Source: Psychrobacillus sp. NEAU-3TGS
GTDB lineage: Bacteria; Bacillota; Bacilli; Bacillales_A; Planococcaceae
Assembly (NCBI RefSeq): GCF_029955155.1
Contig: NZ_JAPNOZ010000006.1
Span: 186,001 to 250,000, forward strand
Direction of reading: 5' to 3'
DNA length: 64,000 bases
Below the pieces are notes generated by a model. The model did no database searches, was not told the DNA's origin, and was given only the letters and a program-made list of their open reading frames with translations. Positions 1 to 64,000 of the stretch are shown one piece after another (positions within the stretch are counted from its first letter, which is position 1; every line of letters begins with the position of its first letter). The position numbers and the translations under genes were made by a program.

Positions 1-99
1 TACATCTGCAATATAACGATTTGCCTCTTGTACAAATAACGCTGCTTGTCTTGCTTGTAATCCCGAGGGTAATTTCACTTCGACTTGTTTTTCTGTCAT
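1..99 (-). CDS. crh: Crh, HPr-like catabolite repression protein (N-terminal part, runs off the window)
   Basis: The first 33 residues of an HPr-like protein are visible and the rest lies beyond base 1. Crh is the regulatory paralogue of HPr: HprK phosphorylates it on Ser46 and it then acts as a CcpA co-repressor. At position 15, where HPr carries its catalytic His, this protein has Gln (GLQARQAALFVQEAN), the hallmark of Crh. The residue after Arg17 is Gln rather than the usual Pro. ATG at 99 follows a GGAG motif. It lies 19 bases downstream of whiA, the usual Bacillus order. hprK is also in this window. Confidence 0.9.
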   Translation of the reverse strand, partial: MTEKQVEVKLPSGLQARQAALFVQEANRYIADV

Positions 100-118
100 C
101 AATATACGCTCCATTTCA

Positions 119-1060
119 CTAAATTGTTTCGCCTCTACGAAGTGCATCTGCGATTTCATCTATTTTTCGTAATCGATGGTTAATACCGGATTTACTAACA
201 TTTCCAGTGGAAACCATTTCCCCTAATTCTTTTAATGTTACATCTTGATATTCAACACGTAAACGTGCAATTTCCCGAAGTTTGTCTGGTAATTGGTCGA
301 GACCGATAGAGCTTTCTATATATCGTATATTCTCTACTTGACGAATAGCTGCACTAATTGTCTTGTTTAGATTAGCTGTTTCACAGTTAACTAAACGATT
401 TACGCTATTTCGCATATCTCTGATAATGCGGACATCCTCAAATTTCAATAAGGCACTGTGGGCTCCTGCGATGCTTAAGAAATCAGAAATTTTTTCTGCT
501 TCCTTCAAATAGGCAACAAAGCCTTTTTTCCGTTCAATCGTTTTCGCATTCAACTCAAATCCATTCATCAAATCTACTAGTGCGTCACTATGCGTTTTGT
601 ATAACGAATAAATTTCTAAATGATATGAAGACGTTTCCGGATTATTAACAGAACCTCCAGCTAAAAACGCACCTCTTAAATAAGCACGCTTACAGCAATT
701 CTTTTTCACTAACTCTTTTGAAATAGAATATTCAAATTGAAAATGATCCTTCAATATTTGTAAATCCTCTAATAACTCTTTTGCTCCATCTCGGATACGA
801 CAAATATAAACATTATTTTTTTTCAATCTCATTTTTTTTCGAACAAGCAATTCTACTTGATATGGATATAACGATTTTATCAGAGTGTACAACCTTCTAG
901 CAATTGCTGCATTTTCGGTTTGTACATCTAAACTAAGCGCTTTATTACTAAATGATAGCGATCCGTTCATTCGAATAAGTGCGGATAGTTCGGCTTTTGC
1001 ACAACATGGTTTGGACTCTTCCTGCGTCATTTCTTTTTTTGTTTCAGAAGCAAACGACAT
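119..1060 (-). CDS. whiA: WhiA, DNA-binding sporulation/cell division regulator
   Basis: 313 residues, normal for WhiA (YvcL in Bacillus), a protein with a degenerate LAGLIDADG homing-endonuclease fold and a C-terminal helix-turn-helix. The N-terminus [12 protein letters not shown] and the block [18 protein letters not shown] near residues 22-39 are family-typical. The HTH lies near residues 280-300 ([20 protein letters not shown]). In Bacillus WhiA is linked to cell division and chromosome segregation rather than sporulation alone. It sits between yvcK and crh in the conserved nudix-rapZ-yvcK-whiA-crh cluster and is probably co-transcribed with it. Confidence 0.96.
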
Positions 1061-1123
1061 AATCCGTTTCCCCCTTTCTTGCTAATGATTACTTTCACTT
1101 GTTGAGAACTCAACTATAATCAT

Positions 1124-2080
1124 TTACGCATATTCTACTAGCCATTTCGCTACTTTCATCGCATCATGACGCACTGCACCACTATGGACGATGGAAATGT
1201 CTTTTTTCACAACTTCTAAGTTTAATGTTTCTAGTTGCTCTATATCTATTTTGACAGGTGATGCTTTTTCCTGCTTGTATAAATATTGTACATTTTCAGG
1301 GATCTCTTCATTACTAATCAATACCACATCTAAGAAATTTTCACCAACATGATCAATTAAAGCGTGAACATGATCAAATGCAGTATAATCACTCGTTTCC
1401 CCGGCCTGTGTCATTAAATTACAAATATAAACCTTCTTCGCTTTTGAACAGATAATTGCCTCTTTTATACCTTCCACCAGTAAATTCGGTAAAATACTAG
1501 TATATAGACTTCCAGGTCCAATTGCGATAATATCGGCTTCCCGTATTGTATTAATTGTTTCTGGTAACGGTTTCACATCAGATGGCGAAATAAAGACCTT
1601 CTCTATTCTCTTTCCATATGATGGAATTTTAGATTCTCCACTTACAATTTTTTGATCTTCAAATTGTGCATGGAGAGTCACTATTTGATTGGCTGCAGGA
1701 AGAACCTTCCCGTGAACCTTTAATACACGGCTCATCTCACTAATGGCATTAGCAAAATCACCTGTAATAGAAGTTAACGCTGCTAGCATTAAGTTTCCTA
1801 AAGAATGGCCTTTCAGCTCTTCTGATTTAGAAAAACGATACTGGAACATTTCTTCCACTAAAGGTTCTACATCCGAAAGTGCTGCCAATACATTTCGAAC
1901 ATCTCCAGGTGGTGGAATATCATAATCATCCCGTAATCGACCAGAACTTCCACCATCATCTGCTACAGTGACAATTGCTGTAATGTCGAGTGGGAATTTC
2001 TTTAAACCACGAAGCAATGTAGATAGTCCCGTACCACCACCAATAATAACTATTTTCTTACGGTGTTTTGTACGCTCCAT
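1124..2080 (-). CDS. yvcK: YvcK/MgfK gluconeogenesis factor, CofD-like UDP-sugar binding protein
   Basis: 318 residues. The N-terminal Rossmann-type loop GGGTGLSTLL (residues 14-23) and the DDGGSSGRLR block near residue 42 are characteristic of the CofD/YvcK family. In Bacillus the protein is needed for growth on gluconeogenic carbon sources and for correct cell-wall synthesis, and it binds UDP-sugars. It starts 4 bases after the rapZ stop and precedes whiA, so all three are likely one transcript. Nothing is truncated. Confidence 0.95.
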   Translation of the reverse strand: MERTKHRKKIVIIGGGTGLSTLLRGLKKFPLDITAIVTVADDGGSSGRLRDDYDIPPPGDVRNVLAALSDVEPLVEEMFQYRFSKSEELKGHSLGNLMLAALTSITGDFANAISEMSRVLKVHGKVLPAANQIVTLHAQFEDQKIVSGESKIPSYGKRIEKVFISPSDVKPLPETINTIREADIIAIGPGSLYTSILPNLLVEGIKEAIICSKAKKVYICNLMTQAGETSDYTAFDHVHALIDHVGENFLDVVLISNEEIPENVQYLYKQEKASPVKIDIEQLETLNLEVVKKDISIVHSGAVRHDAMKVAKWLVEYA

Positions 2081-2084
2081 TCCT

Positions 2085-2969
2085 TCATTCCTTTCTTATC
2101 GTAACATCTCTATGTGTAATAACCGTTTTATCATCTGCTTTTAATAGTTTACCAAAGTATTCAGCTAAAGTAACGGAACGATGTTGACCACCTGTACAAC
2201 CAAAAGCGATAATTAGCTGCGTTTTACCTTCTCGCTTATACTGCGGAATCATAAATAAAAACAAATCCGTTAACTTCTCGATTAATGTCTTTGTATCTGC
2301 CCATTTTAATACATAGCTAGATACCTCTTCATCCAGCCCTGATTTCGGTTTTAGTTCTTCTATATAGAACGGATTGGGAAGAAATCGAACATCAAACACT
2401 AAATCGGCATCGATCGGGATACCATGTTTAAATCCAAATGACATTATATTCACAGTAAATACTTTACTACCTTTTGACGAAAATTCATCTTGTATTTTTT
2501 CCCTTAACTGGCGGGGTTTCATCGTAGATGTATTATAAATAAATTGAGCTCTTCCTCTTAACTCAGAAAGTAACTCTCTTTCTTTTTTTATACCATCTAG
2601 CGGTAGCCCGGAATCTGCTAGTGGATGAGAGCGTCTAGTCTCTTTATATCTTCTAACTAATACTTCATCTTTTGCATCTAAGAATAATACTTTTGGAGTT
2701 ATCGTTGTAGCTTCTTGCAGCTGATTGACCGATTCCACTAAAGAATGGAACATTTCTCCCCCTCGTAAATCCATTACTGCTGCGATATTTCGAGGCTGTT
2801 TATTGGAATCGATCATTAGCTTAATGAATGTACCTAAAAGCTCTGGTGGCAAATTATCAATACAATAATACCCAAGATCTTCAAAACTCTGAATGGCAAC
2901 TGTCTTACCTGCTCCAGACATTCCTGTAATAATGACCACTTCAGTTTCTGGCTTTTGCGTACTATCCAT
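2085..2969 (-). CDS. rapZ: RapZ/YvcJ family nucleotide-binding protein
   Basis: 294 residues with a Walker A motif GMSGAGKT at residues 16-23 and the C-terminal block [11 protein letters not shown] near residue 265, both typical of the RapZ (YvcJ) P-loop family. In E. coli RapZ steers GlmZ small RNA processing. The Bacillus homologue YvcJ hydrolyses GTP and affects competence, and its RNA role is unproven. The start overlaps the end of the upstream nudix gene by 8 bases, which indicates translational coupling. Confidence 0.93.
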
Positions 2970-3444
2970 TGTTTATTTCTCCCTCCGATGTTTGCTGAAT
3001 CGTTTCTGTTATCAATGAAAAATCAGGTGTGTACACGAATGTTCCATATTGCATACCTTTTTCTTGCACAGCAAATAACAAATTTGTTCGATCGCCTTCA
3101 GCCATTGGAAGCGTGTGTAAAGCTTCTACTGGATGCCATTCTAAAAGACCTTCTCTTGTTTCATGAAATGGTGTACCTTCCAAATCCTTCGCAACAAATG
3201 TGAATAACATCCACTCATCTATTTGTTTGCCATCCTCTTCGATCACCATCGTGTATATCCCTTTTAAATGCGGTTTAATAGGTTTAGCATTCGTTTCCTC
3301 GGTAAACTCTCGAATTGCAGAAACGAGGATGGATTCTCCTGATTCCATCTTCCCGCCAGGAGCAACGTACCAGTTTCTCCTAGGCTTTTTTAATAAAAGA
3401 ACTTTGCCATCTTTGCATATTAGTAAATTTGCGATTCTTTGCAC
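2962..3444 (-). CDS. Nudix hydrolase (YvcI-like)
   Basis: 160 residues. A Nudix box is clear: GGKMESGES followed by REFTEET (residues about 31-53), fitting Gx5Ex7REUxEExGU with the last Gly replaced. These enzymes cleave nucleoside diphosphates linked to another group, and the substrate here cannot be told. First gene of the rapZ-yvcK-whiA-crh operon, overlapping rapZ by 8 bases, as yvcI does in Bacillus subtilis. Confidence 0.85.
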
Positions 3445-3500
3445 GAATTGTCACTCCACATCTATCATGTGTTAATAATTTTATTATACATTAATTTTCA

Positions 3501-3541
3501 CAAAAAGAGGCTGCTTCACGATTAAAATCGCGAAACAGCCT
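3501..3541 (-). terminator. Rho-independent terminator of trxB
   Basis: Read on the minus strand, AGGCTGTTTCGCGAT pairs with ATCGTGAAGCAGCCT across a 4-base loop (3508-3541) and is followed by CTTTTTG. It lies 100 bases downstream of the trxB stop and separates trxB from the yvcI operon. Confidence 0.85.
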
Positions 3542-3641
3542 GTTCAACTATTTCTTATATAAAAGGGGGGTCAATTTATATTTCTAACTATACGCTATAA
3601 TTGTTTCAAGCAGGTTACAAATCGATTAAGAAATAATTAAA

Positions 3642-4604
<963 letters not shown>

Positions 4605-4661
4605 CTACATTGCTTCTACCATCAATCTATAGGATTTTTATACCTGCTTCAACTTTTATGC

Positions 4662-6188
4662 CTATGCGTCAAATAATGGCAAAAATTGCATGAGTTCATT
4701 TACATATTTCGTCAGGGTAGAAGTTGTAATTCCGTATTCTTCTGCGTATTGCTTTTTTGTTACATTTTTCTTTCGGGAAGATTCAAACATATATTCCGTT
4801 GCAGCTGCAAGTGCTCGTGGATTTTTGAAGCCGTACGCCTTTTTTAACGCACGTTCCACCAACACAAACCACATTTGAAATAAAAATGTAGCCGATTGCT
4901 CTAAAGGCTTGTGTTTTTCATAAAGTAAGTCCGTAGCAGCAATGGCTCTTAAAAAAGCTTTCTCAGCTACAGATTTTTCGTTAAATGAATGCCCTAAAGA
5001 ATTTGCCAAAAATAATTTTTCCATTGTCGTCAATTCTTCTACTACAATCCATTTTGGATGGGAAATAATTTCTTGACGATGCGCTGATTTTCCCAACAGA
5101 TAAAAACCTAATATTCGCTCACTCACATGTTGGTTCTGTAACTTTTCTAAAATGAATTCCTTTTGGTTCTCCATCTGCGATTCATCTAGATCTTTTATAT
5201 GTGGCAACCAAGGTTCAAATCCTGCTTTTTCGGGATCTAATTTTAATAATGTATTCCAAGCGCTTTTCGCAACTTCTTCATGTCCCGAGAAGTAGGCAGA
5301 ATGAGATAACCAAAAATAAAAACCTGGATCCCCTTCAAATCCTTTACGTTGCAAACTTCTTAACCATTTAAATGCTTGTTCGTATTTGCCGATTAGTGCA
5401 AATGTAGCACCTAATTTATAACGATGCTCGATGAAGTAAGGATTAATTTTAGATAAAAATTCAGTGATCTCTTCTAACTCTTCCGTATTTTTTTCATAAT
5501 AATAAATAACGGCTAAATTACAGAGCGCATGAATATTACCTCTGTTTTCCCTTAACACTTCATGAAGCAGTGCCTTTGCTTGTTCCTCTTCCCCAATATA
5601 AAAATAGGCAAGCGCCAAATTATTAAATGCTGCCCAAAAATCAGGATATTGCGTAATAATGTCTTCTAGCAATTCAACCGCTTCTGGAAATTTCCCTTGT
5701 TCCATTAACCGACGAGATTTTTCCTGTAAAAAAAGAGCTTCCGAGGACGGTGCATCCACTTGAAGAGAAAGAACATCTTCCTGCTCCGTGAAATCTACTA
5801 TTTCCATCGCATCCTCTGTATATTCTCCGTTTATATTCATCTCTAAATATTTTTTGGCAAAACGATTCGCATCCATAAAATTTCCTATATGAGCGTTCAC
5901 CTCTGCCAAAAAGAAAACGATTTCTGGGTCACTTGGGTTGACTGTATAAGCATGTCTCAAAAGTTCATGCGCTACATCGAATTTATCTAATTCCATTTGT
6001 AAAATGGCATATTGCATTAAAATAACTGGGTCATCTGGGCTTAAATCTACCGCTCTTTTTAAATATTTATGGGCTTTCTCATATTTTTCTTTTTGTAGCT
6101 CATCTAAAGCTTTTTTATAGTAATAATCGCCCGTAGGCAAAAATGAAATAATATTTTCCTTAAAAACCTTTTTACTTTTTTTATCCAA
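4662..6188 (-). CDS. Tetratricopeptide-repeat protein (YvcD-like)
   Basis: 508 residues. Successive TPR-like helical pairs fill the first 300 residues (for example KALDELQKEKYEKAHKYLKR and EALFLQEKSRRLMEQGKFPE). The C-terminal part contains a possible helix-turn-helix-like segment (AEEYGITTSTLTKYVNEL). No signal peptide, so cytosolic. Start codon TTG at 6188, chosen because GGAGG lies 6 bases upstream. It occupies the yvcD position between the his operon and trxB. Function unknown; probably a protein-protein scaffold. Confidence 0.85.
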   Translation of the reverse strand: MDKKSKKVFKENIISFLPTGDYYYKKALDELQKEKYEKAHKYLKRAVDLSPDDPVILMQYAILQMELDKFDVAHELLRHAYTVNPSDPEIVFFLAEVNAHIGNFMDANRFAKKYLEMNINGEYTEDAMEIVDFTEQEDVLSLQVDAPSSEALFLQEKSRRLMEQGKFPEAVELLEDIITQYPDFWAAFNNLALAYFYIGEEEQAKALLHEVLRENRGNIHALCNLAVIYYYEKNTEELEEITEFLSKINPYFIEHRYKLGATFALIGKYEQAFKWLRSLQRKGFEGDPGFYFWLSHSAYFSGHEEVAKSAWNTLLKLDPEKAGFEPWLPHIKDLDESQMENQKEFILEKLQNQHVSERILGFYLLGKSAHRQEIISHPKWIVVEELTTMEKLFLANSLGHSFNEKSVAEKAFLRAIAATDLLYEKHKPLEQSATFLFQMWFVLVERALKKAYGFKNPRALAAATEYMFESSRKKNVTKKQYAEEYGITTSTLTKYVNELMQFLPLFDA

Positions 6189-6200
6189 GATAATCCTCCG

Positions 6201-6235
6201 AAAAATAATAAGGAACGTCGAAAGCGTTCCTTATT
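6201..6235 (-). terminator. Terminator of the his operon
   Basis: AATAAGGAACG at 6207-6217 pairs with CGTTCCTTATT at 6225-6235. On the minus strand it is followed by ATTTTTC. It lies 29 bases after the hisI stop and directly before the ribosome binding site of the TPR gene. Confidence 0.8.
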
Positions 6236-6263
6236 AGTATAATCTTCAGTATATCATAAAGTA

Positions 6264-6890
6264 TTATTTTTTATCGGCTTTCTCTTCATGTCTTTTTTGG
6301 AGTACTTGTAGCAAATCATAAAAGCTGACTTGTTGATTTTGTAATAGGACGAGTAGGTGATAAATTAGATCTGCCGCTTCCCATTTCAACTCTTCTGCAT
6401 CATCGTTTTTAGAAGCAATAATAACTTCGGCAGACTCTTCTCCTACTTTTTTACAGATTTTATCTACGCCTTTTTCGAATAGATACGTCGTATACGCTCC
6501 TTCTGGCATTGTTTGCTGTCTTTCCTTAATCGTATTAATAAGTGAAGTGACCACATTATAACCAACAGTCTCGTCAAACTTTTCTAAACTGTTATGGAAG
6601 CAAGTATTCTCCCCAGTATGGCAAGCAGGTCCAGTAGGTAAAACTTCTACCACTAAAGCATCTGAGTCACAGTCCGTACGAATAGACACTACTTTTTGTG
6701 TATTTCCCGATGTTTCTCCCTTATGCCATAATTCTTGTCTACTTCTGCTGAAGAACCATGTTTCTTTTGTTTCTACTGTTTTTTTATACGATTCCTCGTT
6801 CATATAAGCGAGCGTTAGTACTTCACGTGTAATGGCATGCTGTACGATTACTGGGATAAGTCCATTGTCATCATATTTTAAGTTGGTCAT
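6264..6890 (-). CDS. hisI: HisIE, bifunctional phosphoribosyl-AMP cyclohydrolase / phosphoribosyl-ATP pyrophosphatase
   Basis: 208 residues in two domains. The cyclohydrolase part (about 1-110) has the metal motif DCDSD at 73-77 and the Cys-rich loop [12 protein letters not shown]. The pyrophosphatase part (about 117-208) has [12 protein letters not shown]. It catalyses steps 2 and 3 of histidine synthesis. Last gene of the operon; its start overlaps the hisF stop by 4 bases, and a terminator follows. Confidence 0.96.
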
Positions 6891-7642
6891 TTCACTTCGA
6901 CTCCTCTTTCACGTATGTAATTTTTCACTTCAGCTACACTCGTTTCTTTGAAATGAAAAATGGAGGCTGCAAGCGCTGCATCCGCATTTGCTTCTGTAAA
7001 AGCCGCCAGTATATGTTCGACATTTCCGGCTCCACCACTGGCAGTAACAGGAATGGAAACAGCTTCCTTCACTTGTTTCGTAATCTCGATATCATAGCCA
7101 TCCTTTTCCCCGTCACGATCCATGCTTGTCAGTAAGATTTCCCCTGCCCCAAGCTTCTCTACTTCTTTCGCCCAGTCTACCGCTTTCCAGTCTGTTTTCT
7201 TTTGACCGCCATGTGTGTAGACGAACCAGTCCTGCTCTTCCTTCGACCACTTCACGTCAATAGCAGCGATAATTTTATTGGAACCGAAAGCTTTTGCACC
7301 TTCTGTAATAACAGCAGGATTGCTTATTGCCGCACTATTGATAGATACTTTGTTTGCACCAGCATCCAGTAGCTGTTGCATATTCTCCGTAGTACGAATT
7401 CCCCCACCGACGATTAATGGGATAGAAATTTGAGCTGCTGTTTTTTTCACTGCTTCTAGCATCGTATCACGACCTTCTACAGACGCAGAAATATCTAAAA
7501 ATACGAGTTCATCTGCTCCTTCTTTATCGTAGAATGCAGCTAACTCCGCCGGATCTCCAGCGTCTCTTAGTCCGACGAATTGAATTCCTTTTACAACACG
7601 CCCATCTTTCACATCTAGGCATGGGATAATTTTCTTTACCAT
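6887..7642 (-). CDS. hisF: Imidazole glycerol phosphate synthase cyclase subunit HisF
   Basis: 251 residues, (beta/alpha)8 barrel. The catalytic aspartates are in CLDVKDG (Asp10) and AAIDVK (about residue 128), and phosphate-binding GGG and ASGGAG loops are present. It normally works with the glutaminase HisH, which channels ammonia through the barrel. Three of the four positions I recall as gating the ammonia tunnel look conserved and one has Lys where others have Arg. Odd: there is no hisH in this operon. Overlaps hisA by 7 bases. Confidence 0.96.
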
Positions 7643-8379
7643 TTTGTAACCTCCTGTAATGCTTCTGTCAATGTGAAACGGTTATTGTATAATGCTTTTC
7701 CTGTAATGACCCCACGCACCGTCGTATCCTTTGCCAGTTTTGCTACTTCTCCTAAATCTTCTAGTGAGCTTATCCCACCTGAAACGATTACGGATAACCC
7801 TGTTGCCTTTGCAAGCTCTTTGTTTGCTTTTAAATTTGGCCCTTGAAGTGTTCCATCGGTTGCGATATCTGTAAAAATAACATGCTTAGCACCTTTGGAA
7901 GCAAAATACTGACCTACTTCTATAGCAGATTGAGAAGATGTCTCTAGCCAACCATGAGTCGCTACCATGCCGTCTTTTGCATCTAAACCGATGACGATTC
8001 GGTCACCGCCAAACTCTTCTAACAATTCTACTACTAGCTCTGGCTTTGCTATTGCGAGACTTCCGATAATGACACGCGTTACTCCGTTCGTTAAATAAAA
8101 ACTCACATCTTCCTTTGAACGAATACCTCCACCAATTTGCACGCTGACAGGAAGCTCCTTAGCGATTCGGATAACTTCGTTTGCATGGATCTTCTCTCCA
8201 TCTTTTGCACCATCCAAATCGACTAGATGAATCCAAGTTGCTCCTTCATTTGCAAATTTTTTAGCCATATCAAATGGTGAATCACCATAAATTGTTTCTT
8301 GCTCATAATCTCCTTGATATAAACGGACACATTTTCCACCCTTCATATCAATTGCTGGATAGACTTGAATGGACGTCAT
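7636..8379 (-). CDS. hisA: ProFAR isomerase HisA
   Basis: 247 residues, a TIM barrel related to HisF. It opens with the catalytic block [17 protein letters not shown] (Asp11), and the second catalytic Asp is in IGLDAKDG. It converts ProFAR to PRFAR, step 4 of histidine synthesis. It begins only 14 bases after the hisB stop, where Bacillus subtilis would have hisH. Complete. Confidence 0.96.
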
Positions 8380-8393
8380 TTTGTTTCCCCCTA

Positions 8394-8990
8394 TTATGTA
8401 AGCAGTCCTTTTGTCGAAGGTACACCCTTTACTCGTTCATCTTTTGTAATCGCATCATCAATTGCACGAGCTAGTGCCTTGAAAATAGCTTCAATCATAT
8501 GATGTGTATTGACCCCGTAGTGTACGATTACGTGTACATTCATCCGTGCTTCCAGTGCAAATTTCCATAAAAATTCATGTACAAGCTCCGTATCAAAATT
8601 CCCAACTTTTTGCGTAGGAAATTGAGCGCGGAATTCTAAGTGTGGTCGGTTTGAAATATCAATTACTACTTGTGCTAATGCATCATCCATTGGCACAAAT
8701 GCGTTTCCGTATCGTTTGATGCTTTTTTTATCTCCTAGCGCTTCTTTTACTGCTTGACCAAGTACGATTCCGATATCCTCTGTTGTATGGTGGTCATCGA
8801 TGTGTGTATCGCCATTCGCTTTGATCGTTGCGTCAAATAATCCATGTTTTGTAAATAAATCAAGCATATGATCCATGAATGGAACGCCCGTATCAATTTC
8901 CGCTTTTCCTTCTCCATCTAAATCTATCTCCACCCACACTTTTGTTTCATTGGTCATTCTGTCTATTTTCGCCGTTCTTTTATTTGTCAA
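8394..8990 (-). CDS. hisB: Imidazoleglycerol-phosphate dehydratase HisB
   Basis: 198 residues from the TTG at 8990, close to the family length of about 195. I chose TTG because an AAGGGGG site lies just upstream and the protein then begins LTNKRTAKIDRMTNETK, as in relatives. Reading further upstream would only run through hisD in another frame. The start overlaps the hisD stop (ATTGA). Metal-binding motifs DDHHTTEDIG and GVNTHHMIEA are present. It dehydrates IGP to imidazole acetol phosphate. Confidence 0.93.
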   Translation of the reverse strand: MTNKRTAKIDRMTNETKVWVEIDLDGEGKAEIDTGVPFMDHMLDLFTKHGLFDATIKANGDTHIDDHHTTEDIGIVLGQAVKEALGDKKSIKRYGNAFVPMDDALAQVVIDISNRPHLEFRAQFPTQKVGNFDTELVHEFLWKFALEARMNVHVIVHYGVNTHHMIEAIFKALARAIDDAITKDERVKGVPSTKGLLT

Positions 8991-10270
8991 TTTAAATCCC
9001 CCTTCTCCCAACTTCTCGATTCGACCGAGCGTGCATGCCCTTCTAATTGTTCCAGTCTTGCAAGGCGTGCTATTTTTGGATATTGCGCTTGCCACATTTC
9101 TTCTGAATAATAGACAACGCTCGTTTTCTTTACAAAATCATCGACACATAGTCCGCTTGAAAAGCGTGCTGTGCTATTAGTAGGTAACACATGATTCGTA
9201 CCAGCAAAATAATCTCCAACTGGTTCACTGCTAAATCTACCGATAAAAATGGCGCCGGCATGATTGATTTTTTCGCAAACTGCTTCTGCATGCTCCGTCA
9301 TAATTTCTAAATGCTCTGGTGCAAGCTCGTTAATAGCTGATATAGCTTGCTCTAATGTCTCGGCAATATAAATACATCCGAAGTTTTCAATAGAAGCTCT
9401 AGCTATTTCTTCTCTAGGAAGTTGTTTCAATTGGTTTTCCACTTCTATTGCAACTTGCTCTGCTAGTTTTTCACTCGTTGTCACTAGCACTGAACACGCA
9501 AATCGGTCATGCTCCGCCTGTGCCAATAAATCCGAAGCTACCTCGTCTGCATAAGCCGTATCATCCGCAAGTACCGCTATTTCACTTGGTCCTGCAATCA
9601 TATCGATCGCAACTTTTCCAAACACTTCTCTTTTTGCAAGTGCCACGAAGCTATTCCCTGGACCTGTAATTTTATCCACTGCTTTAATTGTTTCGGTTCC
9701 GTAAGCAAGCGCAGCAATCGCTTGTGCTCCACCTACCTTATAGATTTCAGACACCCCTGCAATACGAGCTGCTACTAATACCGAAGCCGGTAGCTTGCCA
9801 TCTTTTGATGGTGGGGATACAATCACTACCCGTTTCACCCCTGCTACAAGTGCTGGGATTGCATTCATCAACACGGACGACGGATACGCTGCTGTGCCTC
9901 CAGGAACATAGAGCCCTACCGCATCGAGTGGCGAAATTTTATATTGAATATAAGAGTTCTTAGCTAATGGGAAATCTATATTTTGTCGTGCTTGCTCGGA
10001 GTGAAATAAACGGATATTGTTAGCCGATTCTTCTAAATCTTCAATCAATTGCGGGTCGAAGCTAGCGAATGCCTCATCCATTTCTTCTTTAGTTACTTGT
10101 AAAGAAGCTAGTTTTGCACCATCCCATTTTTCTGTATAAGCAGACAGGGCTTCGTCTCCCTTTTGTTTCACCTGCTCGATTACCTCACGCACCGTCTCTA
10201 AGTGATTTTCATTTGCCTGTTCTACAGAACGTTGCAAGGAAATTGCATTTGTAAGCTTTTCTATTTTCAT
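8987..10270 (-). CDS. hisD: Histidinol dehydrogenase HisD
   Basis: 427 residues, normal length. Conserved blocks include GLYVPGGTAAYPSSVLMN, GPGNSFVALAK, AGPSEIAVLAD and ELAPEHLEIM, which carry zinc and NAD contacts. It oxidises histidinol to histidine in two NAD-dependent steps. It lies 9 bases after hisG and overlaps hisB. Complete. Confidence 0.97.
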   Translation of the reverse strand: MKIEKLTNAISLQRSVEQANENHLETVREVIEQVKQKGDEALSAYTEKWDGAKLASLQVTKEEMDEAFASFDPQLIEDLEESANNIRLFHSEQARQNIDFPLAKNSYIQYKISPLDAVGLYVPGGTAAYPSSVLMNAIPALVAGVKRVVIVSPPSKDGKLPASVLVAARIAGVSEIYKVGGAQAIAALAYGTETIKAVDKITGPGNSFVALAKREVFGKVAIDMIAGPSEIAVLADDTAYADEVASDLLAQAEHDRFACSVLVTTSEKLAEQVAIEVENQLKQLPREEIARASIENFGCIYIAETLEQAISAINELAPEHLEIMTEHAEAVCEKINHAGAIFIGRFSSEPVGDYFAGTNHVLPTNSTARFSSGLCVDDFVKKTSVVYYSEEMWQAQYPKIARLARLEQLEGHARSVESRSWEKGDLN

Positions 10271-10279
10271 AGGGCTCCC

Positions 10280-10909
10280 CTACCTTTTGATCAATTCGTT
10301 TTTTAATTGTGCAACAAATGCACGAATCCGTTCACTTTTAACTCGGTAGCTTACTGGATTGACGATTAAGCGAGAGGATATATCGACAATTTTTTCATAT
10401 TCGACTAAGCCATTTTCTTTTAATGTTTGGCCCGTAGAAACAATGTCTACGATGCGATCAGCTAATCCAATCATCGGCGCCAATTCAATAGAACCATTAA
10501 GTTCAATAATCTCCACTTGCTCTCCCTTTTCTTTATAAAAGTTTGTCGCAATAGTAGGATATTTCGTCGCAACTCTTGGTGCTATTTCGTTCATCATCGT
10601 ATTAGGTAATCCTGCTGTTGCAATATAACAATTACTAATATGCAAATCGAGTAATTCATGAACATCGCGTAGCTGCTCTAATAGCACGTCTTTTCCAGCG
10701 ATACCGATGTCAGCAACTCCATGCTCCACATAAACTGGGACATCCATTGGCTTCGCTAGTATAAATTGTATTCTTTCTTCTGGTGCCTCGACAATCAGCT
10801 TTCTAGAGTCATTAATCTCTTTCGGAAGATCGAACCCAGCTTCTACAAACAATTCATATGCTTCTTCGAAAATACGCCCTTTCGGCATTGCAATTGTTAA
10901 CTCATTCAC
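10280..10909 (-). CDS. hisG: ATP phosphoribosyltransferase catalytic subunit, short form (HisG)
   Basis: 209 residues from the GTG at 10909, the length of the short HisG that needs HisZ as regulatory subunit. The start was chosen because AGAAGGTGG lies 8 bases upstream and the protein then begins [16 protein letters not shown]; the ATG at 10933 lies too far inside hisZ. Phosphate-binding block near the C-terminus: [16 protein letters not shown]. It overlaps hisZ by 8 bases (GTGAATGA), so coupling with its partner is likely. Confidence 0.94.
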
Positions 10910-12080
10910 GTAAAGAACCACCTTCTGAGACAATTAGTACTTCATCAAAACTTTGTTTATACACATCCAAATCATGAACACTTTCTATATATTGAAGCGT
11001 TACACGTTCCGCATTGTTTCTTCTTGCTTCTGCCAGCACATTGGCCTTCAAATATGCACCTTCTGTAAATAAAAGAAGCGTATGCTTTTCTTCAACATCC
11101 CTTTTCGGCAACACTTCCAAAAGTCTGTCTACTCGTATACCAAATCCCGTAGCCCCTACTTGCTCATCGAACTGCTTGAATAATTCATCGTATCTTCCAC
11201 CGTTTCCAATCGGGAAACCACTTCCAGCCGCATAAATTTCAAACAACATGCCTGTGTAATAACTCATATGACTAGCAAGTGAGAAATCGAAGGAAACAAT
11301 GGATGGATCTTTTAATTGAAGTTCCAATAAACGCTTAAACTGCTCCAGCTGATTGATCAAATATTGCTGTTCATTCGTTAAATAGGCTCGGAAGTTTTCA
11401 AATACTTTAAAGTCAATTGTATAATCTATTAGCTTTGTAAGATTCTCTTTTTGTTCTTGTAATAGTCCTAGATTGTCTAACTCCTGCTCGAAACCTACGA
11501 AGTTTTTTTCCACTAATAGCTGTCTTAGCGCGTCTACCTGTTGCACTGTATTCGTATTATTCGTTAGAAAGGCCGTTAATAATCCTGCATGTCCTATCGT
11601 AATTCGAAAGCTCTCTACACCAAGTTCCTTCACAAGCTCTACTGCTGTATGAATAATTTCACTATCTCCATATGCACTAAAATCACCGATTAGCTCTAGT
11701 CCTAGCTGTTCGAACTCTGCTGGACGACCACCTTCTCTTTGCTGTGCCCGGAAAACATTTGCATAATAAGCAAGACGCAATGGATTTTTTTCTTTTAGTA
11801 GCTTCGATGCTGCAATTCTTGCAATAGGAGTCGTCATGTCTGGACGCAATACAAGCGTTTCTCCTTGATTGTCTACTAGTTTAAAAAGTGAAGATTCGTC
11901 AATTGCTGAAGCTTTTCCGATTGTTTCAAAATACTCAACAGATGGCGTTTTGATAAAATCGTAACCTTTGTTTCGTATAAAGTTTCTTGCCGTTGAACGT
12001 ATATATTCTTTTTGCTCGTTTACTTCCGGAAATGAATCTCTCATTCCTAGCGGTTTCTCGAACATTTGAATTTTACCCAT
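10902..12080 (-). CDS. hisZ: ATP phosphoribosyltransferase regulatory subunit HisZ
   Basis: 392 residues, homologous to histidyl-tRNA synthetase but without tRNA charging. The motif 2-like block [20 protein letters not shown] and motif 3-like [14 protein letters not shown] are visible. With HisG it forms the hetero-octameric first enzyme and carries feedback control by histidine. First gene of the operon. A sigma-A promoter lies just upstream and the leader is too short for a T-box. Confidence 0.94.
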
Positions 12081-12138
12081 TTCACCACTCCTTATATCAC
12101 TTCATCATGCTAGAGTACTAATATGTTAAATTATATAA

Positions 12139-12167
12139 ATTTTATCCTATATTACTCATTTCGTCAA
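12139..12167 (-). promoter_or_regulatory. Probable sigma-A promoter of the his operon
   Basis: On the minus strand TTGACG (12162-12167), a 17-base spacer and TAAAAT (12139-12144). Transcription would begin about 50 bases before hisZ. I see no T-box or leader peptide in the remaining leader. Confidence 0.7.
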
Positions 12168-12220
12168 TCTATCCGTTAGTTCCTTTTAGAATATTAAGAA
12201 AAACTATGTATTTGCTCTAT

Positions 12221-12255
12221 AGAAAAAAGCTATCCTCCACATGAAGAATAGCTTT
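12221..12255 (-). terminator. Terminator of the hprK-lgt-yvoD-ppaX-yvoF operon
   Basis: On the minus strand AAAGCTATTCTTCATG pairs imperfectly with GGAGGATAGCTTT and ends in TTTTTTC (12223-12228). It lies just after the acyltransferase stop. Confidence 0.8.
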
Positions 12256-12259
12256 GTTG

Positions 12260-12769
12260 TTATTTATTATTTCTTTCCATCATTTGTTCCTTCGTATAAA
12301 TAATGCGCATCGGATTGCCCCCGACAAAACATCCTTCGGGAACATCCGCATTTACTAGAGTAGCTGCAGAAACAACTGCGTCATTTCCAATCGTAACACC
12401 AGGTAAGATTGTAGAATTCGCTCCGATTAACACACGATCTCCGATAATTACATCACCAATTCGGTACTCATCAATCAAATATTCATGTGCTAATATCGTT
12501 GTATTATATCCGACTATTGTGTTTTCCCCTACTTTGATTCGTTCAGGAAACATGACATCTACCATCACCATCAACGCAAAAGACGTTTCTTTTCCTACTT
12601 TCATTCTAAGAAACACACGATAAAAAAAGTTTTTCCAGCTTAAAAATGGAGAGTATCTCGCTGCTTGTATGAAAATAAAGTTTTTCACTACTTTCCAAAA
12701 AGGAACTGTATCATATACATGCCATAATGAATTCGCACCACTTACAGGATATCTTTCCGTTCTCCTCAT
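12260..12769 (-). CDS. Hexapeptide-repeat acyltransferase (YvoF-like)
   Basis: 169 residues. The C-terminal half has the left-handed beta-helix pattern of isoleucine-patch acyltransferases (IKVGENTIVGYNTTILAHE, IGDVIIGDRVLIGANSTILP, VTIGNDAVVSAATLV). The N-terminal 60 residues are hydrophobic and basic. The acyl acceptor is unknown. Its start overlaps ppaX by 4 bases, and it is the last gene of the operon, the place yvoF has in Bacillus. Confidence 0.85.
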   Translation of the reverse strand: MRRTERYPVSGANSLWHVYDTVPFWKVVKNFIFIQAARYSPFLSWKNFFYRVFLRMKVGKETSFALMVMVDVMFPERIKVGENTIVGYNTTILAHEYLIDEYRIGDVIIGDRVLIGANSTILPGVTIGNDAVVSAATLVNADVPEGCFVGGNPMRIIYTKEQMMERNNK

Positions 12770-13422
12770 ACAGTCTGCCCTTTGGCAATTTCGAGAAGTT
12801 CACTTATATGATGAATCATATAAGTTGGCAGGTAAGTTGCTAAGAAAGCTTCTCCTTTCACAGACCATGCGACTGCAGCTGTATCTACTCCCGCTCTTTG
12901 TCCACCTACGATATCATGTAAATTATCACCGATCATTAAGGCGTCTTCTTTTCCAACGCCGAGTCTTTCAAGCGCAAGCTCAATCGGCTCGGGATCTGGC
13001 TTCGCATTTTTAACATCATCTAGTCCAATGATTGTGTCAAATAAATTCTCACATTTCATCAGGTTGATCCCTCTACCAATCATTTCTTTTCTTTTTGTCG
13101 ATACGACCGCTAGTTTGTAGCCTTCTTCTTTTAATCTGTACAATGTTTCGACAACCCCATCAAACGGTACAACCATATCATCATGATGCTGAACATTCCA
13201 TTCACGATAAGCTGCCATAAGAGATTCCGTTAGTTCTGGATTTATGGCATGGAACGTTTCTTGTAGTGTTGGCCCGAGAAATGGTAAAACACTATCTCTA
13301 TCATATTTCCCAGGAAATTTTTCTCCCAAAACATGTAAAAAAGATTGAATAATAAGCTCATTCGTATCTAGTAATGTTCCATCGAAATCAAACAATAGTG
13401 CTTTATAAGCTTTTCCCTTCAT
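12766..13422 (-). CDS. ppaX: Pyrophosphatase PpaX (HAD superfamily)
   Basis: 218 residues. HAD motif I FDFDGTLLDTNE near residues 11-22, the Lys motif near residue 140 and motif IV MIGDNLHDIVGG are present. PpaX hydrolyses the PPi released when HprK dephosphorylates Ser-P-HPr by phosphorolysis, pulling that reaction forward. Position in the hprK operon supports the name over other HAD phosphatases. Overlaps yvoD and yvoF by 4 bases each. Confidence 0.88.
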   Translation of the reverse strand: MKGKAYKALLFDFDGTLLDTNELIIQSFLHVLGEKFPGKYDRDSVLPFLGPTLQETFHAINPELTESLMAAYREWNVQHHDDMVVPFDGVVETLYRLKEEGYKLAVVSTKRKEMIGRGINLMKCENLFDTIIGLDDVKNAKPDPEPIELALERLGVGKEDALMIGDNLHDIVGGQRAGVDTAAVAWSVKGEAFLATYLPTYMIHHISELLEIAKGQTV

Positions 13423-14357
13423 AGTGTAACCACCTCCTCTTGCTTTCTTTGCTCCGCTTTACGCCATATGTAAGCGACAATTATCGTCAATACAAACGCT
13501 GTCACGAGTCTTATTAAAAATAAAGGCAGAATTGGTACGCCTAATGGTATAAAGATTAACGTATCCTCAACGACAGCATGACATGCCACTAAAAAGATAA
13601 AGGCAAGTGTCGCATCCTTTTTACTTACTCCATCCTCCTGCACTGCCTGTATCATCACTCCAGCGCCATATGCAAGCCCTATTGTAAGCCCCGCAACAAG
13701 TGTTAAAGAGGCATTTTGCTGAATGCCAATAACTTTCGTAAATGGGGCAATCTTCTCGGAAAACTTCTGCAAATAATTACGGTCCTTTAACACTTGGATA
13801 ATAATCATTAATGGGATAACAATTAGTGCAAGTTGTAAGACGCCAAAAGTCGCTTTTTGTAAGCCAAGTAAAATAATCTCTCCCCAACCATCAGGAATTT
13901 TCTCGGTACTTGCAATTGCACCATACTTAGCGATTTCTCCCCCACCATGCCAAACTAAATTGATAACCACGGCGGATAAAATAGCTAATCCAAAACGAAC
14001 GACTAAAACAACCCAAAGTTTAACTCCTACTCGTAGCGCAACGCCTGTTTCGATAAAGATATTATGTGAAAATGACAACATCGTGGCTAATATAAATACT
14101 TCTTTCACCGTTAGATCCAGTGAAAGGATTCCTGCTATACCTGCATAGAGGTTCAATGCATTTCCTAAAACGAGTGGGATAGCTGCTTCCCCTCTAAGCC
14201 CAAGCAGACCCATAAAAGGCGAGATTAAATCGATGATCCACGGGAGAACTGGAGTATACTGCAAAATAACTACGATTAAAGTAATTGGAAAAATCACTTT
14301 ACTTAATGTCCATGTAGTTTTTAGCCCTGCTAAAAGCCCCCTTTTTAATGTCCCCAC
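13419..14357 (-). CDS. Nucleoside-recognition (Gate) domain membrane protein, YvoD-like
   Basis: 312 residues with about eight hydrophobic segments forming two Gate-type halves (for example IPLVLGNALNLYAGIAGILS and LTLVAGLTIGLAYGAGVMIQ). Substrate and role are unknown. It sits between lgt and ppaX as yvoD does in Bacillus, overlapping ppaX by 4 bases, with an 18-base gap to lgt. Confidence 0.85.
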   Translation of the reverse strand: MGTLKRGLLAGLKTTWTLSKVIFPITLIVVILQYTPVLPWIIDLISPFMGLLGLRGEAAIPLVLGNALNLYAGIAGILSLDLTVKEVFILATMLSFSHNIFIETGVALRVGVKLWVVLVVRFGLAILSAVVINLVWHGGGEIAKYGAIASTEKIPDGWGEIILLGLQKATFGVLQLALIVIPLMIIIQVLKDRNYLQKFSEKIAPFTKVIGIQQNASLTLVAGLTIGLAYGAGVMIQAVQEDGVSKKDATLAFIFLVACHAVVEDTLIFIPLGVPILPLFLIRLVTAFVLTIIVAYIWRKAEQRKQEEVVTL

Positions 14358-14375
14358 ACAATTCCCTTCTTTCCC

Positions 14376-15185
14376 TTACTTGTCCTGATATCGAACGACT
14401 GGTTTAACCGTCATTCTTCTATATACAAACAAAATAATTGCAATCGCAATCGTTACTAAAGAAATAACCTGAGCTTGTCGTAAATCTCCTATTAAATAAA
14501 GGCTATCTGTACGCATTCCTTCAATAAAGAATCGACCTACTGAATACCAGGTCAAATAAAATAGGACCATTTCTCCGCGACGTAAATTTACTTTACGTAG
14601 AAGAATTAGAATGATAACTCCGATTAAATTCCATACCGATTCATATAAAAAAGTAGGATGATAATACTTACCATCAATATACATTTGATTAATAATCCAT
14701 TCCGGAAGCTTTAAGTTTTCTAAAAAGCTTCTCGTTACTTCCCCACCATGTGCTTCTTGGTTCATGAAATTTCCCCAGCGCCCAACTGTTTGTCCGATTA
14801 AAATACTCGGAGCAACAATATCCGTAACTTTCCAAAAAGAAGTACCCCTCTTTTTCGTAAAAATGTAGGCAGTGATAAACGCTCCAATTAAAGCTCCGTG
14901 AATCGCGATTCCACCATTCCAAATCTCAATGATTTTGCCAGGATTCTGTCCGTAATAATCCCACTTAAAAATAACATAATAAATTCGAGCACTAATAATC
15001 GCGATTGGTACAGCCCAAATTAGTAAATCAGTTAAATAATCAGGATGAAATCCACGTTTCACCATTTCTTTTTGTGCTACTAAAAAAGCTATAATTATTC
15101 CGAACGCAATAATTATACCGTACCAACGCACTTCTAATGACCCTAATGAGAAAGCCACCGGATCTATCGCTTGTAATAAATTCAT
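14376..15185 (-). CDS. lgt: Prolipoprotein diacylglyceryl transferase Lgt
   Basis: 269 residues, polytopic membrane enzyme with about seven spans. Family signatures: [12 protein letters not shown] near residue 92 and [13 protein letters not shown] near 137. It moves diacylglycerol from phosphatidylglycerol to the lipobox Cys of prolipoproteins; candidate substrates here are the lipoproteins at 56.4-57.2 kb and 59.5-60.3 kb. It follows hprK by 24 bases in one operon. Confidence 0.96.
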
Positions 15186-15209
15186 ATGTAACTCCCTTCA
15201 ACTGACTCC

Positions 15210-16145
15210 TCAGTAATTTGATTCACCGTTTTGACCTATCACATCATCTAATCGTTTTGCAAAATCTTCTGCAGCGTTAATGCCCATACGTTTTAATCGA
15301 TGATTCATCGCCGCTACCTCAATAATTACAGACAGGTTTCGACCTGGTCGAACGGGAATAGTTAGCTTTGTAATAGCTGTATTTATAATTTCTATTTTCT
15401 CTTCTTCAAGCCCTAATCGATCATACTTCTTTTTCTCATCCCATATTTCAAGCTCGATAACTAATGTGATACGTTTAAATTTTCGAATGGCACTCGCTCC
15501 AAAAAGCGTCATAATATCAATAATGCCTAACCCTCGAATTTCAAGAAGATGCTCGATTAACGCCGGCGCACTCCCAACTAACGTATCTTCCCCTTCTTGT
15601 CTAATTTCCACACAATCATCCGCTACTAAACGATGTCCTTTTTTCACCAATTCCAAAGCAGTTTCACTTTTACCAACACCGCTTTTACCAGTAATTAGGA
15701 CTCCGACTCCATATATATCTACTAACACTCCATGTACTGCTGTCGTAGGAGCAAGCATGCTTTCTAAAAAGTTAGTTAGCATACTAGAAAATCTTGTAGT
15801 AGGCATAGTTGTGGTTAAAACAGGAACTGAGTTTGCATTGGAAGCATAGATTAACTCTTCTGGTACTTCCATTCCATGTGAAACGATAATCACCGGTGTA
15901 TCTGATGCACACAGTTTCATCATTCGCTCGCTTTTTTCTTTCGCTGGTAATAATGCAAAAAACGAAATCTCTGTTTTCCCCATTAGTTGAATACGATTGG
16001 ATGGATAATGTGTGAAGTAACCCGCCATTTCAATTCCTGGTCGAGAAATATCGCTAATTGCAACGTGGCGTCCAATCCCTTCCTCCCCACTTACTAATGA
16101 AAGATTGAACTTTTCTTTTATATCCTTTGTCGTCACATGAGGCAT
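15210..16145 (-). CDS. hprK: HPr kinase/phosphorylase HprK
   Basis: 311 residues, normal length. Walker A motif [14 protein letters not shown] near residues 153-166 and the family signature [16 protein letters not shown] near 203 are intact. It phosphorylates Ser46 of HPr and Crh with ATP and reverses this with phosphate, setting carbon catabolite control with CcpA. Crh and PpaX are also encoded in this window. First gene of its operon. Confidence 0.97.
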
Positions 16146-16432
16146 ATCTCTCCACTCCTTTCATGCATCTTTTCCGCACATAGTTCTTATTTTAGCATGA
16201 TTAGTGATCTTATTTGTATTCATTTATCTTGTGCTCTCCTATTTATTAAAGGATAACGCAATAGAATAGTGCAGGACTCCCTTTGTATAGCATAAAAGTA
16301 AGCAAGTCTATTCCGAGAATCATTCTTTCTACAATTAGAGGATTACTTTAAGGGGAGACAATTAGGAATGCTTGTAATGCGCAATATAGGGTAACTGTGC
16401 GGTAGAAAGTTTTATTAAGTAACCGCTAGGAT

Positions 16433-16534
16433 TTTCGCTGCAGGCGGGCGTTGAGCCTCCTTGTCGCTAATGCTCCTGTGGGGTCTCACCTGTCCCGCTT
16501 CATCCCGTCGGAGTCGCCACCTTCCGCTACAATC
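16433..16534 (+). repeat. GC-rich intergenic repeat, copy 1
   Basis: Begins TTTCGCTGCAGGCGGGCG and ends GGAGTCGCCACCTTCCGCTA with CAATC after it. The ends match copy 2 read in reverse. The middle differs from copy 2 in length and sequence, so only the ends are under constraint or share recent ancestry. Confidence 0.75.
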
Positions 16535-16644
16535 AATGGGAATTTCTTGCTCATTTAGTATCTGCATTTAGCAGAACAAAATTCGAATAACTCAACCATT
16601 CATGGAGATAACATCGCTTAATAATTATCACTTTTAGAAGTGAA

Positions 16645-16749
16645 CTTGTTCTTTTAAGATTTGATTGCTTCACCAGTAATTTGGTTTCTTTCCTGCTCAT
16701 TTAGTTACTTTCAGCGACTGGTTTGTTGCTCTTAATGGAAAGAGTTAAA
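16645..16749 (+). repeat. Loose array of GTTGCT-like words spaced 19-21 bases
   Basis: CTTGTT (16645), ATTGCT (16664), GTTTCT (16684), GTTACT (16704), GTTGCT (16725) and GTTAAA (16744) fall at intervals of 19, 20, 20, 21 and 19. Weaker than the arrays at 46.1 and 57.6 kb but the same style of period, and the same word GTTGCT recurs at 57733 and 57754. Confidence 0.35.
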
Positions 16750-16782
16750 GCTGAGTTGTTAGCAATTATGGTGGATTGAGTG

Positions 16783-16903
16783 GATTGTAGCGAAAGGGTG
16801 GCGACTCCAGCCGGAATAGCTTGAGCTGAAGACCCTGGACTGAGCGTAGCGAAGGAAGCGGCTGAAGCCAAGCCGGCGGAAAGCGCCCGCCCTACAGCGG
16901 AAA
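16783..16903 (-). repeat. GC-rich intergenic repeat, copy 2 (inverted)
   Basis: On the minus strand begins TTTCCGCTGTAGGGCGGGCG and ends GGAGTCGCCACCCTTTCGCT with ACAATC after it, matching both ends of copy 1. The interior can fold on itself (GGCTTGGCTTCAGCC). Confidence 0.75.
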
Positions 16904-17007
16904 TTCTGAGGACACTTTATTCAACTCACTACCGCACAGTTTACTTAAAAAGTAACATATCCGAGCCATTTAAAGAATTTTATCTAATGAATACTTCTTC
17001 ACAAAGT

Positions 17008-17044
17008 AAAAGCCGTAAGAAGCGATATGCTCCTTACGGCTTTT
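17008..17044 (-). terminator. Terminator of the DUF4097 gene
   Basis: AAAAGCCGTAAG (17008-17019) pairs perfectly with CTTACGGCTTTT (17033-17044). T or A runs flank both sides, so it could act on either strand; the minus-strand gene ends 13 bases away. Confidence 0.85.
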
Positions 17045-17056
17045 GGATGGTTATTA

Positions 17057-18178
17057 TTATTCACTGTCTACTGTATATCGTACAAGCACGGATCCTGTTT
17101 TTGCATCTCCGTATACTTTTAGCGGCTCTGCTTCAGCATCCACTATTTTAGTGAATCCTACTCTTTTATTTAACAATTGTTCGGATTGGTTTAGTTGTGT
17201 GACATCTGAAAGTTGCACATCAATTTTCCCAATTTGCGTAGTTGTTTCTCCTTTTAACGATACATCTTTCGGTACGTACAATTCAACAGTTCCTGCAACA
17301 GCAGTACCTTCGATTTTACGTGCTTCCTTGTCTTTTGTCGTTAAAATGACATGCCCACTTACCGAAGAACCTTCCAATTCCTTCAGTTTTCCATCTACAT
17401 AAATCCGACCATTCATCGTTTCTACTTCGATTGAATCACCAACAACATCTTGGACTTGTACGGCTCCGTTTACAGTTTCAAGGTCTGCGCTTTTAAACTT
17501 CAATGCATCTAATGTTATTTTTCCGTTCGTTGTTTTTAGCTTAAACGAGTTTGCTTCCAAGTTCTTTGCGATAAATTCACCATTGAACAATCGCGCTGAA
17601 ACATGATTATATGCTTTTTTCGGTACATAGAGCATTACTTGGACTGAAGTTGTTTTCATGTCGCTGTATACACGCAGTTTATTTCCCTCTGTAGTGAAAA
17701 TAAATTCTTCCGCAAAGCGTGCTTTCGCTTCCTCTTCTGTTGAGTTTCTGAAAGATTTTACTTTTACTGTGGCATGTGCGTAAGTTTCTTCTGTTGGATA
17801 AATTTCTATTTTACCATTCGCTATATTCACAGAAATATCATCGAAAGACGCTTGGTCTTTTACTAAGCTTTCTTCAAAAATAACCGGCTCACCAAAAGGC
17901 ATCTCAAAGTCAAACTCTTTCATCTTATCCACAGTTCCTTGCATAAACTGCATAAAACGTTCACCCATTACGGTGAAATCACGTTTTAAGTCTTCTATAA
18001 AATCGGCGCTTTGGTGCTTGTTTTGTGCATGTGTTTGTTCTTGTTTTGGTTCTTCTTTGTCTAACGAAATGATAGGTGTTGACTGTTTTCCAAGTTCCTC
18101 TAGTAGTGCCAATGCTTCTTGTGCAGTAATCGTGCCATTTTCAACCATATCTAAAATACGTTTACGTTCTTCTTGCAT
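17057..18178 (-). CDS. DUF4097 family protein (YvlB-like)
   Basis: 373 residues from the ATG at 18178. GAGGAGG lies 9 bases upstream, whereas the ATG at 18196 would place the ribosome site inside the gene. The N-terminus (MQEERKRILDMVENGTITAQ, then EALALLEEL) is the short helical domain seen in YvlB and LiaX. The C-terminal two thirds are beta-rich repeats of the DUF4097 adhesin-like type. In Bacillus the yvl genes respond to cell-envelope stress; regulation here is unknown. Transcribed alone, upstream of a terminator. Confidence 0.85.
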   Translation of the reverse strand: MQEERKRILDMVENGTITAQEALALLEELGKQSTPIISLDKEEPKQEQTHAQNKHQSADFIEDLKRDFTVMGERFMQFMQGTVDKMKEFDFEMPFGEPVIFEESLVKDQASFDDISVNIANGKIEIYPTEETYAHATVKVKSFRNSTEEEAKARFAEEFIFTTEGNKLRVYSDMKTTSVQVMLYVPKKAYNHVSARLFNGEFIAKNLEANSFKLKTTNGKITLDALKFKSADLETVNGAVQVQDVVGDSIEVETMNGRIYVDGKLKELEGSSVSGHVILTTKDKEARKIEGTAVAGTVELYVPKDVSLKGETTTQIGKIDVQLSDVTQLNQSEQLLNKRVGFTKIVDAEAEPLKVYGDAKTGSVLVRYTVDSE

Positions 18179-18280
18179 AGTGAAAGGCCTCCTCATAAGT
18201 TTAAAATATAAAACGAGTTACTTACCCTATTAATTACGTTTAAACTTCAATAAGGTTTCATTTAGATTGAACAGTTATTT

Positions 18281-21157
18281 TTACTTCGTAGAAGCTACGG
18301 TAATAACTTCATCCATTCGTTTTCGATCACGCTCAAGAATAGGTTTTAGATATCTACCAGTATAAGAATCTTTTGCTTCGATAATTTTCTCTGGTGGTCC
18401 AACCGCTACTATTGTCCCGCCTTTGTCTCCACCTTCAGGTCCTAAATCAATCATATAATCGGCGGTTTTAATCACATCTAAGTTATGCTCGATAACGAGT
18501 ACAGAATCACCATTTTCCACGAGGCGTTGCAGGACGATAAGTAAACGAGCAATATCATCGACATGTAAACCTGTAGTTGGTTCGTCTAAAATATAAAATG
18601 TTTTTCCGTTGGATCGTTTATGCAATTCAGAGGCTAGCTTTACGCGCTGTGCTTCCCCTCCTGAAAGGGTAGTTGCTGGTTGACCCAATTCCACATAACC
18701 TAGTCCAACATCGACTAGTGTTTGCAGTTTTCGACTTATTTTAGGATGGTTTTCGAAAAATACTAATCCATCTTCCACGGTCATTTTCAGCACTTCTGCA
18801 ATATTTTTCCCTTTGTAGTGTACTTCTAATGTTTCTCGATTATAGCGTTTCCCATGGCAAACTTCACAAGGCACATATACGTCCGGTAAAAAATGCATCT
18901 CAATTTTAATGATTCCATCTCCGCGGCAAGCTTCACAGCGTCCACCTTTTACATTAAAACTGAATCTACCTTTTTTATATCCTCTTACCTTTGCTTCATT
19001 AGTCGCTGCATATAAATCTCTTATATCGTCAAAAACGCCTGTATAGGTTGCCGGATTGGACCTTGGTGTACGGCCAATTGGAGATTGGTCAATATCAATC
19101 ACCTTTTCCAGCTGGTCAATGCCTTCTACACTTTTATTTGCTCCTGGTTTCACCTTGGAACGATTTAGCTTAGAAGCAAGCGATTTATACAGAATTTCAT
19201 TCACTAATGTACTTTTACCAGAACCGGATACACCGGTTACTGCTGTAAATACGCCTAATGGAATATCTACATTGACATTTTTTAAGTTATTTTCATTTGC
19301 ACCTTTAATTTTAATGTATCGTCCATCCGGCTTTCTACGCTCGGTCGGTAGGGGGATAAACTTTTTACCGCTTAAGTATTGACCTGTAAGCGAATTTTTA
19401 TTTTTCATGACTTGTTCTGGAGTACCTGCAGCAACTATTTCTCCGCCGCGAATACCGGCGCCAGGCCCAACATCGATTAAGTAATCCGCCGCCATCATTG
19501 TATCTTCGTCATGTTCTACAACGATTAATGTATTCCCGATGTCACGCATACTTTTTAATGTCTCGATTAATCGATCATTATCACGTTGATGCAAACCAAT
19601 CGATGGCTCATCCAGAATGTATAATACACCTGTTAGCCTTGAACCAATTTGTGTAGCTAGACGAATTCTTTGTGCTTCCCCCCCAGATAATGTTCCAGAA
19701 GCTCGGTTCAATGTTAGATAATCGAGTCCGACATTTTCTAAAAATCCAAGGCGCTCATTAATTTCTCTTAATACTAATCGTGCAATTTGCATATCTTTTT
19801 CAGACAAAGTTAATTCGTGAAAGAATTTATTTGCCTCTTCAATAGAAAATCGCGTTATTTGACCTATATGCAAAGAGTCTACCTTTACTGCTAATGTTTC
19901 TTTTTTCAAACGGTATCCTTTACAAGTTGGACAATCATGTTGTCCCATATATTTTTCCATTTGCTCGCGGATATAGTCAGAGGATGTGTCCTTATATCGG
20001 CGTTCGATATTAGCTAAAACGCCCTCAAATTGAATAAGACTGTCGCGTACTTGACCAAATTCATTTTCATAGCGGAAACGAATCTTATCTCCGCCTGATC
20101 CGTACATAATTTTTCTCCACTGATCTATCGGCAATTTTTCTACCGGCACATTCATTTTGATTTTGTAATGTTTACACACAGCTTCTAATAATTTGGGATA
20201 ATATTGTGAGCTTGTTGGCTGCCATGCAACGATTGCTCCTTCTTCCAACGTCATACTTTTATCAGGTACAACTAGTTCTGGGTCTACTTCTAATTTCGAG
20301 CCTAAACCATCACAATCGGGACATGCACCAAATGGGCTGTTGAATGAAAACATTCTTGGTTCCAGCTCACCTATCGAAAATCCGCAAATCGGACATGCGT
20401 GATGTTCACTAAATAAAATTTCCTCATGCTCCATTACATCAATTAATACACGACCGTCTGCAAGTCGAAGTGCTGATTCAAGCGAATCGCTTAACCTTGC
20501 CTCTACTCCCTCTTTCAGAACGATTCTATCTATTACTACTTCTATATTATGTTTTTTGTTTTTATCTAAATTTATATCATCATCTAGGTCAGTGATTTCC
20601 CCATCTATTCGAACACGTACAAAGCCTTGCTTTTTCATGTCTTCCAATAACTTTACATGCGTTCCTTTACGTCCGGACACAATTGGCGCCAAAACTTGCA
20701 TTTTCGTTCTTTCCGGATACTCACTTAGTCGATCAACCATCTGTTCAATCGTTTGAGATGATATTTCAATTCCATGTGTTGGACAGATTGGCTTTCCGAC
20801 ACGTGCAAATAACAAACGTAAATAATCGTAGATTTCCGTTACTGTCGCTACAGTAGAGCGTGGGTTTTTACTTGTTGTCTTTTGGTCGATGGAAATGGCT
20901 GGAGAGAGACCTTCAATGACGTCGACATCCGGTTTATCCATTTGGCCTAAAAATTGTCTTGCATAGGCCGATAATGATTCTACATATCGGCGTTGACCTT
21001 CAGCGTAAATAGTGTCAAATGCTAAAGACGATTTACCAGATCCCGACAATCCTGTCATAACAACTAGCTTATCTCTTGGTATTTTTAAGCTGATATTTTT
21101 TAAATTATGTGCCCGAGCACCTTCTATAATAATTTCTTGGTTTTTCACTTGGTTCAC
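18281..21157 (-). CDS. uvrA: Excinuclease ABC subunit A
   Basis: 958 residues. Two ABC-type ATPase modules ([14 protein letters not shown] near residue 36 and [14 protein letters not shown] near 645), each with an LSGGEAQR signature, plus zinc-binding Cys clusters CPIC..CPDC and CEAC..CEVC. UvrA2 finds bulky DNA lesions and loads UvrB. Its ATG overlaps the uvrB stop by 4 bases (ATGA), so the two are coupled. Confidence 0.98.
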
Positions 21158-23136
21158 CCTTCCAACTTCAGTTCAAGGATTGCATCACGTAATTGTGCTG
21201 CTCGTTCAAAATTAAGTGCTTTAGCAGCATCTTTCATTTCTTTTTCTAAATTTTGTAGCAATGTATTTTTTTCTTCTTTCGTTAGAGGTTTTCCACTTGT
21301 TAACTGCTGTGCATAACTCGCTTCTTCTTCCGCCACTTGCGTTGCTCGAATAACCTCACGAATTTTTTTCTGAATTGTTTTCGGTGTGATCCCATGCTTT
21401 TCGTTATATTCCATTTGAATTGTACGACGTCGTGTCGTTTCATCCATCGCTTTTTGCATAGAATCTGTTATTTTATCTGCATACATTATTACTTCACCAT
21501 TTGAATTTCTCGCCGCACGCCCTATTGTTTGGATTAATGAACGCTCCGAGCGTAAGAACCCTTCTTTATCTGCATCTAAAATTGCCACTAGAGACACTTC
21601 TGGTAGGTCGAGCCCTTCCCTTAACAAGTTGATTCCGATGAGGACATCATATGTTCCTAAACGAAGATCCCTTATTATTTCAATTCGCTCTAATGTTTTT
21701 ACTTCGGAATGTAAGTACTGTACTTTTATGCCGATTTCTTTTAGATAGTCCGTCAAATCTTCCGACATTTTCTTCGTTAATGTCGTAATTAAGACACGCT
21801 CATCTTTTGCAGTACGTTCCTGAATTTCGTTGATCAGATCATCAATTTGTCCTTCAATCGGCTTCAATGTAATAATCGGATCCAATAACCCAGTCGGGCG
21901 AATGATTTGTTCGACCATTTCAGGTGTATGTTCTAGCTCATAAGGACCTGGGGTTGCAGATACATACACTGCTTGATGGATATGGTCTTCAAATTCACTA
22001 AAAGTAAGTGGTCTGTTATCAAGTGCTGACGGCAAGCGAAAACCATGGTTTACTAATACTGATTTCCTTGCTTGGTCTCCATTAAACATTCCTCTTACTT
22101 GTGGTAACGAAACATGGCTCTCATCCACTACTAATAAAAAGTCTTTTGGAAAATAGTCTAATAATGTATATGGAGTTGCGCCTGCTTCTCTTAAAGTGAG
22201 ATGGCGAGAATAGTTTTCGATCCCCGAACAAAATCCCATCTCCTGCATCATTTCTAAATCATAGCGTGTACGCTGCTCCAGTCGCTGCGCTTCCAGTAAT
22301 TTATCCTCATCACGTAGGATTTTTAATTGTTCTTCTAATTCTTTTTGAATATTCTCTATAGCAATCTTCATCTTTTCTTCTCTTGTAACGAAGTGAGATG
22401 CCGGGAATATGGCTACATGTTCACGCTCTGCCATTATTTCTCCTGTGAGTGCGTCTACTTCACGAATTCGGTCAATTTCATCACCAAAAAACTCGACACG
22501 AAGACATTTTTCATCTCTGGATGCTGGGAAGATTTCGACAACATCCCCACGTACACGGAAAGTTCCTCTTGTAAAATTAATGTCGTTTCGTTCATATTGG
22601 ATGTCGACTAGTTTTCTAAGCAGTTGGTTTCGCTCAACTTCCATTCCTGTCCGCAAAGAAACGACCAGTTCTCTGTATTCCTCTGGATTCCCGAGCCCAT
22701 ATATACAAGAAACAGATGCAATAATGATGACATCTTTTCTTTCAAATAAAGATGATGTAGCAGAGTGTCGAAGTTTATCAATTTCCTCGTTAATGCTGGA
22801 ATCCTTTTCAATATACGTATCTGTTTGAGGTACGTATGCTTCCGGTTGGAAATAGTCGTAATAACTAACAAAGTATTCGACAGCATTATTAGGAAAGAAC
22901 TCTTTAAACTCGCTATATAGCTGTCCTGCAAGTGTTTTATTATGTGCCATTATAAGGGTCGGCTTATTTGTTTGCTGGATGACATTTGAAATCGTAAATG
23001 TTTTCCCAGTACCCGTTGCCCCGAGCAATGTTTGATGTTTTTTCCCCTCTTGTACACCTTTTACTAATTCTTTTATTGCTTCTATTTGATCCCCTGCTGG
23101 CTCATACGGAGCTTGCAAATCAAAAATTTGTTCCAT
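21154..23136 (-). CDS. uvrB: Excinuclease ABC subunit B
   Basis: 660 residues from the ATG at 23136, placed 7 bases after GGGAGG; a GTG at 23151 contains that site and is rejected. Walker [12 protein letters not shown] near residue 40, the DNA-opening beta-hairpin [14 protein letters not shown], helicase motifs, and the C-terminal UVR motif that binds UvrA/UvrC ([20 protein letters not shown]). First gene of the uvrBA operon. Confidence 0.98.
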
Positions 23137-23237
23137 ACATAAGCCTCCCACGATTTGAATAATTTCAGTTTAACATACTCTTTTTTTGAACACTAATAAA
23201 ACGAACGTATGTTTTTCAATATATTATTTACGCAGAA

Positions 23238-23265
23238 TAAAAGCCGCTTAAGTGTAAGCGGCTTT
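23238..23265 (-). terminator. Terminator of the IDEAL-domain gene
   Basis: AAAGCCGCTTA (23240-23250) pairs perfectly with TAAGCGGCTTT (23255-23265). Read on the minus strand the stem ends in GGCTTTTATT. Just after the stop at 23269. Confidence 0.85.
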
Positions 23266-23268
23266 CTT

Positions 23269-23508
23269 CTATTGCTTTGGATTATTTAACTGCTGTAAAG
23301 CATTTGTATATTGCATAAATGCTTTTTTGTCTTTCTGATCCAGCGCCTCGTCTATCAATCTCAATAATCGATTACTACTTTGTTCCCGGTGGATAATGTT
23401 CAAAAACATATCAAGATAAATTTCGTTCAACAGTTTTTCTGCAGAGCTTTCTTTCCCAGGCTGACCCATTGCTCTTAAAAATTCTGCATATGAATATTGT
23501 TTGTCCAT
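23269..23508 (-). CDS. Small IDEAL-domain protein
   Basis: 79 residues from the ATG at 23508, preceded by GGGGTG at 6 bases. It contains the eponymous motif LLRLIDEALDQKDKKAFMQY near residue 47. IDEAL domains occur in several small Bacillales proteins. No enzymatic motif, no membrane span. It stands alone with its own terminator, back to back with comK. Confidence 0.8.
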   Translation of the reverse strand: MDKQYSYAEFLRAMGQPGKESSAEKLLNEIYLDMFLNIIHREQSSNRLLRLIDEALDQKDKKAFMQYTNALQQLNNPKQ

Positions 23509-23574
23509 TTCCATCACCCCGATGCCTTTTTTCCATTATATAAAAGCTGAACGTGAGTTGCAATCATTTTTAGA

Positions 23575-23608
23575 AAATTTAGATTTTATAGCCAAAAATA
23601 ACAATTTT
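23575..23608 (+). promoter_or_regulatory. Probable ComK binding site (K-box) upstream of comK
   Basis: Two AT-boxes of form AAAT-N5-TTTT, at 23575-23587 and 23596-23608, separated by exactly 8 bases, one of the spacings allowed for ComK sites in Bacillus subtilis (consensus AAAA-N5-TTTT). They end 19 bases before the -35. This would allow self-activation. Each box has one mismatch and the region is AT-rich. Confidence 0.5.
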
Positions 23609-23627
23609 AAAAATTCGACAAATTCAC

Positions 23628-23655
23628 TTGATTTTTTCCCATATTTAACTATAAT
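23628..23655 (+). promoter_or_regulatory. Probable sigma-A promoter of comK
   Basis: TTGATT (23628-23633), 16-base spacer, TATAAT (23650-23655), about 25 bases before the AAGGAG site. Confidence 0.65.
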
Positions 23656-23686
23656 CGAGTTATAACAGCCTAAGGAGTGAATGTAT

Positions 23687-24229
23687 ATGTTCAATAAAAA
23701 AGACGAAAAACCTTTCCTAGTTTCATTTGATACCGCTGTACTTCAACCAGTTGTAATTAATAACAAAGTTTTTACCAAAGCCATTAGCTATTCGGGCGAA
23801 ACCAAAATAATAGGTAAAAGGCCATATGATATTGTCCGCTCTTCCTGTTCCCATTATGGTTCTAACATTCAACTATCCACTAAATTATCGAAACAAGCTA
23901 TTGGAAACTATTTAAAATTACCAATTCTTATCGCATATGACTATGGAAATCCCTGCATTTTACTTCCCATTCTTTCTCCAAAATCTGATTTAAACGTATG
24001 GTTTTCTCTTGGAGCCATCGAATCATTTTATCCTTCTGAAGGAGGCTCTACAATCGTTTTAACAAATGGACAAACAATTCAAGTACCTTCTTCTCCACAT
24101 ACGATTAGCCGACAAGTTGGATTTGCTAACCTATTAAATATGCACTTGTTAAGAAGAATGAGTCATCTGGTGAATAATGGACTTGTTCCTTCTCGCGGAC
24201 CTTTATTTCAAAAAAACTTTTTTAATTAA
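23687..24229 (+). CDS. comK: ComK family competence transcription factor
   Basis: 180 residues from the ATG at 23687, chosen over 23681 because AAGGAG then sits 9 bases upstream. Family blocks are recognisable: IVRSSCSHYGSN (RSCRFFGSS in Bacillus subtilis), PILIAYDYGNPCILLPILSP and the segment ending IESFYPSEGGSTIVLTNGQT. ComK activates DNA-uptake and recombination genes. The C-terminus is shorter than in B. subtilis (192 residues), so the degradation tag may differ. Its stop overlaps that of the converging gene by 3 bases. Confidence 0.82.
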   Translation: MFNKKDEKPFLVSFDTAVLQPVVINNKVFTKAISYSGETKIIGKRPYDIVRSSCSHYGSNIQLSTKLSKQAIGNYLKLPILIAYDYGNPCILLPILSPKSDLNVWFSLGAIESFYPSEGGSTIVLTNGQTIQVPSSPHTISRQVGFANLLNMHLLRRMSHLVNNGLVPSRGPLFQKNFFN

Positions 24230-24591
24230 TGTGCATTCTCTACAATCGCCAAATACACGGTGAGTAGTTCTTCCACCCGATTGCGGAGTCGGACATTTAA
24301 GTAACGACGATGTTCTTCATAGCCTCCATGAAAAAATACATATTCGGTGAACATATCATCACCTTCTCCGCGAAGAACTTTCATACTGTGCCTTTTCATA
24401 TAAATATGCGTCTTTTTTAATTCACTTTGAACATGCTTTGTGGCTCCTTCTACCATAGCTACATATGGACGTTTTAACTTAAAGGGACCTCTTTCAAAAA
24501 TCATTCGATCCTTTTCTAAAATAGTTAATACCATTGGGAGATAAATCATGTTTTCTAAATAAGGGATGGCCTCTTCCGGTATCAATGGCAT
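24226..24591 (-). CDS. Uncharacterised YhjD-like protein
   Basis: 121 residues from the ATG at 24591, preceded by AAAGGAG at 8 bases; longer readings begin in non-coding sequence. Mostly helical and charged: MIYLPMVLTILEKDRMIFER, then GPFKLKRPYVAMVE. I recall a similar Bacillus protein named YhjD but am not certain. No membrane span, no known motif. It converges on comK, stop codons overlapping, with no terminator between. Confidence 0.7.
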   Translation of the reverse strand: MPLIPEEAIPYLENMIYLPMVLTILEKDRMIFERGPFKLKRPYVAMVEGATKHVQSELKKTHIYMKRHSMKVLRGEGDDMFTEYVFFHGGYEEHRRYLNVRLRNRVEELLTVYLAIVENAH

Positions 24592-24818
24592 ATCGCATTC
24601 TCCTTTTAAAGAACATTTGTTCTCATTATATTGTACTACTTTTAGAAGAAAATGCAACAATTTAAAAACGTTACTTTTTGGAAAAAATGAATAACAATTA
24701 CTAGTAGAGTATTCGCAAGCCGCCGCCCTAAATCTTGATGTTAAATTTAATAAGGCATGTTATTTCTATATTGTACGGACCTTGTTAATATGTCTTAACA
24801 TATTTATTTGAGTACGCC

Positions 24819-24850
24819 AAAAAAACTCCCAGCCAATATGACTGGGAGTT
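24819..24850 (-). terminator. Terminator of the yuxH-like gene
   Basis: AACTCCCAG (24824-24832) pairs with CTGGGAGTT (24842-24850); on the minus strand it is followed by TTTTTTT. The stem includes the stop codon of the gene. Confidence 0.85.
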
Positions 24851-26077
24851 AGTTTGTGATTTCAGTTGCAAAGCGTCTTGCTTCTACATAGAGGGCATTT
24901 AATGTGGAATGATCGATGCTAAGCAAGGCTGCTCCAACGATCATATCATTCCAGCGGACCTCATCACATGCAATCGCCAGTTCCAGAAAAGGAGTCATTT
25001 CCGTTTTAGTTCCAGAAAGTGTTTCTGCCACTTCATCCGAAAGTGGTAGATCTTGCAGTAAATGCATCATGGCCGATGTAATAATGTGTCTATTAAAGAA
25101 AACATACCTACTAGGAAATACTCAGAAGCATTTTGTAAAGATTTACGCCTTGCTAATAATTCACAGAGTTTTGCTCGAAACAATGATGCTTCAATAAGGG
25201 CCATACCATCACCTGAATGATTCTTTTTAGATTCACGTAGTAATAAAACATATAACCAATGGTTCAATTCCTCCAGTCCAAGGATGAGCACACCTTGTTT
25301 GATGGAACGGACTTTAGATTTGGAACGGACTGCAGGGGAATTAATCATTTTTAATACTTTGAAAGAAAGTGATACATCTCGTTCGATTTCATTAGAAATT
25401 TCCTCTACGGAAACAGAGTTATTCCGCAACAAATTGATAATCCGAAAATATTGCGCTAAATTTGCTGGAATCTCTGATCCTTTTATCACTTCAGGCTTTG
25501 CAAAGAAGTAACCTTGAAAAAGTTTATAACCAGCAGCCCTCGCTTCATGAAACTGTTCTCTTGTTTCCACTTTTTCAGCTAGCAACACAATGTTCGGATA
25601 ATTGGCTTTGACGATTCGTTCAATGGCATATCGTTCCGTTCGAGTACTTAATAGAAAATCTACTTTAATATAGTCTACAAGAGAAAATAATTCTCCGTAT
25701 AAATTCACGTTCTTTTGTAGGACAAAATCATCCAAGGCGATCAAAAAGCCAAGAGATTTAATCTCTCGCAGATTTTCAATTAAAGCTGTCGTAATCGGAA
25801 TATCCTCCAAAATTTCAACCACAATTCGATTCGCCGGAAATTTAGAAAACACTTCTTTTTTTAATAAATTCTCCGTAAAGTTAATAAAACATAATTTTTC
25901 CCCTGCTAGTTCATTAATACCTATTGTTAAAAAGGAATGTGTTAGAACATCTAAAGTTGCTTCATCCCCTGCTATCGTAGGAAAAGAATTGTCCTGTCCA
26001 TTTCTATACAATAGTTCATATGCAAATATATGTTCATCTTGAGTAAAAATCGGCTGTCTTGCAACGAAAATGTCCAA
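24849..26077 (-). pseudogene. YuxH-like EAL-HDOD protein, frameshifted near 25070
   Basis: Residues 1-336 (stop at 25067-25069) carry a degenerate EAL domain beginning DIFVARQPIFTQDEHIFAYE and an HDOD domain. The remaining 73 residues (24849-25070, MMHLLQDLPLSDEVAETL onward) are in another frame and continue the same family; joined they give about 409 residues, the usual YuxH length. One missing base at CGGCCATGATG would restore the frame. The second part has its own ATG overlapping the stop (ATGA), so it might still be made by re-initiation. Start is TTG at 26077 after AGAGGT. Such proteins are linked to signalling or motility, but the role is unknown. Confidence 0.8.
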
Positions 26078-26131
26078 GTGAATACCTCTAATCCTTTAAA
26101 TTTCATTAATATAATTGTAACAAATCAGAAT

Positions 26132-26260
26132 ATGAAAATCGATCAACAGTTAGAAGGATTAATGGAATATGACAGACTATTACTAAAACGATATGTTGTG
26201 TTGGGAAACCGCTTGTATCCTATGGAATTAAGTCACGGGTGTTCTTGGTTTAATTACTAG
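26132..26260 (+). CDS. Possible 42-residue small protein
   Basis: MKIDQQLEGLMEYDRLLLKR continues to a stop at 26258 that is embedded in a perfect 15-base-pair hairpin, which would be an odd place for a hairpin if nothing upstream were transcribed. No good ribosome site is seen and no homologue is recognised. It lies between the divergent yuxH-like gene and the FAD oxidase gene. Confidence 0.3.
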   Translation: MKIDQQLEGLMEYDRLLLKRYVVLGNRLYPMELSHGCSWFNY

Positions 26261-26296
26261 TAAAAGCTACCAAATAGTTAATTGGTAGCTTTTACT
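26259..26296 (+). terminator. Strong hairpin terminator
   Basis: AGTAAAAGCTACCAA (26259-26273) and TTGGTAGCTTTTACT (26282-26296) form a perfect 15-base-pair stem with an 8-base loop. T-rich on the plus strand. Confidence 0.7.
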
Positions 26297-26356
26297 AATT
26301 TAGTAGATTTATTAAAATAGTAAAGTAAAGTTTTATTTGAAAAGGAGGCGAGGCAA

Positions 26357-27792
26357 ATGTATAAATATCGCTATTTTACAGTTATTTTATATGTCACGAT
26401 ATTTATTGGCTCTTATCACTTATTTCAAATCCAACTGTCCAATCCAATTATAGAAGATCACGGACGTCTTTTGCCTGTCAAAATGAAAGCAATAAAATCA
26501 AGTAATGATGAAGAGAAGTTACGAAAAGTTATACTAGATGCTAATAAAAATAATGATCCGATTTCTATTGGCGGAATGCAGCATAGCCAAGGCGGGCAAA
26601 CACTCTACCCAAATGGAATTCTCCTCGATATGAAAAGCTATAATAAAATTTTAGAGCTTGATCAAGAGAAAAAGCTTATCACTGTACAAAGTGGGACAAC
26701 TTGGGCCGATATTCAGTCTTATATCAATCCATATGGCCTTGCATTAAAGGTAAGTCAGTCTCAAAATATTTTCACTGTTGGCGGTTCCTTAAGTGTGAAT
26801 GTACATGGTCGGGATATTGCATATACCTCTTTGATTGAGTCTGTAGAATCTTTTAGATTATTGAATGCGGAAGGCAATATTTTGCATGTCAGTCGACAAG
26901 AAAATCCAGAGCTATTCAAGCTCGTCATTGGAGGTTATGGATTGTTCGGAATCATTCTTGATGTCACTTTGCAATTAACGGACGATGAACTTTATCAAAT
27001 TCGGACAACATCCCTAGCTTATGATGAATACAGTGCTTATTTTAAAACCAATGTTCTTCAAGATGAGGCTGTAAAATGCATTTAGCAAGAATCTCTGTTG
27101 CACCAGAAGGCTTTCTAACCGAAATGTATACAACCGATTACTACATGGCCGATGATCAAGGGCAGCTGGAATTTAATAGCACATTAAAACGGGAAAGTCT
27201 AATTGCCATCCCAAAATTCTTTCTTGGTTTATCCAGATTAAATGGCTGGGGGAAAAATCTACTTTGGGGGACGCAAGAAGCATACAATCACCGAATAGAT
27301 GATTCCTATATATCGAGGAATAATGTTATGCGCTCAGAGTCTACCTTTATGGAATATGAAAATGTAAACAAAACGGAAGTATTACAAGAATATTTTGTGC
27401 CCGTTGATCAATTTACTTCCTATATTGACGATTTAAGAAAAACCCTTGAACAGGAAGAAGATTTTAATTTATTGAATATTACCGTGCGCTATGTAAAGAA
27501 AAATGAAGAAGCAGTCATGTCTTACGCAAAAGAGGATATGTTTGGACTTGTAATGCTTATCAATCAAGGATCAAGTGAAGAAAGCATCGAAGAATCTGGT
27601 AGAATTATTCGCAAAATGATTGATATCACTTTAGATCACGATGGGAGTTATTATCTTCCCTACTATCACTTTCCTACTCAAGAACAATTGGAAGAAGCGT
27701 ACCCTAGAACAGAGGAGTTCTTTATCATGAAGAAAGAATATGATTCTGATGGTCGGTTCATGAATCTTTTCTATGAGGAGTATCATAAATGA
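26357..27792 (+). pseudogene. FAD-binding oxidase (GlcD/BBE-like), frameshifted near 27073
   Basis: The first part (26357-27085) has an N-terminal membrane anchor ([18 protein letters not shown]) and an FAD-binding type 4 domain with [20 protein letters not shown] and [14 protein letters not shown]. The second (27076-27792) is the substrate-binding half (EYFVPVDQFTSYIDDLRKTL). The reading GTA AAA TGC ATT TAG at 27071 would become GTA AAA ATG CAT TTA with one more A, joining them into about 478 residues. Good AAAGGAGG site before 26357. Either a true loss or a sequencing error in a run of four A. Confidence 0.82.
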
Positions 27793-28322
27793 ATTACAGA
27801 AGATTTATTATCTATCAAGGCAGCATCGGAATGGCATCCAGCATGATATTTCCATTTTATGTGCTGCTTCTAAAAAATGTCGGTCACAGTTATTCACAGT
27901 TTGGTTGGGCATATGGACTATTTGCCCTTACAGCGGCTGTGAGCTATCCAATAATTGGTAAGCTCGCAGATAAAACAGGTGATAAAATTCTATTGATTAT
28001 TTATTCTTGGGGAATGGCGCTGATTTTACTCATTTTTCCGCTCGCTTTTGAGATTTGGCATGTTTATATCCTTCAAGTGGTGATGGGATTGCTCGGTGCC
28101 GTTCAAAAAAACTCGGAAAAAACAGTCCTAGCCCGAACCGTTCAAAAGGAAACGGCCGGAAGGGAGATCGGGCATTATCATATTTGGACGTCTGTTAGTG
28201 CTGCAATCGCTATTATAGGAACGGGGTATTTAGTAGATTTTTTAACAATAGGCAGTATTTTTTACCTGGCTTCCGTTGTGTTCGCGTGGAGTGGGTTTTA
28301 TATCATGAAACGAGATGAATGA
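27789..28322 (+). CDS. Half-size MFS-type membrane protein
   Basis: 177 residues with about five or six hydrophobic spans and the MFS loop motif GKLADKTGDK near residue 57. Full MFS carriers have about 400 residues, so this is one half; I see no second half in any frame before 28322. Its ATG overlaps the stop of the oxidase gene (ATGA), so the two belong to one operon. May work as a dimer, pair with another half, or be a remnant. Confidence 0.65.
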   Translation: MNYRRFIIYQGSIGMASSMIFPFYVLLLKNVGHSYSQFGWAYGLFALTAAVSYPIIGKLADKTGDKILLIIYSWGMALILLIFPLAFEIWHVYILQVVMGLLGAVQKNSEKTVLARTVQKETAGREIGHYHIWTSVSAAIAIIGTGYLVDFLTIGSIFYLASVVFAWSGFYIMKRDE

Positions 28323-28332
28323 AACATTGCTT

Positions 28333-29136
28333 TCATTCCTCTTTCGTTGCAATTAACGTATATAACGCTGGTACTTTATCCTCTATTCCTTCAGGCGATC
28401 CTGCTGGTAACGCCCATCTAACTCTTGCTTCTTCCTCCAGATAATTAATACGGAATCCAGCATTTGAAATGGCCGTAACTATTTCTCCTAAAGTCCATCT
28501 TCGAATAGTTACTTTTTGTAGAGAAGCTCTATCTTCCTCAGATAATAGAATGCTGTATGCTACATCCTCTTCGATTGCTTCTTCATTAAAATAATCGCCA
28601 CTCGCAATCATTCGACGATCTTCAACATTCAGTAACTTTGAAACAAAAGGATGATAATCTCTGAGAATGAATTGTCCACCATACTTTAGTGAATCATAAA
28701 CCACTTTAAATAAAGGACGTAGATCCACAAAATAATGTAATACTCCTAATTCTAAAAGGGTAACATCAAAATCGATAAGCACCTCATCATCCGGAACTTC
28801 TAATATATCTGAAACTATGTATTTAATATTCACTTTCGCTTCGTCAGCCAATTCCATCGCATATTTTTTATTATCTTGCGAAATGTCTACCACCGTCACT
28901 TCTGCTCCCAACAAAGCAAAAGATACCGCCTTATTTCCTTTAGATCCTAAAAGATTAGCAATTTTTTTATCTTTTACTTCACCTATGAACTTCAAATAGT
29001 GTTCTACAGAACTTGTAGGGTTTGCTATTAACTTTTGAGCATATTCTTTTGGCGAACCGTGACGATTTGTCCATGCTTGATAGGCAGATTGATTCCATCC
29101 TATTTGGTTTGTACGGCTAACTATTTCTTGTTTCAT
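28333..29136 (-). CDS. Class I SAM-dependent methyltransferase
   Basis: 267 residues. SAM-binding region near residues 59-85: IANLLGSKGNKAVSFALLGA then EVTVVDISQDN; motif IV LLELGVLHYF near 129. The first motif (LLGSKG) is variant but typical of a Bacillus subfamily. The substrate is unknown. It converges on the MFS gene with 10 bases between stops. Confidence 0.8.
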   Translation of the reverse strand: MKQEIVSRTNQIGWNQSAYQAWTNRHGSPKEYAQKLIANPTSSVEHYLKFIGEVKDKKIANLLGSKGNKAVSFALLGAEVTVVDISQDNKKYAMELADEAKVNIKYIVSDILEVPDDEVLIDFDVTLLELGVLHYFVDLRPLFKVVYDSLKYGGQFILRDYHPFVSKLLNVEDRRMIASGDYFNEEAIEEDVAYSILLSEEDRASLQKVTIRRWTLGEIVTAISNAGFRINYLEEEARVRWALPAGSPEGIEDKVPALYTLIATKEE

Positions 29137-29230
29137 AGTACTACCTCCAAAAAGAAAATGACCTCGCTAAACTTCGCATCTACATCATATGTATTAGTCA
29201 TATGTACGGATAAAAACAAGAACGTATGTG

Positions 29231-29239
29231 TGGTATAAT
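29231..29239 (+). promoter_or_regulatory. Extended -10 promoter of type I toxin 1
   Basis: TGGTATAAT is a full extended -10 element. The surrounding stretch from GAACGTATGT through the A-rich bases after it matches the equivalent place upstream of the second toxin (56385-56393, minus strand). Confidence 0.65.
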
Positions 29240-29335
29240 AAAAAATAATAAAATAGGGTTTCATGGGTGGTCAGCATTTCATTCCGAAATACTTTCTGTA
29301 TATATTTTTCATGGGAAGAGGAAGGAGATGTTGCT

Positions 29336-29431
29336 ATGAATGTTTTCGAAGCGCTTGTAGTAATGATTAGCTTTTCTACATTAATCGTATCTATCATTGC
29401 GCTGTCATATACTTTTTCACAAAAAAAGTAA
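29336..29431 (+). CDS. Type I toxin, 31-residue holin-like membrane peptide
   Basis: MNVFEALVVMISFSTLIVSI continues to a C-terminus ending in Gln-Lys-Lys. This is the TxpA/holin-like toxin pattern: a short N-terminus with the FEAL motif, one hydrophobic helix and a basic tail. AAGGAG lies 8 bases before the ATG. Such peptides insert in the membrane and are kept silent by an antisense RNA. The long leader (about 90 bases) and the antisense RNA at 29420-29565 fit that model. Too short for standard gene finders. Confidence 0.82.
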   Translation: MNVFEALVVMISFSTLIVSIIALSYTFSQKK

Positions 29432-29467
29432 ACCACCCAAAACCTAGTCAGTGACGGGATGGTTTAC
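29420..29467 (-). terminator. Terminator of antitoxin RNA 1
   Basis: On the minus strand GTAAACCATCCC pairs with GGGTGGTTTAC (29428-29467, one bulge) and is followed by seven T. Directly after the toxin stop. Confidence 0.8.
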
Positions 29468-29513
29468 CATGCTTAACTGCTGATCGCCTTTGAAGCGATG
29501 CTATTTTATTACT

Positions 29514-29550
29514 AGGCTGTTCAGTGGTGAGACACCGAACAGTCTTTTTT
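29514..29550 (+). terminator. Terminator of toxin mRNA 1
   Basis: AGGCTGTTC (29514-29522) and GAACAGTCT (29537-29545) pair, extended by GTG/CAC, and six T follow. Confidence 0.85.
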
Positions 29551-29571
29551 AATGTATGTCATAATGACCTA

Positions 29572-29600
29572 ATTATACCAATAGAACACTATGATTTCAA
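29572..29600 (-). promoter_or_regulatory. Promoter of antitoxin RNA 1
   Basis: On the minus strand TTGAAA (29595-29600), 17-base spacer, TATAAT (29572-29577). Near-consensus, stronger than the toxin promoter, as expected for a type I antitoxin. No open reading frame follows it. Confidence 0.78.
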
Positions 29601-29773
29601 CTTTACTACTATGGCAATGTAAAGTCTTCTATCCGACGAATTTTCTAAGTTACCGTATATGGAATCTGTTAAAAGCATTCTTCCTTGCTCGCTTTGACCT
29701 AAAAGTACTAGATCCTTAGTTAACCTCCCATTCGCTCAAACTTTCCTCCTCAACACCTCTTTCACTTCTCTTT

Positions 29774-30526
29774 TCAATAATCTCTTAGTTGTATTAAGTG
29801 TGCGGACTCAATAGGAAGATTTTGTTCCTCACTAGCATATGCTGCTACAACTTGTTGGATTGTCGAATGGAATTCTTTCGGAAGATGACTAAGCCCCCAC
29901 ATCCCCGCCTCTTCTTTAGAGGAAATTCTATTTTCTTTTACATACCAATAGACTCTAATTAAATTTAACGTACAGTAAATAGGATCTAGTTCTATATTTT
30001 TTAAACAATCTTCATAGTCAGTGAGGATGGATGAAAGATAATCGGCTTTTGGAACAGCCGGAAATACTTTGTCAATTGGTCTTCCCCATACACAAATTCC
30101 GCAATAATTTGTAATTGTAATATGGGCTGCTAGATCGGCATCTGTCTTTGGCATGTCTTTCAAATATTCCATTTCTTCTTCAAAACTATTTCTCCACTGT
30201 TCACTATAATGAAAATCAAATGTCGTAGGATATTCCCATTCCTTCAATTGTGATTCATTTAAAAAGCTGACTTCGACAGGAAATGGATTGTTGGAGCATT
30301 TTAAAAACAATTTTGCCAGTCTTCTTGTGGTGTCTATGGATAAAGAGTCTGAAGTTACTACTAAGATATCAATATCACTTTTTTTAGGATTAAATCCTCC
30401 CATCGCAAGAGAGCCATGCACATAAAATCCTATTAATTTTTCTGCTACAATTTCCTTTGTTTTATCAAGTAAATGATAAACTAGTTCCCTAACTTCTTTT
30501 GAACAAGTTTCCCAATTATAACTCAT
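29774..30526 (-). CDS. Aminoglycoside nucleotidyltransferase-like protein (ANT(9)/AadA type)
   Basis: 250 residues. Nucleotidyltransferase motif GSLAMGGFNPKKSDIDILVV near residues 39-58 gives the GS and two Asp that bind metal-ATP, followed by a helical C-terminal domain (DUF4111-like) with the block ICVWGRPIDKVFP. Relatives adenylylate spectinomycin or streptomycin; whether this one confers resistance cannot be told. It lies 15 bases after the DJ-1 gene, probably co-transcribed. Confidence 0.8.
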   Translation of the reverse strand: MSYNWETCSKEVRELVYHLLDKTKEIVAEKLIGFYVHGSLAMGGFNPKKSDIDILVVTSDSLSIDTTRRLAKLFLKCSNNPFPVEVSFLNESQLKEWEYPTTFDFHYSEQWRNSFEEEMEYLKDMPKTDADLAAHITITNYCGICVWGRPIDKVFPAVPKADYLSSILTDYEDCLKNIELDPIYCTLNLIRVYWYVKENRISSKEEAGMWGLSHLPKEFHSTIQQVVAAYASEEQNLPIESAHLIQLRDY

Positions 30527-30541
30527 ATTTAAATCCCCTTC

Positions 30542-31105
30542 TTATATACCTTTACAAAACTTTAAAAGCGAATCATATTGATCTTTGTCTTGAAATAGCT
30601 CAAGCATTTGGCCTACCGATACTGCAAACTCAGCAAATGCTGTGCCTTTAGCGGTGATCAACCGAGGACTTACTTCTAAATCTTTTCCAGTATAAATAGA
30701 CTGTGAAAAAATGTTTTCATTATTTTCAAAGGTACTCTGATTACATGTAAACTCCCGATTCTCTAAGATTCCGGCTTTTCCAAGCAATACTGCAGAAGCG
30801 CATATAGAGGCAATAGGAATACCCAAATTAAATGCTTCTACTAGCTTAGCAGTAATACTCTCTTCATTTACAATAGCAGAGACACCATCTCCTCCTGAAA
30901 TGAGAATTAATGAAAACTCCGACACATTTATATCCGATAAAGCCCCTTCTACTTTAGTCCATAACCCGGCTATACTTTCAACATCTTCTCCATCAACGGA
31001 TACTGTAGTCACCGTATATTTACCGATTTTTCTCAGCAAAAATAAAGCATGTGCAATTTCAAAATCGGCATATTGAGGATAAGCAAAGAATAAAATCTTT
31101 TTCAT
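30542..31105 (-). CDS. DJ-1/PfpI family protein
   Basis: 187 residues, flavodoxin-like fold. The nucleophile elbow is ASICASAVLLGKAGIL near residue 100 with Cys as likely nucleophile, and the conserved acid lies in the early block QYADFEIAHALF. Family members are glyoxalase-like, chaperone or transcription-linked, and no choice can be made. Followed closely by the nucleotidyltransferase gene. Confidence 0.85.
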   Translation of the reverse strand: MKKILFFAYPQYADFEIAHALFLLRKIGKYTVTTVSVDGEDVESIAGLWTKVEGALSDINVSEFSLILISGGDGVSAIVNEESITAKLVEAFNLGIPIASICASAVLLGKAGILENREFTCNQSTFENNENIFSQSIYTGKDLEVSPRLITAKGTAFAEFAVSVGQMLELFQDKDQYDSLLKFCKGI

Positions 31106-31178
31106 AAAAAACCACTCCTACAATAATATTTCTAGCTTTATCTCATGTTCCTAAAGCAATAGAAAAGCCAACATTCAT

Positions 31179-31637
31179 TTAAATGTTGACTTGCATTCTT
31201 CCAATCGAAAAATAATAAAAGTAAGTGGACTCTTTAATAAATCCAATTTTTTCATATAGCTTTTGCGCATTCACATTATCTGCAGCCGTCTCTAGTAAAA
31301 TACCTTTTGCTTCTGATTCCTCAGCAAACGCAATTGCCCTTCTTATTAGCTTTTCTGCTACGCCTTTTCTTCGTGCCGTTTCTTTCACATATAAATCATT
31401 TAACACCCAGGATCTTTTCATGCTTACAGATGAAAAGGAAGGAAATAATTGTGTAAAGCCAACAGGATTCCCTTCATCGAAGGCTAGGAAAATAACGGAT
31501 TCGTTTTTTATTAATCTTTCTTCTAAAAACTCTCTTGCGCCTTTAAGATCCGATGCTTGTTTGTAAAATTGTCTGTATAAGTCGAAAAGTTCCACTAGGG
31601 AATCAAGATCATTACTCGTTGCTTGATGAATGTTCAT
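31179..31637 (-). CDS. GNAT family N-acetyltransferase
   Basis: 152 residues. Acetyl-CoA binding motif A is ARRKGVAEKLIRRAIAFAEE near residues 88-107, and motif B is NVNAQKLYEKIGFIKES. The acceptor is unknown. Stands alone between the DJ-1 and GyrI-like genes. Confidence 0.85.
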   Translation of the reverse strand: MNIHQATSNDLDSLVELFDLYRQFYKQASDLKGAREFLEERLIKNESVIFLAFDEGNPVGFTQLFPSFSSVSMKRSWVLNDLYVKETARRKGVAEKLIRRAIAFAEESEAKGILLETAADNVNAQKLYEKIGFIKESTYFYYFSIGRMQVNI

Positions 31638-31711
31638 ATATGATAAACTCCTTATTTCACTATTATTTTGTTCTTTATCAGCATTTCATAACCATTTTCA
31701 ATAGAAACATT

Positions 31712-32185
31712 TTAGATAACCGTATCTAATAGTAATACATCTACATTTTTGGGATCTTGCCAACTATAATATATTTCTAAATGCCATTTATCCTTCAGCC
31801 TTTTTAACCCCTTTTCTTCTATCCACTTATGTAAAGTTTCATAAGAATTTCTAATCATATTGTTCGAACCTGTATGCCTAATAGCTCCATATTTTTGGGA
31901 AGGAACAGTTAAAACGACCATACCTTCTGGGATATTTTCATATTCTTTTACTTCCACACAAACCCAGTAACCGTCCTCTTCATCAGTAGTATTATCAACA
32001 ACGAACGCCCCTATTTGAAAAGACGGATTAATTACTTGTTTAATTTCATCAATTCGTTGTTGTAATTCCATGGACGCTTTAGGAATTTCATTAATATATT
32101 GATCTCCTAGGCATTGCACTCGAAGTCCTACTAATTTCATCTCATCTAATTCTTTGATGGTCTGTTGAAAACGATGTTCCGACAT
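31712..32185 (-). CDS. GyrI-like / AraC effector-binding domain protein
   Basis: 157 residues, a stand-alone small-molecule binding domain: MKLVGLRVQCLGD, then IGAFVVDNTTDEEDGYWVCV and VPSQKYGAIRHTGSNNMI. No DNA-binding part. Such proteins bind drugs or hydrolyse cyclopropanoid toxins. Another member of this fold lies at 41656-42135. Confidence 0.78.
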   Translation of the reverse strand: MSEHRFQQTIKELDEMKLVGLRVQCLGDQYINEIPKASMELQQRIDEIKQVINPSFQIGAFVVDNTTDEEDGYWVCVEVKEYENIPEGMVVLTVPSQKYGAIRHTGSNNMIRNSYETLHKWIEEKGLKRLKDKWHLEIYYSWQDPKNVDVLLLDTVI

Positions 32186-32293
32186 AGTGATCCCCCTTCT
32201 TAAAAATACTTTATCTTTTTATCTCTATTTCAATTCTTCACTCCTGCTCAAAACTCCTTTATCTTATGATAAGCTTAGTTTGAGGTGAATCGT

Positions 32294-33210
32294 ATGAAAC
32301 GAAAACCAATCTATGTAGAAATAGCGCTATTGAGGCAGAAATGGATAAATTATGGGAAGCAACACAGACACCAGAGCAACATGAACAATGGGATCTTCGC
32401 TTTTCTTCTATTACCTATTTACCAAAACAAGAGGATGAGCCGCAGCATTTTGAATATAAAACGAATATTGGATTTGGATTAAATATTGCGGGATGGGGAA
32501 AAAGTGTTGGTACTTTTCATGCAAAAGACGATTCCCGAACATCTTCCTTGCACTTTGGGACAGACCAAGCAATTTCCATTATTCGTGAAGGAAAAGGGTA
32601 CTGGAAGTATAAGCCTAAACAAAACTCGATCCAATTTCTGACGCAATATGATTATGAAACGAATTTTGGTGCAATAGGTAGATTTTTCGACCATCTTATT
32701 TTCCGTCCTCTCATTGGTTGGGCGACTGCATTAAGCTTTGATGTATTAAAGAGATGGCTTGAAAAAGGGGAAGCCCCAATTTCACAGTATCGGCGATTTT
32801 TTAGTTATTGGATGATTACTATCCTGTTCGCCTTTATATGGATATATCAAGGGTTAGTCCCAAAACTAATAATGATGCATCCCGAAGAGATTAGCATGAC
32901 GAGCAGTTTGTTGTCCACAAGTGGAAGCGAGGCATATAGCCTTGTAGCGACAATTGGCATGGCAGAAATAATCTTTGGATTTATTTGGTTACTTTATCAT
33001 CATAAAAAAAGATTACTAAAAATACAGTTATACCTTTTTCCGTTGCTTACTTTATCCGCCATTATCGCAGAGCCAGCTAGTATGAGTCATCCATTTAATC
33101 CTATAACTTTTAACATCACTTTATTCGTTCTTTCTATTATTGGATTTTTTACCAGCCATGATATTCCGACTGCTACAAGCTGCAAACGAACGAGAAAAGG
33201 AGTTAAATGA
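32294..33210 (+). pseudogene. SRPBCC-family membrane protein, frameshifted near 32325
   Basis: The ATG at 32294 follows GAGGTG and reads MKRKPIYVEI, then runs out of frame. The body (from 32341, MDKLWEATQTPEQHEQWDLR onward) continues the same family: an SRPBCC lipid-binding fold followed by about four membrane spans. A GC duplication at ATAGCGCT would explain it: ATA GCT ATT GAG GCA GAA ATG gives IAIEAEM. It directly precedes the DUF4166 gene and YndJ, apparently one operon. The 289-residue body could be translated from 32341, but no ribosome site is seen. Confidence 0.72.
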
Positions 33211-33821
33211 ATGACTATCTATCAAGAAATATTAGGAGAACAGTTTGAAAAACTTCATCCAATGCTCAAAAAAGATACGCGCTTCCCAAAGGAAAACCTT
33301 TTAAAGCGACAGGTATCATGAAAAAAATAAGCGGTGGTCCTAAATGGCTGTCCCCCTTCTTTTTACTAGCTACTTGCTGGAAGTTTCTATTTCCAGAGCA
33401 AGGAGAGAACATTCCTTTTAAGATTGTTAATACAACAAGAACCGGTCCAAACGGAGAGCAACAAGTCCACTGGGAAAGAACTTTTCAGTTCCCAAAAAAG
33501 AAAAGATATTTTAATGCGCTGATGAGTCTAGATTCGGATAAAAGCGTCGTAAAGGATTATTTAGGCGAACCAAGTTTATTTTATTCCGAGTTAGTTTTCT
33601 TTGTTTCCGAAAAAGGACATATGCGAATTGAGTCACGAAAGCAACGATTCGTTGTGGGACCTATTGAGATTCCTTTACCTAAAGTGTTTCAAGGTAACGT
33701 CCAGGTAACGGAATACTATATAGAAGAAAGAGATATTTTTTCTATACATGTCTTCATAACAAACCCATTAATCGGTGCCTTATTTGAATATGAAGGAGAA
33801 TTTCAAGCCGATGACTTTTAA
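33211..33821 (+). pseudogene. DUF4166 protein, frameshifted near 33288
   Basis: ATG at 33211 directly follows the upstream stop and reads MTIYQEILGEQFEKLHPMLK, then ends early. From 33318 the DUF4166 core follows in another frame (MKKISGGPKWLSPFF, then GENIPFKIVNTTRTGPNGEQ). Adding one A at CCCAAAGG restores RFPKGKPFKATGIMKKISGG. Length when joined about 203. Next gene, YndJ, overlaps its end by 11 bases. Confidence 0.78.
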
Positions 33822-35358
33822 GCAAATTGCATTTTTACCTATTATTTTATTTGTAGTAGCGTTACTTTTTTCAGTAGGACCATGGTATTTTTTAATGTTG
33901 ACCGTCGCCCAGCTTGTATTTGTGCCTGTCACTTTACAATTGATCTTAAAAAAAGAAAAGCAATATTATTATTTTGCCGTACCTGCTTTTCTGTCGATAT
34001 TTATTTTACAAGTCACACCACAGACTAAACTGGATGTTATATTTGCAGCTATTTATCTACTTTTTACATTTGTAATTGCTTTATATGGATTTAGACGTTT
34101 CATAAGAAGAGGCTTTATATACTTAGAGGAATTTGCAATTGACGCTGGGATGATGTATTTATTCATCGGGGGTATGTGGTTCTTTGCCTATATAGCAAAA
34201 ATTGATACTGGATTTTCGCCTTTACTTACTTGGTTAACAGGCATTCATTTTCATTATTCTTCCTTTTTATTACCCGTTTTTATTGGTTTTCTCGGTCGTT
34301 TATATAAGACAATTGGTTACAAAATAGTTTGTACTATTATATTAGTCTCTCCAATTATTGTTGCACTTGGTATTACATTTGCACCTTGGCTGGAAGTTGT
34401 TTCAGTACTTCTTTATATTATCGGGATTTACGGTTTGATTGTATTAACTTTGAAAGCGACTTTTCCAAGTTCTCTTCAGAAAATAGGTGTGCTCGTATCA
34501 TTTGGATCATTAGCAGTTACGATTATTTTTTCTTTGTTGTACGCGGCGAGAGTTACTACTGTAAACATCGATTTTATGTTGCGTTTCCATGGTTTAGTGA
34601 ACTGTGTTTTATTTGCGCTATGTGGGATTATCAGTTGGGCTAAAGTAACACCTACTTCTAAGGAACAAGGCTGGCACTTTCCTATAAGTAACATAAAAGG
34701 AGCACAGAAAATCGGCGAACAAATTTTAATCAAACATAAGGGAAAACAGCAATACAAAGGTCTTGTTGACGATATGAATATATATGTAGAAAAAAATAAT
34801 CTACCCTCTACCATTATAGACTTTTATGAAAATACATCCGATTACAAACTGTTTTCGGAAGTCCACTGGCATAGTTGGTTTAAGCAATTTGCCGCGGTCT
34901 ATCGAATGGTTAGTAAAAAAGTACAACAACTTAATCTGCCATTTTCCAATAAACAAATGGAAATGATAGGAGATATAATTGCAATAAAAGACGGACGTGT
35001 AAAAACAAGAGCATGGGTACGTAAAATAGAAAAAGATGTGATTTTTGTCGCCCTCTACTCATCACATCAAACTAACAATAAATCTTATATGAATATTGCG
35101 TTGCCACTACCCTGGTCATCAATGATCGGCATTCTAGAACTTCAACGTTATGGGGAAAGGCTCCTTTTAACAAGTAGAGGAAGAAATGAATCGGACGCCG
35201 GGATTTATTTGGCATTTGGTAAATCTATATTTAAATTACCACTACAGGAGCAGTTTCTAATAGAAGAAATTAAGGAAGGTCAGCTACTTGCCAAACATCA
35301 AATGCGGATATTTTCCTTACGTTTTTTAACAATCAATTATACTATTTACTTAAAGTAA
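33811..35358 (+). CDS. yndJ: YndJ-family membrane protein
   Basis: 515 residues from the ATG at 33811, preceded by AAGGAG at 12 bases; the ATG at 33775 lies within DUF4166. The first 290 residues contain about nine or ten membrane spans, and the last 220 form a soluble domain (HWHSWFKQFAAVYRMVSKKV). The arrangement with SRPBCC and DUF4166 genes matches other Bacillales. Function unknown; intact although both upstream partners are broken. Confidence 0.75.
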   Translation: MTFKQIAFLPIILFVVALLFSVGPWYFLMLTVAQLVFVPVTLQLILKKEKQYYYFAVPAFLSIFILQVTPQTKLDVIFAAIYLLFTFVIALYGFRRFIRRGFIYLEEFAIDAGMMYLFIGGMWFFAYIAKIDTGFSPLLTWLTGIHFHYSSFLLPVFIGFLGRLYKTIGYKIVCTIILVSPIIVALGITFAPWLEVVSVLLYIIGIYGLIVLTLKATFPSSLQKIGVLVSFGSLAVTIIFSLLYAARVTTVNIDFMLRFHGLVNCVLFALCGIISWAKVTPTSKEQGWHFPISNIKGAQKIGEQILIKHKGKQQYKGLVDDMNIYVEKNNLPSTIIDFYENTSDYKLFSEVHWHSWFKQFAAVYRMVSKKVQQLNLPFSNKQMEMIGDIIAIKDGRVKTRAWVRKIEKDVIFVALYSSHQTNNKSYMNIALPLPWSSMIGILELQRYGERLLLTSRGRNESDAGIYLAFGKSIFKLPLQEQFLIEEIKEGQLLAKHQMRIFSLRFLTINYTIYLK

Positions 35359-35474
35359 GGCTAAAGAAGCTACCAAGAAGATTAGTGTAGGAAAATTTTA
35401 TTTTCCAGGAAGTTGTACAATTAGTCCGCTGTGAATATGATGCAAAGACATCATTTTAACGGAGGGCTACTTTT

Positions 35475-36100
35475 ATGAGTTCATTATTTACATACTTCTT
35501 TTTAGGTGTTTCGTTAGCAGCACCGATTGGCCCTGTGAAAGCAACCTTATTAAACAAAGGGATTAAGGATGGTTTTTTTCATGCATGGTTTTTTGGTCTT
35601 GGAGCAATAGCAACCGATATTTTGTACATGCTCATGGTATATTTTGGAGTAGCTCAGTTTATTGATTCTCCTTTTATGAAGACCTTCCTTTGGTCATTTG
35701 GTTTTTTCGTTCTAATGTATACAGGAATTGAAAACTTACTCACTTTACACACTATTTCAATGGATGCTAAATACCGTAAAACAGTGCGTCTAAGACAATC
35801 TTTTCTATCTGGGCTTTTAATGGCATTCTTGAATCCATTAACTATCCTTTTTGGCTAGGCATATATGGATCCATATTAGTAAGTGGCGGCGGAAAATTAA
35901 CAGGAATCGAAATTATTTTTTTTAGTGTCACCATATTGCTCGGAATTACGCTCGTAGATTTAATCATGTCTACTATATCGAGTGGTTCACGAAAGGTATT
36001 GTCAACTTCCTTTTTAAAAACAGTTTCATTAATTTCTTCTCTGTCTATGATTGGTTTCGGTATATACTTTGGCATCCAAGCTTATCACTCCCTGTTTTAA
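35475..36100 (+). pseudogene. LysE/RhtB-type amino acid exporter, frameshifted near 35850
   Basis: The first 127 residues (LGVSLAAPIGPVKATLLNKG onward) end at ATC CTT TTT GGC TAG. One extra T in the run of five at 35848-35852 would give NPLTILFWLGIYGS and then 82 further LysE-like residues to the stop at 36098-36100. Joined length about 208, the family norm, with six spans. GGAGGG lies 8 bases before the ATG. Confidence 0.85.
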
Positions 36101-36188
36101 CCATCTTCACCTTAAGTATAATAACAAGACGCCAGGACACCATACCTTTAATGATTGAACACAATCAAAAGATCATTGAGGTGTGCAA

Positions 36189-37421
36189 ATGGAAACAGGA
36201 AACAATCAAGGGAATAAAGTTAGTATTTGGTGTATAGTAAGTATGGCCTCAATCCCTCTCGTTATGACACTTGGAAATTCTATGCTTATTCCAGTTCTAC
36301 CGATATTGGAAAATAAAGTTGGGATTACTTCTTTTCAGTCGAGTATGATTATTACCAGCTATTCTGTTGCTGCCATATTTCTCATACCAGTAGCTGGTTA
36401 TCTTTCAGATCGTTTTGGTAGAAAGATGGTTATTTTACCGAGTCTAATTCTTGCACTAATCGGAGGTCTCATCGCCGGTTTTGCTTCATGGAAACTGGAT
36501 AGCCCTTTTACATGGATTATAATCGGTCGAATCTTGCAAGGTGTAGGGGCATCCGGTGCTATGCCTATTGTATTGCCGCTTGTTGGGGATCTATATAAGG
36601 ATGATGAGGAAAAAACAAGTTCTTGTTTAGGAATTATTGAAACCTCCAATACGTTTGGTAAAGTGTTGAGTCCAATTCTCGGATCTTTATTTGCCGCTTT
36701 TTTATGGTTTTTACCGTTCTTTTCTATATCCTTCTTTAGCCTAATCTCCATCATATTAATATTCTTCTTTGTAAAGGTACCAAAAGAAAAAGATGATCCA
36801 GTTAAATTAAATGATTTTTTATCTAACTTAAAGAAAACGTTCAAACAGGAAGGTAAATGGTTGTTCACCGTATTTCTGAATGGGCTGTTTGCTATGCTAA
36901 TATTATTTGGCGTGCTATTTTTTCTGTCTGAAAATCTAGAGAAAACGCATGATATTAAAGGAATAAAAAAGGGTTTTGTTTTAGCCATTCCTCTTTTATT
37001 GCTGTGCATAGCTTCATATCTCACGGGTCGAAATCTTAAAGGAAAATTAAAGACGATCAAAAAAATGATGATTGCTTGTTTAATCGGTACATCGGCAAGT
37101 GTCCTATTTGTCGGTTATACAAGTAAAAAACTAATCCTTTTGTTAGTTGTAACGAGCATACTAGGAATTTCGATTGGTGCACTACTACCTGCGCTAGATG
37201 CCATAATAACCGAAAATATAGAAAAAGAACAAAGAGGTACAGTTTCCTCTTTTTATAGTTCTGCTAGGTTTATCGGGGTTGCCGCCGGTCCTCCTGTGAT
37301 GTCACTTGTGATGAATAACTATCTTAATGTAAGTTATATTACTGCTGGTGTGCTAGGAGTTATTCTTTTATTCATCGTATTGAGGTTTATAAAAGTGGAG
37401 GAAATTGAAACAAAATCATAA
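36189..37421 (+). CDS. MFS drug efflux transporter (DHA1 type)
   Basis: 410 residues from the ATG at 36189, with GAGGTG 5 bases upstream. Twelve spans expected; motif A GYLSDRFGRKMVIL near residue 75, motif B-like IIIGRILQGVGASGAMPIVL near 110. Proton-driven export of drugs or metabolites is the family role; the substrate is unknown. A bidirectional terminator follows. Confidence 0.85.
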   Translation: METGNNQGNKVSIWCIVSMASIPLVMTLGNSMLIPVLPILENKVGITSFQSSMIITSYSVAAIFLIPVAGYLSDRFGRKMVILPSLILALIGGLIAGFASWKLDSPFTWIIIGRILQGVGASGAMPIVLPLVGDLYKDDEEKTSSCLGIIETSNTFGKVLSPILGSLFAAFLWFLPFFSISFFSLISIILIFFFVKVPKEKDDPVKLNDFLSNLKKTFKQEGKWLFTVFLNGLFAMLILFGVLFFLSENLEKTHDIKGIKKGFVLAIPLLLLCIASYLTGRNLKGKLKTIKKMMIACLIGTSASVLFVGYTSKKLILLLVVTSILGISIGALLPALDAIITENIEKEQRGTVSSFYSSARFIGVAAGPPVMSLVMNNYLNVSYITAGVLGVILLFIVLRFIKVEEIETKS

Positions 37422-37436
37422 TGTATAGACGAATTT

Positions 37437-37466
37437 GGACCGAATAGTCATTAGACTAATCGGTCC
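37437..37466. terminator. Bidirectional terminator between converging genes
   Basis: GGACCGAATAGTC (37437-37449) pairs with GACTAATCGGTCC (37454-37466), T-rich downstream on the plus strand. It overlaps the 3' end of the converging methyltransferase gene. Confidence 0.8.
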
Positions 37467-38241
37467 TCTTTTCTCCAACTTTTTTACATACATAGATCAT
37501 TTCATAGCTGCCGTTACTAATAGGATTCCCATTCCAATCTTTTAGTACCTGTATAATAGCAAATCCATTATCAGCTAATAGCCTTTCCATTTCCAGTGGA
37601 TATGTATATCGCAAGCTTATATTCGTTCTTTTTTCATCCACCATTTTTCCATCGTCGTTTTTATATTTTCTAATCGTCGTATAGTGTTGCATTTGATTTA
37701 ATGCATCATAATTGCTAATGGTATAAACGTCGACTTCTTTATGACAACTTGGATCGTTATACGTTTTCCAATACTCTTCCGTACTTGGCTGCAGCAACTC
37801 TTCTGCACTTGGAAATCTCGTTCCGAAAATAAACAATCCATCTTCTTCTAAATGTTGATGGGTAGAGGACAAAAGTTTATCCTGCAATTCATTTGTATGG
37901 AAATGCTGAAGAGAGTTTCCGACCATATAGATTAAAGGACTTTTACAATTTAAATCTAATTGCGTACAGTCTTGTTCTACCCATTTAATATGAACATTTT
38001 GTTCTTTTGCCTTTTTTTTCGCTAGTTCAAGCATACCTGCATGTAAATCGACACCTATTAAATCGAAGCCCTTACTAGCTAAAGGAATAGTAATTCTTCC
38101 TGTGCCACAAGCTAAGTCAATAATAGGTCCAGCTTTCTTAGAAGCCCACTCCATTAAGAATGGTAATTCCCCTAGATATGCATTATTTTCGATGTCATAT
38201 GAAACTGGATCATCGTATTCTTCTAGATTGTCTATAAACAT
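37456..38241 (-). CDS. Class I SAM-dependent methyltransferase
   Basis: 261 residues. Motif I IIDLACGTGRITIPLASKG near residues 40-58, motif II LIGVDLHAGML, and a post-motif GNSLQHF near 108. Small-molecule type; substrate unknown. Last gene of a four-gene set with a metalloprotease, an amidase and a nudix hydrolase, 28 bases after the protease. Confidence 0.85.
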   Translation of the reverse strand: MFIDNLEEYDDPVSYDIENNAYLGELPFLMEWASKKAGPIIDLACGTGRITIPLASKGFDLIGVDLHAGMLELAKKKAKEQNVHIKWVEQDCTQLDLNCKSPLIYMVGNSLQHFHTNELQDKLLSSTHQHLEEDGLFIFGTRFPSAEELLQPSTEEYWKTYNDPSCHKEVDVYTISNYDALNQMQHYTTIRKYKNDDGKMVDEKRTNISLRYTYPLEMERLLADNGFAIIQVLKDWNGNPISNGSYEMIYVCKKVGEKRTD

Positions 38242-38269
38242 TATATTCTCCTTGTCTAAAATGCTTTAT

Positions 38270-39115
38270 TCATAATAATTGAAACAGCCATTGCTTGACT
38301 TGTTCTTCAAATCTTTTATCCTTCCATGCCACAATAGCTTCCTTTTCTCCAATTTCCTTCAATTGAGATTGAAAAAACAAATCCCCTAAAAAATAGGCCA
38401 ATCTACTGTATCCAAACTTTTTTCCACCATTGATGGAAAACCATTCATAAAATAATGCTTCACGAGTTAAGACTTCGTAGTCCTTAGCAAATGCTTTTTT
38501 TATGGTTTCTGCATTATCTTTTGCAAAATTTAACCATTCATCCCCATCACCGTTATAAGAAAAGTAGATGGAAGGATGTACATTTGGAGCTGTTTGTCGT
38601 GAGAAATGTGTCGCTACTCCTTCTCGGTAAAGCCCAATTAGTAAACTTGTCCAATGGACGGCTGGCCAATCCATTCCAGCGCGATCTGAAATAATATTTT
38701 GCGCTGCATGACCAAATTCGTGCGCAACCATTACGCGTAAATGATCAGGCTCCGGCGATAACTTTTCTAAAGCAAACGTAATGTCCGGAATAATCTGGTG
38801 ATTGGTATAAGCATTTGATCCAAACCCACCAACGATTAAGTTTATATCGACAGGAAAAGTAATTTGGTACAACTTTTCATATTCCTTTGCTATCTCATCA
38901 ATCACAGGCACTATATTTTCATGCACTTGTTTAATCGCAGCAAAATACTGTGGGTATGTCCTTATCGATTCAGTATGTCTTTCCTCGGTGTCTTTGCAAT
39001 GCAATGGAAAATAGTGCGCAAAAATAATCGGATATTTCGCATAGTAATCTCTTAGAAAGTCCATAGATGGTTTATAATTACGAAGAAAATGTGGAACTGT
39101 ATCAATGATTTTCAC
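38270..39115 (-). CDS. Zinc-dependent protease-like protein (HExxH)
   Basis: 281 residues. VAHEFGHAAQN near residue 130 is an HExxH zinc motif; a possible third ligand is the Glu in YREGVATHFS near 165. No signal peptide, so cytosolic. Resembles DUF2268-type predicted proteases but this is from memory. Lies 14 bases after the amidase gene. Confidence 0.72.
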   Translation of the reverse strand: MKIIDTVPHFLRNYKPSMDFLRDYYAKYPIIFAHYFPLHCKDTEERHTESIRTYPQYFAAIKQVHENIVPVIDEIAKEYEKLYQITFPVDINLIVGGFGSNAYTNHQIIPDITFALEKLSPEPDHLRVMVAHEFGHAAQNIISDRAGMDWPAVHWTSLLIGLYREGVATHFSRQTAPNVHPSIYFSYNGDGDEWLNFAKDNAETIKKAFAKDYEVLTREALFYEWFSINGGKKFGYSRLAYFLGDLFFQSQLKEIGEKEAIVAWKDKRFEEQVKQWLFQLL

Positions 39116-39129
39116 TTTATTATTCTCCT

Positions 39130-40590
39130 TTAAACTAGAATGGGACTTTTACGATGCTTAGTGGCTTGCTCAAAAGCATAAGCAAGTTTGATTAGTACTC
39201 CTTCGCTAAAAGCTGTACCTGCGAAAGTAACACCAAATGGTCTTCCACCTTTCATATATCCTGCTGGTATCGCGATGGAAGGATATCCCGCTTTCGCGGA
39301 AATAGTTGAACCAATGTAAGCTGGAAAAAGAATGGCATCTAAATCATATTTTTTTAATGCATAGTCAATACCTTGTTCTTGAGAAAAATACAAATCCTCT
39401 AATTTTGCTTTCAAATACTCCGGATTTCTTAAAGTATTGGAAAACCGTTCTCTATTTTCCAACTTATCTTGTCCATACTTTAACGCCTTTTCTCCTATTG
39501 TTTTATTATATTGAATTAATTCACTAATAGAATGAACAGGTAGTTGAGGAGGCAATTTAGAAAGATAATTATCTAAGCTATGCTTCAATTCATATAACGA
39601 GACTCCCCAACTCCAGTCTCTGTGGAAAGAAGGGATATCGATATCATTAATAACCGTTGCTCCTTTGTCGCTGAGAATTTGAACAGTATTTTTAAATAAC
39701 GCTTCATCATACTCATCAGATTCTCCTGAAATAGCATGGAATACACCAATTCTCGCACCATTTAAACCATTGGGGTCTAAATAAATGGAATAATCCTGCT
39801 CATCCCTTCCTTCGCTTTTAAAAGTAGCAGGATCTAGTTCGTCTACACCGGTTAACGCTCCTAATAATATAGCTGCATCTGTGACTGTCCTTGCAATCGG
39901 GCCTGCCGTATCTTGAGAATATGTAAAAGGGATAATACCAGTACGACTTACTAAGCCGACAGTAGGTTTAATACCAACTACAGAATTTTGAATGGCCGGA
40001 CTAAGAATAGATGCGTCTGTCTCTGTGCCTATAGATAAAACAGAAAAATTTGCAGCAACCGCTACCGCAGAGCCTGAACTTGATCCTCCAACAAAAAGAT
40101 TTTCATCCCCATAAGGGTTTCTTACTTGGCCTCCTCTTGCACTATAACCTGCCCACATTTCTGATGACATTGCGTTAGATAACTCTGTCATATTCGCCTT
40201 ACCTAGAATCACTGCGCCAGCTTTTCGTAGCTTTTCCACAAGGAATGCATCTTTATCGCTAATATTATTTTCTAAAGCTAATGTTCCGGCACTTGTATGC
40301 ATAGAATCGTTTGTTTCAATATTATCTTTCAGTAAAACCGGAATACCATGTAAAGGTCCTCTTGCTCCTTTTATTGTTCTTTCATAATCCAAAGCTTCCG
40401 CGATAAAAATAGCATCTGGATTAATTTCTAAAATGGAATTAATTTTTAATCCGTCTTGGTCATATTTTGCAATCCTAAATAAATAGTACATAACTAATTC
40501 TTTTGATGTAATTTCTCCGCTTTCCATACCTTTTTGTATGTCTTGAATGGTTAATTCATCTTTGAAAAATTCATTAAACCTAATTTCCAT
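39130..40590 (-). CDS. Amidase signature family protein
   Basis: 486 residues. The Ser-cisSer-Lys triad is visible: Lys in GIPVLLKDNIE, cis-Ser and the nucleophile Ser in the segment GGSSSGSAVAVAANFS and GTETDASILSPA. Not next to gatC or gatB, so probably not the GatA subunit; likely hydrolyses a small amide. The start overlaps the nudix stop by one base (TAATG). Confidence 0.9.
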   Translation of the reverse strand: MEIRFNEFFKDELTIQDIQKGMESGEITSKELVMYYLFRIAKYDQDGLKINSILEINPDAIFIAEALDYERTIKGARGPLHGIPVLLKDNIETNDSMHTSAGTLALENNISDKDAFLVEKLRKAGAVILGKANMTELSNAMSSEMWAGYSARGGQVRNPYGDENLFVGGSSSGSAVAVAANFSVLSIGTETDASILSPAIQNSVVGIKPTVGLVSRTGIIPFTYSQDTAGPIARTVTDAAILLGALTGVDELDPATFKSEGRDEQDYSIYLDPNGLNGARIGVFHAISGESDEYDEALFKNTVQILSDKGATVINDIDIPSFHRDWSWGVSLYELKHSLDNYLSKLPPQLPVHSISELIQYNKTIGEKALKYGQDKLENRERFSNTLRNPEYLKAKLEDLYFSQEQGIDYALKKYDLDAILFPAYIGSTISAKAGYPSIAIPAGYMKGGRPFGVTFAGTAFSEGVLIKLAYAFEQATKHRKSPILV

Positions 40591-41024
40591 TAAAACTCTC
40601 CTCTAGCCTTAATAGCATCTGCCGCTAAAATACTGTCTTTTAAATAATGCTGGATCTCTACATTTTTTATAATTTCATCCGTCGTCATCCAATGAACTGA
40701 TTCCACTTCATTTGGACTTTTTGCATATGGTTCCCCTTTTTCAAATTCACATAAAAACACGATATCTACTACTTCTTTTCCATTTTCCAAAACAAAGGAA
40801 GTATTACGGACATATTGAATGGGGTCTTTCACTTCAACTCCCACTTCTTCAAACAATTCTCTACGTAAAGTTCTTTCTAAAATAGCCGTAGAATCGCCTT
40901 CCCGTTCTACCGTTCCGCCTACTAATGACAATTCCCCTCCAGCATGTGCTTCCTTTGTACTCCTTCTTATTAAAAGCCACTTATCCTCTTTAAATACAGC
41001 AGCCTCCACATTTATTAAGAACAT
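40590..41024 (-). CDS. Nudix hydrolase
   Basis: 144 residues from the ATG at 41024, 7 bases after AAAGGGG. Nudix box GGTVEREGDS then RRELFEEVGV, with three extra residues in the middle compared with the strict consensus. Substrate unknown. First gene of the nudix-amidase-protease-methyltransferase run. Confidence 0.85.
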   Translation of the reverse strand: MFLINVEAAVFKEDKWLLIRRSTKEAHAGGELSLVGGTVEREGDSTAILERTLRRELFEEVGVEVKDPIQYVRNTSFVLENGKEVVDIVFLCEFEKGEPYAKSPNEVESVHWMTTDEIIKNVEIQHYLKDSILAADAIKARGEF

Positions 41025-41115
41025 TAGCAATCCCCTTTCAGCATCCCATCTATGTAATCTTCGTGATGCATAAGGATATCTCCTTTTATTTTCTATTCAA
41101 GTTATCCACTTGAAC

Positions 41116-41149
41116 AAAAAACTGACGACCCTATAATAGGTCGCCAGTT
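41116..41149 (-). terminator. Terminator of the DUF378 gene
   Basis: On the minus strand AACTGGCGACC pairs with GGTCGTCAGTT (one mismatch, 41120-41149) followed by TTTTG. Confidence 0.75.
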
Positions 41150-41169
41150 CTTCGTTCATGAATGCGGAA

Positions 41170-41493
41170 TTATTTCTTTTCCTCAGACTTTTTTCTCTCC
41201 GAATAATCTCTAATATCCGTTAAGTCTGTTTCCTCTCCAAATTCCGTTCCATAATTTACATTTCTTATGCCGCGAGTATCTCTTTCCACTTCTACATCTC
41301 TAGATGGTTCAAATAAAAGTGGTAAGCAGATAAGTCCACTTAATCCGACAAGCGCATAAATAAATCTCGAGATACCTGACGTTTGTCCACCAAATATAGA
41401 CGCTACTAAGTCATACCTAAAAAACCCGATTAATCCCCAGTTAATTGCACCAATTATAACGAGTAATAAAGCAATTCGATGTATCGCTCTCAT
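41170..41493 (-). CDS. DUF378 small membrane protein (YuzA-like)
   Basis: 107 residues. Two spans: IALLLVIIGAINWGLIGFF, the DUF378 signature, and FIYALVGLSGLICLPLLF. A charged tail of about 45 residues follows, longer than in most relatives. Function unknown. Single gene with its own terminator. Confidence 0.85.
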   Translation of the reverse strand: MRAIHRIALLLVIIGAINWGLIGFFRYDLVASIFGGQTSGISRFIYALVGLSGLICLPLLFEPSRDVEVERDTRGIRNVNYGTEFGEETDLTDIRDYSERKKSEEKK

Positions 41494-41655
41494 TGTGTTT
41501 TACACCTCCTTCAACTTCATTGAAACACTTTCTTAGCTTTCGCTAAAAACAAACTTTCATACATCCAAGCATTCCGACTATAATAACTGGAGTATGTCTT
41601 CATATTCGCATATAATTTCATTAGAGAAACATGCTATAGGAAAGGAGCAAAATAA

Positions 41656-42135
41656 ATGAAACATCGTATTGTCGAACGACAAGCTTTTCAAGTAATAGGA
41701 GTAAATCGAGAATTTCCATACGAAGTAGAAGACGGTGGCATAACAGCATTTCAGAACTTTTGGAATACCATTCATGAAAATGGTACCTTCCATCAACTAG
41801 AGCAGTTGAGAAGTGGGGAAACAAAAGGGCTTTTAGGTATTTGGGCAGAAGTAAATAAAGATGAAAATAAAATGGATTATTATGTTGCAGTGGAATATAG
41901 CGGTGGCGTGCCAGTAGGATTAAAAAGTATAGACTTTCCTGCTTCTAAATGGGTTGTTTTTGAAGTACAAGGTCCTTTTCCTTCCTCATTAGCCAGTACA
42001 TGGGAACGAATCTATTCGGAATGGTTTCCTTCCACAGGATATGTGCCAAACGAAGTAAAACCGTTTGAAGTATACATAGAAACGGATCCGAAAAATTTAA
42101 ATGCCTATAATGAAATTTGGGTGGCAATCAAATAA
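41656..42135 (+). CDS. GyrI-like / AraC effector-binding domain protein
   Basis: 159 residues. Blocks ERQAFQVIGVNREFPYE, GITAFQNFWNTI, GLLGIWAEVN and the C-terminal FEVYIETDPKNLNAYNEIWV are typical of the integron-associated effector-binding group. No DNA-binding domain. AAAGGAG lies upstream of the ATG. A terminator follows at 42257. Confidence 0.82.
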   Translation: MKHRIVERQAFQVIGVNREFPYEVEDGGITAFQNFWNTIHENGTFHQLEQLRSGETKGLLGIWAEVNKDENKMDYYVAVEYSGGVPVGLKSIDFPASKWVVFEVQGPFPSSLASTWERIYSEWFPSTGYVPNEVKPFEVYIETDPKNLNAYNEIWVAIK

Positions 42136-42256
42136 GCTTCACTCATCTATTCATTAATTTATCCTTCTAGAACAAGAGTATGCTTTAAAAGGTGAAGTAA
42201 GAGTCATTAGCATTTCAATATAATGATTAATTGCTTTGAATGAATTGAACTATAAT

Positions 42257-42289
42257 AAGCGTTTCCACAATTTGTAGAAACGCTTTTTT
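42257..42289. terminator. Terminator shared by converging genes
   Basis: AAGCGTTTC (42257-42265) pairs with GAAACGCTT (42277-42285), then TTTT on the plus strand. Between the GyrI-like and EamA genes. Confidence 0.82.
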
Positions 42290-42298
42290 ATCCAAAAA

Positions 42299-43180
42299 CT
42301 ATACAAGTGATTTCATTTTATCCTTTTTCAAAAAACCAAACTTAGTTTCAGATAAAATAATCGCAAAAAGAATTAGAACAGCTCCGACAATCATTTTAAA
42401 TGTCATTACTTCACTTAAAATGATAACCGAAAATGCCATTCCCCAAAAAGATTCTGTCGAAAGTATAATAGCCGCTTTTGTTTCGGTTATGTACTTTTGC
42501 GCAACAGTCTGCATTAAATAAGCAATTGTTGTGGAAAACACACCAAGATAAAGAAGGTTCAACAATCCTTCCGTCTCCATAGAAAATGCACTTTCTCCTC
42601 TAAAAGCAACAACTATCCAACCAATAGCAGCCGCCACCACCATTTGAATAATCGTTATAACAACGGGGTCCTCTTTTTTCACAAACTTTGCTGTATAAAA
42701 TATATGGAAGGCAAAACCTACTGCACAGCCAAGGGTAAGCAAATCTCCAACATTAATCTCTGAAGAAAGTTTGAGCGATAGTACTGCCACTCCAATTACT
42801 GCTAATACTGCTCCCCCCATTTCATACATATCCATTTTTCTTTTATAGAGGAAAAATCCTATAAAAGGGACGATGACCACATTTACTGCCGTTAAAAATG
42901 CATTTTTAGAAGGCGTTGTATATTGTAAGCCGACAGTTTGAAGAGCGAAAGCTAAGTATAAGAAAATGCCTAAAATAGTTCCACTAATAAGCGTACTTTT
43001 CTTCATTTTCGCCAACTTTTTATAAAAGACAATGCTTAAAATAATAGCTCCGATTAAAAATCTTCCAGCCAATATCTGATAGGGTGAATAATATTCAAGC
43101 GAAACGGCACTAGCTACGAACCCACTTCCCCATATAACGGCTGTTGCTACTAGTAATATTTCACCGATATACCTTTGCAC
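42299..43180 (-). CDS. EamA/DMT family transporter
   Basis: 293 residues from the GTG at 43180, preceded by AGGTTGGTGG; the ATG at 43222 has no ribosome site. Ten spans in two EamA repeats (VATAVIWGSGFVASAVSLEY at the first, LYLGVFSTTIAYLMQTVAQK in the second). Drug/metabolite exporter of unknown substrate. Follows another EamA gene in the same direction. Confidence 0.85.
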   Translation of the reverse strand: MQRYIGEILLVATAVIWGSGFVASAVSLEYYSPYQILAGRFLIGAIILSIVFYKKLAKMKKSTLISGTILGIFLYLAFALQTVGLQYTTPSKNAFLTAVNVVIVPFIGFFLYKRKMDMYEMGGAVLAVIGVAVLSLKLSSEINVGDLLTLGCAVGFAFHIFYTAKFVKKEDPVVITIIQMVVAAAIGWIVVAFRGESAFSMETEGLLNLLYLGVFSTTIAYLMQTVAQKYITETKAAIILSTESFWGMAFSVIILSEVMTFKMIVGAVLILFAIILSETKFGFLKKDKMKSLV

Positions 43181-43237
43181 ATAAACCACCAACCTTTTAT
43201 CAATAGTCCTAGTATATCGCATAAAAGCGCCTAGCTT

Positions 43238-44218
43238 CTATAAAATTTCTTTCATAGAAGCAGACGCTTTAACTTTGGTTGTGGAAGCAGGTGTACTGTT
43301 CTGCTGTTTCTTTCGAAGAAACATATTATTCGCGATTAAAGAGAATATTATAAACGTAATTCCGATCAATTCCACATAATTTACTTGATTTCCTTGAATA
43401 AGTGAAATCACAAGCGTTGTAACGGGAACAAAGTTGATAAATAACAGCCCATTTAATGGAGTAAGAATGCTAACACCGACATTCCAACCAAGCAATGCAA
43501 TGAGACCCGGAAAAATAATCATAAATAATAAATGCGGACTCACAATCGTAATTGTTTCCATATTAGGTACACTTACATAACCTGTGAAGGTAAGGATTAG
43601 CACTATAAAGCCTGCTGTAATTGTTCCAAGCAAACAGCTTAAAGTTGAATATCGTAACGCAGACCATCCCCGGAACTCACTACCACCCATTGTATAAACT
43701 ACCCATCCAATAACCGCAATTAGTATAAGGATGGAAGGAATAAAATTGTCTGTAGCGGTTAAAAACGCTCCAAAGTTACCTTTTGTAATAACTAGAGAGG
43801 CACCGATAAATGCGATTAATACACATACTAATGTGAATGTATAAGGTCTGCGTCTATAAAGCATCCAGAAAATAACTATAGATATCATAGGCATTAATGA
43901 TTCCATAATCGATGCAACCATAACTCCTGGCTCTCCTAATAAATCCTCTCCCCAGAAAATAAGTAAGTTATAAACGGTGAAAGCCATCGTTCCAAAAAAC
44001 CATAGAGATAGTCCCTTTCCCTCTAATTGAAACGCCTGTTTACCCTCTTTCCAAAATAGTAATAGCACTAAAATGACCGTTACCGAGCCATAACGGATAA
44101 TAGTAAAATAAAATGGATCTATATATTGAAAAGCAGCATGTGCAACGGGAAACATTGCTCCCCACGACACGCTTGCAACAAGACATAATATTGCACCTAA
44201 AAGGACATTCCCTTTCAC
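43238..44218 (-). CDS. EamA/DMT family transporter
   Basis: 326 residues, about ten spans, first repeat LCLVASVSWGAMFPVAHAAF, second repeat from about residue 165. A basic tail is longer than usual. It is divergent from a LysR regulator with a 144-base operator region between, so it is probably the regulated target, with the second EamA gene downstream. Confidence 0.85.
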   Translation of the reverse strand: MKGNVLLGAILCLVASVSWGAMFPVAHAAFQYIDPFYFTIIRYGSVTVILVLLLFWKEGKQAFQLEGKGLSLWFFGTMAFTVYNLLIFWGEDLLGEPGVMVASIMESLMPMISIVIFWMLYRRRPYTFTLVCVLIAFIGASLVITKGNFGAFLTATDNFIPSILILIAVIGWVVYTMGGSEFRGWSALRYSTLSCLLGTITAGFIVLILTFTGYVSVPNMETITIVSPHLLFMIIFPGLIALLGWNVGVSILTPLNGLLFINFVPVTTLVISLIQGNQVNYVELIGITFIIFSLIANNMFLRKKQQNSTPASTTKVKASASMKEIL

Positions 44219-44271
44219 AACACATCACTCTCCTTTATTTGCTTGCCTAATCTATTAAACAACAATATTAG

Positions 44272-44324
44272 ACATCATGTAAAACGAATATTAATGATGT
44301 TTGATATCATTTTTAGTGATATCA
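44272..44324. promoter_or_regulatory. Probable LysR operator region
   Basis: Two identical 8-base palindromes TGATATCA at 44302-44309 and 44317-44324 (15 bases apart), plus an inverted pair ACATCAT (44272-44278) and ATGATGT (44294-44300). It lies between the divergent LysR and EamA genes, where LysR regulators bind. Confidence 0.55.
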
Positions 44325-44362
44325 TAATAAGTAGCATAAAAGTGAGAAAGGAAGGAAGCTAA

Positions 44363-45250
44363 ATGGAGTTTAAAGACTTAGAAATTTTTCAAATGGTTGC
44401 ACAAAAAGGAACAATAACGGAAGCAGCAAAAGCATTAAGCTATGTGCAATCGAATATTACATCCAGAATACATAAGCTGGAAACAGAACTAAATACGCCA
44501 CTTTTCAATCGTCATAACAGAGGAATGAGCTTAACCCCAGAAGGTAAAAAACTATTAGTATATTGCGAGAAAATATTAACCCTAACGACTGAAATGAGAA
44601 AAGTAGTACAAAGCGGAGAAGATCCTTCTGGTAAGTTAGAAATTGGATCAGTAGAAACAGTTATTAACTTACCAACTATATTATCTGCTTACACGAGGAA
44701 GTATAAAAACGTGGATCTTTCCCTTCTAACAGGTGTAACAGAACAATTGCAACAGGATGTGTTGAATCATCGTTTGGACGGAGCCTTTGTAACAGAAACA
44801 GATGTGCACCCAGATCTTGTATCTCATGATGTTTTTCAAGAAGAGCTTGTGTTAATTTCAGATATGAAAGCAACTTCGTTAGAACAATTAATCGAGGAGC
44901 CTTTCCTTTGTTTTAGCAAAGGGTGTGGATATCGTGCAAGACTAGAAGCATGGTACAAAGATCAAAATATTCCCCCTCAAAAGGTAATGGAATTTGGGAC
45001 GTTAGAAACCATTTTAAGTAGTGTTGCAGTAGGCCTTGGAGTCACGTACGTCCCTAGATCCGTTGTGGCTCATTTAGAAAAACGAGGACTTATCCAATGT
45101 CATATCCTTCCTGATAAATATAGTAAGATCAAAACAATCTTCATCAGACGTTCCAATGCCTATCTAACATCCACAATTGAAAAGTTTATCGAAACGATCG
45201 AACATACCAAGCATGAGACGACAGAGCCATTATCTTTCATTGTTAACTAA
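44363..45250 (+). CDS. LysR family transcriptional regulator
   Basis: 295 residues. N-terminal winged HTH (MVAQKGTITEAAKALSYVQS, then NITSRIHKLE) and a periplasmic-binding-like effector domain from about residue 88. Divergent from the EamA gene, which it likely controls. Effector unknown. ATG follows GGAAGG. A strong terminator follows. Confidence 0.92.
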   Translation: MEFKDLEIFQMVAQKGTITEAAKALSYVQSNITSRIHKLETELNTPLFNRHNRGMSLTPEGKKLLVYCEKILTLTTEMRKVVQSGEDPSGKLEIGSVETVINLPTILSAYTRKYKNVDLSLLTGVTEQLQQDVLNHRLDGAFVTETDVHPDLVSHDVFQEELVLISDMKATSLEQLIEEPFLCFSKGCGYRARLEAWYKDQNIPPQKVMEFGTLETILSSVAVGLGVTYVPRSVVAHLEKRGLIQCHILPDKYSKIKTIFIRRSNAYLTSTIEKFIETIEHTKHETTEPLSFIVN

Positions 45251-45327
45251 ATTAATGGCGAGCAATTAGTTCTCTTATACCAGTAGCTTTGCGATAACGG
45301 TCTTTTAAGTGCAATAAAAGCTGCTAA

Positions 45328-45376
45328 AAAAAGCGTTATCTTTTACAAAATTTCATCTGTAAAGATAACGCTTTTT
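45328..45376. terminator. Bidirectional terminator
   Basis: AAAAAGCGTTATCTTT (45328-45343) pairs with AAAGATAACGCTTTTT (45361-45376), with further ACA/TGT pairing, about 19 pairs with one bulge. Serves the LysR gene and the converging small-protein gene. Confidence 0.85.
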
Positions 45377-45426
45377 AAGCTTCCCAGTATTAGACATAAC
45401 TTTTAAAATAAAAGGAGCAGATTTAG

Positions 45427-45669
45427 TTACTCAACATCTTTAAGCATTTTCTCAATCGTACTTAATCTTTCTTCAATACCATTTAATTTGGACTGTAGCA
45501 GATTGGTATTCTCTTTTTCTAAGGCAAGTCTTTCGTCCGCTCGTCTTTCAAAACGTTTAACAACGCTCACTATGAATACTATAATAGCTACAAAAATTCC
45601 TATAAAAATTATTAAAGGAAGTAACGAGAGAAATAAGCCGAATATAGTGAATCCATCCATATTTTCCAC
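45427..45669 (-). CDS. Small membrane protein with coiled-coil tail
   Basis: 80 residues. One long hydrophobic segment (residues 8-36, LFLSLLPLIIFIGIFVAII) then a heptad-patterned charged helix ending IEERLSTIEKMLKDVE. No named family recognised. It follows the winged-helix gene by 11 bases, so it may be the target or partner of that regulator. Confidence 0.7.
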   Translation of the reverse strand: MENMDGFTIFGLFLSLLPLIIFIGIFVAIIVFIVSVVKRFERRADERLALEKENTNLLQSKLNGIEERLSTIEKMLKDVE

Positions 45670-45680
45670 CTCAAGATTGC

Positions 45681-46001
45681 TTATTTTTTTCTTTTTATCG
45701 ATAAAGACTTAGATAAATCATGTATTAGTTGTTCATTTAAGACAAAATGAATGTCATTTAGCTGATAGAATTTCGCTGCTTGGCCAGTTTCTAAAATTTC
45801 CATATCACTTGAAACAAGATTCGCCTCCTCTAATTTTTGTAGGTGCAGATACAATAAAGGCCTGCTAATGCCAAGCTCACGAGCAAGATGGCTAACGTAT
45901 TGTCGCCCCTCAGATAAAACCGCAATAATTTTTAAACGCTGTGGATTGGACAAAGCCTCTAAAACAAGAAGTAATTCATCACCATTATTAAAATATATCA
46001 T
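45681..46001 (-). CDS. ArsR-like winged-helix regulator
   Basis: 106 residues. ALSNPQRLKIIAVLSEG near residue 16 and the recognition region VSHLARELGISRPLLYLHLQ near 36-55 are ArsR-like. No metal-binding Cys pair, so not a metal sensor of the classic type. Probably represses its own operon with the small membrane protein. No obvious ribosome site precedes the ATG, so the start is uncertain. Confidence 0.78.
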   Translation of the reverse strand: MIYFNNGDELLLVLEALSNPQRLKIIAVLSEGRQYVSHLARELGISRPLLYLHLQKLEEANLVSSDMEILETGQAAKFYQLNDIHFVLNEQLIHDLSKSLSIKRKK

Positions 46002-46122
46002 ATGTAAGTATTTTATTACACATATAATAAAACTTCAATAGTTCCAGTGTAAGACACAGCTTTTAACACGGGCAGCATTCCTACGTAAAACAAAGCTGTT
46101 GCAATCGAAAATTAAGAGATTG

Positions 46123-46259
46123 TCCAGGTTTTGAGATTTATTTTCCAACTTTTGATAGAGATTGTCCAACTATCTTTAAAGCTTGTCCAGTTTTCGTGCA
46201 TTATCGTCCAACTATTAGATATGATTGTCCAACGCGTCAAACAGGTTGTTTTCCAACAG
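46123..46259 (+). repeat. 21-base-period array of TGTCCA(A/G) words, seven units
   Basis: The tetramer TCCA begins at 46123, 46144, 46165, 46186, 46207, 46228 and 46252: five intervals of exactly 21 and one of 24. The fuller word is GATTGTCCAACT with variation; the other 10-13 positions of each unit differ. No reading frame runs through. It fills most of the 309-base gap 46002-46310, upstream of the ArsR gene and next to the GntP terminator. The rest of the gap (46002-46120) shows nothing clear. Confidence 0.8.
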
Positions 46260-46260
46260 C

Positions 46261-46308
46261 AAAAAAGCGCATTTTTCTAAAATCCAATAGTAGAAAAATA
46301 CGCTTTTT
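46261..46308 (-). terminator. Terminator of the acid-sugar operon
   Basis: On the minus strand AAAAAGCGTATTTTTCTA pairs with TAGAAAAATGCGCTTTTT, ending in six T. Two bases after the GntP stop. The last unit of the 21-base array touches it. Confidence 0.85.
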
Positions 46309-46310
46309 AG

Positions 46311-47633
46311 TTAAGAAATAATCATATTAAGGATTAACACACCAGCTAGTCCTACTAACGAAAGAATCGTTACCATAACAGACCATGTTTTAATCGTTTT
46401 CCCGATAGAAAGATTGAAGTATTCCTTGTAAATCCAGAATCCTGCGTCATTCACATGGGAGAATGTAATACTTCCGGCACCAGCTGCTAACACCATTAGT
46501 TCTGGGCTTATGCCAGTAATTCCTACTAAAGGAGCTGCAATACCCGCAGCCGTCATTCCTGCTACCGTAGCAGATCCAACAGCTACTCGTAAGATAGCGG
46601 CAATCAACCAAGTTAGCAGTAATGGAGAAAGTGTTGAGCTAGCCATAATGTCTGCAATATATTGATCAATATGACTATCGATTAATACTTGTTTAAATGC
46701 ACCACCGGCAGCGATGATTAAGAGAATCATTGCAATGCCACTAACCGCATCTGTAACCGATTGCATAACTTCTTTCATTTTTTTACCGCGATTCAGACCA
46801 AATGTAAAGAATGCAAAAATTACGGATAATAATAGGGCAACATTGGCATTACCAATAAAATCAAAGAACGGCATAACAGCTGAATCTGGTGCTGCGATGA
46901 CAACAATTACATGAGATGCTATTAAAATAACAGGCATCAATGCTGTAATAAGACTTGTAGCAAATCCAGGCATTTCATCTTCCGTAAATTCTTTCGGATT
47001 AAAAAGTCCTTTTGGAATTTCAACTTCTAAAGATTCCTTCTTGAAAAACTTCGTAAATAATGGTCCACCAATAATAATCGCTGGAATCGCAATAATGACT
47101 CCATATACTAATGTTCTTCCAATGTCTGCATCGAACACACTAGCAATAGCAGTTGGTCCTGGATGCGGAGGAACAAAACCATGCATCGTTATAAGTGCTG
47201 CGATTACCGGCATACCAATATATAAAACTGGCACTCCAGCGGCAGTAGCAATCGTAAATACTAAAGGAATTAATACAACAACTCCTGTTTCAAAAAACAA
47301 TGCAATCCCTACGACAGATGCGGTCAAAACAGCTGCTAATTGCACTCTCTTTTTCCCAAACGCATGAATAAGTGTCGTAGCAATACGCTGAGCCCCACCT
47401 GAGTCAGTCATTAACTTACCAAGAATTGCCCCAAAGATAATAATCATCGTCAGGCTTCCAAGTGTTCCACCTAAACCGCCCTGGACAGATGTCATTGCTT
47501 CCAGTGGTGTCATACCTTCTAATATACCTACAACAAGCGAAACTAAAATAAGCGAGATGAAAGCGTTTAACTTAAATACAATCATTAATAGAAGTAGAAG
47601 TGCAACCCCTATACAAACAGATACTATTGGCAT
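46311..47633 (-). CDS. GntP family gluconate/sugar-acid permease
   Basis: 440 residues from the ATG at 47633, 6 bases after GGGGA; upstream readings run through an intercistronic hairpin. About twelve spans; family blocks GGLGGTLGSLTMIIIFGAIL, HGFVPPHPGPTAIAS and FSHVNDAGFWIYKEYFNLS. Proton-linked uptake of aldonate-type acids. Last gene of the dehydrogenase-kinase-aldolase operon and presumably its uptake system. Confidence 0.92.
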   Translation of the reverse strand: MPIVSVCIGVALLLLLMIVFKLNAFISLILVSLVVGILEGMTPLEAMTSVQGGLGGTLGSLTMIIIFGAILGKLMTDSGGAQRIATTLIHAFGKKRVQLAAVLTASVVGIALFFETGVVVLIPLVFTIATAAGVPVLYIGMPVIAALITMHGFVPPHPGPTAIASVFDADIGRTLVYGVIIAIPAIIIGGPLFTKFFKKESLEVEIPKGLFNPKEFTEDEMPGFATSLITALMPVILIASHVIVVIAAPDSAVMPFFDFIGNANVALLLSVIFAFFTFGLNRGKKMKEVMQSVTDAVSGIAMILLIIAAGGAFKQVLIDSHIDQYIADIMASSTLSPLLLTWLIAAILRVAVGSATVAGMTAAGIAAPLVGITGISPELMVLAAGAGSITFSHVNDAGFWIYKEYFNLSIGKTIKTWSVMVTILSLVGLAGVLILNMIIS

Positions 47634-47660
47634 TCGAATTCCCCATTTCGATTTAGAAGC

Positions 47661-47687
47661 TTGTCCCCATGTAAGACACAGGGACAA
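47661..47687 (-). promoter_or_regulatory. Intercistronic stem-loop between aldolase and permease genes
   Basis: TTGTCCC (47661-47667) and GGGACAA (47681-47687) pair perfectly across a 13-base loop, 4 bases after the aldolase stop, with no T-run. It may lower or protect the permease part of the transcript. Confidence 0.5.
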
Positions 47688-47690
47688 TTC

Positions 47691-48527
47691 TTATTTATTT
47701 GCAAATAAGCGTACAAATTTGGTCATGACAGATTCCATTGTTTGTTGCATTTCTTCCATAACTGTTGAAAGATGTGGCATTTGTTTCTGCTCAAAAGCAT
47801 TTTGCAGATAAGTAACAGCAGCCATTGATACTTCCGTATTCACATTGACTTTGCATATTCCAAGTTGAACAGCTTGTTTCACAATTTCATCCGGAGTCCC
47901 TGATCCACCATGAAGCACAAGTGGTACATCAACAGCTTGCGCTATTCTTCCTAATAGCGGCAAATCAATTTTCGGCTCCCCTTTATACATACCATGAACC
48001 GTTCCGATAGCAGCAGCTAAAAAGTCCACTCCTGTTTCTGCAACAAAATCTTTTGCAGACTGTGGATCCGTTAATGTGCCATCTCCTTCTTCCTCATCAG
48101 AAAAATCGCCTTTTGCTAAAGATCCAATTTCAGCTTCTACCGATACGCCAGCCATATGAGCGATTTCCACAATTTCTTTTGTACGACGAATATTTTCTTC
48201 TATTTCATAAGCTGACCCGTCAAACATAACCGATGTAAACCCAGCACGAATGGCACGAATGATTGACTCTTTTTCATACGCATGGTCTAGGTGCAGTGCA
48301 ATAGGAACTGGAGACTTTTCTGCGACGGCTTTCACCAGTCCGGCAAAACCTTCTACATCAACGCTTGGAAAGTAACGCTCACCTAATGCAATAATTACTG
48401 GTTGGTTTTCCCGTTCTGCCACACGAATAGCTGCCTGAACTGTTTCTAGACTGTATACATTAAATGCAGCGACTGCATATTTACCGGCTTGTGCATTTTT
48501 TAACATTTCTTTTGTATTAACTAGCAT
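47691..48527 (-). CDS. Class II ketose-bisphosphate-type aldolase
   Basis: 278 residues, FbaA/GatY/KbaY family. Zinc and catalytic motifs: IALHLDHAYEKES near residue 77 (His and Asp), GTVHGMYKGEP near 170 and VLHGGSGTP near 205. Relatives cleave fructose- or tagatose-bisphosphate to DHAP and an aldehyde. In this operon it takes the place of the OtnC decarboxylase of known four-carbon acid-sugar clusters, so the true substrate is probably a phosphorylated keto-acid or ketose. Lies 19 bases after the kinase. Confidence 0.88.
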   Translation of the reverse strand: MLVNTKEMLKNAQAGKYAVAAFNVYSLETVQAAIRVAERENQPVIIALGERYFPSVDVEGFAGLVKAVAEKSPVPIALHLDHAYEKESIIRAIRAGFTSVMFDGSAYEIEENIRRTKEIVEIAHMAGVSVEAEIGSLAKGDFSDEEEGDGTLTDPQSAKDFVAETGVDFLAAAIGTVHGMYKGEPKIDLPLLGRIAQAVDVPLVLHGGSGTPDEIVKQAVQLGICKVNVNTEVSMAAVTYLQNAFEQKQMPHLSTVMEEMQQTMESVMTKFVRLFANK

Positions 48528-48546
48528 GTAAGTTTCCCCCTGATCA

Positions 48547-49992
48547 TTACTTATTTAAGATTTCTACTGTATCTTTTAAAGTTGTAACTGCACCAACATT
48601 ACCTGGGAAAATAATGTATGCAATGCCAGGAAACTTACTTTCTTCTCCGGTAAACCATACAGGAATACCTGGTTGAATTTGACCCGCTACCGTTGCACGT
48701 TTTACTTCTAATCCTTTTGTACCGATATCACTAGATGTGATACCGCCTTTTGCGACAATATAATTTGGACGCACAGTCAGTCGTTGAACAATGCTTGTAA
48801 CCGCATCGGAAATTTTAACGGATAGTTTTAATTCTTCTTCTTTTTTACCTTCACCTAGATCTAGTCTTTCACGATTCGTGTAAACAGTAACTGTTTTACC
48901 TTCACGAATGAAGTTTTCAGTAGTTGAAATCACTCGATCTATTTCTTCTTGGAATTTTTCAGGCTGCAATACAAGATGCGTATTAAATTCAATGAACTCA
49001 ATGAAATTACTTGTTTTCAATACTTCAAGCTGTTCCGTCGTTTTTTTCACATGCGATCCAACTAGGATTAATCCACCATGATTCGTTTCTTCTTGGATTA
49101 ATTCTTCCCTTGTTAACTGTGCTTTATCGCTTACTCCGCCAATTATTTTTGTTAGCGCAGCTGCACTTCGGAACATAAATTGTTTCCCTAATTTGATCGC
49201 TTTAACTAGTGCTATTACAAAGATTTCTACATCAACGTAGTCTACTGCATTGACTACAACTTTATTGAAATCCTTTACTTGCATTAATTGATTTGTAATT
49301 CCTTCAATATCAAGTGAACGTAAGCTTTCAAGTGAAATATATGTAGCATTTTCCGCTGTGAATTTGCCAGCTGATTTTTCTTCTACATATTCACCTAAAT
49401 GTGATTTTGTATAGCCGAATGTTCTGTCTTTCGCAAATTCAGTCTCTCCAGCAGGCACTAAAAACTCCCCATATTGTACGTAGTGGATATTATCTACTGT
49501 GAATCGGCCGCCTTCTTTGAAAAACGGGATAATTACCTCGCCGTCATATTGAATGTCCGAAGTTGCTTCAATTGTCTCTCTTAACACTTCTGTTTCCAGT
49601 GGATAATGACCTCTCAAAGTAGAATCTCCGCGACTAATAACGATAAATTCTTTATTTTGTTTTTTGGCTACTTCTGCAATATTCTTAGCAATATCCGTAT
49701 GCGCTTTTTTTGTTTCTGCAGCAGTAAACCCGCGAGAATTAGTTAATATAAAAAACATAGAATTCTCTTCTTGGAAACCTTTTTCCATACTTTCTACTGA
49801 CCAGTCTGTGTAAACAGAGATTCCATGAACCGTTTGTACACCTGTTGGGTCGTCATCTAGTACAATAATTTTTTTATTTAAATCGGCTAGTTCATTCACA
49901 ACCATGTCTTTTACGGTTTGTGTATCTACTGCTTGGATATTTCCTAAGACTTCCTCAGCTAATCTCTTTTCTGTACTATCTATTGTTGTCAT
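48547..49992 (-). CDS. Four-carbon acid sugar kinase family protein (DUF1537, OtnK/DtnK-like)
   Basis: 481 residues. N-terminal substrate domain begins IIVLDDDPTGVQTVHGISVY; the C-terminal nucleotide-binding domain has YIVAKGGITSSDIGTKGLEV and IIFPGNVGAVTTL. These kinases phosphorylate 3-keto-tetronates or tetronates. The middle block SRGDSTLRGHYPLETEVL is typical. Lies 3 bases after the dehydrogenase gene; translation is probably coupled. Confidence 0.92.
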   Translation of the reverse strand: MTTIDSTEKRLAEEVLGNIQAVDTQTVKDMVVNELADLNKKIIVLDDDPTGVQTVHGISVYTDWSVESMEKGFQEENSMFFILTNSRGFTAAETKKAHTDIAKNIAEVAKKQNKEFIVISRGDSTLRGHYPLETEVLRETIEATSDIQYDGEVIIPFFKEGGRFTVDNIHYVQYGEFLVPAGETEFAKDRTFGYTKSHLGEYVEEKSAGKFTAENATYISLESLRSLDIEGITNQLMQVKDFNKVVVNAVDYVDVEIFVIALVKAIKLGKQFMFRSAAALTKIIGGVSDKAQLTREELIQEETNHGGLILVGSHVKKTTEQLEVLKTSNFIEFIEFNTHLVLQPEKFQEEIDRVISTTENFIREGKTVTVYTNRERLDLGEGKKEEELKLSVKISDAVTSIVQRLTVRPNYIVAKGGITSSDIGTKGLEVKRATVAGQIQPGIPVWFTGEESKFPGIAYIIFPGNVGAVTTLKDTVEILNK

Positions 49993-49995
49993 GGT

Positions 49996-50889
49996 TTAAA
50001 CTCTCCCAACTTCAACATTTGCAAGTTTTTCAAAGTATTGCACAATACCACCGTGATCGTCTGCTGCTTTCCCGTCTACTTTTAATGCGTGGAAAATTTC
50101 TAACAGTTGGCTAGACAAAGGCATCGGTACGCCCAGACTATGAGCTGTATCCATCACGTTTGTTATGTCTTTCATGTTAATATCAATTCTTCCGCCAGCT
50201 ACGAAATTACGATCTAAGATAAGTGGAGCTTTCGCATCAAGTACTGCACTTCCTGCAAGTCCACCACGAATCGCTTGATACATTTTCTCTACATCAATAC
50301 CTGCTTTTGCAGCTAATACGAGTGCTTCAGACATCGCAGCGATGTTTAGGTTTACAATTACTTGGTTTGCTAATTTCGCAGTAGTTCCGCTTCCATTGCC
50401 ACCAACTAAAGTCACTTCTGCACCCATCGCATAAAGAACGTCTTTAACTTGCTCAAATACTTCTTCTTTACCACCGACCATAATAGCAAGCGTACCATCT
50501 TTTGCTTTTGGTTCTCCTCCACTAACAGGAGCATCTAACATTTCAACACCTTGTTTTTCAGCAATCGCAGCAATTTCTTTAGAAACAACTGGTGTTATAG
50601 AACTCATATCAATAATTACTGCACCTTTTTTTGCTCCACTTAGAACGCCGTTGTCCCCAAGTACAACTTGTTGTACGTGATGAGAAGCAGGAAGCATTGT
50701 AATAATTACGTCACTGTTTTCTCCGATTATTTTGGCTGAATCTCCAGCGGTTGCACCTGCATCTATTAAAGTTTGAACTGCCTCTTTGTTTAAGTCGTTC
50801 ACGATAACTTCGTACCCTTTAGCCAACAAGTTCAATGCCATAGGTTTCCCCATGATTCCCAAACCGATAAAACCAATTTTTTTAGACAT
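49996..50889 (-). CDS. NAD(P)-dependent beta-hydroxyacid dehydrogenase (GarR/LtnD-like)
   Basis: 297 residues. Rossmann motif GFIGLGIMGKPMALNLLAKG at residues 6-25, substrate block DAPVSGGEPKAKDG near 120 and catalytic Lys region GSGTTAKLANQ near 168. In acid-sugar operons this enzyme oxidises C2 or C3 of a tetronate; tartronate semialdehyde reductase is the alternative. First gene of the operon, with AGGAGG before it, divergent from the GntR regulator. Confidence 0.92.
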   Translation of the reverse strand: MSKKIGFIGLGIMGKPMALNLLAKGYEVIVNDLNKEAVQTLIDAGATAGDSAKIIGENSDVIITMLPASHHVQQVVLGDNGVLSGAKKGAVIIDMSSITPVVSKEIAAIAEKQGVEMLDAPVSGGEPKAKDGTLAIMVGGKEEVFEQVKDVLYAMGAEVTLVGGNGSGTTAKLANQVIVNLNIAAMSEALVLAAKAGIDVEKMYQAIRGGLAGSAVLDAKAPLILDRNFVAGGRIDINMKDITNVMDTAHSLGVPMPLSSQLLEIFHALKVDGKAADDHGGIVQYFEKLANVEVGRV

Positions 50890-50958
50890 AATTATTCCTC
50901 CTATATATGTTAGTGTTCCTAATTTGAATGTGTACCATACGTTTTAATAATCTCTATC

Positions 50959-50972
50959 TGAAACCGTTTACA
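50959..50972. promoter_or_regulatory. Catabolite-responsive element (cre) for CcpA
   Basis: TGAAACCGTTTACA matches TGWAANCGNTNWCA at every position, and its reverse complement does too. It lies 70 bases before the dehydrogenase start, as expected for glucose repression of a carbon-source operon. HprK and Crh, which control CcpA, are encoded at 15.2 kb and at the left edge. Confidence 0.75.
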
Positions 50973-50990
50973 ATAACTTTAACATTTTAT

Positions 50991-51041
50991 ATTGTATACT
51001 CTTTTCATTATTTTGTATACATTTTTGTTTATTTCGTACAC
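50991..51041. promoter_or_regulatory. Three phased GTATAC operators for the GntR regulator
   Basis: ATTGTATACT (GTATAC at 50994), TTTGTATACA (51015) and TTCGTACAC (51036) are each 21 bases apart, putting them on one face of the helix. They sit between the regulator and its divergent operon, the usual place for an FCD-GntR operator. Confidence 0.6.
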
Positions 51042-51131
51042 TAAATGGACACTTTATAGATTAGTACTTTCTTTCCTTAATTTATTTTGATAAATTTGAT
51101 AGTAATGAAATAGATAATTGGAGTGAAAGCA

Positions 51132-51767
51132 ATGACTCAGTACGATAAAAATTCTCGCTTTGCTTCCAAACAAGCATATGAGGTAATTCGTGATCGGATA
51201 TTGAATGGAGATATGCCAGGTGGCACAAAAATTGTCGAAGAAAAATTAGCCGCTGAATTAGGATTTAGCCGGACCCCTATTAGAGAATCATTGCGACAAT
51301 TAAATTATGAAGGGCTTATCGTCAATAAAAAGGTCGTACAGCCTACAGAAAAAGATTTACGAAACTTGTTTCAAGTAAGAAGTCTACTAGAAGGATTCTC
51401 AGCAAAAGCAGCAGCAACCTATTTACCAGAAGAAGATTTAAACGCTCTTTCTAATTGCATAAAAGTAGGAAGAGAAGGAACTATGGAAGAAATCATGGAT
51501 GCAAATGAACGTTTTCATGAAATTATTGTTCAAGCCAGCGGTAACGCACTTATGATAGACACTATTCATCGTATGAAATCCATTATCTATCTTTTTCGTA
51601 AGACCGTGGTGCTTTATAATCGCCCTCGATTAATAGATGAGCATGAGGAAATTTATGAATCGATTAAAGCAAGAGATGGCGAGAATGCGAAGAAACTAAT
51701 GGAAGACCATCTGAAAGAGGATTTAGATTTTTGTCTGCATATATTAAATAGTTCAAAAAACGCATAA
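51132..51767 (+). CDS. GntR family (FCD domain) transcriptional regulator
   Basis: 211 residues from the ATG at 51132, 8 bases after GGAG; the GTG at 51123 overlaps that site. Winged HTH EEKLAAELGFSRTPIRESLR near residues 37-56 and an all-helical FCD effector domain with metal-binding pattern (DANERFHEIIV, HEEIYESIKARD, MEDHLKEDL). Likely local repressor of the acid-sugar operon, with a pathway intermediate as inducer. Confidence 0.92.
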   Translation: MTQYDKNSRFASKQAYEVIRDRILNGDMPGGTKIVEEKLAAELGFSRTPIRESLRQLNYEGLIVNKKVVQPTEKDLRNLFQVRSLLEGFSAKAAATYLPEEDLNALSNCIKVGREGTMEEIMDANERFHEIIVQASGNALMIDTIHRMKSIIYLFRKTVVLYNRPRLIDEHEEIYESIKARDGENAKKLMEDHLKEDLDFCLHILNSSKNA

Positions 51768-51770
51768 AAA

Positions 51771-51818
51771 AAGGTAACAAATAAGCTATTCCCCCTGCTC
51801 ATTTGTTACCTTCTTTTT
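51771..51818 (+). terminator. Terminator of the GntR gene
   Basis: AAGGTAACAAAT (51771-51782) pairs with ATTTGTTACCTT (51801-51812), then CTTTTT. Confidence 0.85.
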
Positions 51819-51823
51819 GTATG

Positions 51824-52105
51824 TTATAGTCTAATAAAAACCTCTGTACCATCTTTCGCCTGAACGTCAACAATCTCAAGTCCTCTATGACTTTTTAATT
51901 CTTTCACAATTTTCCCTAGTTCCTTTTTGTCTAATTGCGGAATCGTAAATGTCATTTCTTTTTCCTTCATAGATTCCTTTATCCATTTATTCATTTGCTT
52001 ATGCAAAAACTCTGAAGAAAGTAGGAGAATACCTAGATTTATGAATAAATACGGAACAGGAAGAGAAAACCGTATCCCTTCTGTTTTTACTTTTACGCTA
52101 ATCAT
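51824..52105 (-). CDS. Small hypothetical membrane-associated protein
   Basis: 93 residues with one hydrophobic stretch near 15-32 (LPVPYLFINLGILLLSSE) and a C-terminal domain DKKELGKIVKELKSHRGLEI. The ending resembles the C-terminus of the next gene upstream (both finish with a GD/DGTEV-type beta strand). No family recognised. Third gene of the DUF2089 operon, 9 bases after the previous one. Confidence 0.7.
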   Translation of the reverse strand: MISVKVKTEGIRFSLPVPYLFINLGILLLSSEFLHKQMNKWIKESMKEKEMTFTIPQLDKKELGKIVKELKSHRGLEIVDVQAKDGTEVFIRL

Positions 52106-52114
52106 ATTATCGCT

Positions 52115-52495
52115 CTACTCAATCGTAACGGAAACTGTATCGCCATTTGCTGATTTAACATCCACGATTTGTCCGTCTAGTTCATTTTCAATCGCTTCCA
52201 AGATCAAGCTGATATCAATATCCTTTACATATTTCTCCGACTGCGGAATGCTAGAGGCAATACTGTGTCCAGCCTTAAGAACAACCTTCACTAGCTTAAT
52301 CGGCAAATTGACTGTAACATTATCATTTTCTGCTGAAACTACTCGTACTTTCAATGTTTTATCGGTATATGATTTTGGCGAAGGGGTGCTATCAGAGTCT
52401 CTTTCCTTTAAAACTTGGATAAGTTCAGAGGCTTTCCCCGCATCTACTTTCCCTTCCTGTACCATTGTTAATACTTTTTCAATTTCAGTTTTCAT
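52115..52495 (-). CDS. Hypothetical protein with YvlB/SHOCT-like N-terminus
   Basis: 126 residues. Starts MKTEIEKVLTMVQEGKVDAG, then KASELIQVLKE, the short amphipathic helix pair also found in YvlB. The C-terminal part has a charged beta-rich segment (LKVRVVSAENDNVTVNLPIK). Function unknown. Between the DUF2089 gene and a small membrane protein gene, spacing 12 and 9 bases. Confidence 0.75.
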   Translation of the reverse strand: MKTEIEKVLTMVQEGKVDAGKASELIQVLKERDSDSTPSPKSYTDKTLKVRVVSAENDNVTVNLPIKLVKVVLKAGHSIASSIPQSEKYVKDIDISLILEAIENELDGQIVDVKSANGDTVSVTIE

Positions 52496-52507
52496 CTTTC
52501 ATTCCCC

Positions 52508-52873
52508 CTATTCATCTTTTAAAAGTTTTAACGCTTCTTCTGATGTTATTTCTCCATTTTCTAGCATTGCAATTACCTTTTTTTCATCTACTTCATTTTT
52601 CTTCTTCGCTTCGTATCCGAGAGAGCTAACAACCTCATTTAGTTTCCCACGGACTGTTGGATAGGAAATTCCAAGCTCCTTTTCCACTTCCTTAATATTT
52701 CCTCTACATGTAAGAAATACTTCTACAAATCGTAGCTGTTCACTGGATAAGGATGCCATTTTTGATAATTCAAATTCGTTTTCAATTGTTGTGTGACAAT
52801 GCGAGCAGTGCAGCTTTGTAATTTTTAATGTTTCACTACAAACAGGACACTGACTAATAACTTGATAAGCCAT
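52508..52873 (-). CDS. DUF2089 family protein, zinc ribbon plus HTH-like region
   Basis: 121 residues. Zinc ribbon CPVCSETLKITKLHCSHC at residues 9-26, then an HTH-like segment (VEKELGISYPTVRGKLNEVV) and the C-terminal helix pair EKKVIAMLENGEITSEEALK shared with YvlB-type proteins. Probably a DNA-binding regulator of its own three-gene operon. GGAGG precedes the ATG. Confidence 0.82.
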   Translation of the reverse strand: MAYQVISQCPVCSETLKITKLHCSHCHTTIENEFELSKMASLSSEQLRFVEVFLTCRGNIKEVEKELGISYPTVRGKLNEVVSSLGYEAKKKNEVDEKKVIAMLENGEITSEEALKLLKDE

Positions 52874-53019
52874 AAGAGCTGTTCACTCCCTCCTTTCATT
52901 TGTATTCATCATATAGCATTAATAACACAAATTCAATATGTAAATTAAATAAATAAATAAAAATAATATAAAATGTTGATAATTTTAATTCACACTTTAA
53001 TAACGGGTGAATATGGCAT

Positions 53020-53060
53020 AAAAAACATCTTCTTCTACGGGCTATTTGTAGACGAAGATG
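53020..53060 (-). terminator. Terminator of fabZ
   Basis: On the minus strand CATCTTCGTCTAC pairs with GTAGAAGAAGATG (53026-53060, one mismatch), then TTTTTT. Confidence 0.82.
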
Positions 53061-53103
53061 CTTTTTTATTTTGTAGCATTGAATAATAGTAATGTAATTA
53101 ATA

Positions 53104-53532
53104 TTAATCACCAAATGCAAATACTAGTTCTAACTCACAAACCGATTCTCCATCAACGGTAGCAATACCTTTTCCCTTTCCAATAAGGCCTTTTATACGA
53201 GTAATTTCCACTTCTAAACGAAGCTGATCGCCCGGTTTTACTTGTCGTTTAAATCGACATTTATCTATTCCCGCTAGCAAACCTAACCGACCTTTGTTCC
53301 CTTCTTTCGTTAGCATCGCAACTGCACTGACTTGCGCTAATGCTTCCACTATTAATACACCAGGCATTACAGGATAATTAGGAAAGTGCCCCTTAAAAAA
53401 ATCTTCATTTATAGTTACATTTTTTATACCAACTGCTCTTCTTCCCTCTTCTACTTCCAAAATTCTGTCTACTAAAAGAAATGGATAACGATGTTTTATA
53501 ATAGTTTGCAGTTCTTGTGTATCAATCAACAT
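53104..53532 (-). CDS. fabZ: 3-hydroxyacyl-ACP dehydratase FabZ
   Basis: 142 residues, hot-dog fold. Catalytic His in [12 protein letters not shown] near residue 14, and the active-site loop [20 protein letters not shown] near 49-68 with the catalytic Glu. Dehydrates beta-hydroxyacyl-ACP in fatty acid elongation. Single gene with its own terminator. Confidence 0.96.
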
Positions 53533-53666
53533 GAAATCTTCCTTCCTTGTTTATTGCCTATATTATAGCATCTAGTGTTAGTAGTAGGTATAAAATTAAA
53601 GTATTTTAAGATAAAAAATGTTTAGGAATAGAATTTTTAAAGATTATTTGGAGTAGGTTTCGGAAC

Positions 53667-53712
53667 TCGCAAGATACCTTTTAAGAATCGCAAATAGCAC
53701 TCGAAAATCGCA
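53667..53712 (+). repeat. Three TCGCA words spaced 21 and 20 bases
   Basis: TCGCA starts at 53667, 53688 and 53708. Surrounding positions are not conserved. In the 282-base gap between the anti-sigma gene and fabZ, which holds nothing else clear. Too short to be strong on its own; it fits the style of the arrays at 46.1 and 57.6 kb. Confidence 0.4.
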
Positions 53713-53814
53713 TGTTACTTATGATGCCTCTTATTTTGTTTTGAAACGATGCCTTCTGTCTACAAAATTAATAGATGAGGAATTTTTTATTTCTGTCTAC
53801 CTTTAATTACTGTT

Positions 53815-55386
53815 CTATTCATATAATGGAATTCTCCACTTTTCCTCTAGTTCAAAAAAACTAGTTGCAGTTAGCAGATGTAAAGACATTTCATCTGATA
53901 CCTTAGCTAAACCATTAGTTTTGAAATAGATAGTTCGCCTAAAATTTCCATTTCCTTTTTCAGTAGTTTCATTATCTATTCTATAAGCCCTTTCAGTATC
54001 GCCCTTCAACACCCAATTACCTAATACTGCTGCATTGCTTTCTTGACTCACTTCCATTTCTATTTCAAAAAAAGCTGAGTCATCTGCGCTTACAGCATTC
54101 TGTAGTTTCGCTTTCTTAATTGTTACTGTATTACCCATATATTCAAATGACACTGGATTGTCCTCTATTTTGGCGGGATTAAACTTAACCGAGAAATCAG
54201 TAGGAACGACTTTATATACACCCTCCAAGACAAAGGTAAGTTTGCTATCCACTTTTTCTGGTACAAATGATTCCTTCCATGCTGCATGACCTAATTTTCC
54301 TTTGCCCTTAGCAGAACTTATAATTAGTTTATCGTCATTTGGTTCCTTATTGGTAAAGGGTGAAAACTTTAGAATAACTTTCTTCTCTTCATTTTCTATA
54401 TAATATTTAATAGATGTTCCAAAATTGAGTAGCTCGCTTACGTTATATCCAAATTCTTCTTTTAAATATTTTAGCTTTTCTTCTGCTTCAACTAATTCAG
54501 AAGTTTGATAAGCTGTCTCATATAATAATGTATTAGAAGTAGGAGCATATTGTATTTCTTTTAAAATAACTTCTACCCCATCAATATTTTGGGCAGCATT
54601 ATTTAGAAGAACCTTTCTTGTCTCTTTCTCTTTGTCTGCTACTTCTACTGGTATTTCTAGCTCCCAATTCCCCTGCTTGCCATTCAACTCAACTAGATGA
54701 AATTTGATCGTTACCTTTTCTAATCCAGGTTCATCATTAATAAACACTTGCAAAGAATTATAATCCAAGCCATTATCCATTCTATAACCCATACTATAAT
54801 TGTAAGAACCATTATAACCAGTAACAGAAATGATATTTCCATTGTCTGATATATTTGGTCGCTCCGCTATACCATTTTCATTAATAACTTGAATAGACAA
54901 TGCTACTCGTGATGAATCTATAATTATATCTTCAACTTTGAATGTAAGACCCTGATCAGATACTTCTAGATCAAGCCTTTTTTCTAACCCTTCATCTGAT
55001 GCCATCTGCAATCCTTCATCTACCTGTTTTGTACTAAACAAACCACCTATAAATTGAGCAAAGCTAGGGCTAATTGTAGCCGTTAAACTAAGTGCCAATA
55101 AAATTCCCGCTGCTAATATTAATATCCGTTTGACCAATTGGCTATTTCTTCTTGCTTTTTTCTCCCTGTATGGCTCCAGTTGATCCAAGACAATAGATGC
55201 AAAATCATCTGATAATGTTGGTGATTGTAAGCTATCTTTTAAAAATTGATCTTCCACTTTAAATAATTGAACGATACTTGTACACGAATCACAAGTTTCT
55301 AAATGTTGTTTTATTTGGATATGTTCTTGTTCTGTTAGCAAGTTATCAACGTACTGCGAAAGTTTATCTGCCTTTGGACAGTTCAT
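53815..55386 (-). CDS. Anti-sigma factor, zinc-finger and DUF4179 domains
   Basis: 523 residues. N-terminal cytosolic zinc-binding anti-sigma domain with HxxxCxxC (HLETCDSC near residue 28), one membrane span (RILILAAGILLALSLTATIS near 85-104) and a large extracytoplasmic DUF4179-type region. It should hold the sigma factor encoded just upstream and release it on an envelope signal. Overlaps the sigma gene by 23 bases. Confidence 0.9.
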   Translation of the reverse strand: MNCPKADKLSQYVDNLLTEQEHIQIKQHLETCDSCTSIVQLFKVEDQFLKDSLQSPTLSDDFASIVLDQLEPYREKKARRNSQLVKRILILAAGILLALSLTATISPSFAQFIGGLFSTKQVDEGLQMASDEGLEKRLDLEVSDQGLTFKVEDIIIDSSRVALSIQVINENGIAERPNISDNGNIISVTGYNGSYNYSMGYRMDNGLDYNSLQVFINDEPGLEKVTIKFHLVELNGKQGNWELEIPVEVADKEKETRKVLLNNAAQNIDGVEVILKEIQYAPTSNTLLYETAYQTSELVEAEEKLKYLKEEFGYNVSELLNFGTSIKYYIENEEKKVILKFSPFTNKEPNDDKLIISSAKGKGKLGHAAWKESFVPEKVDSKLTFVLEGVYKVVPTDFSVKFNPAKIEDNPVSFEYMGNTVTIKKAKLQNAVSADDSAFFEIEMEVSQESNAAVLGNWVLKGDTERAYRIDNETTEKGNGNFRRTIYFKTNGLAKVSDEMSLHLLTATSFFELEEKWRIPLYE

Positions 55387-55930
55387 AAAAATAGCCTCCT
55401 TCGCGTTTTACAGTGTCTCTCATTTTTTTCTTCGCTCGATGCAGTTTATTTCGAACATCGGAGAGAGGAATTTCAATTAGCTCGCTTATTTCTTTATAGC
55501 TCAGTTCATTTACATATCTTAGAAGAATAATCATCCGCTCATCCTCCGGTAGAGTTGCAATAAGTCTTTCTAGCTGTCTGCTTTTCTCTTTATTCAAAAA
55601 TACAACTTCTGGATGGTTGGTATTCACAATCTTCTCTTCATTTATTTCAACTTGCTTCATCTTGTAGCTTTTTTTACGAAATTCATCCATACAATGATTG
55701 ATTGCCACTCTATAGATCCAACTAGAAAAAGAACCTTTTTGATCATATTTATCTAGCTGATGATACACTTTGATAAAAGCTTCCTGTACTAAATCCTGTG
55801 CATTCTGAGGATTTCTTGTCATTCGTAATATCGTTGCATATATTCTATTTTTATATTTATTAATAATATGTGCGTATGCTTGTTTGTTTCCAGACAGCAC
55901 TTCCTGGATCCACTGCAGCTCTTCTTCCAT
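55364..55930 (-). CDS. ECF-type RNA polymerase sigma factor
   Basis: 188 residues from the ATG at 55930, 5 bases after AAGGAGG; an ATG at 55978 lies upstream of that site. Region 2 with ILRMTRNPQNAQDLVQEAFI near 36-55 and GSFSSWIYRVAINHCMDEFR; region 4 near 138-175 with ELSYKEISELIEIPLSDVRN. Related to the SigV/SigW/SigX group. Co-transcribed with its anti-sigma factor. Confidence 0.93.
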   Translation of the reverse strand: MEEELQWIQEVLSGNKQAYAHIINKYKNRIYATILRMTRNPQNAQDLVQEAFIKVYHQLDKYDQKGSFSSWIYRVAINHCMDEFRKKSYKMKQVEINEEKIVNTNHPEVVFLNKEKSRQLERLIATLPEDERMIILLRYVNELSYKEISELIEIPLSDVRNKLHRAKKKMRDTVKREGGYFYELSKGR

Positions 55931-55989
55931 ATTTACCTCCTTGCTAAAACGACCATGCGCATGTCTCGTTTTGAACACTCATCTATACT

Positions 55990-56016
55990 AACGAGTATAC
56001 TTTCATAATAATTTCA
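55990..56016 (-). promoter_or_regulatory. Possible self-recognised ECF promoter
   Basis: On the minus strand TGAAAT (56011-56016), 17 bases, CGTT (55990-55993), similar to the TGAAAC-N16-CGT type used by SigW-like factors. It lies about 60 bases before the sigma gene. Confidence 0.4.
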
Positions 56017-56070
56017 CGCTGTTAAAAATAAAATCCATTTCCATCATGTTATCTGATTACTTGAAAAACA

Positions 56071-56099
56071 AATAACTCACACGTATACTTAAGGTAACA
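56071..56099 (+). promoter_or_regulatory. Promoter of antitoxin RNA 2
   Basis: TTGAAA (56071-56076), 17-base spacer, TATACT (56094-56099). Same -35 and spacing as the antitoxin promoter at 29572-29600, opposite strand. Confidence 0.75.
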
Positions 56100-56111
56100 A
56101 GAGAGTAAAAT

Positions 56112-56147
56112 AAAAAAGGTCGTATGATGCGCTAACATCATACGACC
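56112..56147 (-). terminator. Terminator of toxin mRNA 2
   Basis: GGTCGTATGATG (56118-56129) pairs perfectly with CATCATACGACC (56136-56147); on the minus strand six T follow. Confidence 0.85.
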
Positions 56148-56194
56148 AAATATAATAGTAGGTTCCCTTCAAGGGGATTGGCTATTGAATAGGT

Positions 56195-56237
56195 AATAAC
56201 CCAACCGAGCGCTCAACTCAAGGATGGGTTATTTTTT
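56195..56237 (+). terminator. Terminator of antitoxin RNA 2
   Basis: AATAACCCA (56195-56203) pairs with TGGGTTATT (56225-56233), followed by TTTT. Directly past the end of the toxin reading frame. Confidence 0.78.
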
Positions 56238-56319
56238 ATGGTTAAATGACAGAATTACTACGATTAATGTTGCAAAAGCTACCGCAAACATCAAACATCA
56301 ATGCTTCGAATACTGACAC
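56229..56319 (-). pseudogene. Type I toxin 2, frame disrupted
   Basis: From GTG at 56319 (AAGGGGG 7 bases upstream) the frame reads VSVFEALMF, then leaves the family and stops early. One base on, the frame MFAVAFATLIVVILSFNHKK runs to TAA at 56229-56231. Removing one G at TTTGATG gives SVFEALMFMFAVAFATLIVV, a match to toxin 1. So the toxin is a frameshifted copy or one base is wrong. GGCGCACTCCC and GGGGGTGTGCC can pair and hide the ribosome site, as usual in type I toxins. Confidence 0.72.
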
Positions 56320-56384
56320 GGGCACACCCCCTTCCTAACGGGAGTGCGCCGACCACCCTTGAGCTACCTGCCTATTATCTTTTA

Positions 56385-56393
56385 ATAATACCA
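56385..56393 (-). promoter_or_regulatory. Extended -10 promoter of toxin 2
   Basis: TGGTATTAT on the minus strand, in the context AACGTATGTATGG, nearly identical to the toxin 1 promoter context at 29231. Confidence 0.6.
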
Positions 56394-56429
56394 TACATAC
56401 GTTCCATTAAATTTTAGCACTACCGTTAA

Positions 56430-57164
56430 CTATATTCCTAAAATAAAGTCTCTAGTTAGTTGAAGTATTTCCTCTTGAATTTCCTTTGAATTTTTGTTCT
56501 CAGTTAAATACCCTACATGATATAGATGGCCCTTATAATATGTATATAATTCATTTGCTGAGGTAACTACGGTTGATACTTGATTTTGCTTCTCATCATA
56601 CGAATAATATCTATAAGCTAGGGCACTATCTGTTGTAATTACTTGGTGAAAAATCGGGATATCGTCTATCAATATTTCTTTTCTTAACTCGTTACCCGCT
56701 GTGTCGGTTTGTTGTTTAGAAAAATCATATTTATCCAGTGGATTTTCATTGAGCTCTGTAACCGTGATGATATAAAATTCTTCTGTTTGATTGTAGTCAT
56801 CTTTATGGTTATACGTAAGCTGGACTTGATTTTGTGTATTTCCACTTTCATCTTCTGATGTTACTACATATGCTGTTTGCTCATTTACTTCGAAAGGCAA
56901 TTTTCGAGGGTCAATAGGATGAACAGCATTTTTAATGGAATTAGGTGCAATACTCACCAGTTCGTCGATTGGTAAAGGTATATAATATGTGACCTTTTTT
57001 CTTTTATCTAGTTCATCTACTGACTTAAAATATTCACTATACGCAAAACCAGTCCCTTTCACCTTTTCTAAAAAAGCTTCATCCTCTTTTTTAGCGCAGC
57101 CTATTATCATAAAAATCATGATTAGTAGAAGTAGAATGGCTTTAACTCTTTTACTGCGAGCCAT
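56430..57164 (-). CDS. Hypothetical lipoprotein
   Basis: 244 residues. Type II signal peptide with basic start, hydrophobic core and lipobox ending MIIGC (Cys22), so it should be processed by Lgt and anchored outside. The mature part is charged, with no family recognised (PLPIDELVSIAPNSIKNAVH near residue 63). AGGAG lies 7 bases before the ATG. It stands alone. Confidence 0.75.
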   Translation of the reverse strand: MARSKRVKAILLLLIMIFMIIGCAKKEDEAFLEKVKGTGFAYSEYFKSVDELDKRKKVTYYIPLPIDELVSIAPNSIKNAVHPIDPRKLPFEVNEQTAYVVTSEDESGNTQNQVQLTYNHKDDYNQTEEFYIITVTELNENPLDKYDFSKQQTDTAGNELRKEILIDDIPIFHQVITTDSALAYRYYSYDEKQNQVSTVVTSANELYTYYKGHLYHVGYLTENKNSKEIQEEILQLTRDFILGI

Positions 57165-57253
57165 TAATAATCTCCTTTCTCTTTATTCATTTTTACACAA
57201 CCAATTACAGCGATAATGACCAGAATAACCTCTAAATAAGTTTGATTGTTAGT

Positions 57254-57509
57254 TTACCTTTTATTAGCTTTATACTTTTTTGGAAGATGAAATTTCTTTT
57301 TAATAAATCGTTCTATCATTAGACTACTTATAATTAAAAGAATATAAATTAAAAATAATTGCTACCCACTGCATATTCCACAGGCCTTTCCAACTTAAAC
57401 GGGTTTTCTCCTTTGATGAAAGGAATGAATACAACATAAATTGAAATAAAGAAACCTTCATTAGGATCTTACTTTCTATTCTACGTCTAAATACATCAAT
57501 CAGTTTCAT
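57254..57509 (-). pseudogene. Small membrane protein, frameshifted near 57358
   Basis: MKLIDVFRRRIESKILMKVS up to WNMQWVA is followed, one base out of frame, by LFLIYILLIISSLMIERFIK and a basic tail to a stop at 57254. Removing one A at GCAATT joins them into about 84 residues with two spans. No ribosome site is obvious and no family is recognised, so this is a tentative call. Confidence 0.45.
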
Positions 57510-57606
57510 TTTTTAGAAATTTGTGTAAAATATTTTATTTGGCATGGAATGTTTAAATCAAAACAAGCATCTGCTTTTCATACCGTTAAAGGTCCATTTA
57601 TTAATG

Positions 57607-57690
57607 CGCAACATATCAAGCGATACTCGCAACATTGAAAGGCAAATGCGCAACATTATAGAGCATTTGCACAACGTTCACAAAAACCAG
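57607..57690 (+). repeat. 21-base-period array of CGCAACAT words, four units
   Basis: CGCAACAT starts at 57607, 57628 and 57649 and its variant CACAACGT at 57670: three intervals of exactly 21. Units also tend to carry TTGC or TGCG just before the word. Part of the 717-base gap 57165-57881, which otherwise holds a broken small gene and the pair at 57733. Confidence 0.75.
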
Positions 57691-57732
57691 TCAATGTCAT
57701 ATTCGTCTCACACCAAGTAAACTTGTTATTTG

Positions 57733-57775
57733 GTTGCTTTCAATGATAGTTTAGTTGCTCTAAACCATTTACTTC
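57733..57775 (+). repeat. Pair of GTTGCT words 21 bases apart
   Basis: GTTGCT at 57733 and 57754, each followed by TT/TC and an AT-rich stretch. Next to the CGCAACAT array, and the same word as in the loose array at 16.65 kb. Two units only. Confidence 0.35.
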
Positions 57776-57837
57776 ATGCGCGCGCAATTAAATTATAGCG
57801 GAAATCCAAGCGGTAGCTCCCAACTAATTTCTAAACA

Positions 57838-57871
57838 ACAAAAAGCAACCCCTTCATCAAAAGGGATTGCT
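57838..57871 (-). terminator. Terminator of the aminotransferase/ABC operon
   Basis: On the minus strand AGCAATCCC pairs with GGGGTTGCT (57844-57871, one mismatch), then TTTTTG. Ten bases after the ATPase stop. Confidence 0.82.
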
Positions 57872-57881
57872 CAATATCTAC

Positions 57882-58604
57882 TTATAAAACTTTCTCTAAA
57901 AACTCTTTCGCGCGAGCCGATTTTGGCTCTGTGAAAAACTGTGCCGGTGGCGTATCTTCTACAAGCTGGCCGCCATCTAAAAATAATATACGATCTGCTA
58001 CTTCACGTGCAAAGTTCATTTCATGCGTGACAATGATCATTGTCATTCCCGAATCAGCAAGCGACTTCATTACCGCAAGAACTTCTTTTACCATCTCTGG
58101 GTCAAGTGCTGACGTTGGCTCGTCAAATAACATGACAGAAGGATTCATCGCCAGTGCACGGGCAATCGCGACACGTTGTTTTTGTCCACCTGATAAACGA
58201 TTCGGATAAGCATCACGTTTCTCATAAAGACCAACCTGACGTAGTAACTCATCTGCTTTTGCATTCGCTTCTGTTTTCGAAATACCTTGTACATTTCTTG
58301 GAGCATACGTAATATTCTCAAGCACTGTCTTATGCGGGAATAAGTAGAAATGTTGAAATACCATTCCTACATTTTCACGTACTTTCATAATGTTTGTGCG
58401 TTTGTCTGTTACAATATCTTTGCCGATTGTAATGACACCATTCGTCGGCTCTTCTAATAAGTTTATACAGCGTAAAAATGTAGACTTACCGGAGCCAGAG
58501 GGACCAATGATTGCAATTACTTCTTTTTCTTTGATTACTGTTGAAATGCCTTTTAGCACTTCATTTTTACCGAATGATTTGTGCAAGTTCTCTACTTTAA
58601 TCAC
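57882..58604 (-). CDS. Polar amino acid ABC transporter ATPase
   Basis: 240 residues, GlnQ/ArtM type. Walker [16 protein letters not shown] near residue 34, signature [15 protein letters not shown] near 138, Walker [16 protein letters not shown], and the H-loop in [13 protein letters not shown]. Powers the importer formed with the permease just upstream (8-base overlap) and the lipoprotein at 59.5 kb. Confidence 0.95.
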
Positions 58605-59253
58605 TTCTACTCATCCTCTTTTCTAGCTTTTTACCAAGGAATGTTAAAATGAGCGTCATAATGTAATAAATCACACCAGCAATCATTAAAGCCTCTAAAT
58701 AATGATAATTCGAACCACCTACTACATAAGCTCGACGCATAATATCTAAAGCACCGATTACCGTTACAATAGCTGATTCTTTATTTAATGTGATAAATTC
58801 ATTCATTAATGCTGGCATAATATTTTTCATCGCCTGCGGTAAGATGATATCCTTCATCATTTTTGCATAAGGAATACCTAATGCAAGTGATGCTTCTTGC
58901 TGCCCTTTATCGACCGCATTAATACCGCCACGAATGATTTCTGAAATATACGCTCCAGAGTTTAAACCAAATGCAAGAATAGCTGCTGGCATCGGATCAA
59001 TATTAATATCAAAAAGCTGAGGAATAGCATAGTAAATAATCATTAATTGTAAAACGAGTGGAGTTCCACGGAAAATGGATGTATAAAAATCTGCAATGAT
59101 CCGTAGTACTGTAACTTTTCCGATTTTACAAAGTGCCAGTAAAATACCTAGCACCATACCCATTATAGTTGCTCCCAACACAATCTGAAGCGTGACACCT
59201 ATTCCCTTTAATATATAAGGAATAGAGGGAACGACTGCATTAAAATCTAACAT
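58597..59253 (-). CDS. Polar amino acid ABC transporter permease
   Basis: 218 residues, five spans, HisM/GlnP type. The ATPase-contact EAA loop is [20 protein letters not shown] near residue 138. Overlaps the ATPase gene by 8 bases. A 270-base structured spacer separates it from the binding-protein gene. Confidence 0.94.
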
Positions 59254-59303
59254 ATCGTTGCCCTCCTTTCTATTCGAACTATTTAAATAAATTGAATCAA
59301 ATT

Positions 59304-59519
59304 TGCCTTGGCGTATTTGCTCCTGCGCAAGCTCGTCGCAGAAAACATTGCGCCCAGATCAAGTAAGGAAGTTAGTCTAAGAACATCGCATCCATGCGAC
59401 AACGACTAACTGACCTGCATCACGCAGGCCAGAGCTTTCTCGATAAATTCCTCTATAAATCTGTGGCATCCGCCGGAGGCCTAAATTTCATTCAGGAGTT
59501 ATTTTTGCTGAATGAAATT
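59304..59519. repeat. Structured intercistronic element with five palindromes
   Basis: Between the binding-protein and permease genes. Nested inverted repeat AGTTAGTC (59370-59377) / GACTAACT (59404-59411) encloses CGCATCCATGCG (59387-59398); then CCTGC/GCAGG (59414-59428), and AATTTCATTCA (59484-59494) / TGAATGAAATT (59509-59519). GC-rich islands such as GGCATCCGCCGGAGGCC differ from the surrounding composition. Looks like a dispersed palindromic repeat inserted in the operon; may set the binding protein to permease ratio. Confidence 0.65.
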
Positions 59520-59523
59520 GAAC

Positions 59524-60324
59524 TTATTCAGCTTCAACCACAAACCATTTCTGTCTTAATTCTTCAATTTTCCCGCTATCGATCAATTCTTTAATTGCTT
59601 GGTCAAATTGCGCTTTTAATTCGCTTCCTTCTGGGAATACGGCTGCTTTATAGTCAATATCATCCACTGCAACTGGGAAATAAGTTAAATCTGGATTTCG
59701 CTTTACATAGTTTTCAGCTACGATATCTTCAATAATTGCTGCATCAAAACGTTTTGTCATTAATTCTTGTACTACTTCTGGGATTAAATTACGGCTTTCC
59801 ACTTTTAAATCAACCGTTTTTGCCACTTCTTTTGCAAGATCTTCTTGAATAGAAGAAACTTGGGCACCAACTGTTTTACCTGCTAAATCCTCTACTGTTT
59901 TAATGCCACTATCTTTTTTCGTAACAACCATTTGTTGTGTTTCATTGTAAGGTTCTGAGAAGTCTACTACTTTGTCACGCTCTGGGTTTGGACTCATACC
60001 TGCTAAAACGAAGTCTACTTTTCCTGCTTGTATTGCTGGTATTAAACCATTGAAATCAATGTTTTCAATTTTCACTTCAAACCCTAATTTTTCTCCTATT
60101 AAATTTGCAAGGTCAATATCAAATCCAATAATTTCTTCCCCTTTTGCTGTGTCAACAAATTCGAATGGCGGATAGTCTGCCGATGTGCCCATTACTAATA
60201 CTTCTTTGCCCTCTGTTGTTGTTCCTTCACTACCAGATGATTTTTCGTTTTGTGACTTTGTGCCACAAGCTGCTAATACAGCGATTACTAATACTAGCAT
60301 AAGCATAAATAATTTGTTTTTCAT
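59524..60324 (-). CDS. Amino acid ABC transporter substrate-binding lipoprotein
   Basis: 266 residues. Signal peptide with lipobox LAAC (Cys20), linker rich in Ser/Gly/Glu, then the two-lobed SBP family 3 domain (YPPFEFVDTAKGEEIIGFDI and GKVDFVLAGMSPNPERDKVV). Binds a polar amino acid outside the cell; ligand not predictable. Between the aminotransferase and permease genes, 2 bases after the former. Confidence 0.94.
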   Translation of the reverse strand: MKNKLFMLMLVLVIAVLAACGTKSQNEKSSGSEGTTTEGKEVLVMGTSADYPPFEFVDTAKGEEIIGFDIDLANLIGEKLGFEVKIENIDFNGLIPAIQAGKVDFVLAGMSPNPERDKVVDFSEPYNETQQMVVTKKDSGIKTVEDLAGKTVGAQVSSIQEDLAKEVAKTVDLKVESRNLIPEVVQELMTKRFDAAIIEDIVAENYVKRNPDLTYFPVAVDDIDYKAAVFPEGSELKAQFDQAIKELIDSGKIEELRQKWFVVEAE

Positions 60325-60326
60325 TA

Positions 60327-61631
60327 TTATTTCTCCTCCATATAACGGTTAATAGCCTTTTCAAGCATTCCTAAACCATCATCTATTTGTTCTTTTGTTA
60401 TGGTTAAAGGAGGAATCATTCGAATAACTTCCCCTTCGTTCCCGCATAAGTAGAACAACACGCCTTCTTCTAATGCATAATCTAGAATTTCCATAACAGC
60501 TTGTCCATCAACCTTGCCAGTTTCCGGATTGGAAATTTCAATTCCGATCATTAAACCGACAGAACGGATATCGCTTATAATAGGATATTTTGCTTGCATT
60601 TTCTTTAACTGTTCTGCTGCATATGCTCCAACCACTTTTGAGTTATCCACAAGATTTTCCTCGTGAAGTATTTCTAAAGTTGTTAAAGCAACTGAACATG
60701 CAATCGGATTACCTCCAAATGTAGTACCATGCATGCCGAGTGGCCATTTTTTCATTAATTCTTTGGAAGCGACTGTCGCACTTAATGGTAGACCAGATGC
60801 GATACCTTTTGCGATTGCCATAATGTCTGGTGTTACACCAAAGTATTGTGCTGCAAACCATTCGCCTGTACGACCGAAACCTGTTTGCACCTCATCAAAA
60901 ATTAATAAAATGCCATGCTCATCACAAATTTCTCGAATTTTCTTTACCCATGCCTTCGGAGGGATGATATACCCACCTTCTCCAAGCACTGGCTCTAAAA
61001 TAACACAAGCCACTTCTTCTGGTGTCACTTGGTGTTTGAATAAACGTGTAAAATCTTTTTCTAACTGTTCTACACAGTAAATCTCAGGATCCACTCCAGC
61101 TGGACAGCCTTTTACGTCTGCATACGGAATTTGATAAGACAGATGCGATGGCTGTAAAAATTTACGATATTTACTTTTAGATGTTGTCACACCTAAAGCC
61201 CCTAGAGAACGACCGTGAAAACAACCGGTAAAGGATACAACATACGGACGTTCTGTTACGAATTTCGCAAGTTTTAATGCTCCTTCAATTGCTTCGGTTC
61301 CACTATTTGCAAAGAAAAAGCAATCTAAGTTACCTGGCAGAACATCGCCTAGATTTTTGGATAGCTGTAAAATAGATTCGTACATAATAACTCCAGATGG
61401 ACCGTGTACAAGCTGATCCGCCGCATCCTTAATACTTTGTACCACTTTTGGATGACGATGCCCGGTATTAGCTACCGCAATCCCAGAGGTAAAATCTAAA
61501 TACGTTTTACCGTCTGCACCATAGTAATAACAGCCTTCTTCTTTCACGATCGGTATATTTGGATGATCCTTTGCCATACTTGGTGCTAGATAATCTCCCA
61601 TTTGATCATATAATTCTAACCAGCTACTCAA
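60327..61631 (-). CDS. Class III PLP aminotransferase (GABA/ornithine type)
   Basis: 434 residues from the TTG at 61631, 6 bases after GAAGGTG; readings from 61676 lack a ribosome site. PLP motifs: [35 protein letters not shown], and the Schiff-base Lys in [22 protein letters not shown] follows. Family covers 4-aminobutyrate, ornithine and similar omega-amino donors. Shared operon with an amino acid importer suggests uptake and deamination of one substrate as N or C source. Confidence 0.9.
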
Positions 61632-61753
61632 ACTGTTCACCTTCACTTTTCCATAAGTTATTCTATTAGTTAACAAAGAGCTGAACGATATCTACTCGTA
61701 CTAGTAGTAGAAATATCTCCGTCCGTCTTTGACTGTTTTTTTAGCATGTATAC

Positions 61754-61782
61754 AATATAGACCCTTACGCATAATTATTCAA
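61754..61782 (-). promoter_or_regulatory. Probable promoter of the aminotransferase/ABC operon
   Basis: On the minus strand TTGAAT (61777-61782), 17 bases, TATATT (61754-61759). TTGTATACAT overlaps and follows the -10, the same 10-mer as one GntR operator at 51013. The rest of the 372-base gap to 62003 holds only the terminator below. Confidence 0.55.
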
Positions 61783-61955
61783 CAAGTTTTTTTGTGGATG
61801 GAAAAGTTTAAATTAGTCAAATCTTCAGTATTATCCCCTTAAAATTTCTATTAATGAATGAAGAATAAAATGTTGCAATTATTTTAGTGAAGATATCGGC
61901 ATTTATAGGTTCTCGAAGAAACTATTTACAGCTTTTTTCGATTCGTAAAAAATCA

Positions 61956-61984
61956 TGGGGAGCCATAAATCCTACGGCTCCCCA
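61956..61984 (-). terminator. Terminator of the HAD hydrolase gene
   Basis: TGGGGAGCC (61956-61964) pairs with GGCTCCCCA (61976-61984); on the minus strand ATGATTTTTT follows. Confidence 0.85.
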
Positions 61985-62003
61985 CATTAGTTCTTAAAAC
62001 TTT

Positions 62004-62657
62004 TTATAATTTATGTACAATTGTTTTTAATTCTATCAAATCATCTATTACTAAATCTGCTTGTGCAAGTTCATCCTCTTGTGCAAAATCAAAATTACAG
62101 CCAATAGATATTAGACCATTATCCATAGCAGCATTGATATCAGATAGACGATCTCCAACTACCGCAGCTTTTTTAATATCATATTTTTCGATAATTGTTT
62201 TAACTAAATCACCTTTATCAAGCGTCTTTATTTGTTGAATACTAAATGTCTCCGTAACCCAATTATCCAAATTATAATAATGCACAATTGCTTTTAAGTA
62301 TTCTGTTAAACCATTACTTGCTATGTAGATGGAATAATTATTTTCTTTTAGATAACGGAAAACTTCCTGTACGTTAGGATATAAAGCTCCTTTTCCGCTT
62401 TTTATGTTTTCTATTAATCTTTCTAAAAAATAAGCATCCACTTGCTCTCTTACTTCAATCGAATGATTAGGTAACAAAGCCTCCCAAACTTTTGGTAAAG
62501 GTACACCCATAATTTCGCGGTATTTATCAATAGGAGTTACTGAATCCCACTTATTTAATGAACGTAAATAATTAAAAGTATCATCCAACGACAATTCTAG
62601 AATTTTATCTGTTTGAAATAATGTTCCATCCATATCAAAAATCAGTGATTGTAACAT
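62004..62657 (-). CDS. HAD-superfamily hydrolase
   Basis: 217 residues. Motif I FDMDGTLFQTD at residues 7-17, motif II SIYIASNGLTEYL near 109, motif III/IV VVGDRLSDINAAMDNG near 163. Phosphoglycolate phosphatase-like, substrate unknown. Single gene with its own terminator. Confidence 0.85.
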   Translation of the reverse strand: MLQSLIFDMDGTLFQTDKILELSLDDTFNYLRSLNKWDSVTPIDKYREIMGVPLPKVWEALLPNHSIEVREQVDAYFLERLIENIKSGKGALYPNVQEVFRYLKENNYSIYIASNGLTEYLKAIVHYYNLDNWVTETFSIQQIKTLDKGDLVKTIIEKYDIKKAAVVGDRLSDINAAMDNGLISIGCNFDFAQEDELAQADLVIDDLIELKTIVHKL

Positions 62658-62787
62658 TGCTTTTCTCCTTATACAAATATATTTTCAACCTTCTAGCTCT
62701 AAATAAAATGGTGTTTAAATTAGCTTATCAGTCTACTTTATGAACCAGCTTATAATAGGTAAACTGGTATAAAATTTTTAAGCTTGT

Positions 62788-63180
62788 CTACTTGTCCGAG
62801 TCGAAATACTGTTTGAGTGTTTCTAATCCTATTTGTAACTCCTCTAATGAGTTCGTAGAGGAGAGCGCTATACGTAAATAATAATACTTTGACGAACGTC
62901 CACTCATAAATCGATCGGAGTGAAAAACACGTATTCCCGTTTAAGATGCTACCCCTGAGAGAATCAATTCGGTAATTACATCTGCATCGAACGAAGAAGT
63001 TTTTACATTTATTGTATAGATAGATTGCAAAACCTTCTGATGAAAGGCATCGCTATACACCATATAGGCTACGCGTAGCCCAGAACAAATTGCCTTAGAG
63101 GTTCCACAAAAAACTATTCAACGATAACAGCTTATCGTCAATCATTTTGCTGGGAACCATATGGTAAACATAATCCATTA
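62788..63180 (-). pseudogene. Remnant of a PLP-dependent aminotransferase (MocR/class I-II type)
   Basis: On the minus strand from 63105 the frame reads GTSKAICSGLRVAYMVYSDA and on to an in-frame TAA after LILSGVAS, then resumes with VFHSDRFMSGRSSKYYYLRI and LSSTNSLEELQIGLETL, stopping at 62788. GTSKAICSGLRVAYM is the PLP-lysine region. Only the C-terminal third is left, with a stop inside and a frameshift near 63106. Confidence 0.72.
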
Positions 63181-63747
63181 TATATTACCTCCTGCCTTGA
63201 AAAAATTACTTTTCCATTCGTGATATAAAATACTATATAAAAATGAATCCCTCCATCCATCTTTTAAAAGTAGGTCTTCACGCATTCTACCTTCTTGAAC
63301 CATCCCTGTTTTTTCGAGCACCTTGGCTGAAGCTATATTCCTAGGGTCACAGGTTGCAAAAATGCGATGAAGATTTAATTGTTCAAAACCAAAATCAACT
63401 AAAACCTTTGCTGTCTCTGTAGCTAACCCTTTTCCCCAATAATCTGGATTTACAATATATCCAATCTCGCCAGTCTTATTTTGGCTATCTCGGATATTAA
63501 ACTCTCCTGCTCCAACCATGCTTCCTGTTTCCTTTTCAACGATTGAAAAAACAAATCGTGTTCGTTCTACTCTTTTTGCATCCGTGAGCACTTGATTTAC
63601 AAAATCCTTTGATTCTTCTTCACTGTTTGGTCCCCAAGGTTGATATTTGCAGACCGCTTCCATGGAGGCGTATTTATGAACATCCATCCAATCCTTTTCT
63701 TCCATTTCACGTAAAAACACATGACTACTTACTAAAACGCTACTCAT
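63178..63747 (-). CDS. GNAT acetyltransferase, RimJ/RimL type
   Basis: 189 residues from the ATG at 63747. VSSHVFLREMEEKDWMDVHK at the N-terminus, acetyl-CoA motif DYWGKGLATETAKVLVDFGF near 108, and NLHRIFATCDPRNIASAKVL, all typical of ribosomal-protein-Ala acetyltransferase relatives. Acceptor unknown. Overlaps or adjoins the HTH gene upstream, so co-transcription is likely. Confidence 0.88.
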   Translation of the reverse strand: MSSVLVSSHVFLREMEEKDWMDVHKYASMEAVCKYQPWGPNSEEESKDFVNQVLTDAKRVERTRFVFSIVEKETGSMVGAGEFNIRDSQNKTGEIGYIVNPDYWGKGLATETAKVLVDFGFEQLNLHRIFATCDPRNIASAKVLEKTGMVQEGRMREDLLLKDGWRDSFLYSILYHEWKSNFFKAGGNI

Positions 63748-63751
63748 CTTA

Positions 63752-63991
63752 CTATTCAACTTCCTTCCATATCACTGTGTTGTATCGAATCCATTCGTCG
63801 ATTTGTTCTTGATTAAAATATTTTTCCTCACCAATTTGAATATAAGGAATATACTCGTACGTATCAAAGCTGGAGAGTACTTCTCTACTACTGTCTTGTT
63901 TCTGAATAATAGACGTTAACTTTTCTTTATTTATATTCAAGTAAGATGCAGCTTCCTCTAATGTTAGTAATCCTTTAGCTGAACTATCCAC
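63752..63991 (-). CDS. Small HTH (excisionase/MerR-like) DNA-binding domain protein
   Basis: 79 residues from the GTG at 63991; the frame is still open to the edge at 64000, so the gene may start outside the window. HTH GLLTLEEAASYLNINKEKLT at residues 7-26 is the helix-turn-helix 17 type, with a C-terminal wing EEKYFNQEQIDEWIRYNTVI. It could be the end of a longer regulator. Its stop lies just before the GNAT start. Confidence 0.65.
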   Translation of the reverse strand: MDSSAKGLLTLEEAASYLNINKEKLTSIIQKQDSSREVLSSFDTYEYIPYIQIGEEKYFNQEQIDEWIRYNTVIWKEVE

Positions 63992-64000
63992 AATTTGTAC

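Follow-up and report, generated by a model that had tools for sequence, protein, structure and literature searches.

Non-coding DNA of Psychrobacillus and of other Bacilli contains rows of short conserved words that recur every 21 bp, or two helical turns, and are separated by filler of variable sequence. The register, and not the word, is what is shared, because peaks at lag 21 recur in four of five genomes under differing words. The array found in the window (the whole 64-kb stretch of DNA analysed here) is confirmed as a real, non-coding feature. We read such arrays as helically phased rows of protein-docking words, that is, candidate sites on one face of the DNA, and give this explanation about an even chance of being correct. 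The window array and its surroundings comprise the following features.

46120..46259, + strand: array of seven TTGTCCA-like words with variable filler (from the sequence, a shuffle test and relatives within the own genome).
45681..46001, - strand: gene of an ArsR-type regulator, 106 aa (PF01022, 9.2e-13), located 5' of the array and transcribed away from it.
46262..46309, no strand assigned: hairpin flanked by T-runs, immediately 3' of the array; fold z -5.8 (+) and -6.0 (-).
46311..47687, - strand: gene of a GntP-family permease (PF02447, 1e-157), its 3' end facing the 3' end of the array; the ORF is drawn from its first start, and the real start is possibly later.

The seven words (in order TTGTCCA, TTTTCCA, TTGTCCA, TTGTCCA, TCGTCCA, TTGTCCA and TTTTCCA) start on the + strand at 46120, 46141, 46162, 46183, 46204, 46225 and 46249, with steps of 21, 21, 21, 21, 21 and 24 bp. 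Re-reading the sequence reproduced exactly the TCCA positions of the earlier note (46123 to 46252, five steps of 21 and a last one of 24). Its statement that no reading frame explains the array also holds, as the array is intergenic, with the ArsR-type gene and the GntP gene on either side. When the 64-kb window was scanned for any 7-mer, with one mismatch allowed, at any step of 10-60, the longest run was the window array itself, with six words at step 21. Among 60 dinucleotide shuffles the best run had three words in 58 and four words in two. Tandem Repeats Finder reports the first part of the array only (46115-46171, period 21, 69% matches). RNA structure of the array does not exceed that of shuffles (z 0.37 and 1.30), and an Rfam search of 45200-46500 with E up to 1 gave five sub-threshold matches, none of them credible. 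The hairpin behind the array is likely the gntP terminator, readable in both directions; it is absent from the list of a terminator scan, and similar hairpins, identified by eye, adjoin gntP in array-less species. With seven words, three of them off consensus, the window copy is probably the remnant of a once maintained array, and it seems to be decaying.

The own genome (G000) contains seven arrays of the TGTCCA word with 4 to 29 words each, located, from reading of the fetched regions, at these places:

C2:305277, C2:640458, C11:191222, C11:284071, C13:304127, C16:1279 and the window.

A DNA search of this genome gave 14 matches. A word-pair pattern with up to two mismatches matched 179 times versus 84 times for the reversed control, and exact word pairs 33 times versus once. 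The same core and register, with unrelated filler, are present in three genera (Psychrobacillus, Sporosarcina and g35), and arrays reach up to 40 words; a long one occupies 1,827,234-1,828,024 in G208. The kept block of this family spans about 14 bp (unit positions 20-21 and 1-12), and the remaining 7 bp or so are free. The six core positions together reach 9.8-11.8 of 12 bits, and each of positions 13-19 has about 0.03-0.6 bit in all groups but one of the five, G240, which has 13 units only. The earlier note had put the kept positions at 8-11 per unit: the uneven conservation stands, and the family-wide block is larger.

The family is sporadic. An exact TTGTCCA pair occurs at least five times in 10 of 261 genomes, and a search for the TTGTCCA pattern in genome contigs returned 50 stretches, 12 of them from Psychrobacillus. 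The remaining 38 were coding seven-residue repeats, uniform tandem repeats and single pairs, with the exception of L071, a Sporosarcina MAG whose array has variable filler. In viral contigs (two patterns, 52 loci) the arrays seen were uniform ones only, in five loci, and three arrays searched in 72,556 plasmid records found no match. One array of P. vulpis (L118) and one of Sporosarcina G208 (L129) share a five-gene neighbourhood, which presumably includes thiD-like and bshB2-like genes, and lie in opposite orientation relative to these genes.

Steps within the TGTCCA family, counted over unique units, were 21 bp (370), 19 bp (59), 18 bp (10), 20 bp (6) and 22 bp (1). A shortening by 2 bp is thus favoured over one by 1 bp, because the chain finder treated 19 and 20 alike; the rarity of the 22-bp step says less, because 22 was penalised more. 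The 2 bp missing from 19-bp steps are lost from the free part of the unit. In the own genome the steps are 21 bp, with an occasional 19, one 20 and one 24, and the occasional 19-bp step among the 21s gives the long arrays higher-order units of 82 or 103 bp. Long arrays of the family generally contain one 19- or 18-bp step per 3-5 units, and the mean step inside higher-order units having a 19-bp step is about 20.3-20.6 bp. Whole higher-order units (82-84, 102-104, 206 and more bp) are tandemly copied inside arrays. Some of the 19-bp steps go back to a single event multiplied by this duplication, which counts against protein docking, as do the short arrays of P. vulpis, with 44 steps of 21, one of 20 and none of 19. 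The interpretation of the earlier note is thus supported in part, and its alternative of a slipped and now constrained repeat is partly correct as well, units of 82, 84 and 102-104 bp being copied in tandem.

The register was also analysed in samples picked regardless of arrays, 400 kb per genome in 20 stretches each, from five genomes. Clusters here group non-coding runs of at least four words, and one long array can yield several clusters. By lag, there were one cluster at 16 and two at 21 in G000; one at 9, one at 18, seven at 20, 21 at 21 and seven at 40-42 in G208 (Sporosarcina); 15 at 21 and one at 42 in G013; and 10 at 21 and one each at 9, 42, 45 and 50 in G011. G446, from another family (f14), had two clusters at 21 and 15 of its 20 clusters at 52-53 bp. 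For lags 15-30, runs of at least four words covered 2130 b of non-coding DNA at 21, 712 b at 20, 72 b at 18 and none at other lags in G208, 1507 b, all at 21, in G013, and 174 b at 21 and 64 b at 16 in G000. Non-coding 6-mer autocorrelation is concordant with these covered bases: its maxima lie at lags 21 and 42 in four genomes out of five, and z at lag 21 is 7.6 (G000), 21.7 (G208), 12.6 (G013), 16.5 (G011) and 3.4 (G446). The lag-21 signal that the earlier note proposed to look for is therefore the top lag in the own genome and prominent in three relatives, and weaker in G446. In coding DNA of G000, G208 and G013, lag 21 is merely one among many multiples of 3. The E. coli K-12 control (200 kb, 35 kb of it non-coding) had no array at lag 20-21 and no autocorrelation peak at 21; its one cluster was at lag 48. 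Docking is weakened by the existence of word families with a 20-bp step and by the predominance of 52-53 bp in G446. The 15 clusters of 52-53 bp in G446 (L336-L355; about five helical turns) are non-coding arrays of several unrelated sequences, some with inverted repeats, and the lag-52 autocorrelation of this genome reaches a z of 143.

The words themselves are diverse. A second word family of the own genome, TTCCAACTAA, has variable filler and is present in at least eight places. Two further features lie in the window.

57606..57690, + strand: second array, four words of the type GCGCAACATT; 21-bp step, non-coding, no ORF of at least 100 aa.
57730..57759, - strand: two words of a third family, GGTTGCT/TAGTTGCT, the reverse of the GAAAGCAACCAA type; one 21-bp step, identified by eye.

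The GCGCAACATT array is marginal when taken alone, a run of four being reached also in 2 of 60 shuffles, and the pair at 57730..57759 is too short for testing alone; the GGTTGCT/TAGTTGCT type forms arrays of 4 and 5 words in L266 (G000) and in L331 and L321 (G011). A triple TCCAA pattern at step 21 was found in 101 of 261 family genomes (an order-wide search returned the identical 261 genomes) and, among 398 genomes sampled from the class, in 90; single matches are often coding, and the places tabulated are a lower bound. By our own count of the table it occurs at least five times in 41 family genomes, including G095, which has a uniform repeat. The reversed control matched in nine genomes, among them G013, which bears genuine arrays of another word, AACCTTGC. 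Variable-filler arrays were read in G000 (TTCCAACTAA), G446, G338, G470 and G509, and the words of sampled arrays include TTGCTTGCACTC, CCGCGCTCATAA, ATCAGC, ATTGTCGTAAA, CGACCGATT, GAAAGCAACC and others.

Several of these loci have features of their own. L251:330 (G338) has ten or more GGCTCATAA-like words at 20-bp steps, separated by variable filler, and Sporosarcina G208 contains arrays of the similar word TATGAGCGC/GCGCTCATA (L284 and L293, with a looser form in L281). In L244 and L245 (G509), inverted copies of TTCCAAGGAA precede the TTCCAAGGAA arrays, which gives the entire block the look of a dispersed element. At L284:12432-15482 (G208), long array regions flank one gene (13975-14892) on both sides; words such as GTTTCGAGG and TGTTGTGAGG alternate there every 21 bp, and arrays make up most of the non-coding DNA.

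Comparison of G000 with G006 over six arrays gave 25 substitutions in 427 word sites (0.059 per site), 202 in 848 filler sites (0.238) and 283 in 2866 flanking sites (0.099). Words thus change more slowly than flanks and filler faster, with the filler rate inflated by mispaired units, because the aligned arrays contain unit gains and losses. At the window locus itself the classes do not differ (word 3/35, filler 4/73, flanks 24/444), which counts against docking; the conserved words and variable filler expected by the earlier note at orthologous sites are seen over the six arrays, and at the window locus the word is kept no better than the flanks. G006 has two units fewer there and shows no uniform 21-bp repeat of the kind that, according to that note, would have spoken for simple decay. 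In the gntP comparison, 7 of 19 genomes gave a strong gntP match and were read, and in five of them (G010, G012, G017, G003 and G001) the 330 bp beside gntP are different sequence and contain no array. A second locus, one intergene traced through 19 Psychrobacillus, carries an array in G000, G006 and G012. In G016 it has, by eye, three YTTCCAAA words at 21-bp steps behind one TTGTCCAAC, and in G017 about 1.4 kb separate the flanking genes, and the downstream one has an array next to it. Short array-less intergenes were found in G011, G014, G003, G009, G007, G013 and G018 and longer unrelated ones in G008, G004 and G001; G010, G002, G015 and G005 gave no readable junction.

The gene neighbours of arrays are predictions of a codon-usage ORF caller rather than curated annotation. 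The 21 array-bearing intergenes in the G000, G208 and G013 samples comprise 8 convergent, 10 codirectional and 3 divergent ones. Convergent intergenes are over-represented (8/21 versus 15% expected by bases, p 0.009), and divergent promoter regions are not enriched (3/21). Of 38 TGTCCA arrays (42 less 4 with no called downstream gene), 31 have the gene on their 3' side pointing against them, and the same holds for 13 of 19 arrays of other words (L239, with a short ORF called inside, was excluded from 20). Once orthologues had been merged by hand, 23 of 31 codirectional gene pairs had an array antisense to them (p 0.011), as had 18 of 22 for the TGTCCA families (p 0.004). In three complete genomes, none of 27 array places lies in the terminus-proximal 23% of the arm, an after-the-fact count in which G272 was given a rounded length of 4.2 Mb, single word pairs underlie the places G208 1634773 and G272 3341585 and 3936838, and five isolated G208 pairs were omitted. 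Arrays point away from dnaA in 12 of 13 places in Sporosarcina G208 and towards it in 5 of 5 (G265) and 9 of 9 (G272) in g35. We rejected replichore polarity as a general rule, as it is consistent within a genome and reversed between genera, which again counts against docking. Part of this polarity may follow gene orientation, and other word families in G208 look mixed in orientation by eye.

Two candidates for a known site were also rejected. A promoter array (on the reverse strand TGGACA, 17 bp, GACAAT) fails for the other words and is ill-suited to convergent gene ends. DnaA boxes are of the TTATNCACA type, and a cluster of them does not match Sporosarcina G208, where position 1 varies freely and 99% have A and C at positions 8-9.

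Among known repeat systems, CRISPR arrays combine near-identical repeats, at least some 21 bp long, with unique spacers of comparable length and neighbouring cas genes; with some 14 bp kept and 7 bp free, the unit architecture here is different, in agreement with the earlier note. MIRU/VNTR-type repeats are intergenic direct repeats of about 50-100 bp, variable in number and uniform in their units, whereas the 103-bp unit here itself consists of five diverged 21/19-bp subunits. Plain tandem repeats decay evenly over the whole unit and information here is uneven along it, so that this distinction of the earlier note is likewise borne out. The closest known kind are the STAR elements (Staphylococcus aureus repeat) of staphylococci, which are likewise interspersed intergenic direct repeats with a short kept word, locus-specific spacers and many loci per genome (PMC3532100). 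They have the GC-rich 14-bp consensus T(G/A/T)TGTTG(G/T)GGCCC(C/A) and spacers of at least 40 bp, vary in copy number, occupy other loci in other species and are of unknown function (PMC3532100). The words here (TTGTCCAAC, TTCCAACTAA, GCGCAACATT and others) do not follow that consensus, and steps are 18-22 bp instead of spacers of 40 bp or more (PMC3532100). The arrays also differ in having units of 20-21 bp with 7-14 bp free, words that vary between species and within a genome, and a helical register that spans differing words. RemA of Bacillus subtilis forms a ring-shaped oligomer on poorly conserved repetitive DNA, of which 107-159 bp are needed, and illustrates that Bacilli possess a ring protein for such DNA; its sites differ in having 7-bp protected blocks with 3-bp gaps (10-bp period), being AT-rich and lying before a regulated promoter (PMC8481266). 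A search of open-access literature with narrow terms found no description of arrays like those reported here. We class them with intergenic direct repeats, as a variant whose novelty lies in the chromosome-wide register.

Of the explanations that compete with docking, the most serious rival is a selfish bacterial satellite, in which an enzyme would copy arrays in 21-bp register, with the word as its recognition or priming site and no gain for the cell; we regard it as possible, if rather improbable. It would account for the sporadic occurrence (10 of 261 genomes with at least five exact pairs), the array-less intergenes of close relatives, the tandem higher-order copies (82-84, 102-104, 206 and more bp), the several unrelated words within one genome and the change of word at one orthologous locus. 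Copying should, however, homogenise filler together with word, yet the filler is nearly free, and the plasmid search was negative. A lower probability still attaches to an RNA element, transcribed towards a terminator as a row of single-stranded protein-binding or pairing words, which we consider unlikely. The array has no stable fold of its own, the 3' gene points against it in most cases (31/38 and 13/19), and a hairpin with a T-run stands behind the window array and, by eye, several others. Promoter-like sites lie upstream on the array strand (11/12 at 45557, 9/12 at 45900), and both strands together hold 10 versus 5.2 in shuffles. Against this, the two-turn register would bring no benefit to an RNA, several Sporosarcina arrays have by eye no visible terminator behind them, and the better promoter-like site lies about 530 bp upstream, beyond a gene on the opposite strand.

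It is very unlikely that the arrays are ordinary 21-bp tandem repeats that decayed. The window copy by itself would be compatible with such an origin, since word, filler and flanks have changed alike there, and Tandem Repeats Finder does report a 21-bp repeat in it. Decay should nevertheless be even, and the contrast between core (9.8-11.8 of 12 bits) and positions 13-19 (about 0.03-0.6 bit) is not; slippage has no preferred period, yet G208 and G013 show nearly only 20-21 bp and multiples; and G006 lacks a uniform repeat at the window locus. We give equally little credence to tandem sites through which an ordinary transcription regulator would control the genes next to the array. MocR/GntR operators indeed consist of direct repeats whose spacing of two or three helical turns places them on the same side of the DNA, and two-turn direct repeats are known for MocR regulators (PMC5320631). 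The window also holds GTATAC, GTATAC and GTACAC at 50994, 51015 and 51036 before a GntR/FCD gene. Those operators have two or three sites each, whereas the arrays here have up to 40 words and occur at many gene ends (PMC5320631). In place of a few repeats in a regulated promoter, as in the MocR/GntR class, we find many loci, an over-representation of convergent gene ends and no enrichment of divergent promoter regions (3/21). The GTATAC/GTACAC words themselves (50987-51041, three words at 21-bp steps, ahead of the regulator gene 51123-51767) are likely an operator with two-turn spacing.

Docking on one face of the DNA fits best because two-turn spacing persists under different words, the spacer is free, no RNA fold is seen, steps shortened by 2 bp are common and those shortened by 1 bp rare, no reading frame is present and the plasmid and viral searches made gave no match. 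The word would be the contact site of a DNA-binding protein, and the two-turn step would set all copies on one face, where proteins could line up next to one another along the helix. Helical drift may be corrected by the 19-bp step, and arrays would expand and contract as higher-order units. The effect of such an assembly might be local, for instance by insulating gene ends or by providing a platform for anchoring or titration. A separate binding protein could exist for every word family, or specificity could change within a single protein family; that several word families per genome would demand several specificities counts against docking. When 301 predicted proteins near arrays were compared all against all, eight cross-genus groups resulted, which we take to be ABC-transporter-like, surface-protein-like and a conserved neighbourhood of five gene pairs, and nothing looked array-specific. 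Because no partner protein was found among the array neighbourhoods, function stays at the level of what we infer.

More broadly, we tentatively propose, as something short of probable, that many Bacilli have a chromosome-wide, register-locked non-coding architecture of word rows every two helical turns, often with higher-order units of about 103 bp, species dialects of a word and unrelated vocabularies within one genome. With the geometry invariant and the sequence not, one assembly machinery would have to serve all words, either a family of DNA-coating or DNA-wrapping proteins whose specificity can be exchanged or a copying enzyme whose footprint spans two turns. The usual view of bacterial intergenic DNA is one of promoters, terminators and debris. 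Its clearest periodic signal in four of the five sampled Bacilli is the two-turn register under unrelated words, and what looks like decayed filler may therefore be spacing for a one-sided DNA reader. If a protein coats the arrays, they would represent a layer of chromosome organisation not yet described; if an enzyme copies them, they would be a bacterial satellite with a built-in ruler. The arrays point to an undescribed use of non-coding DNA.
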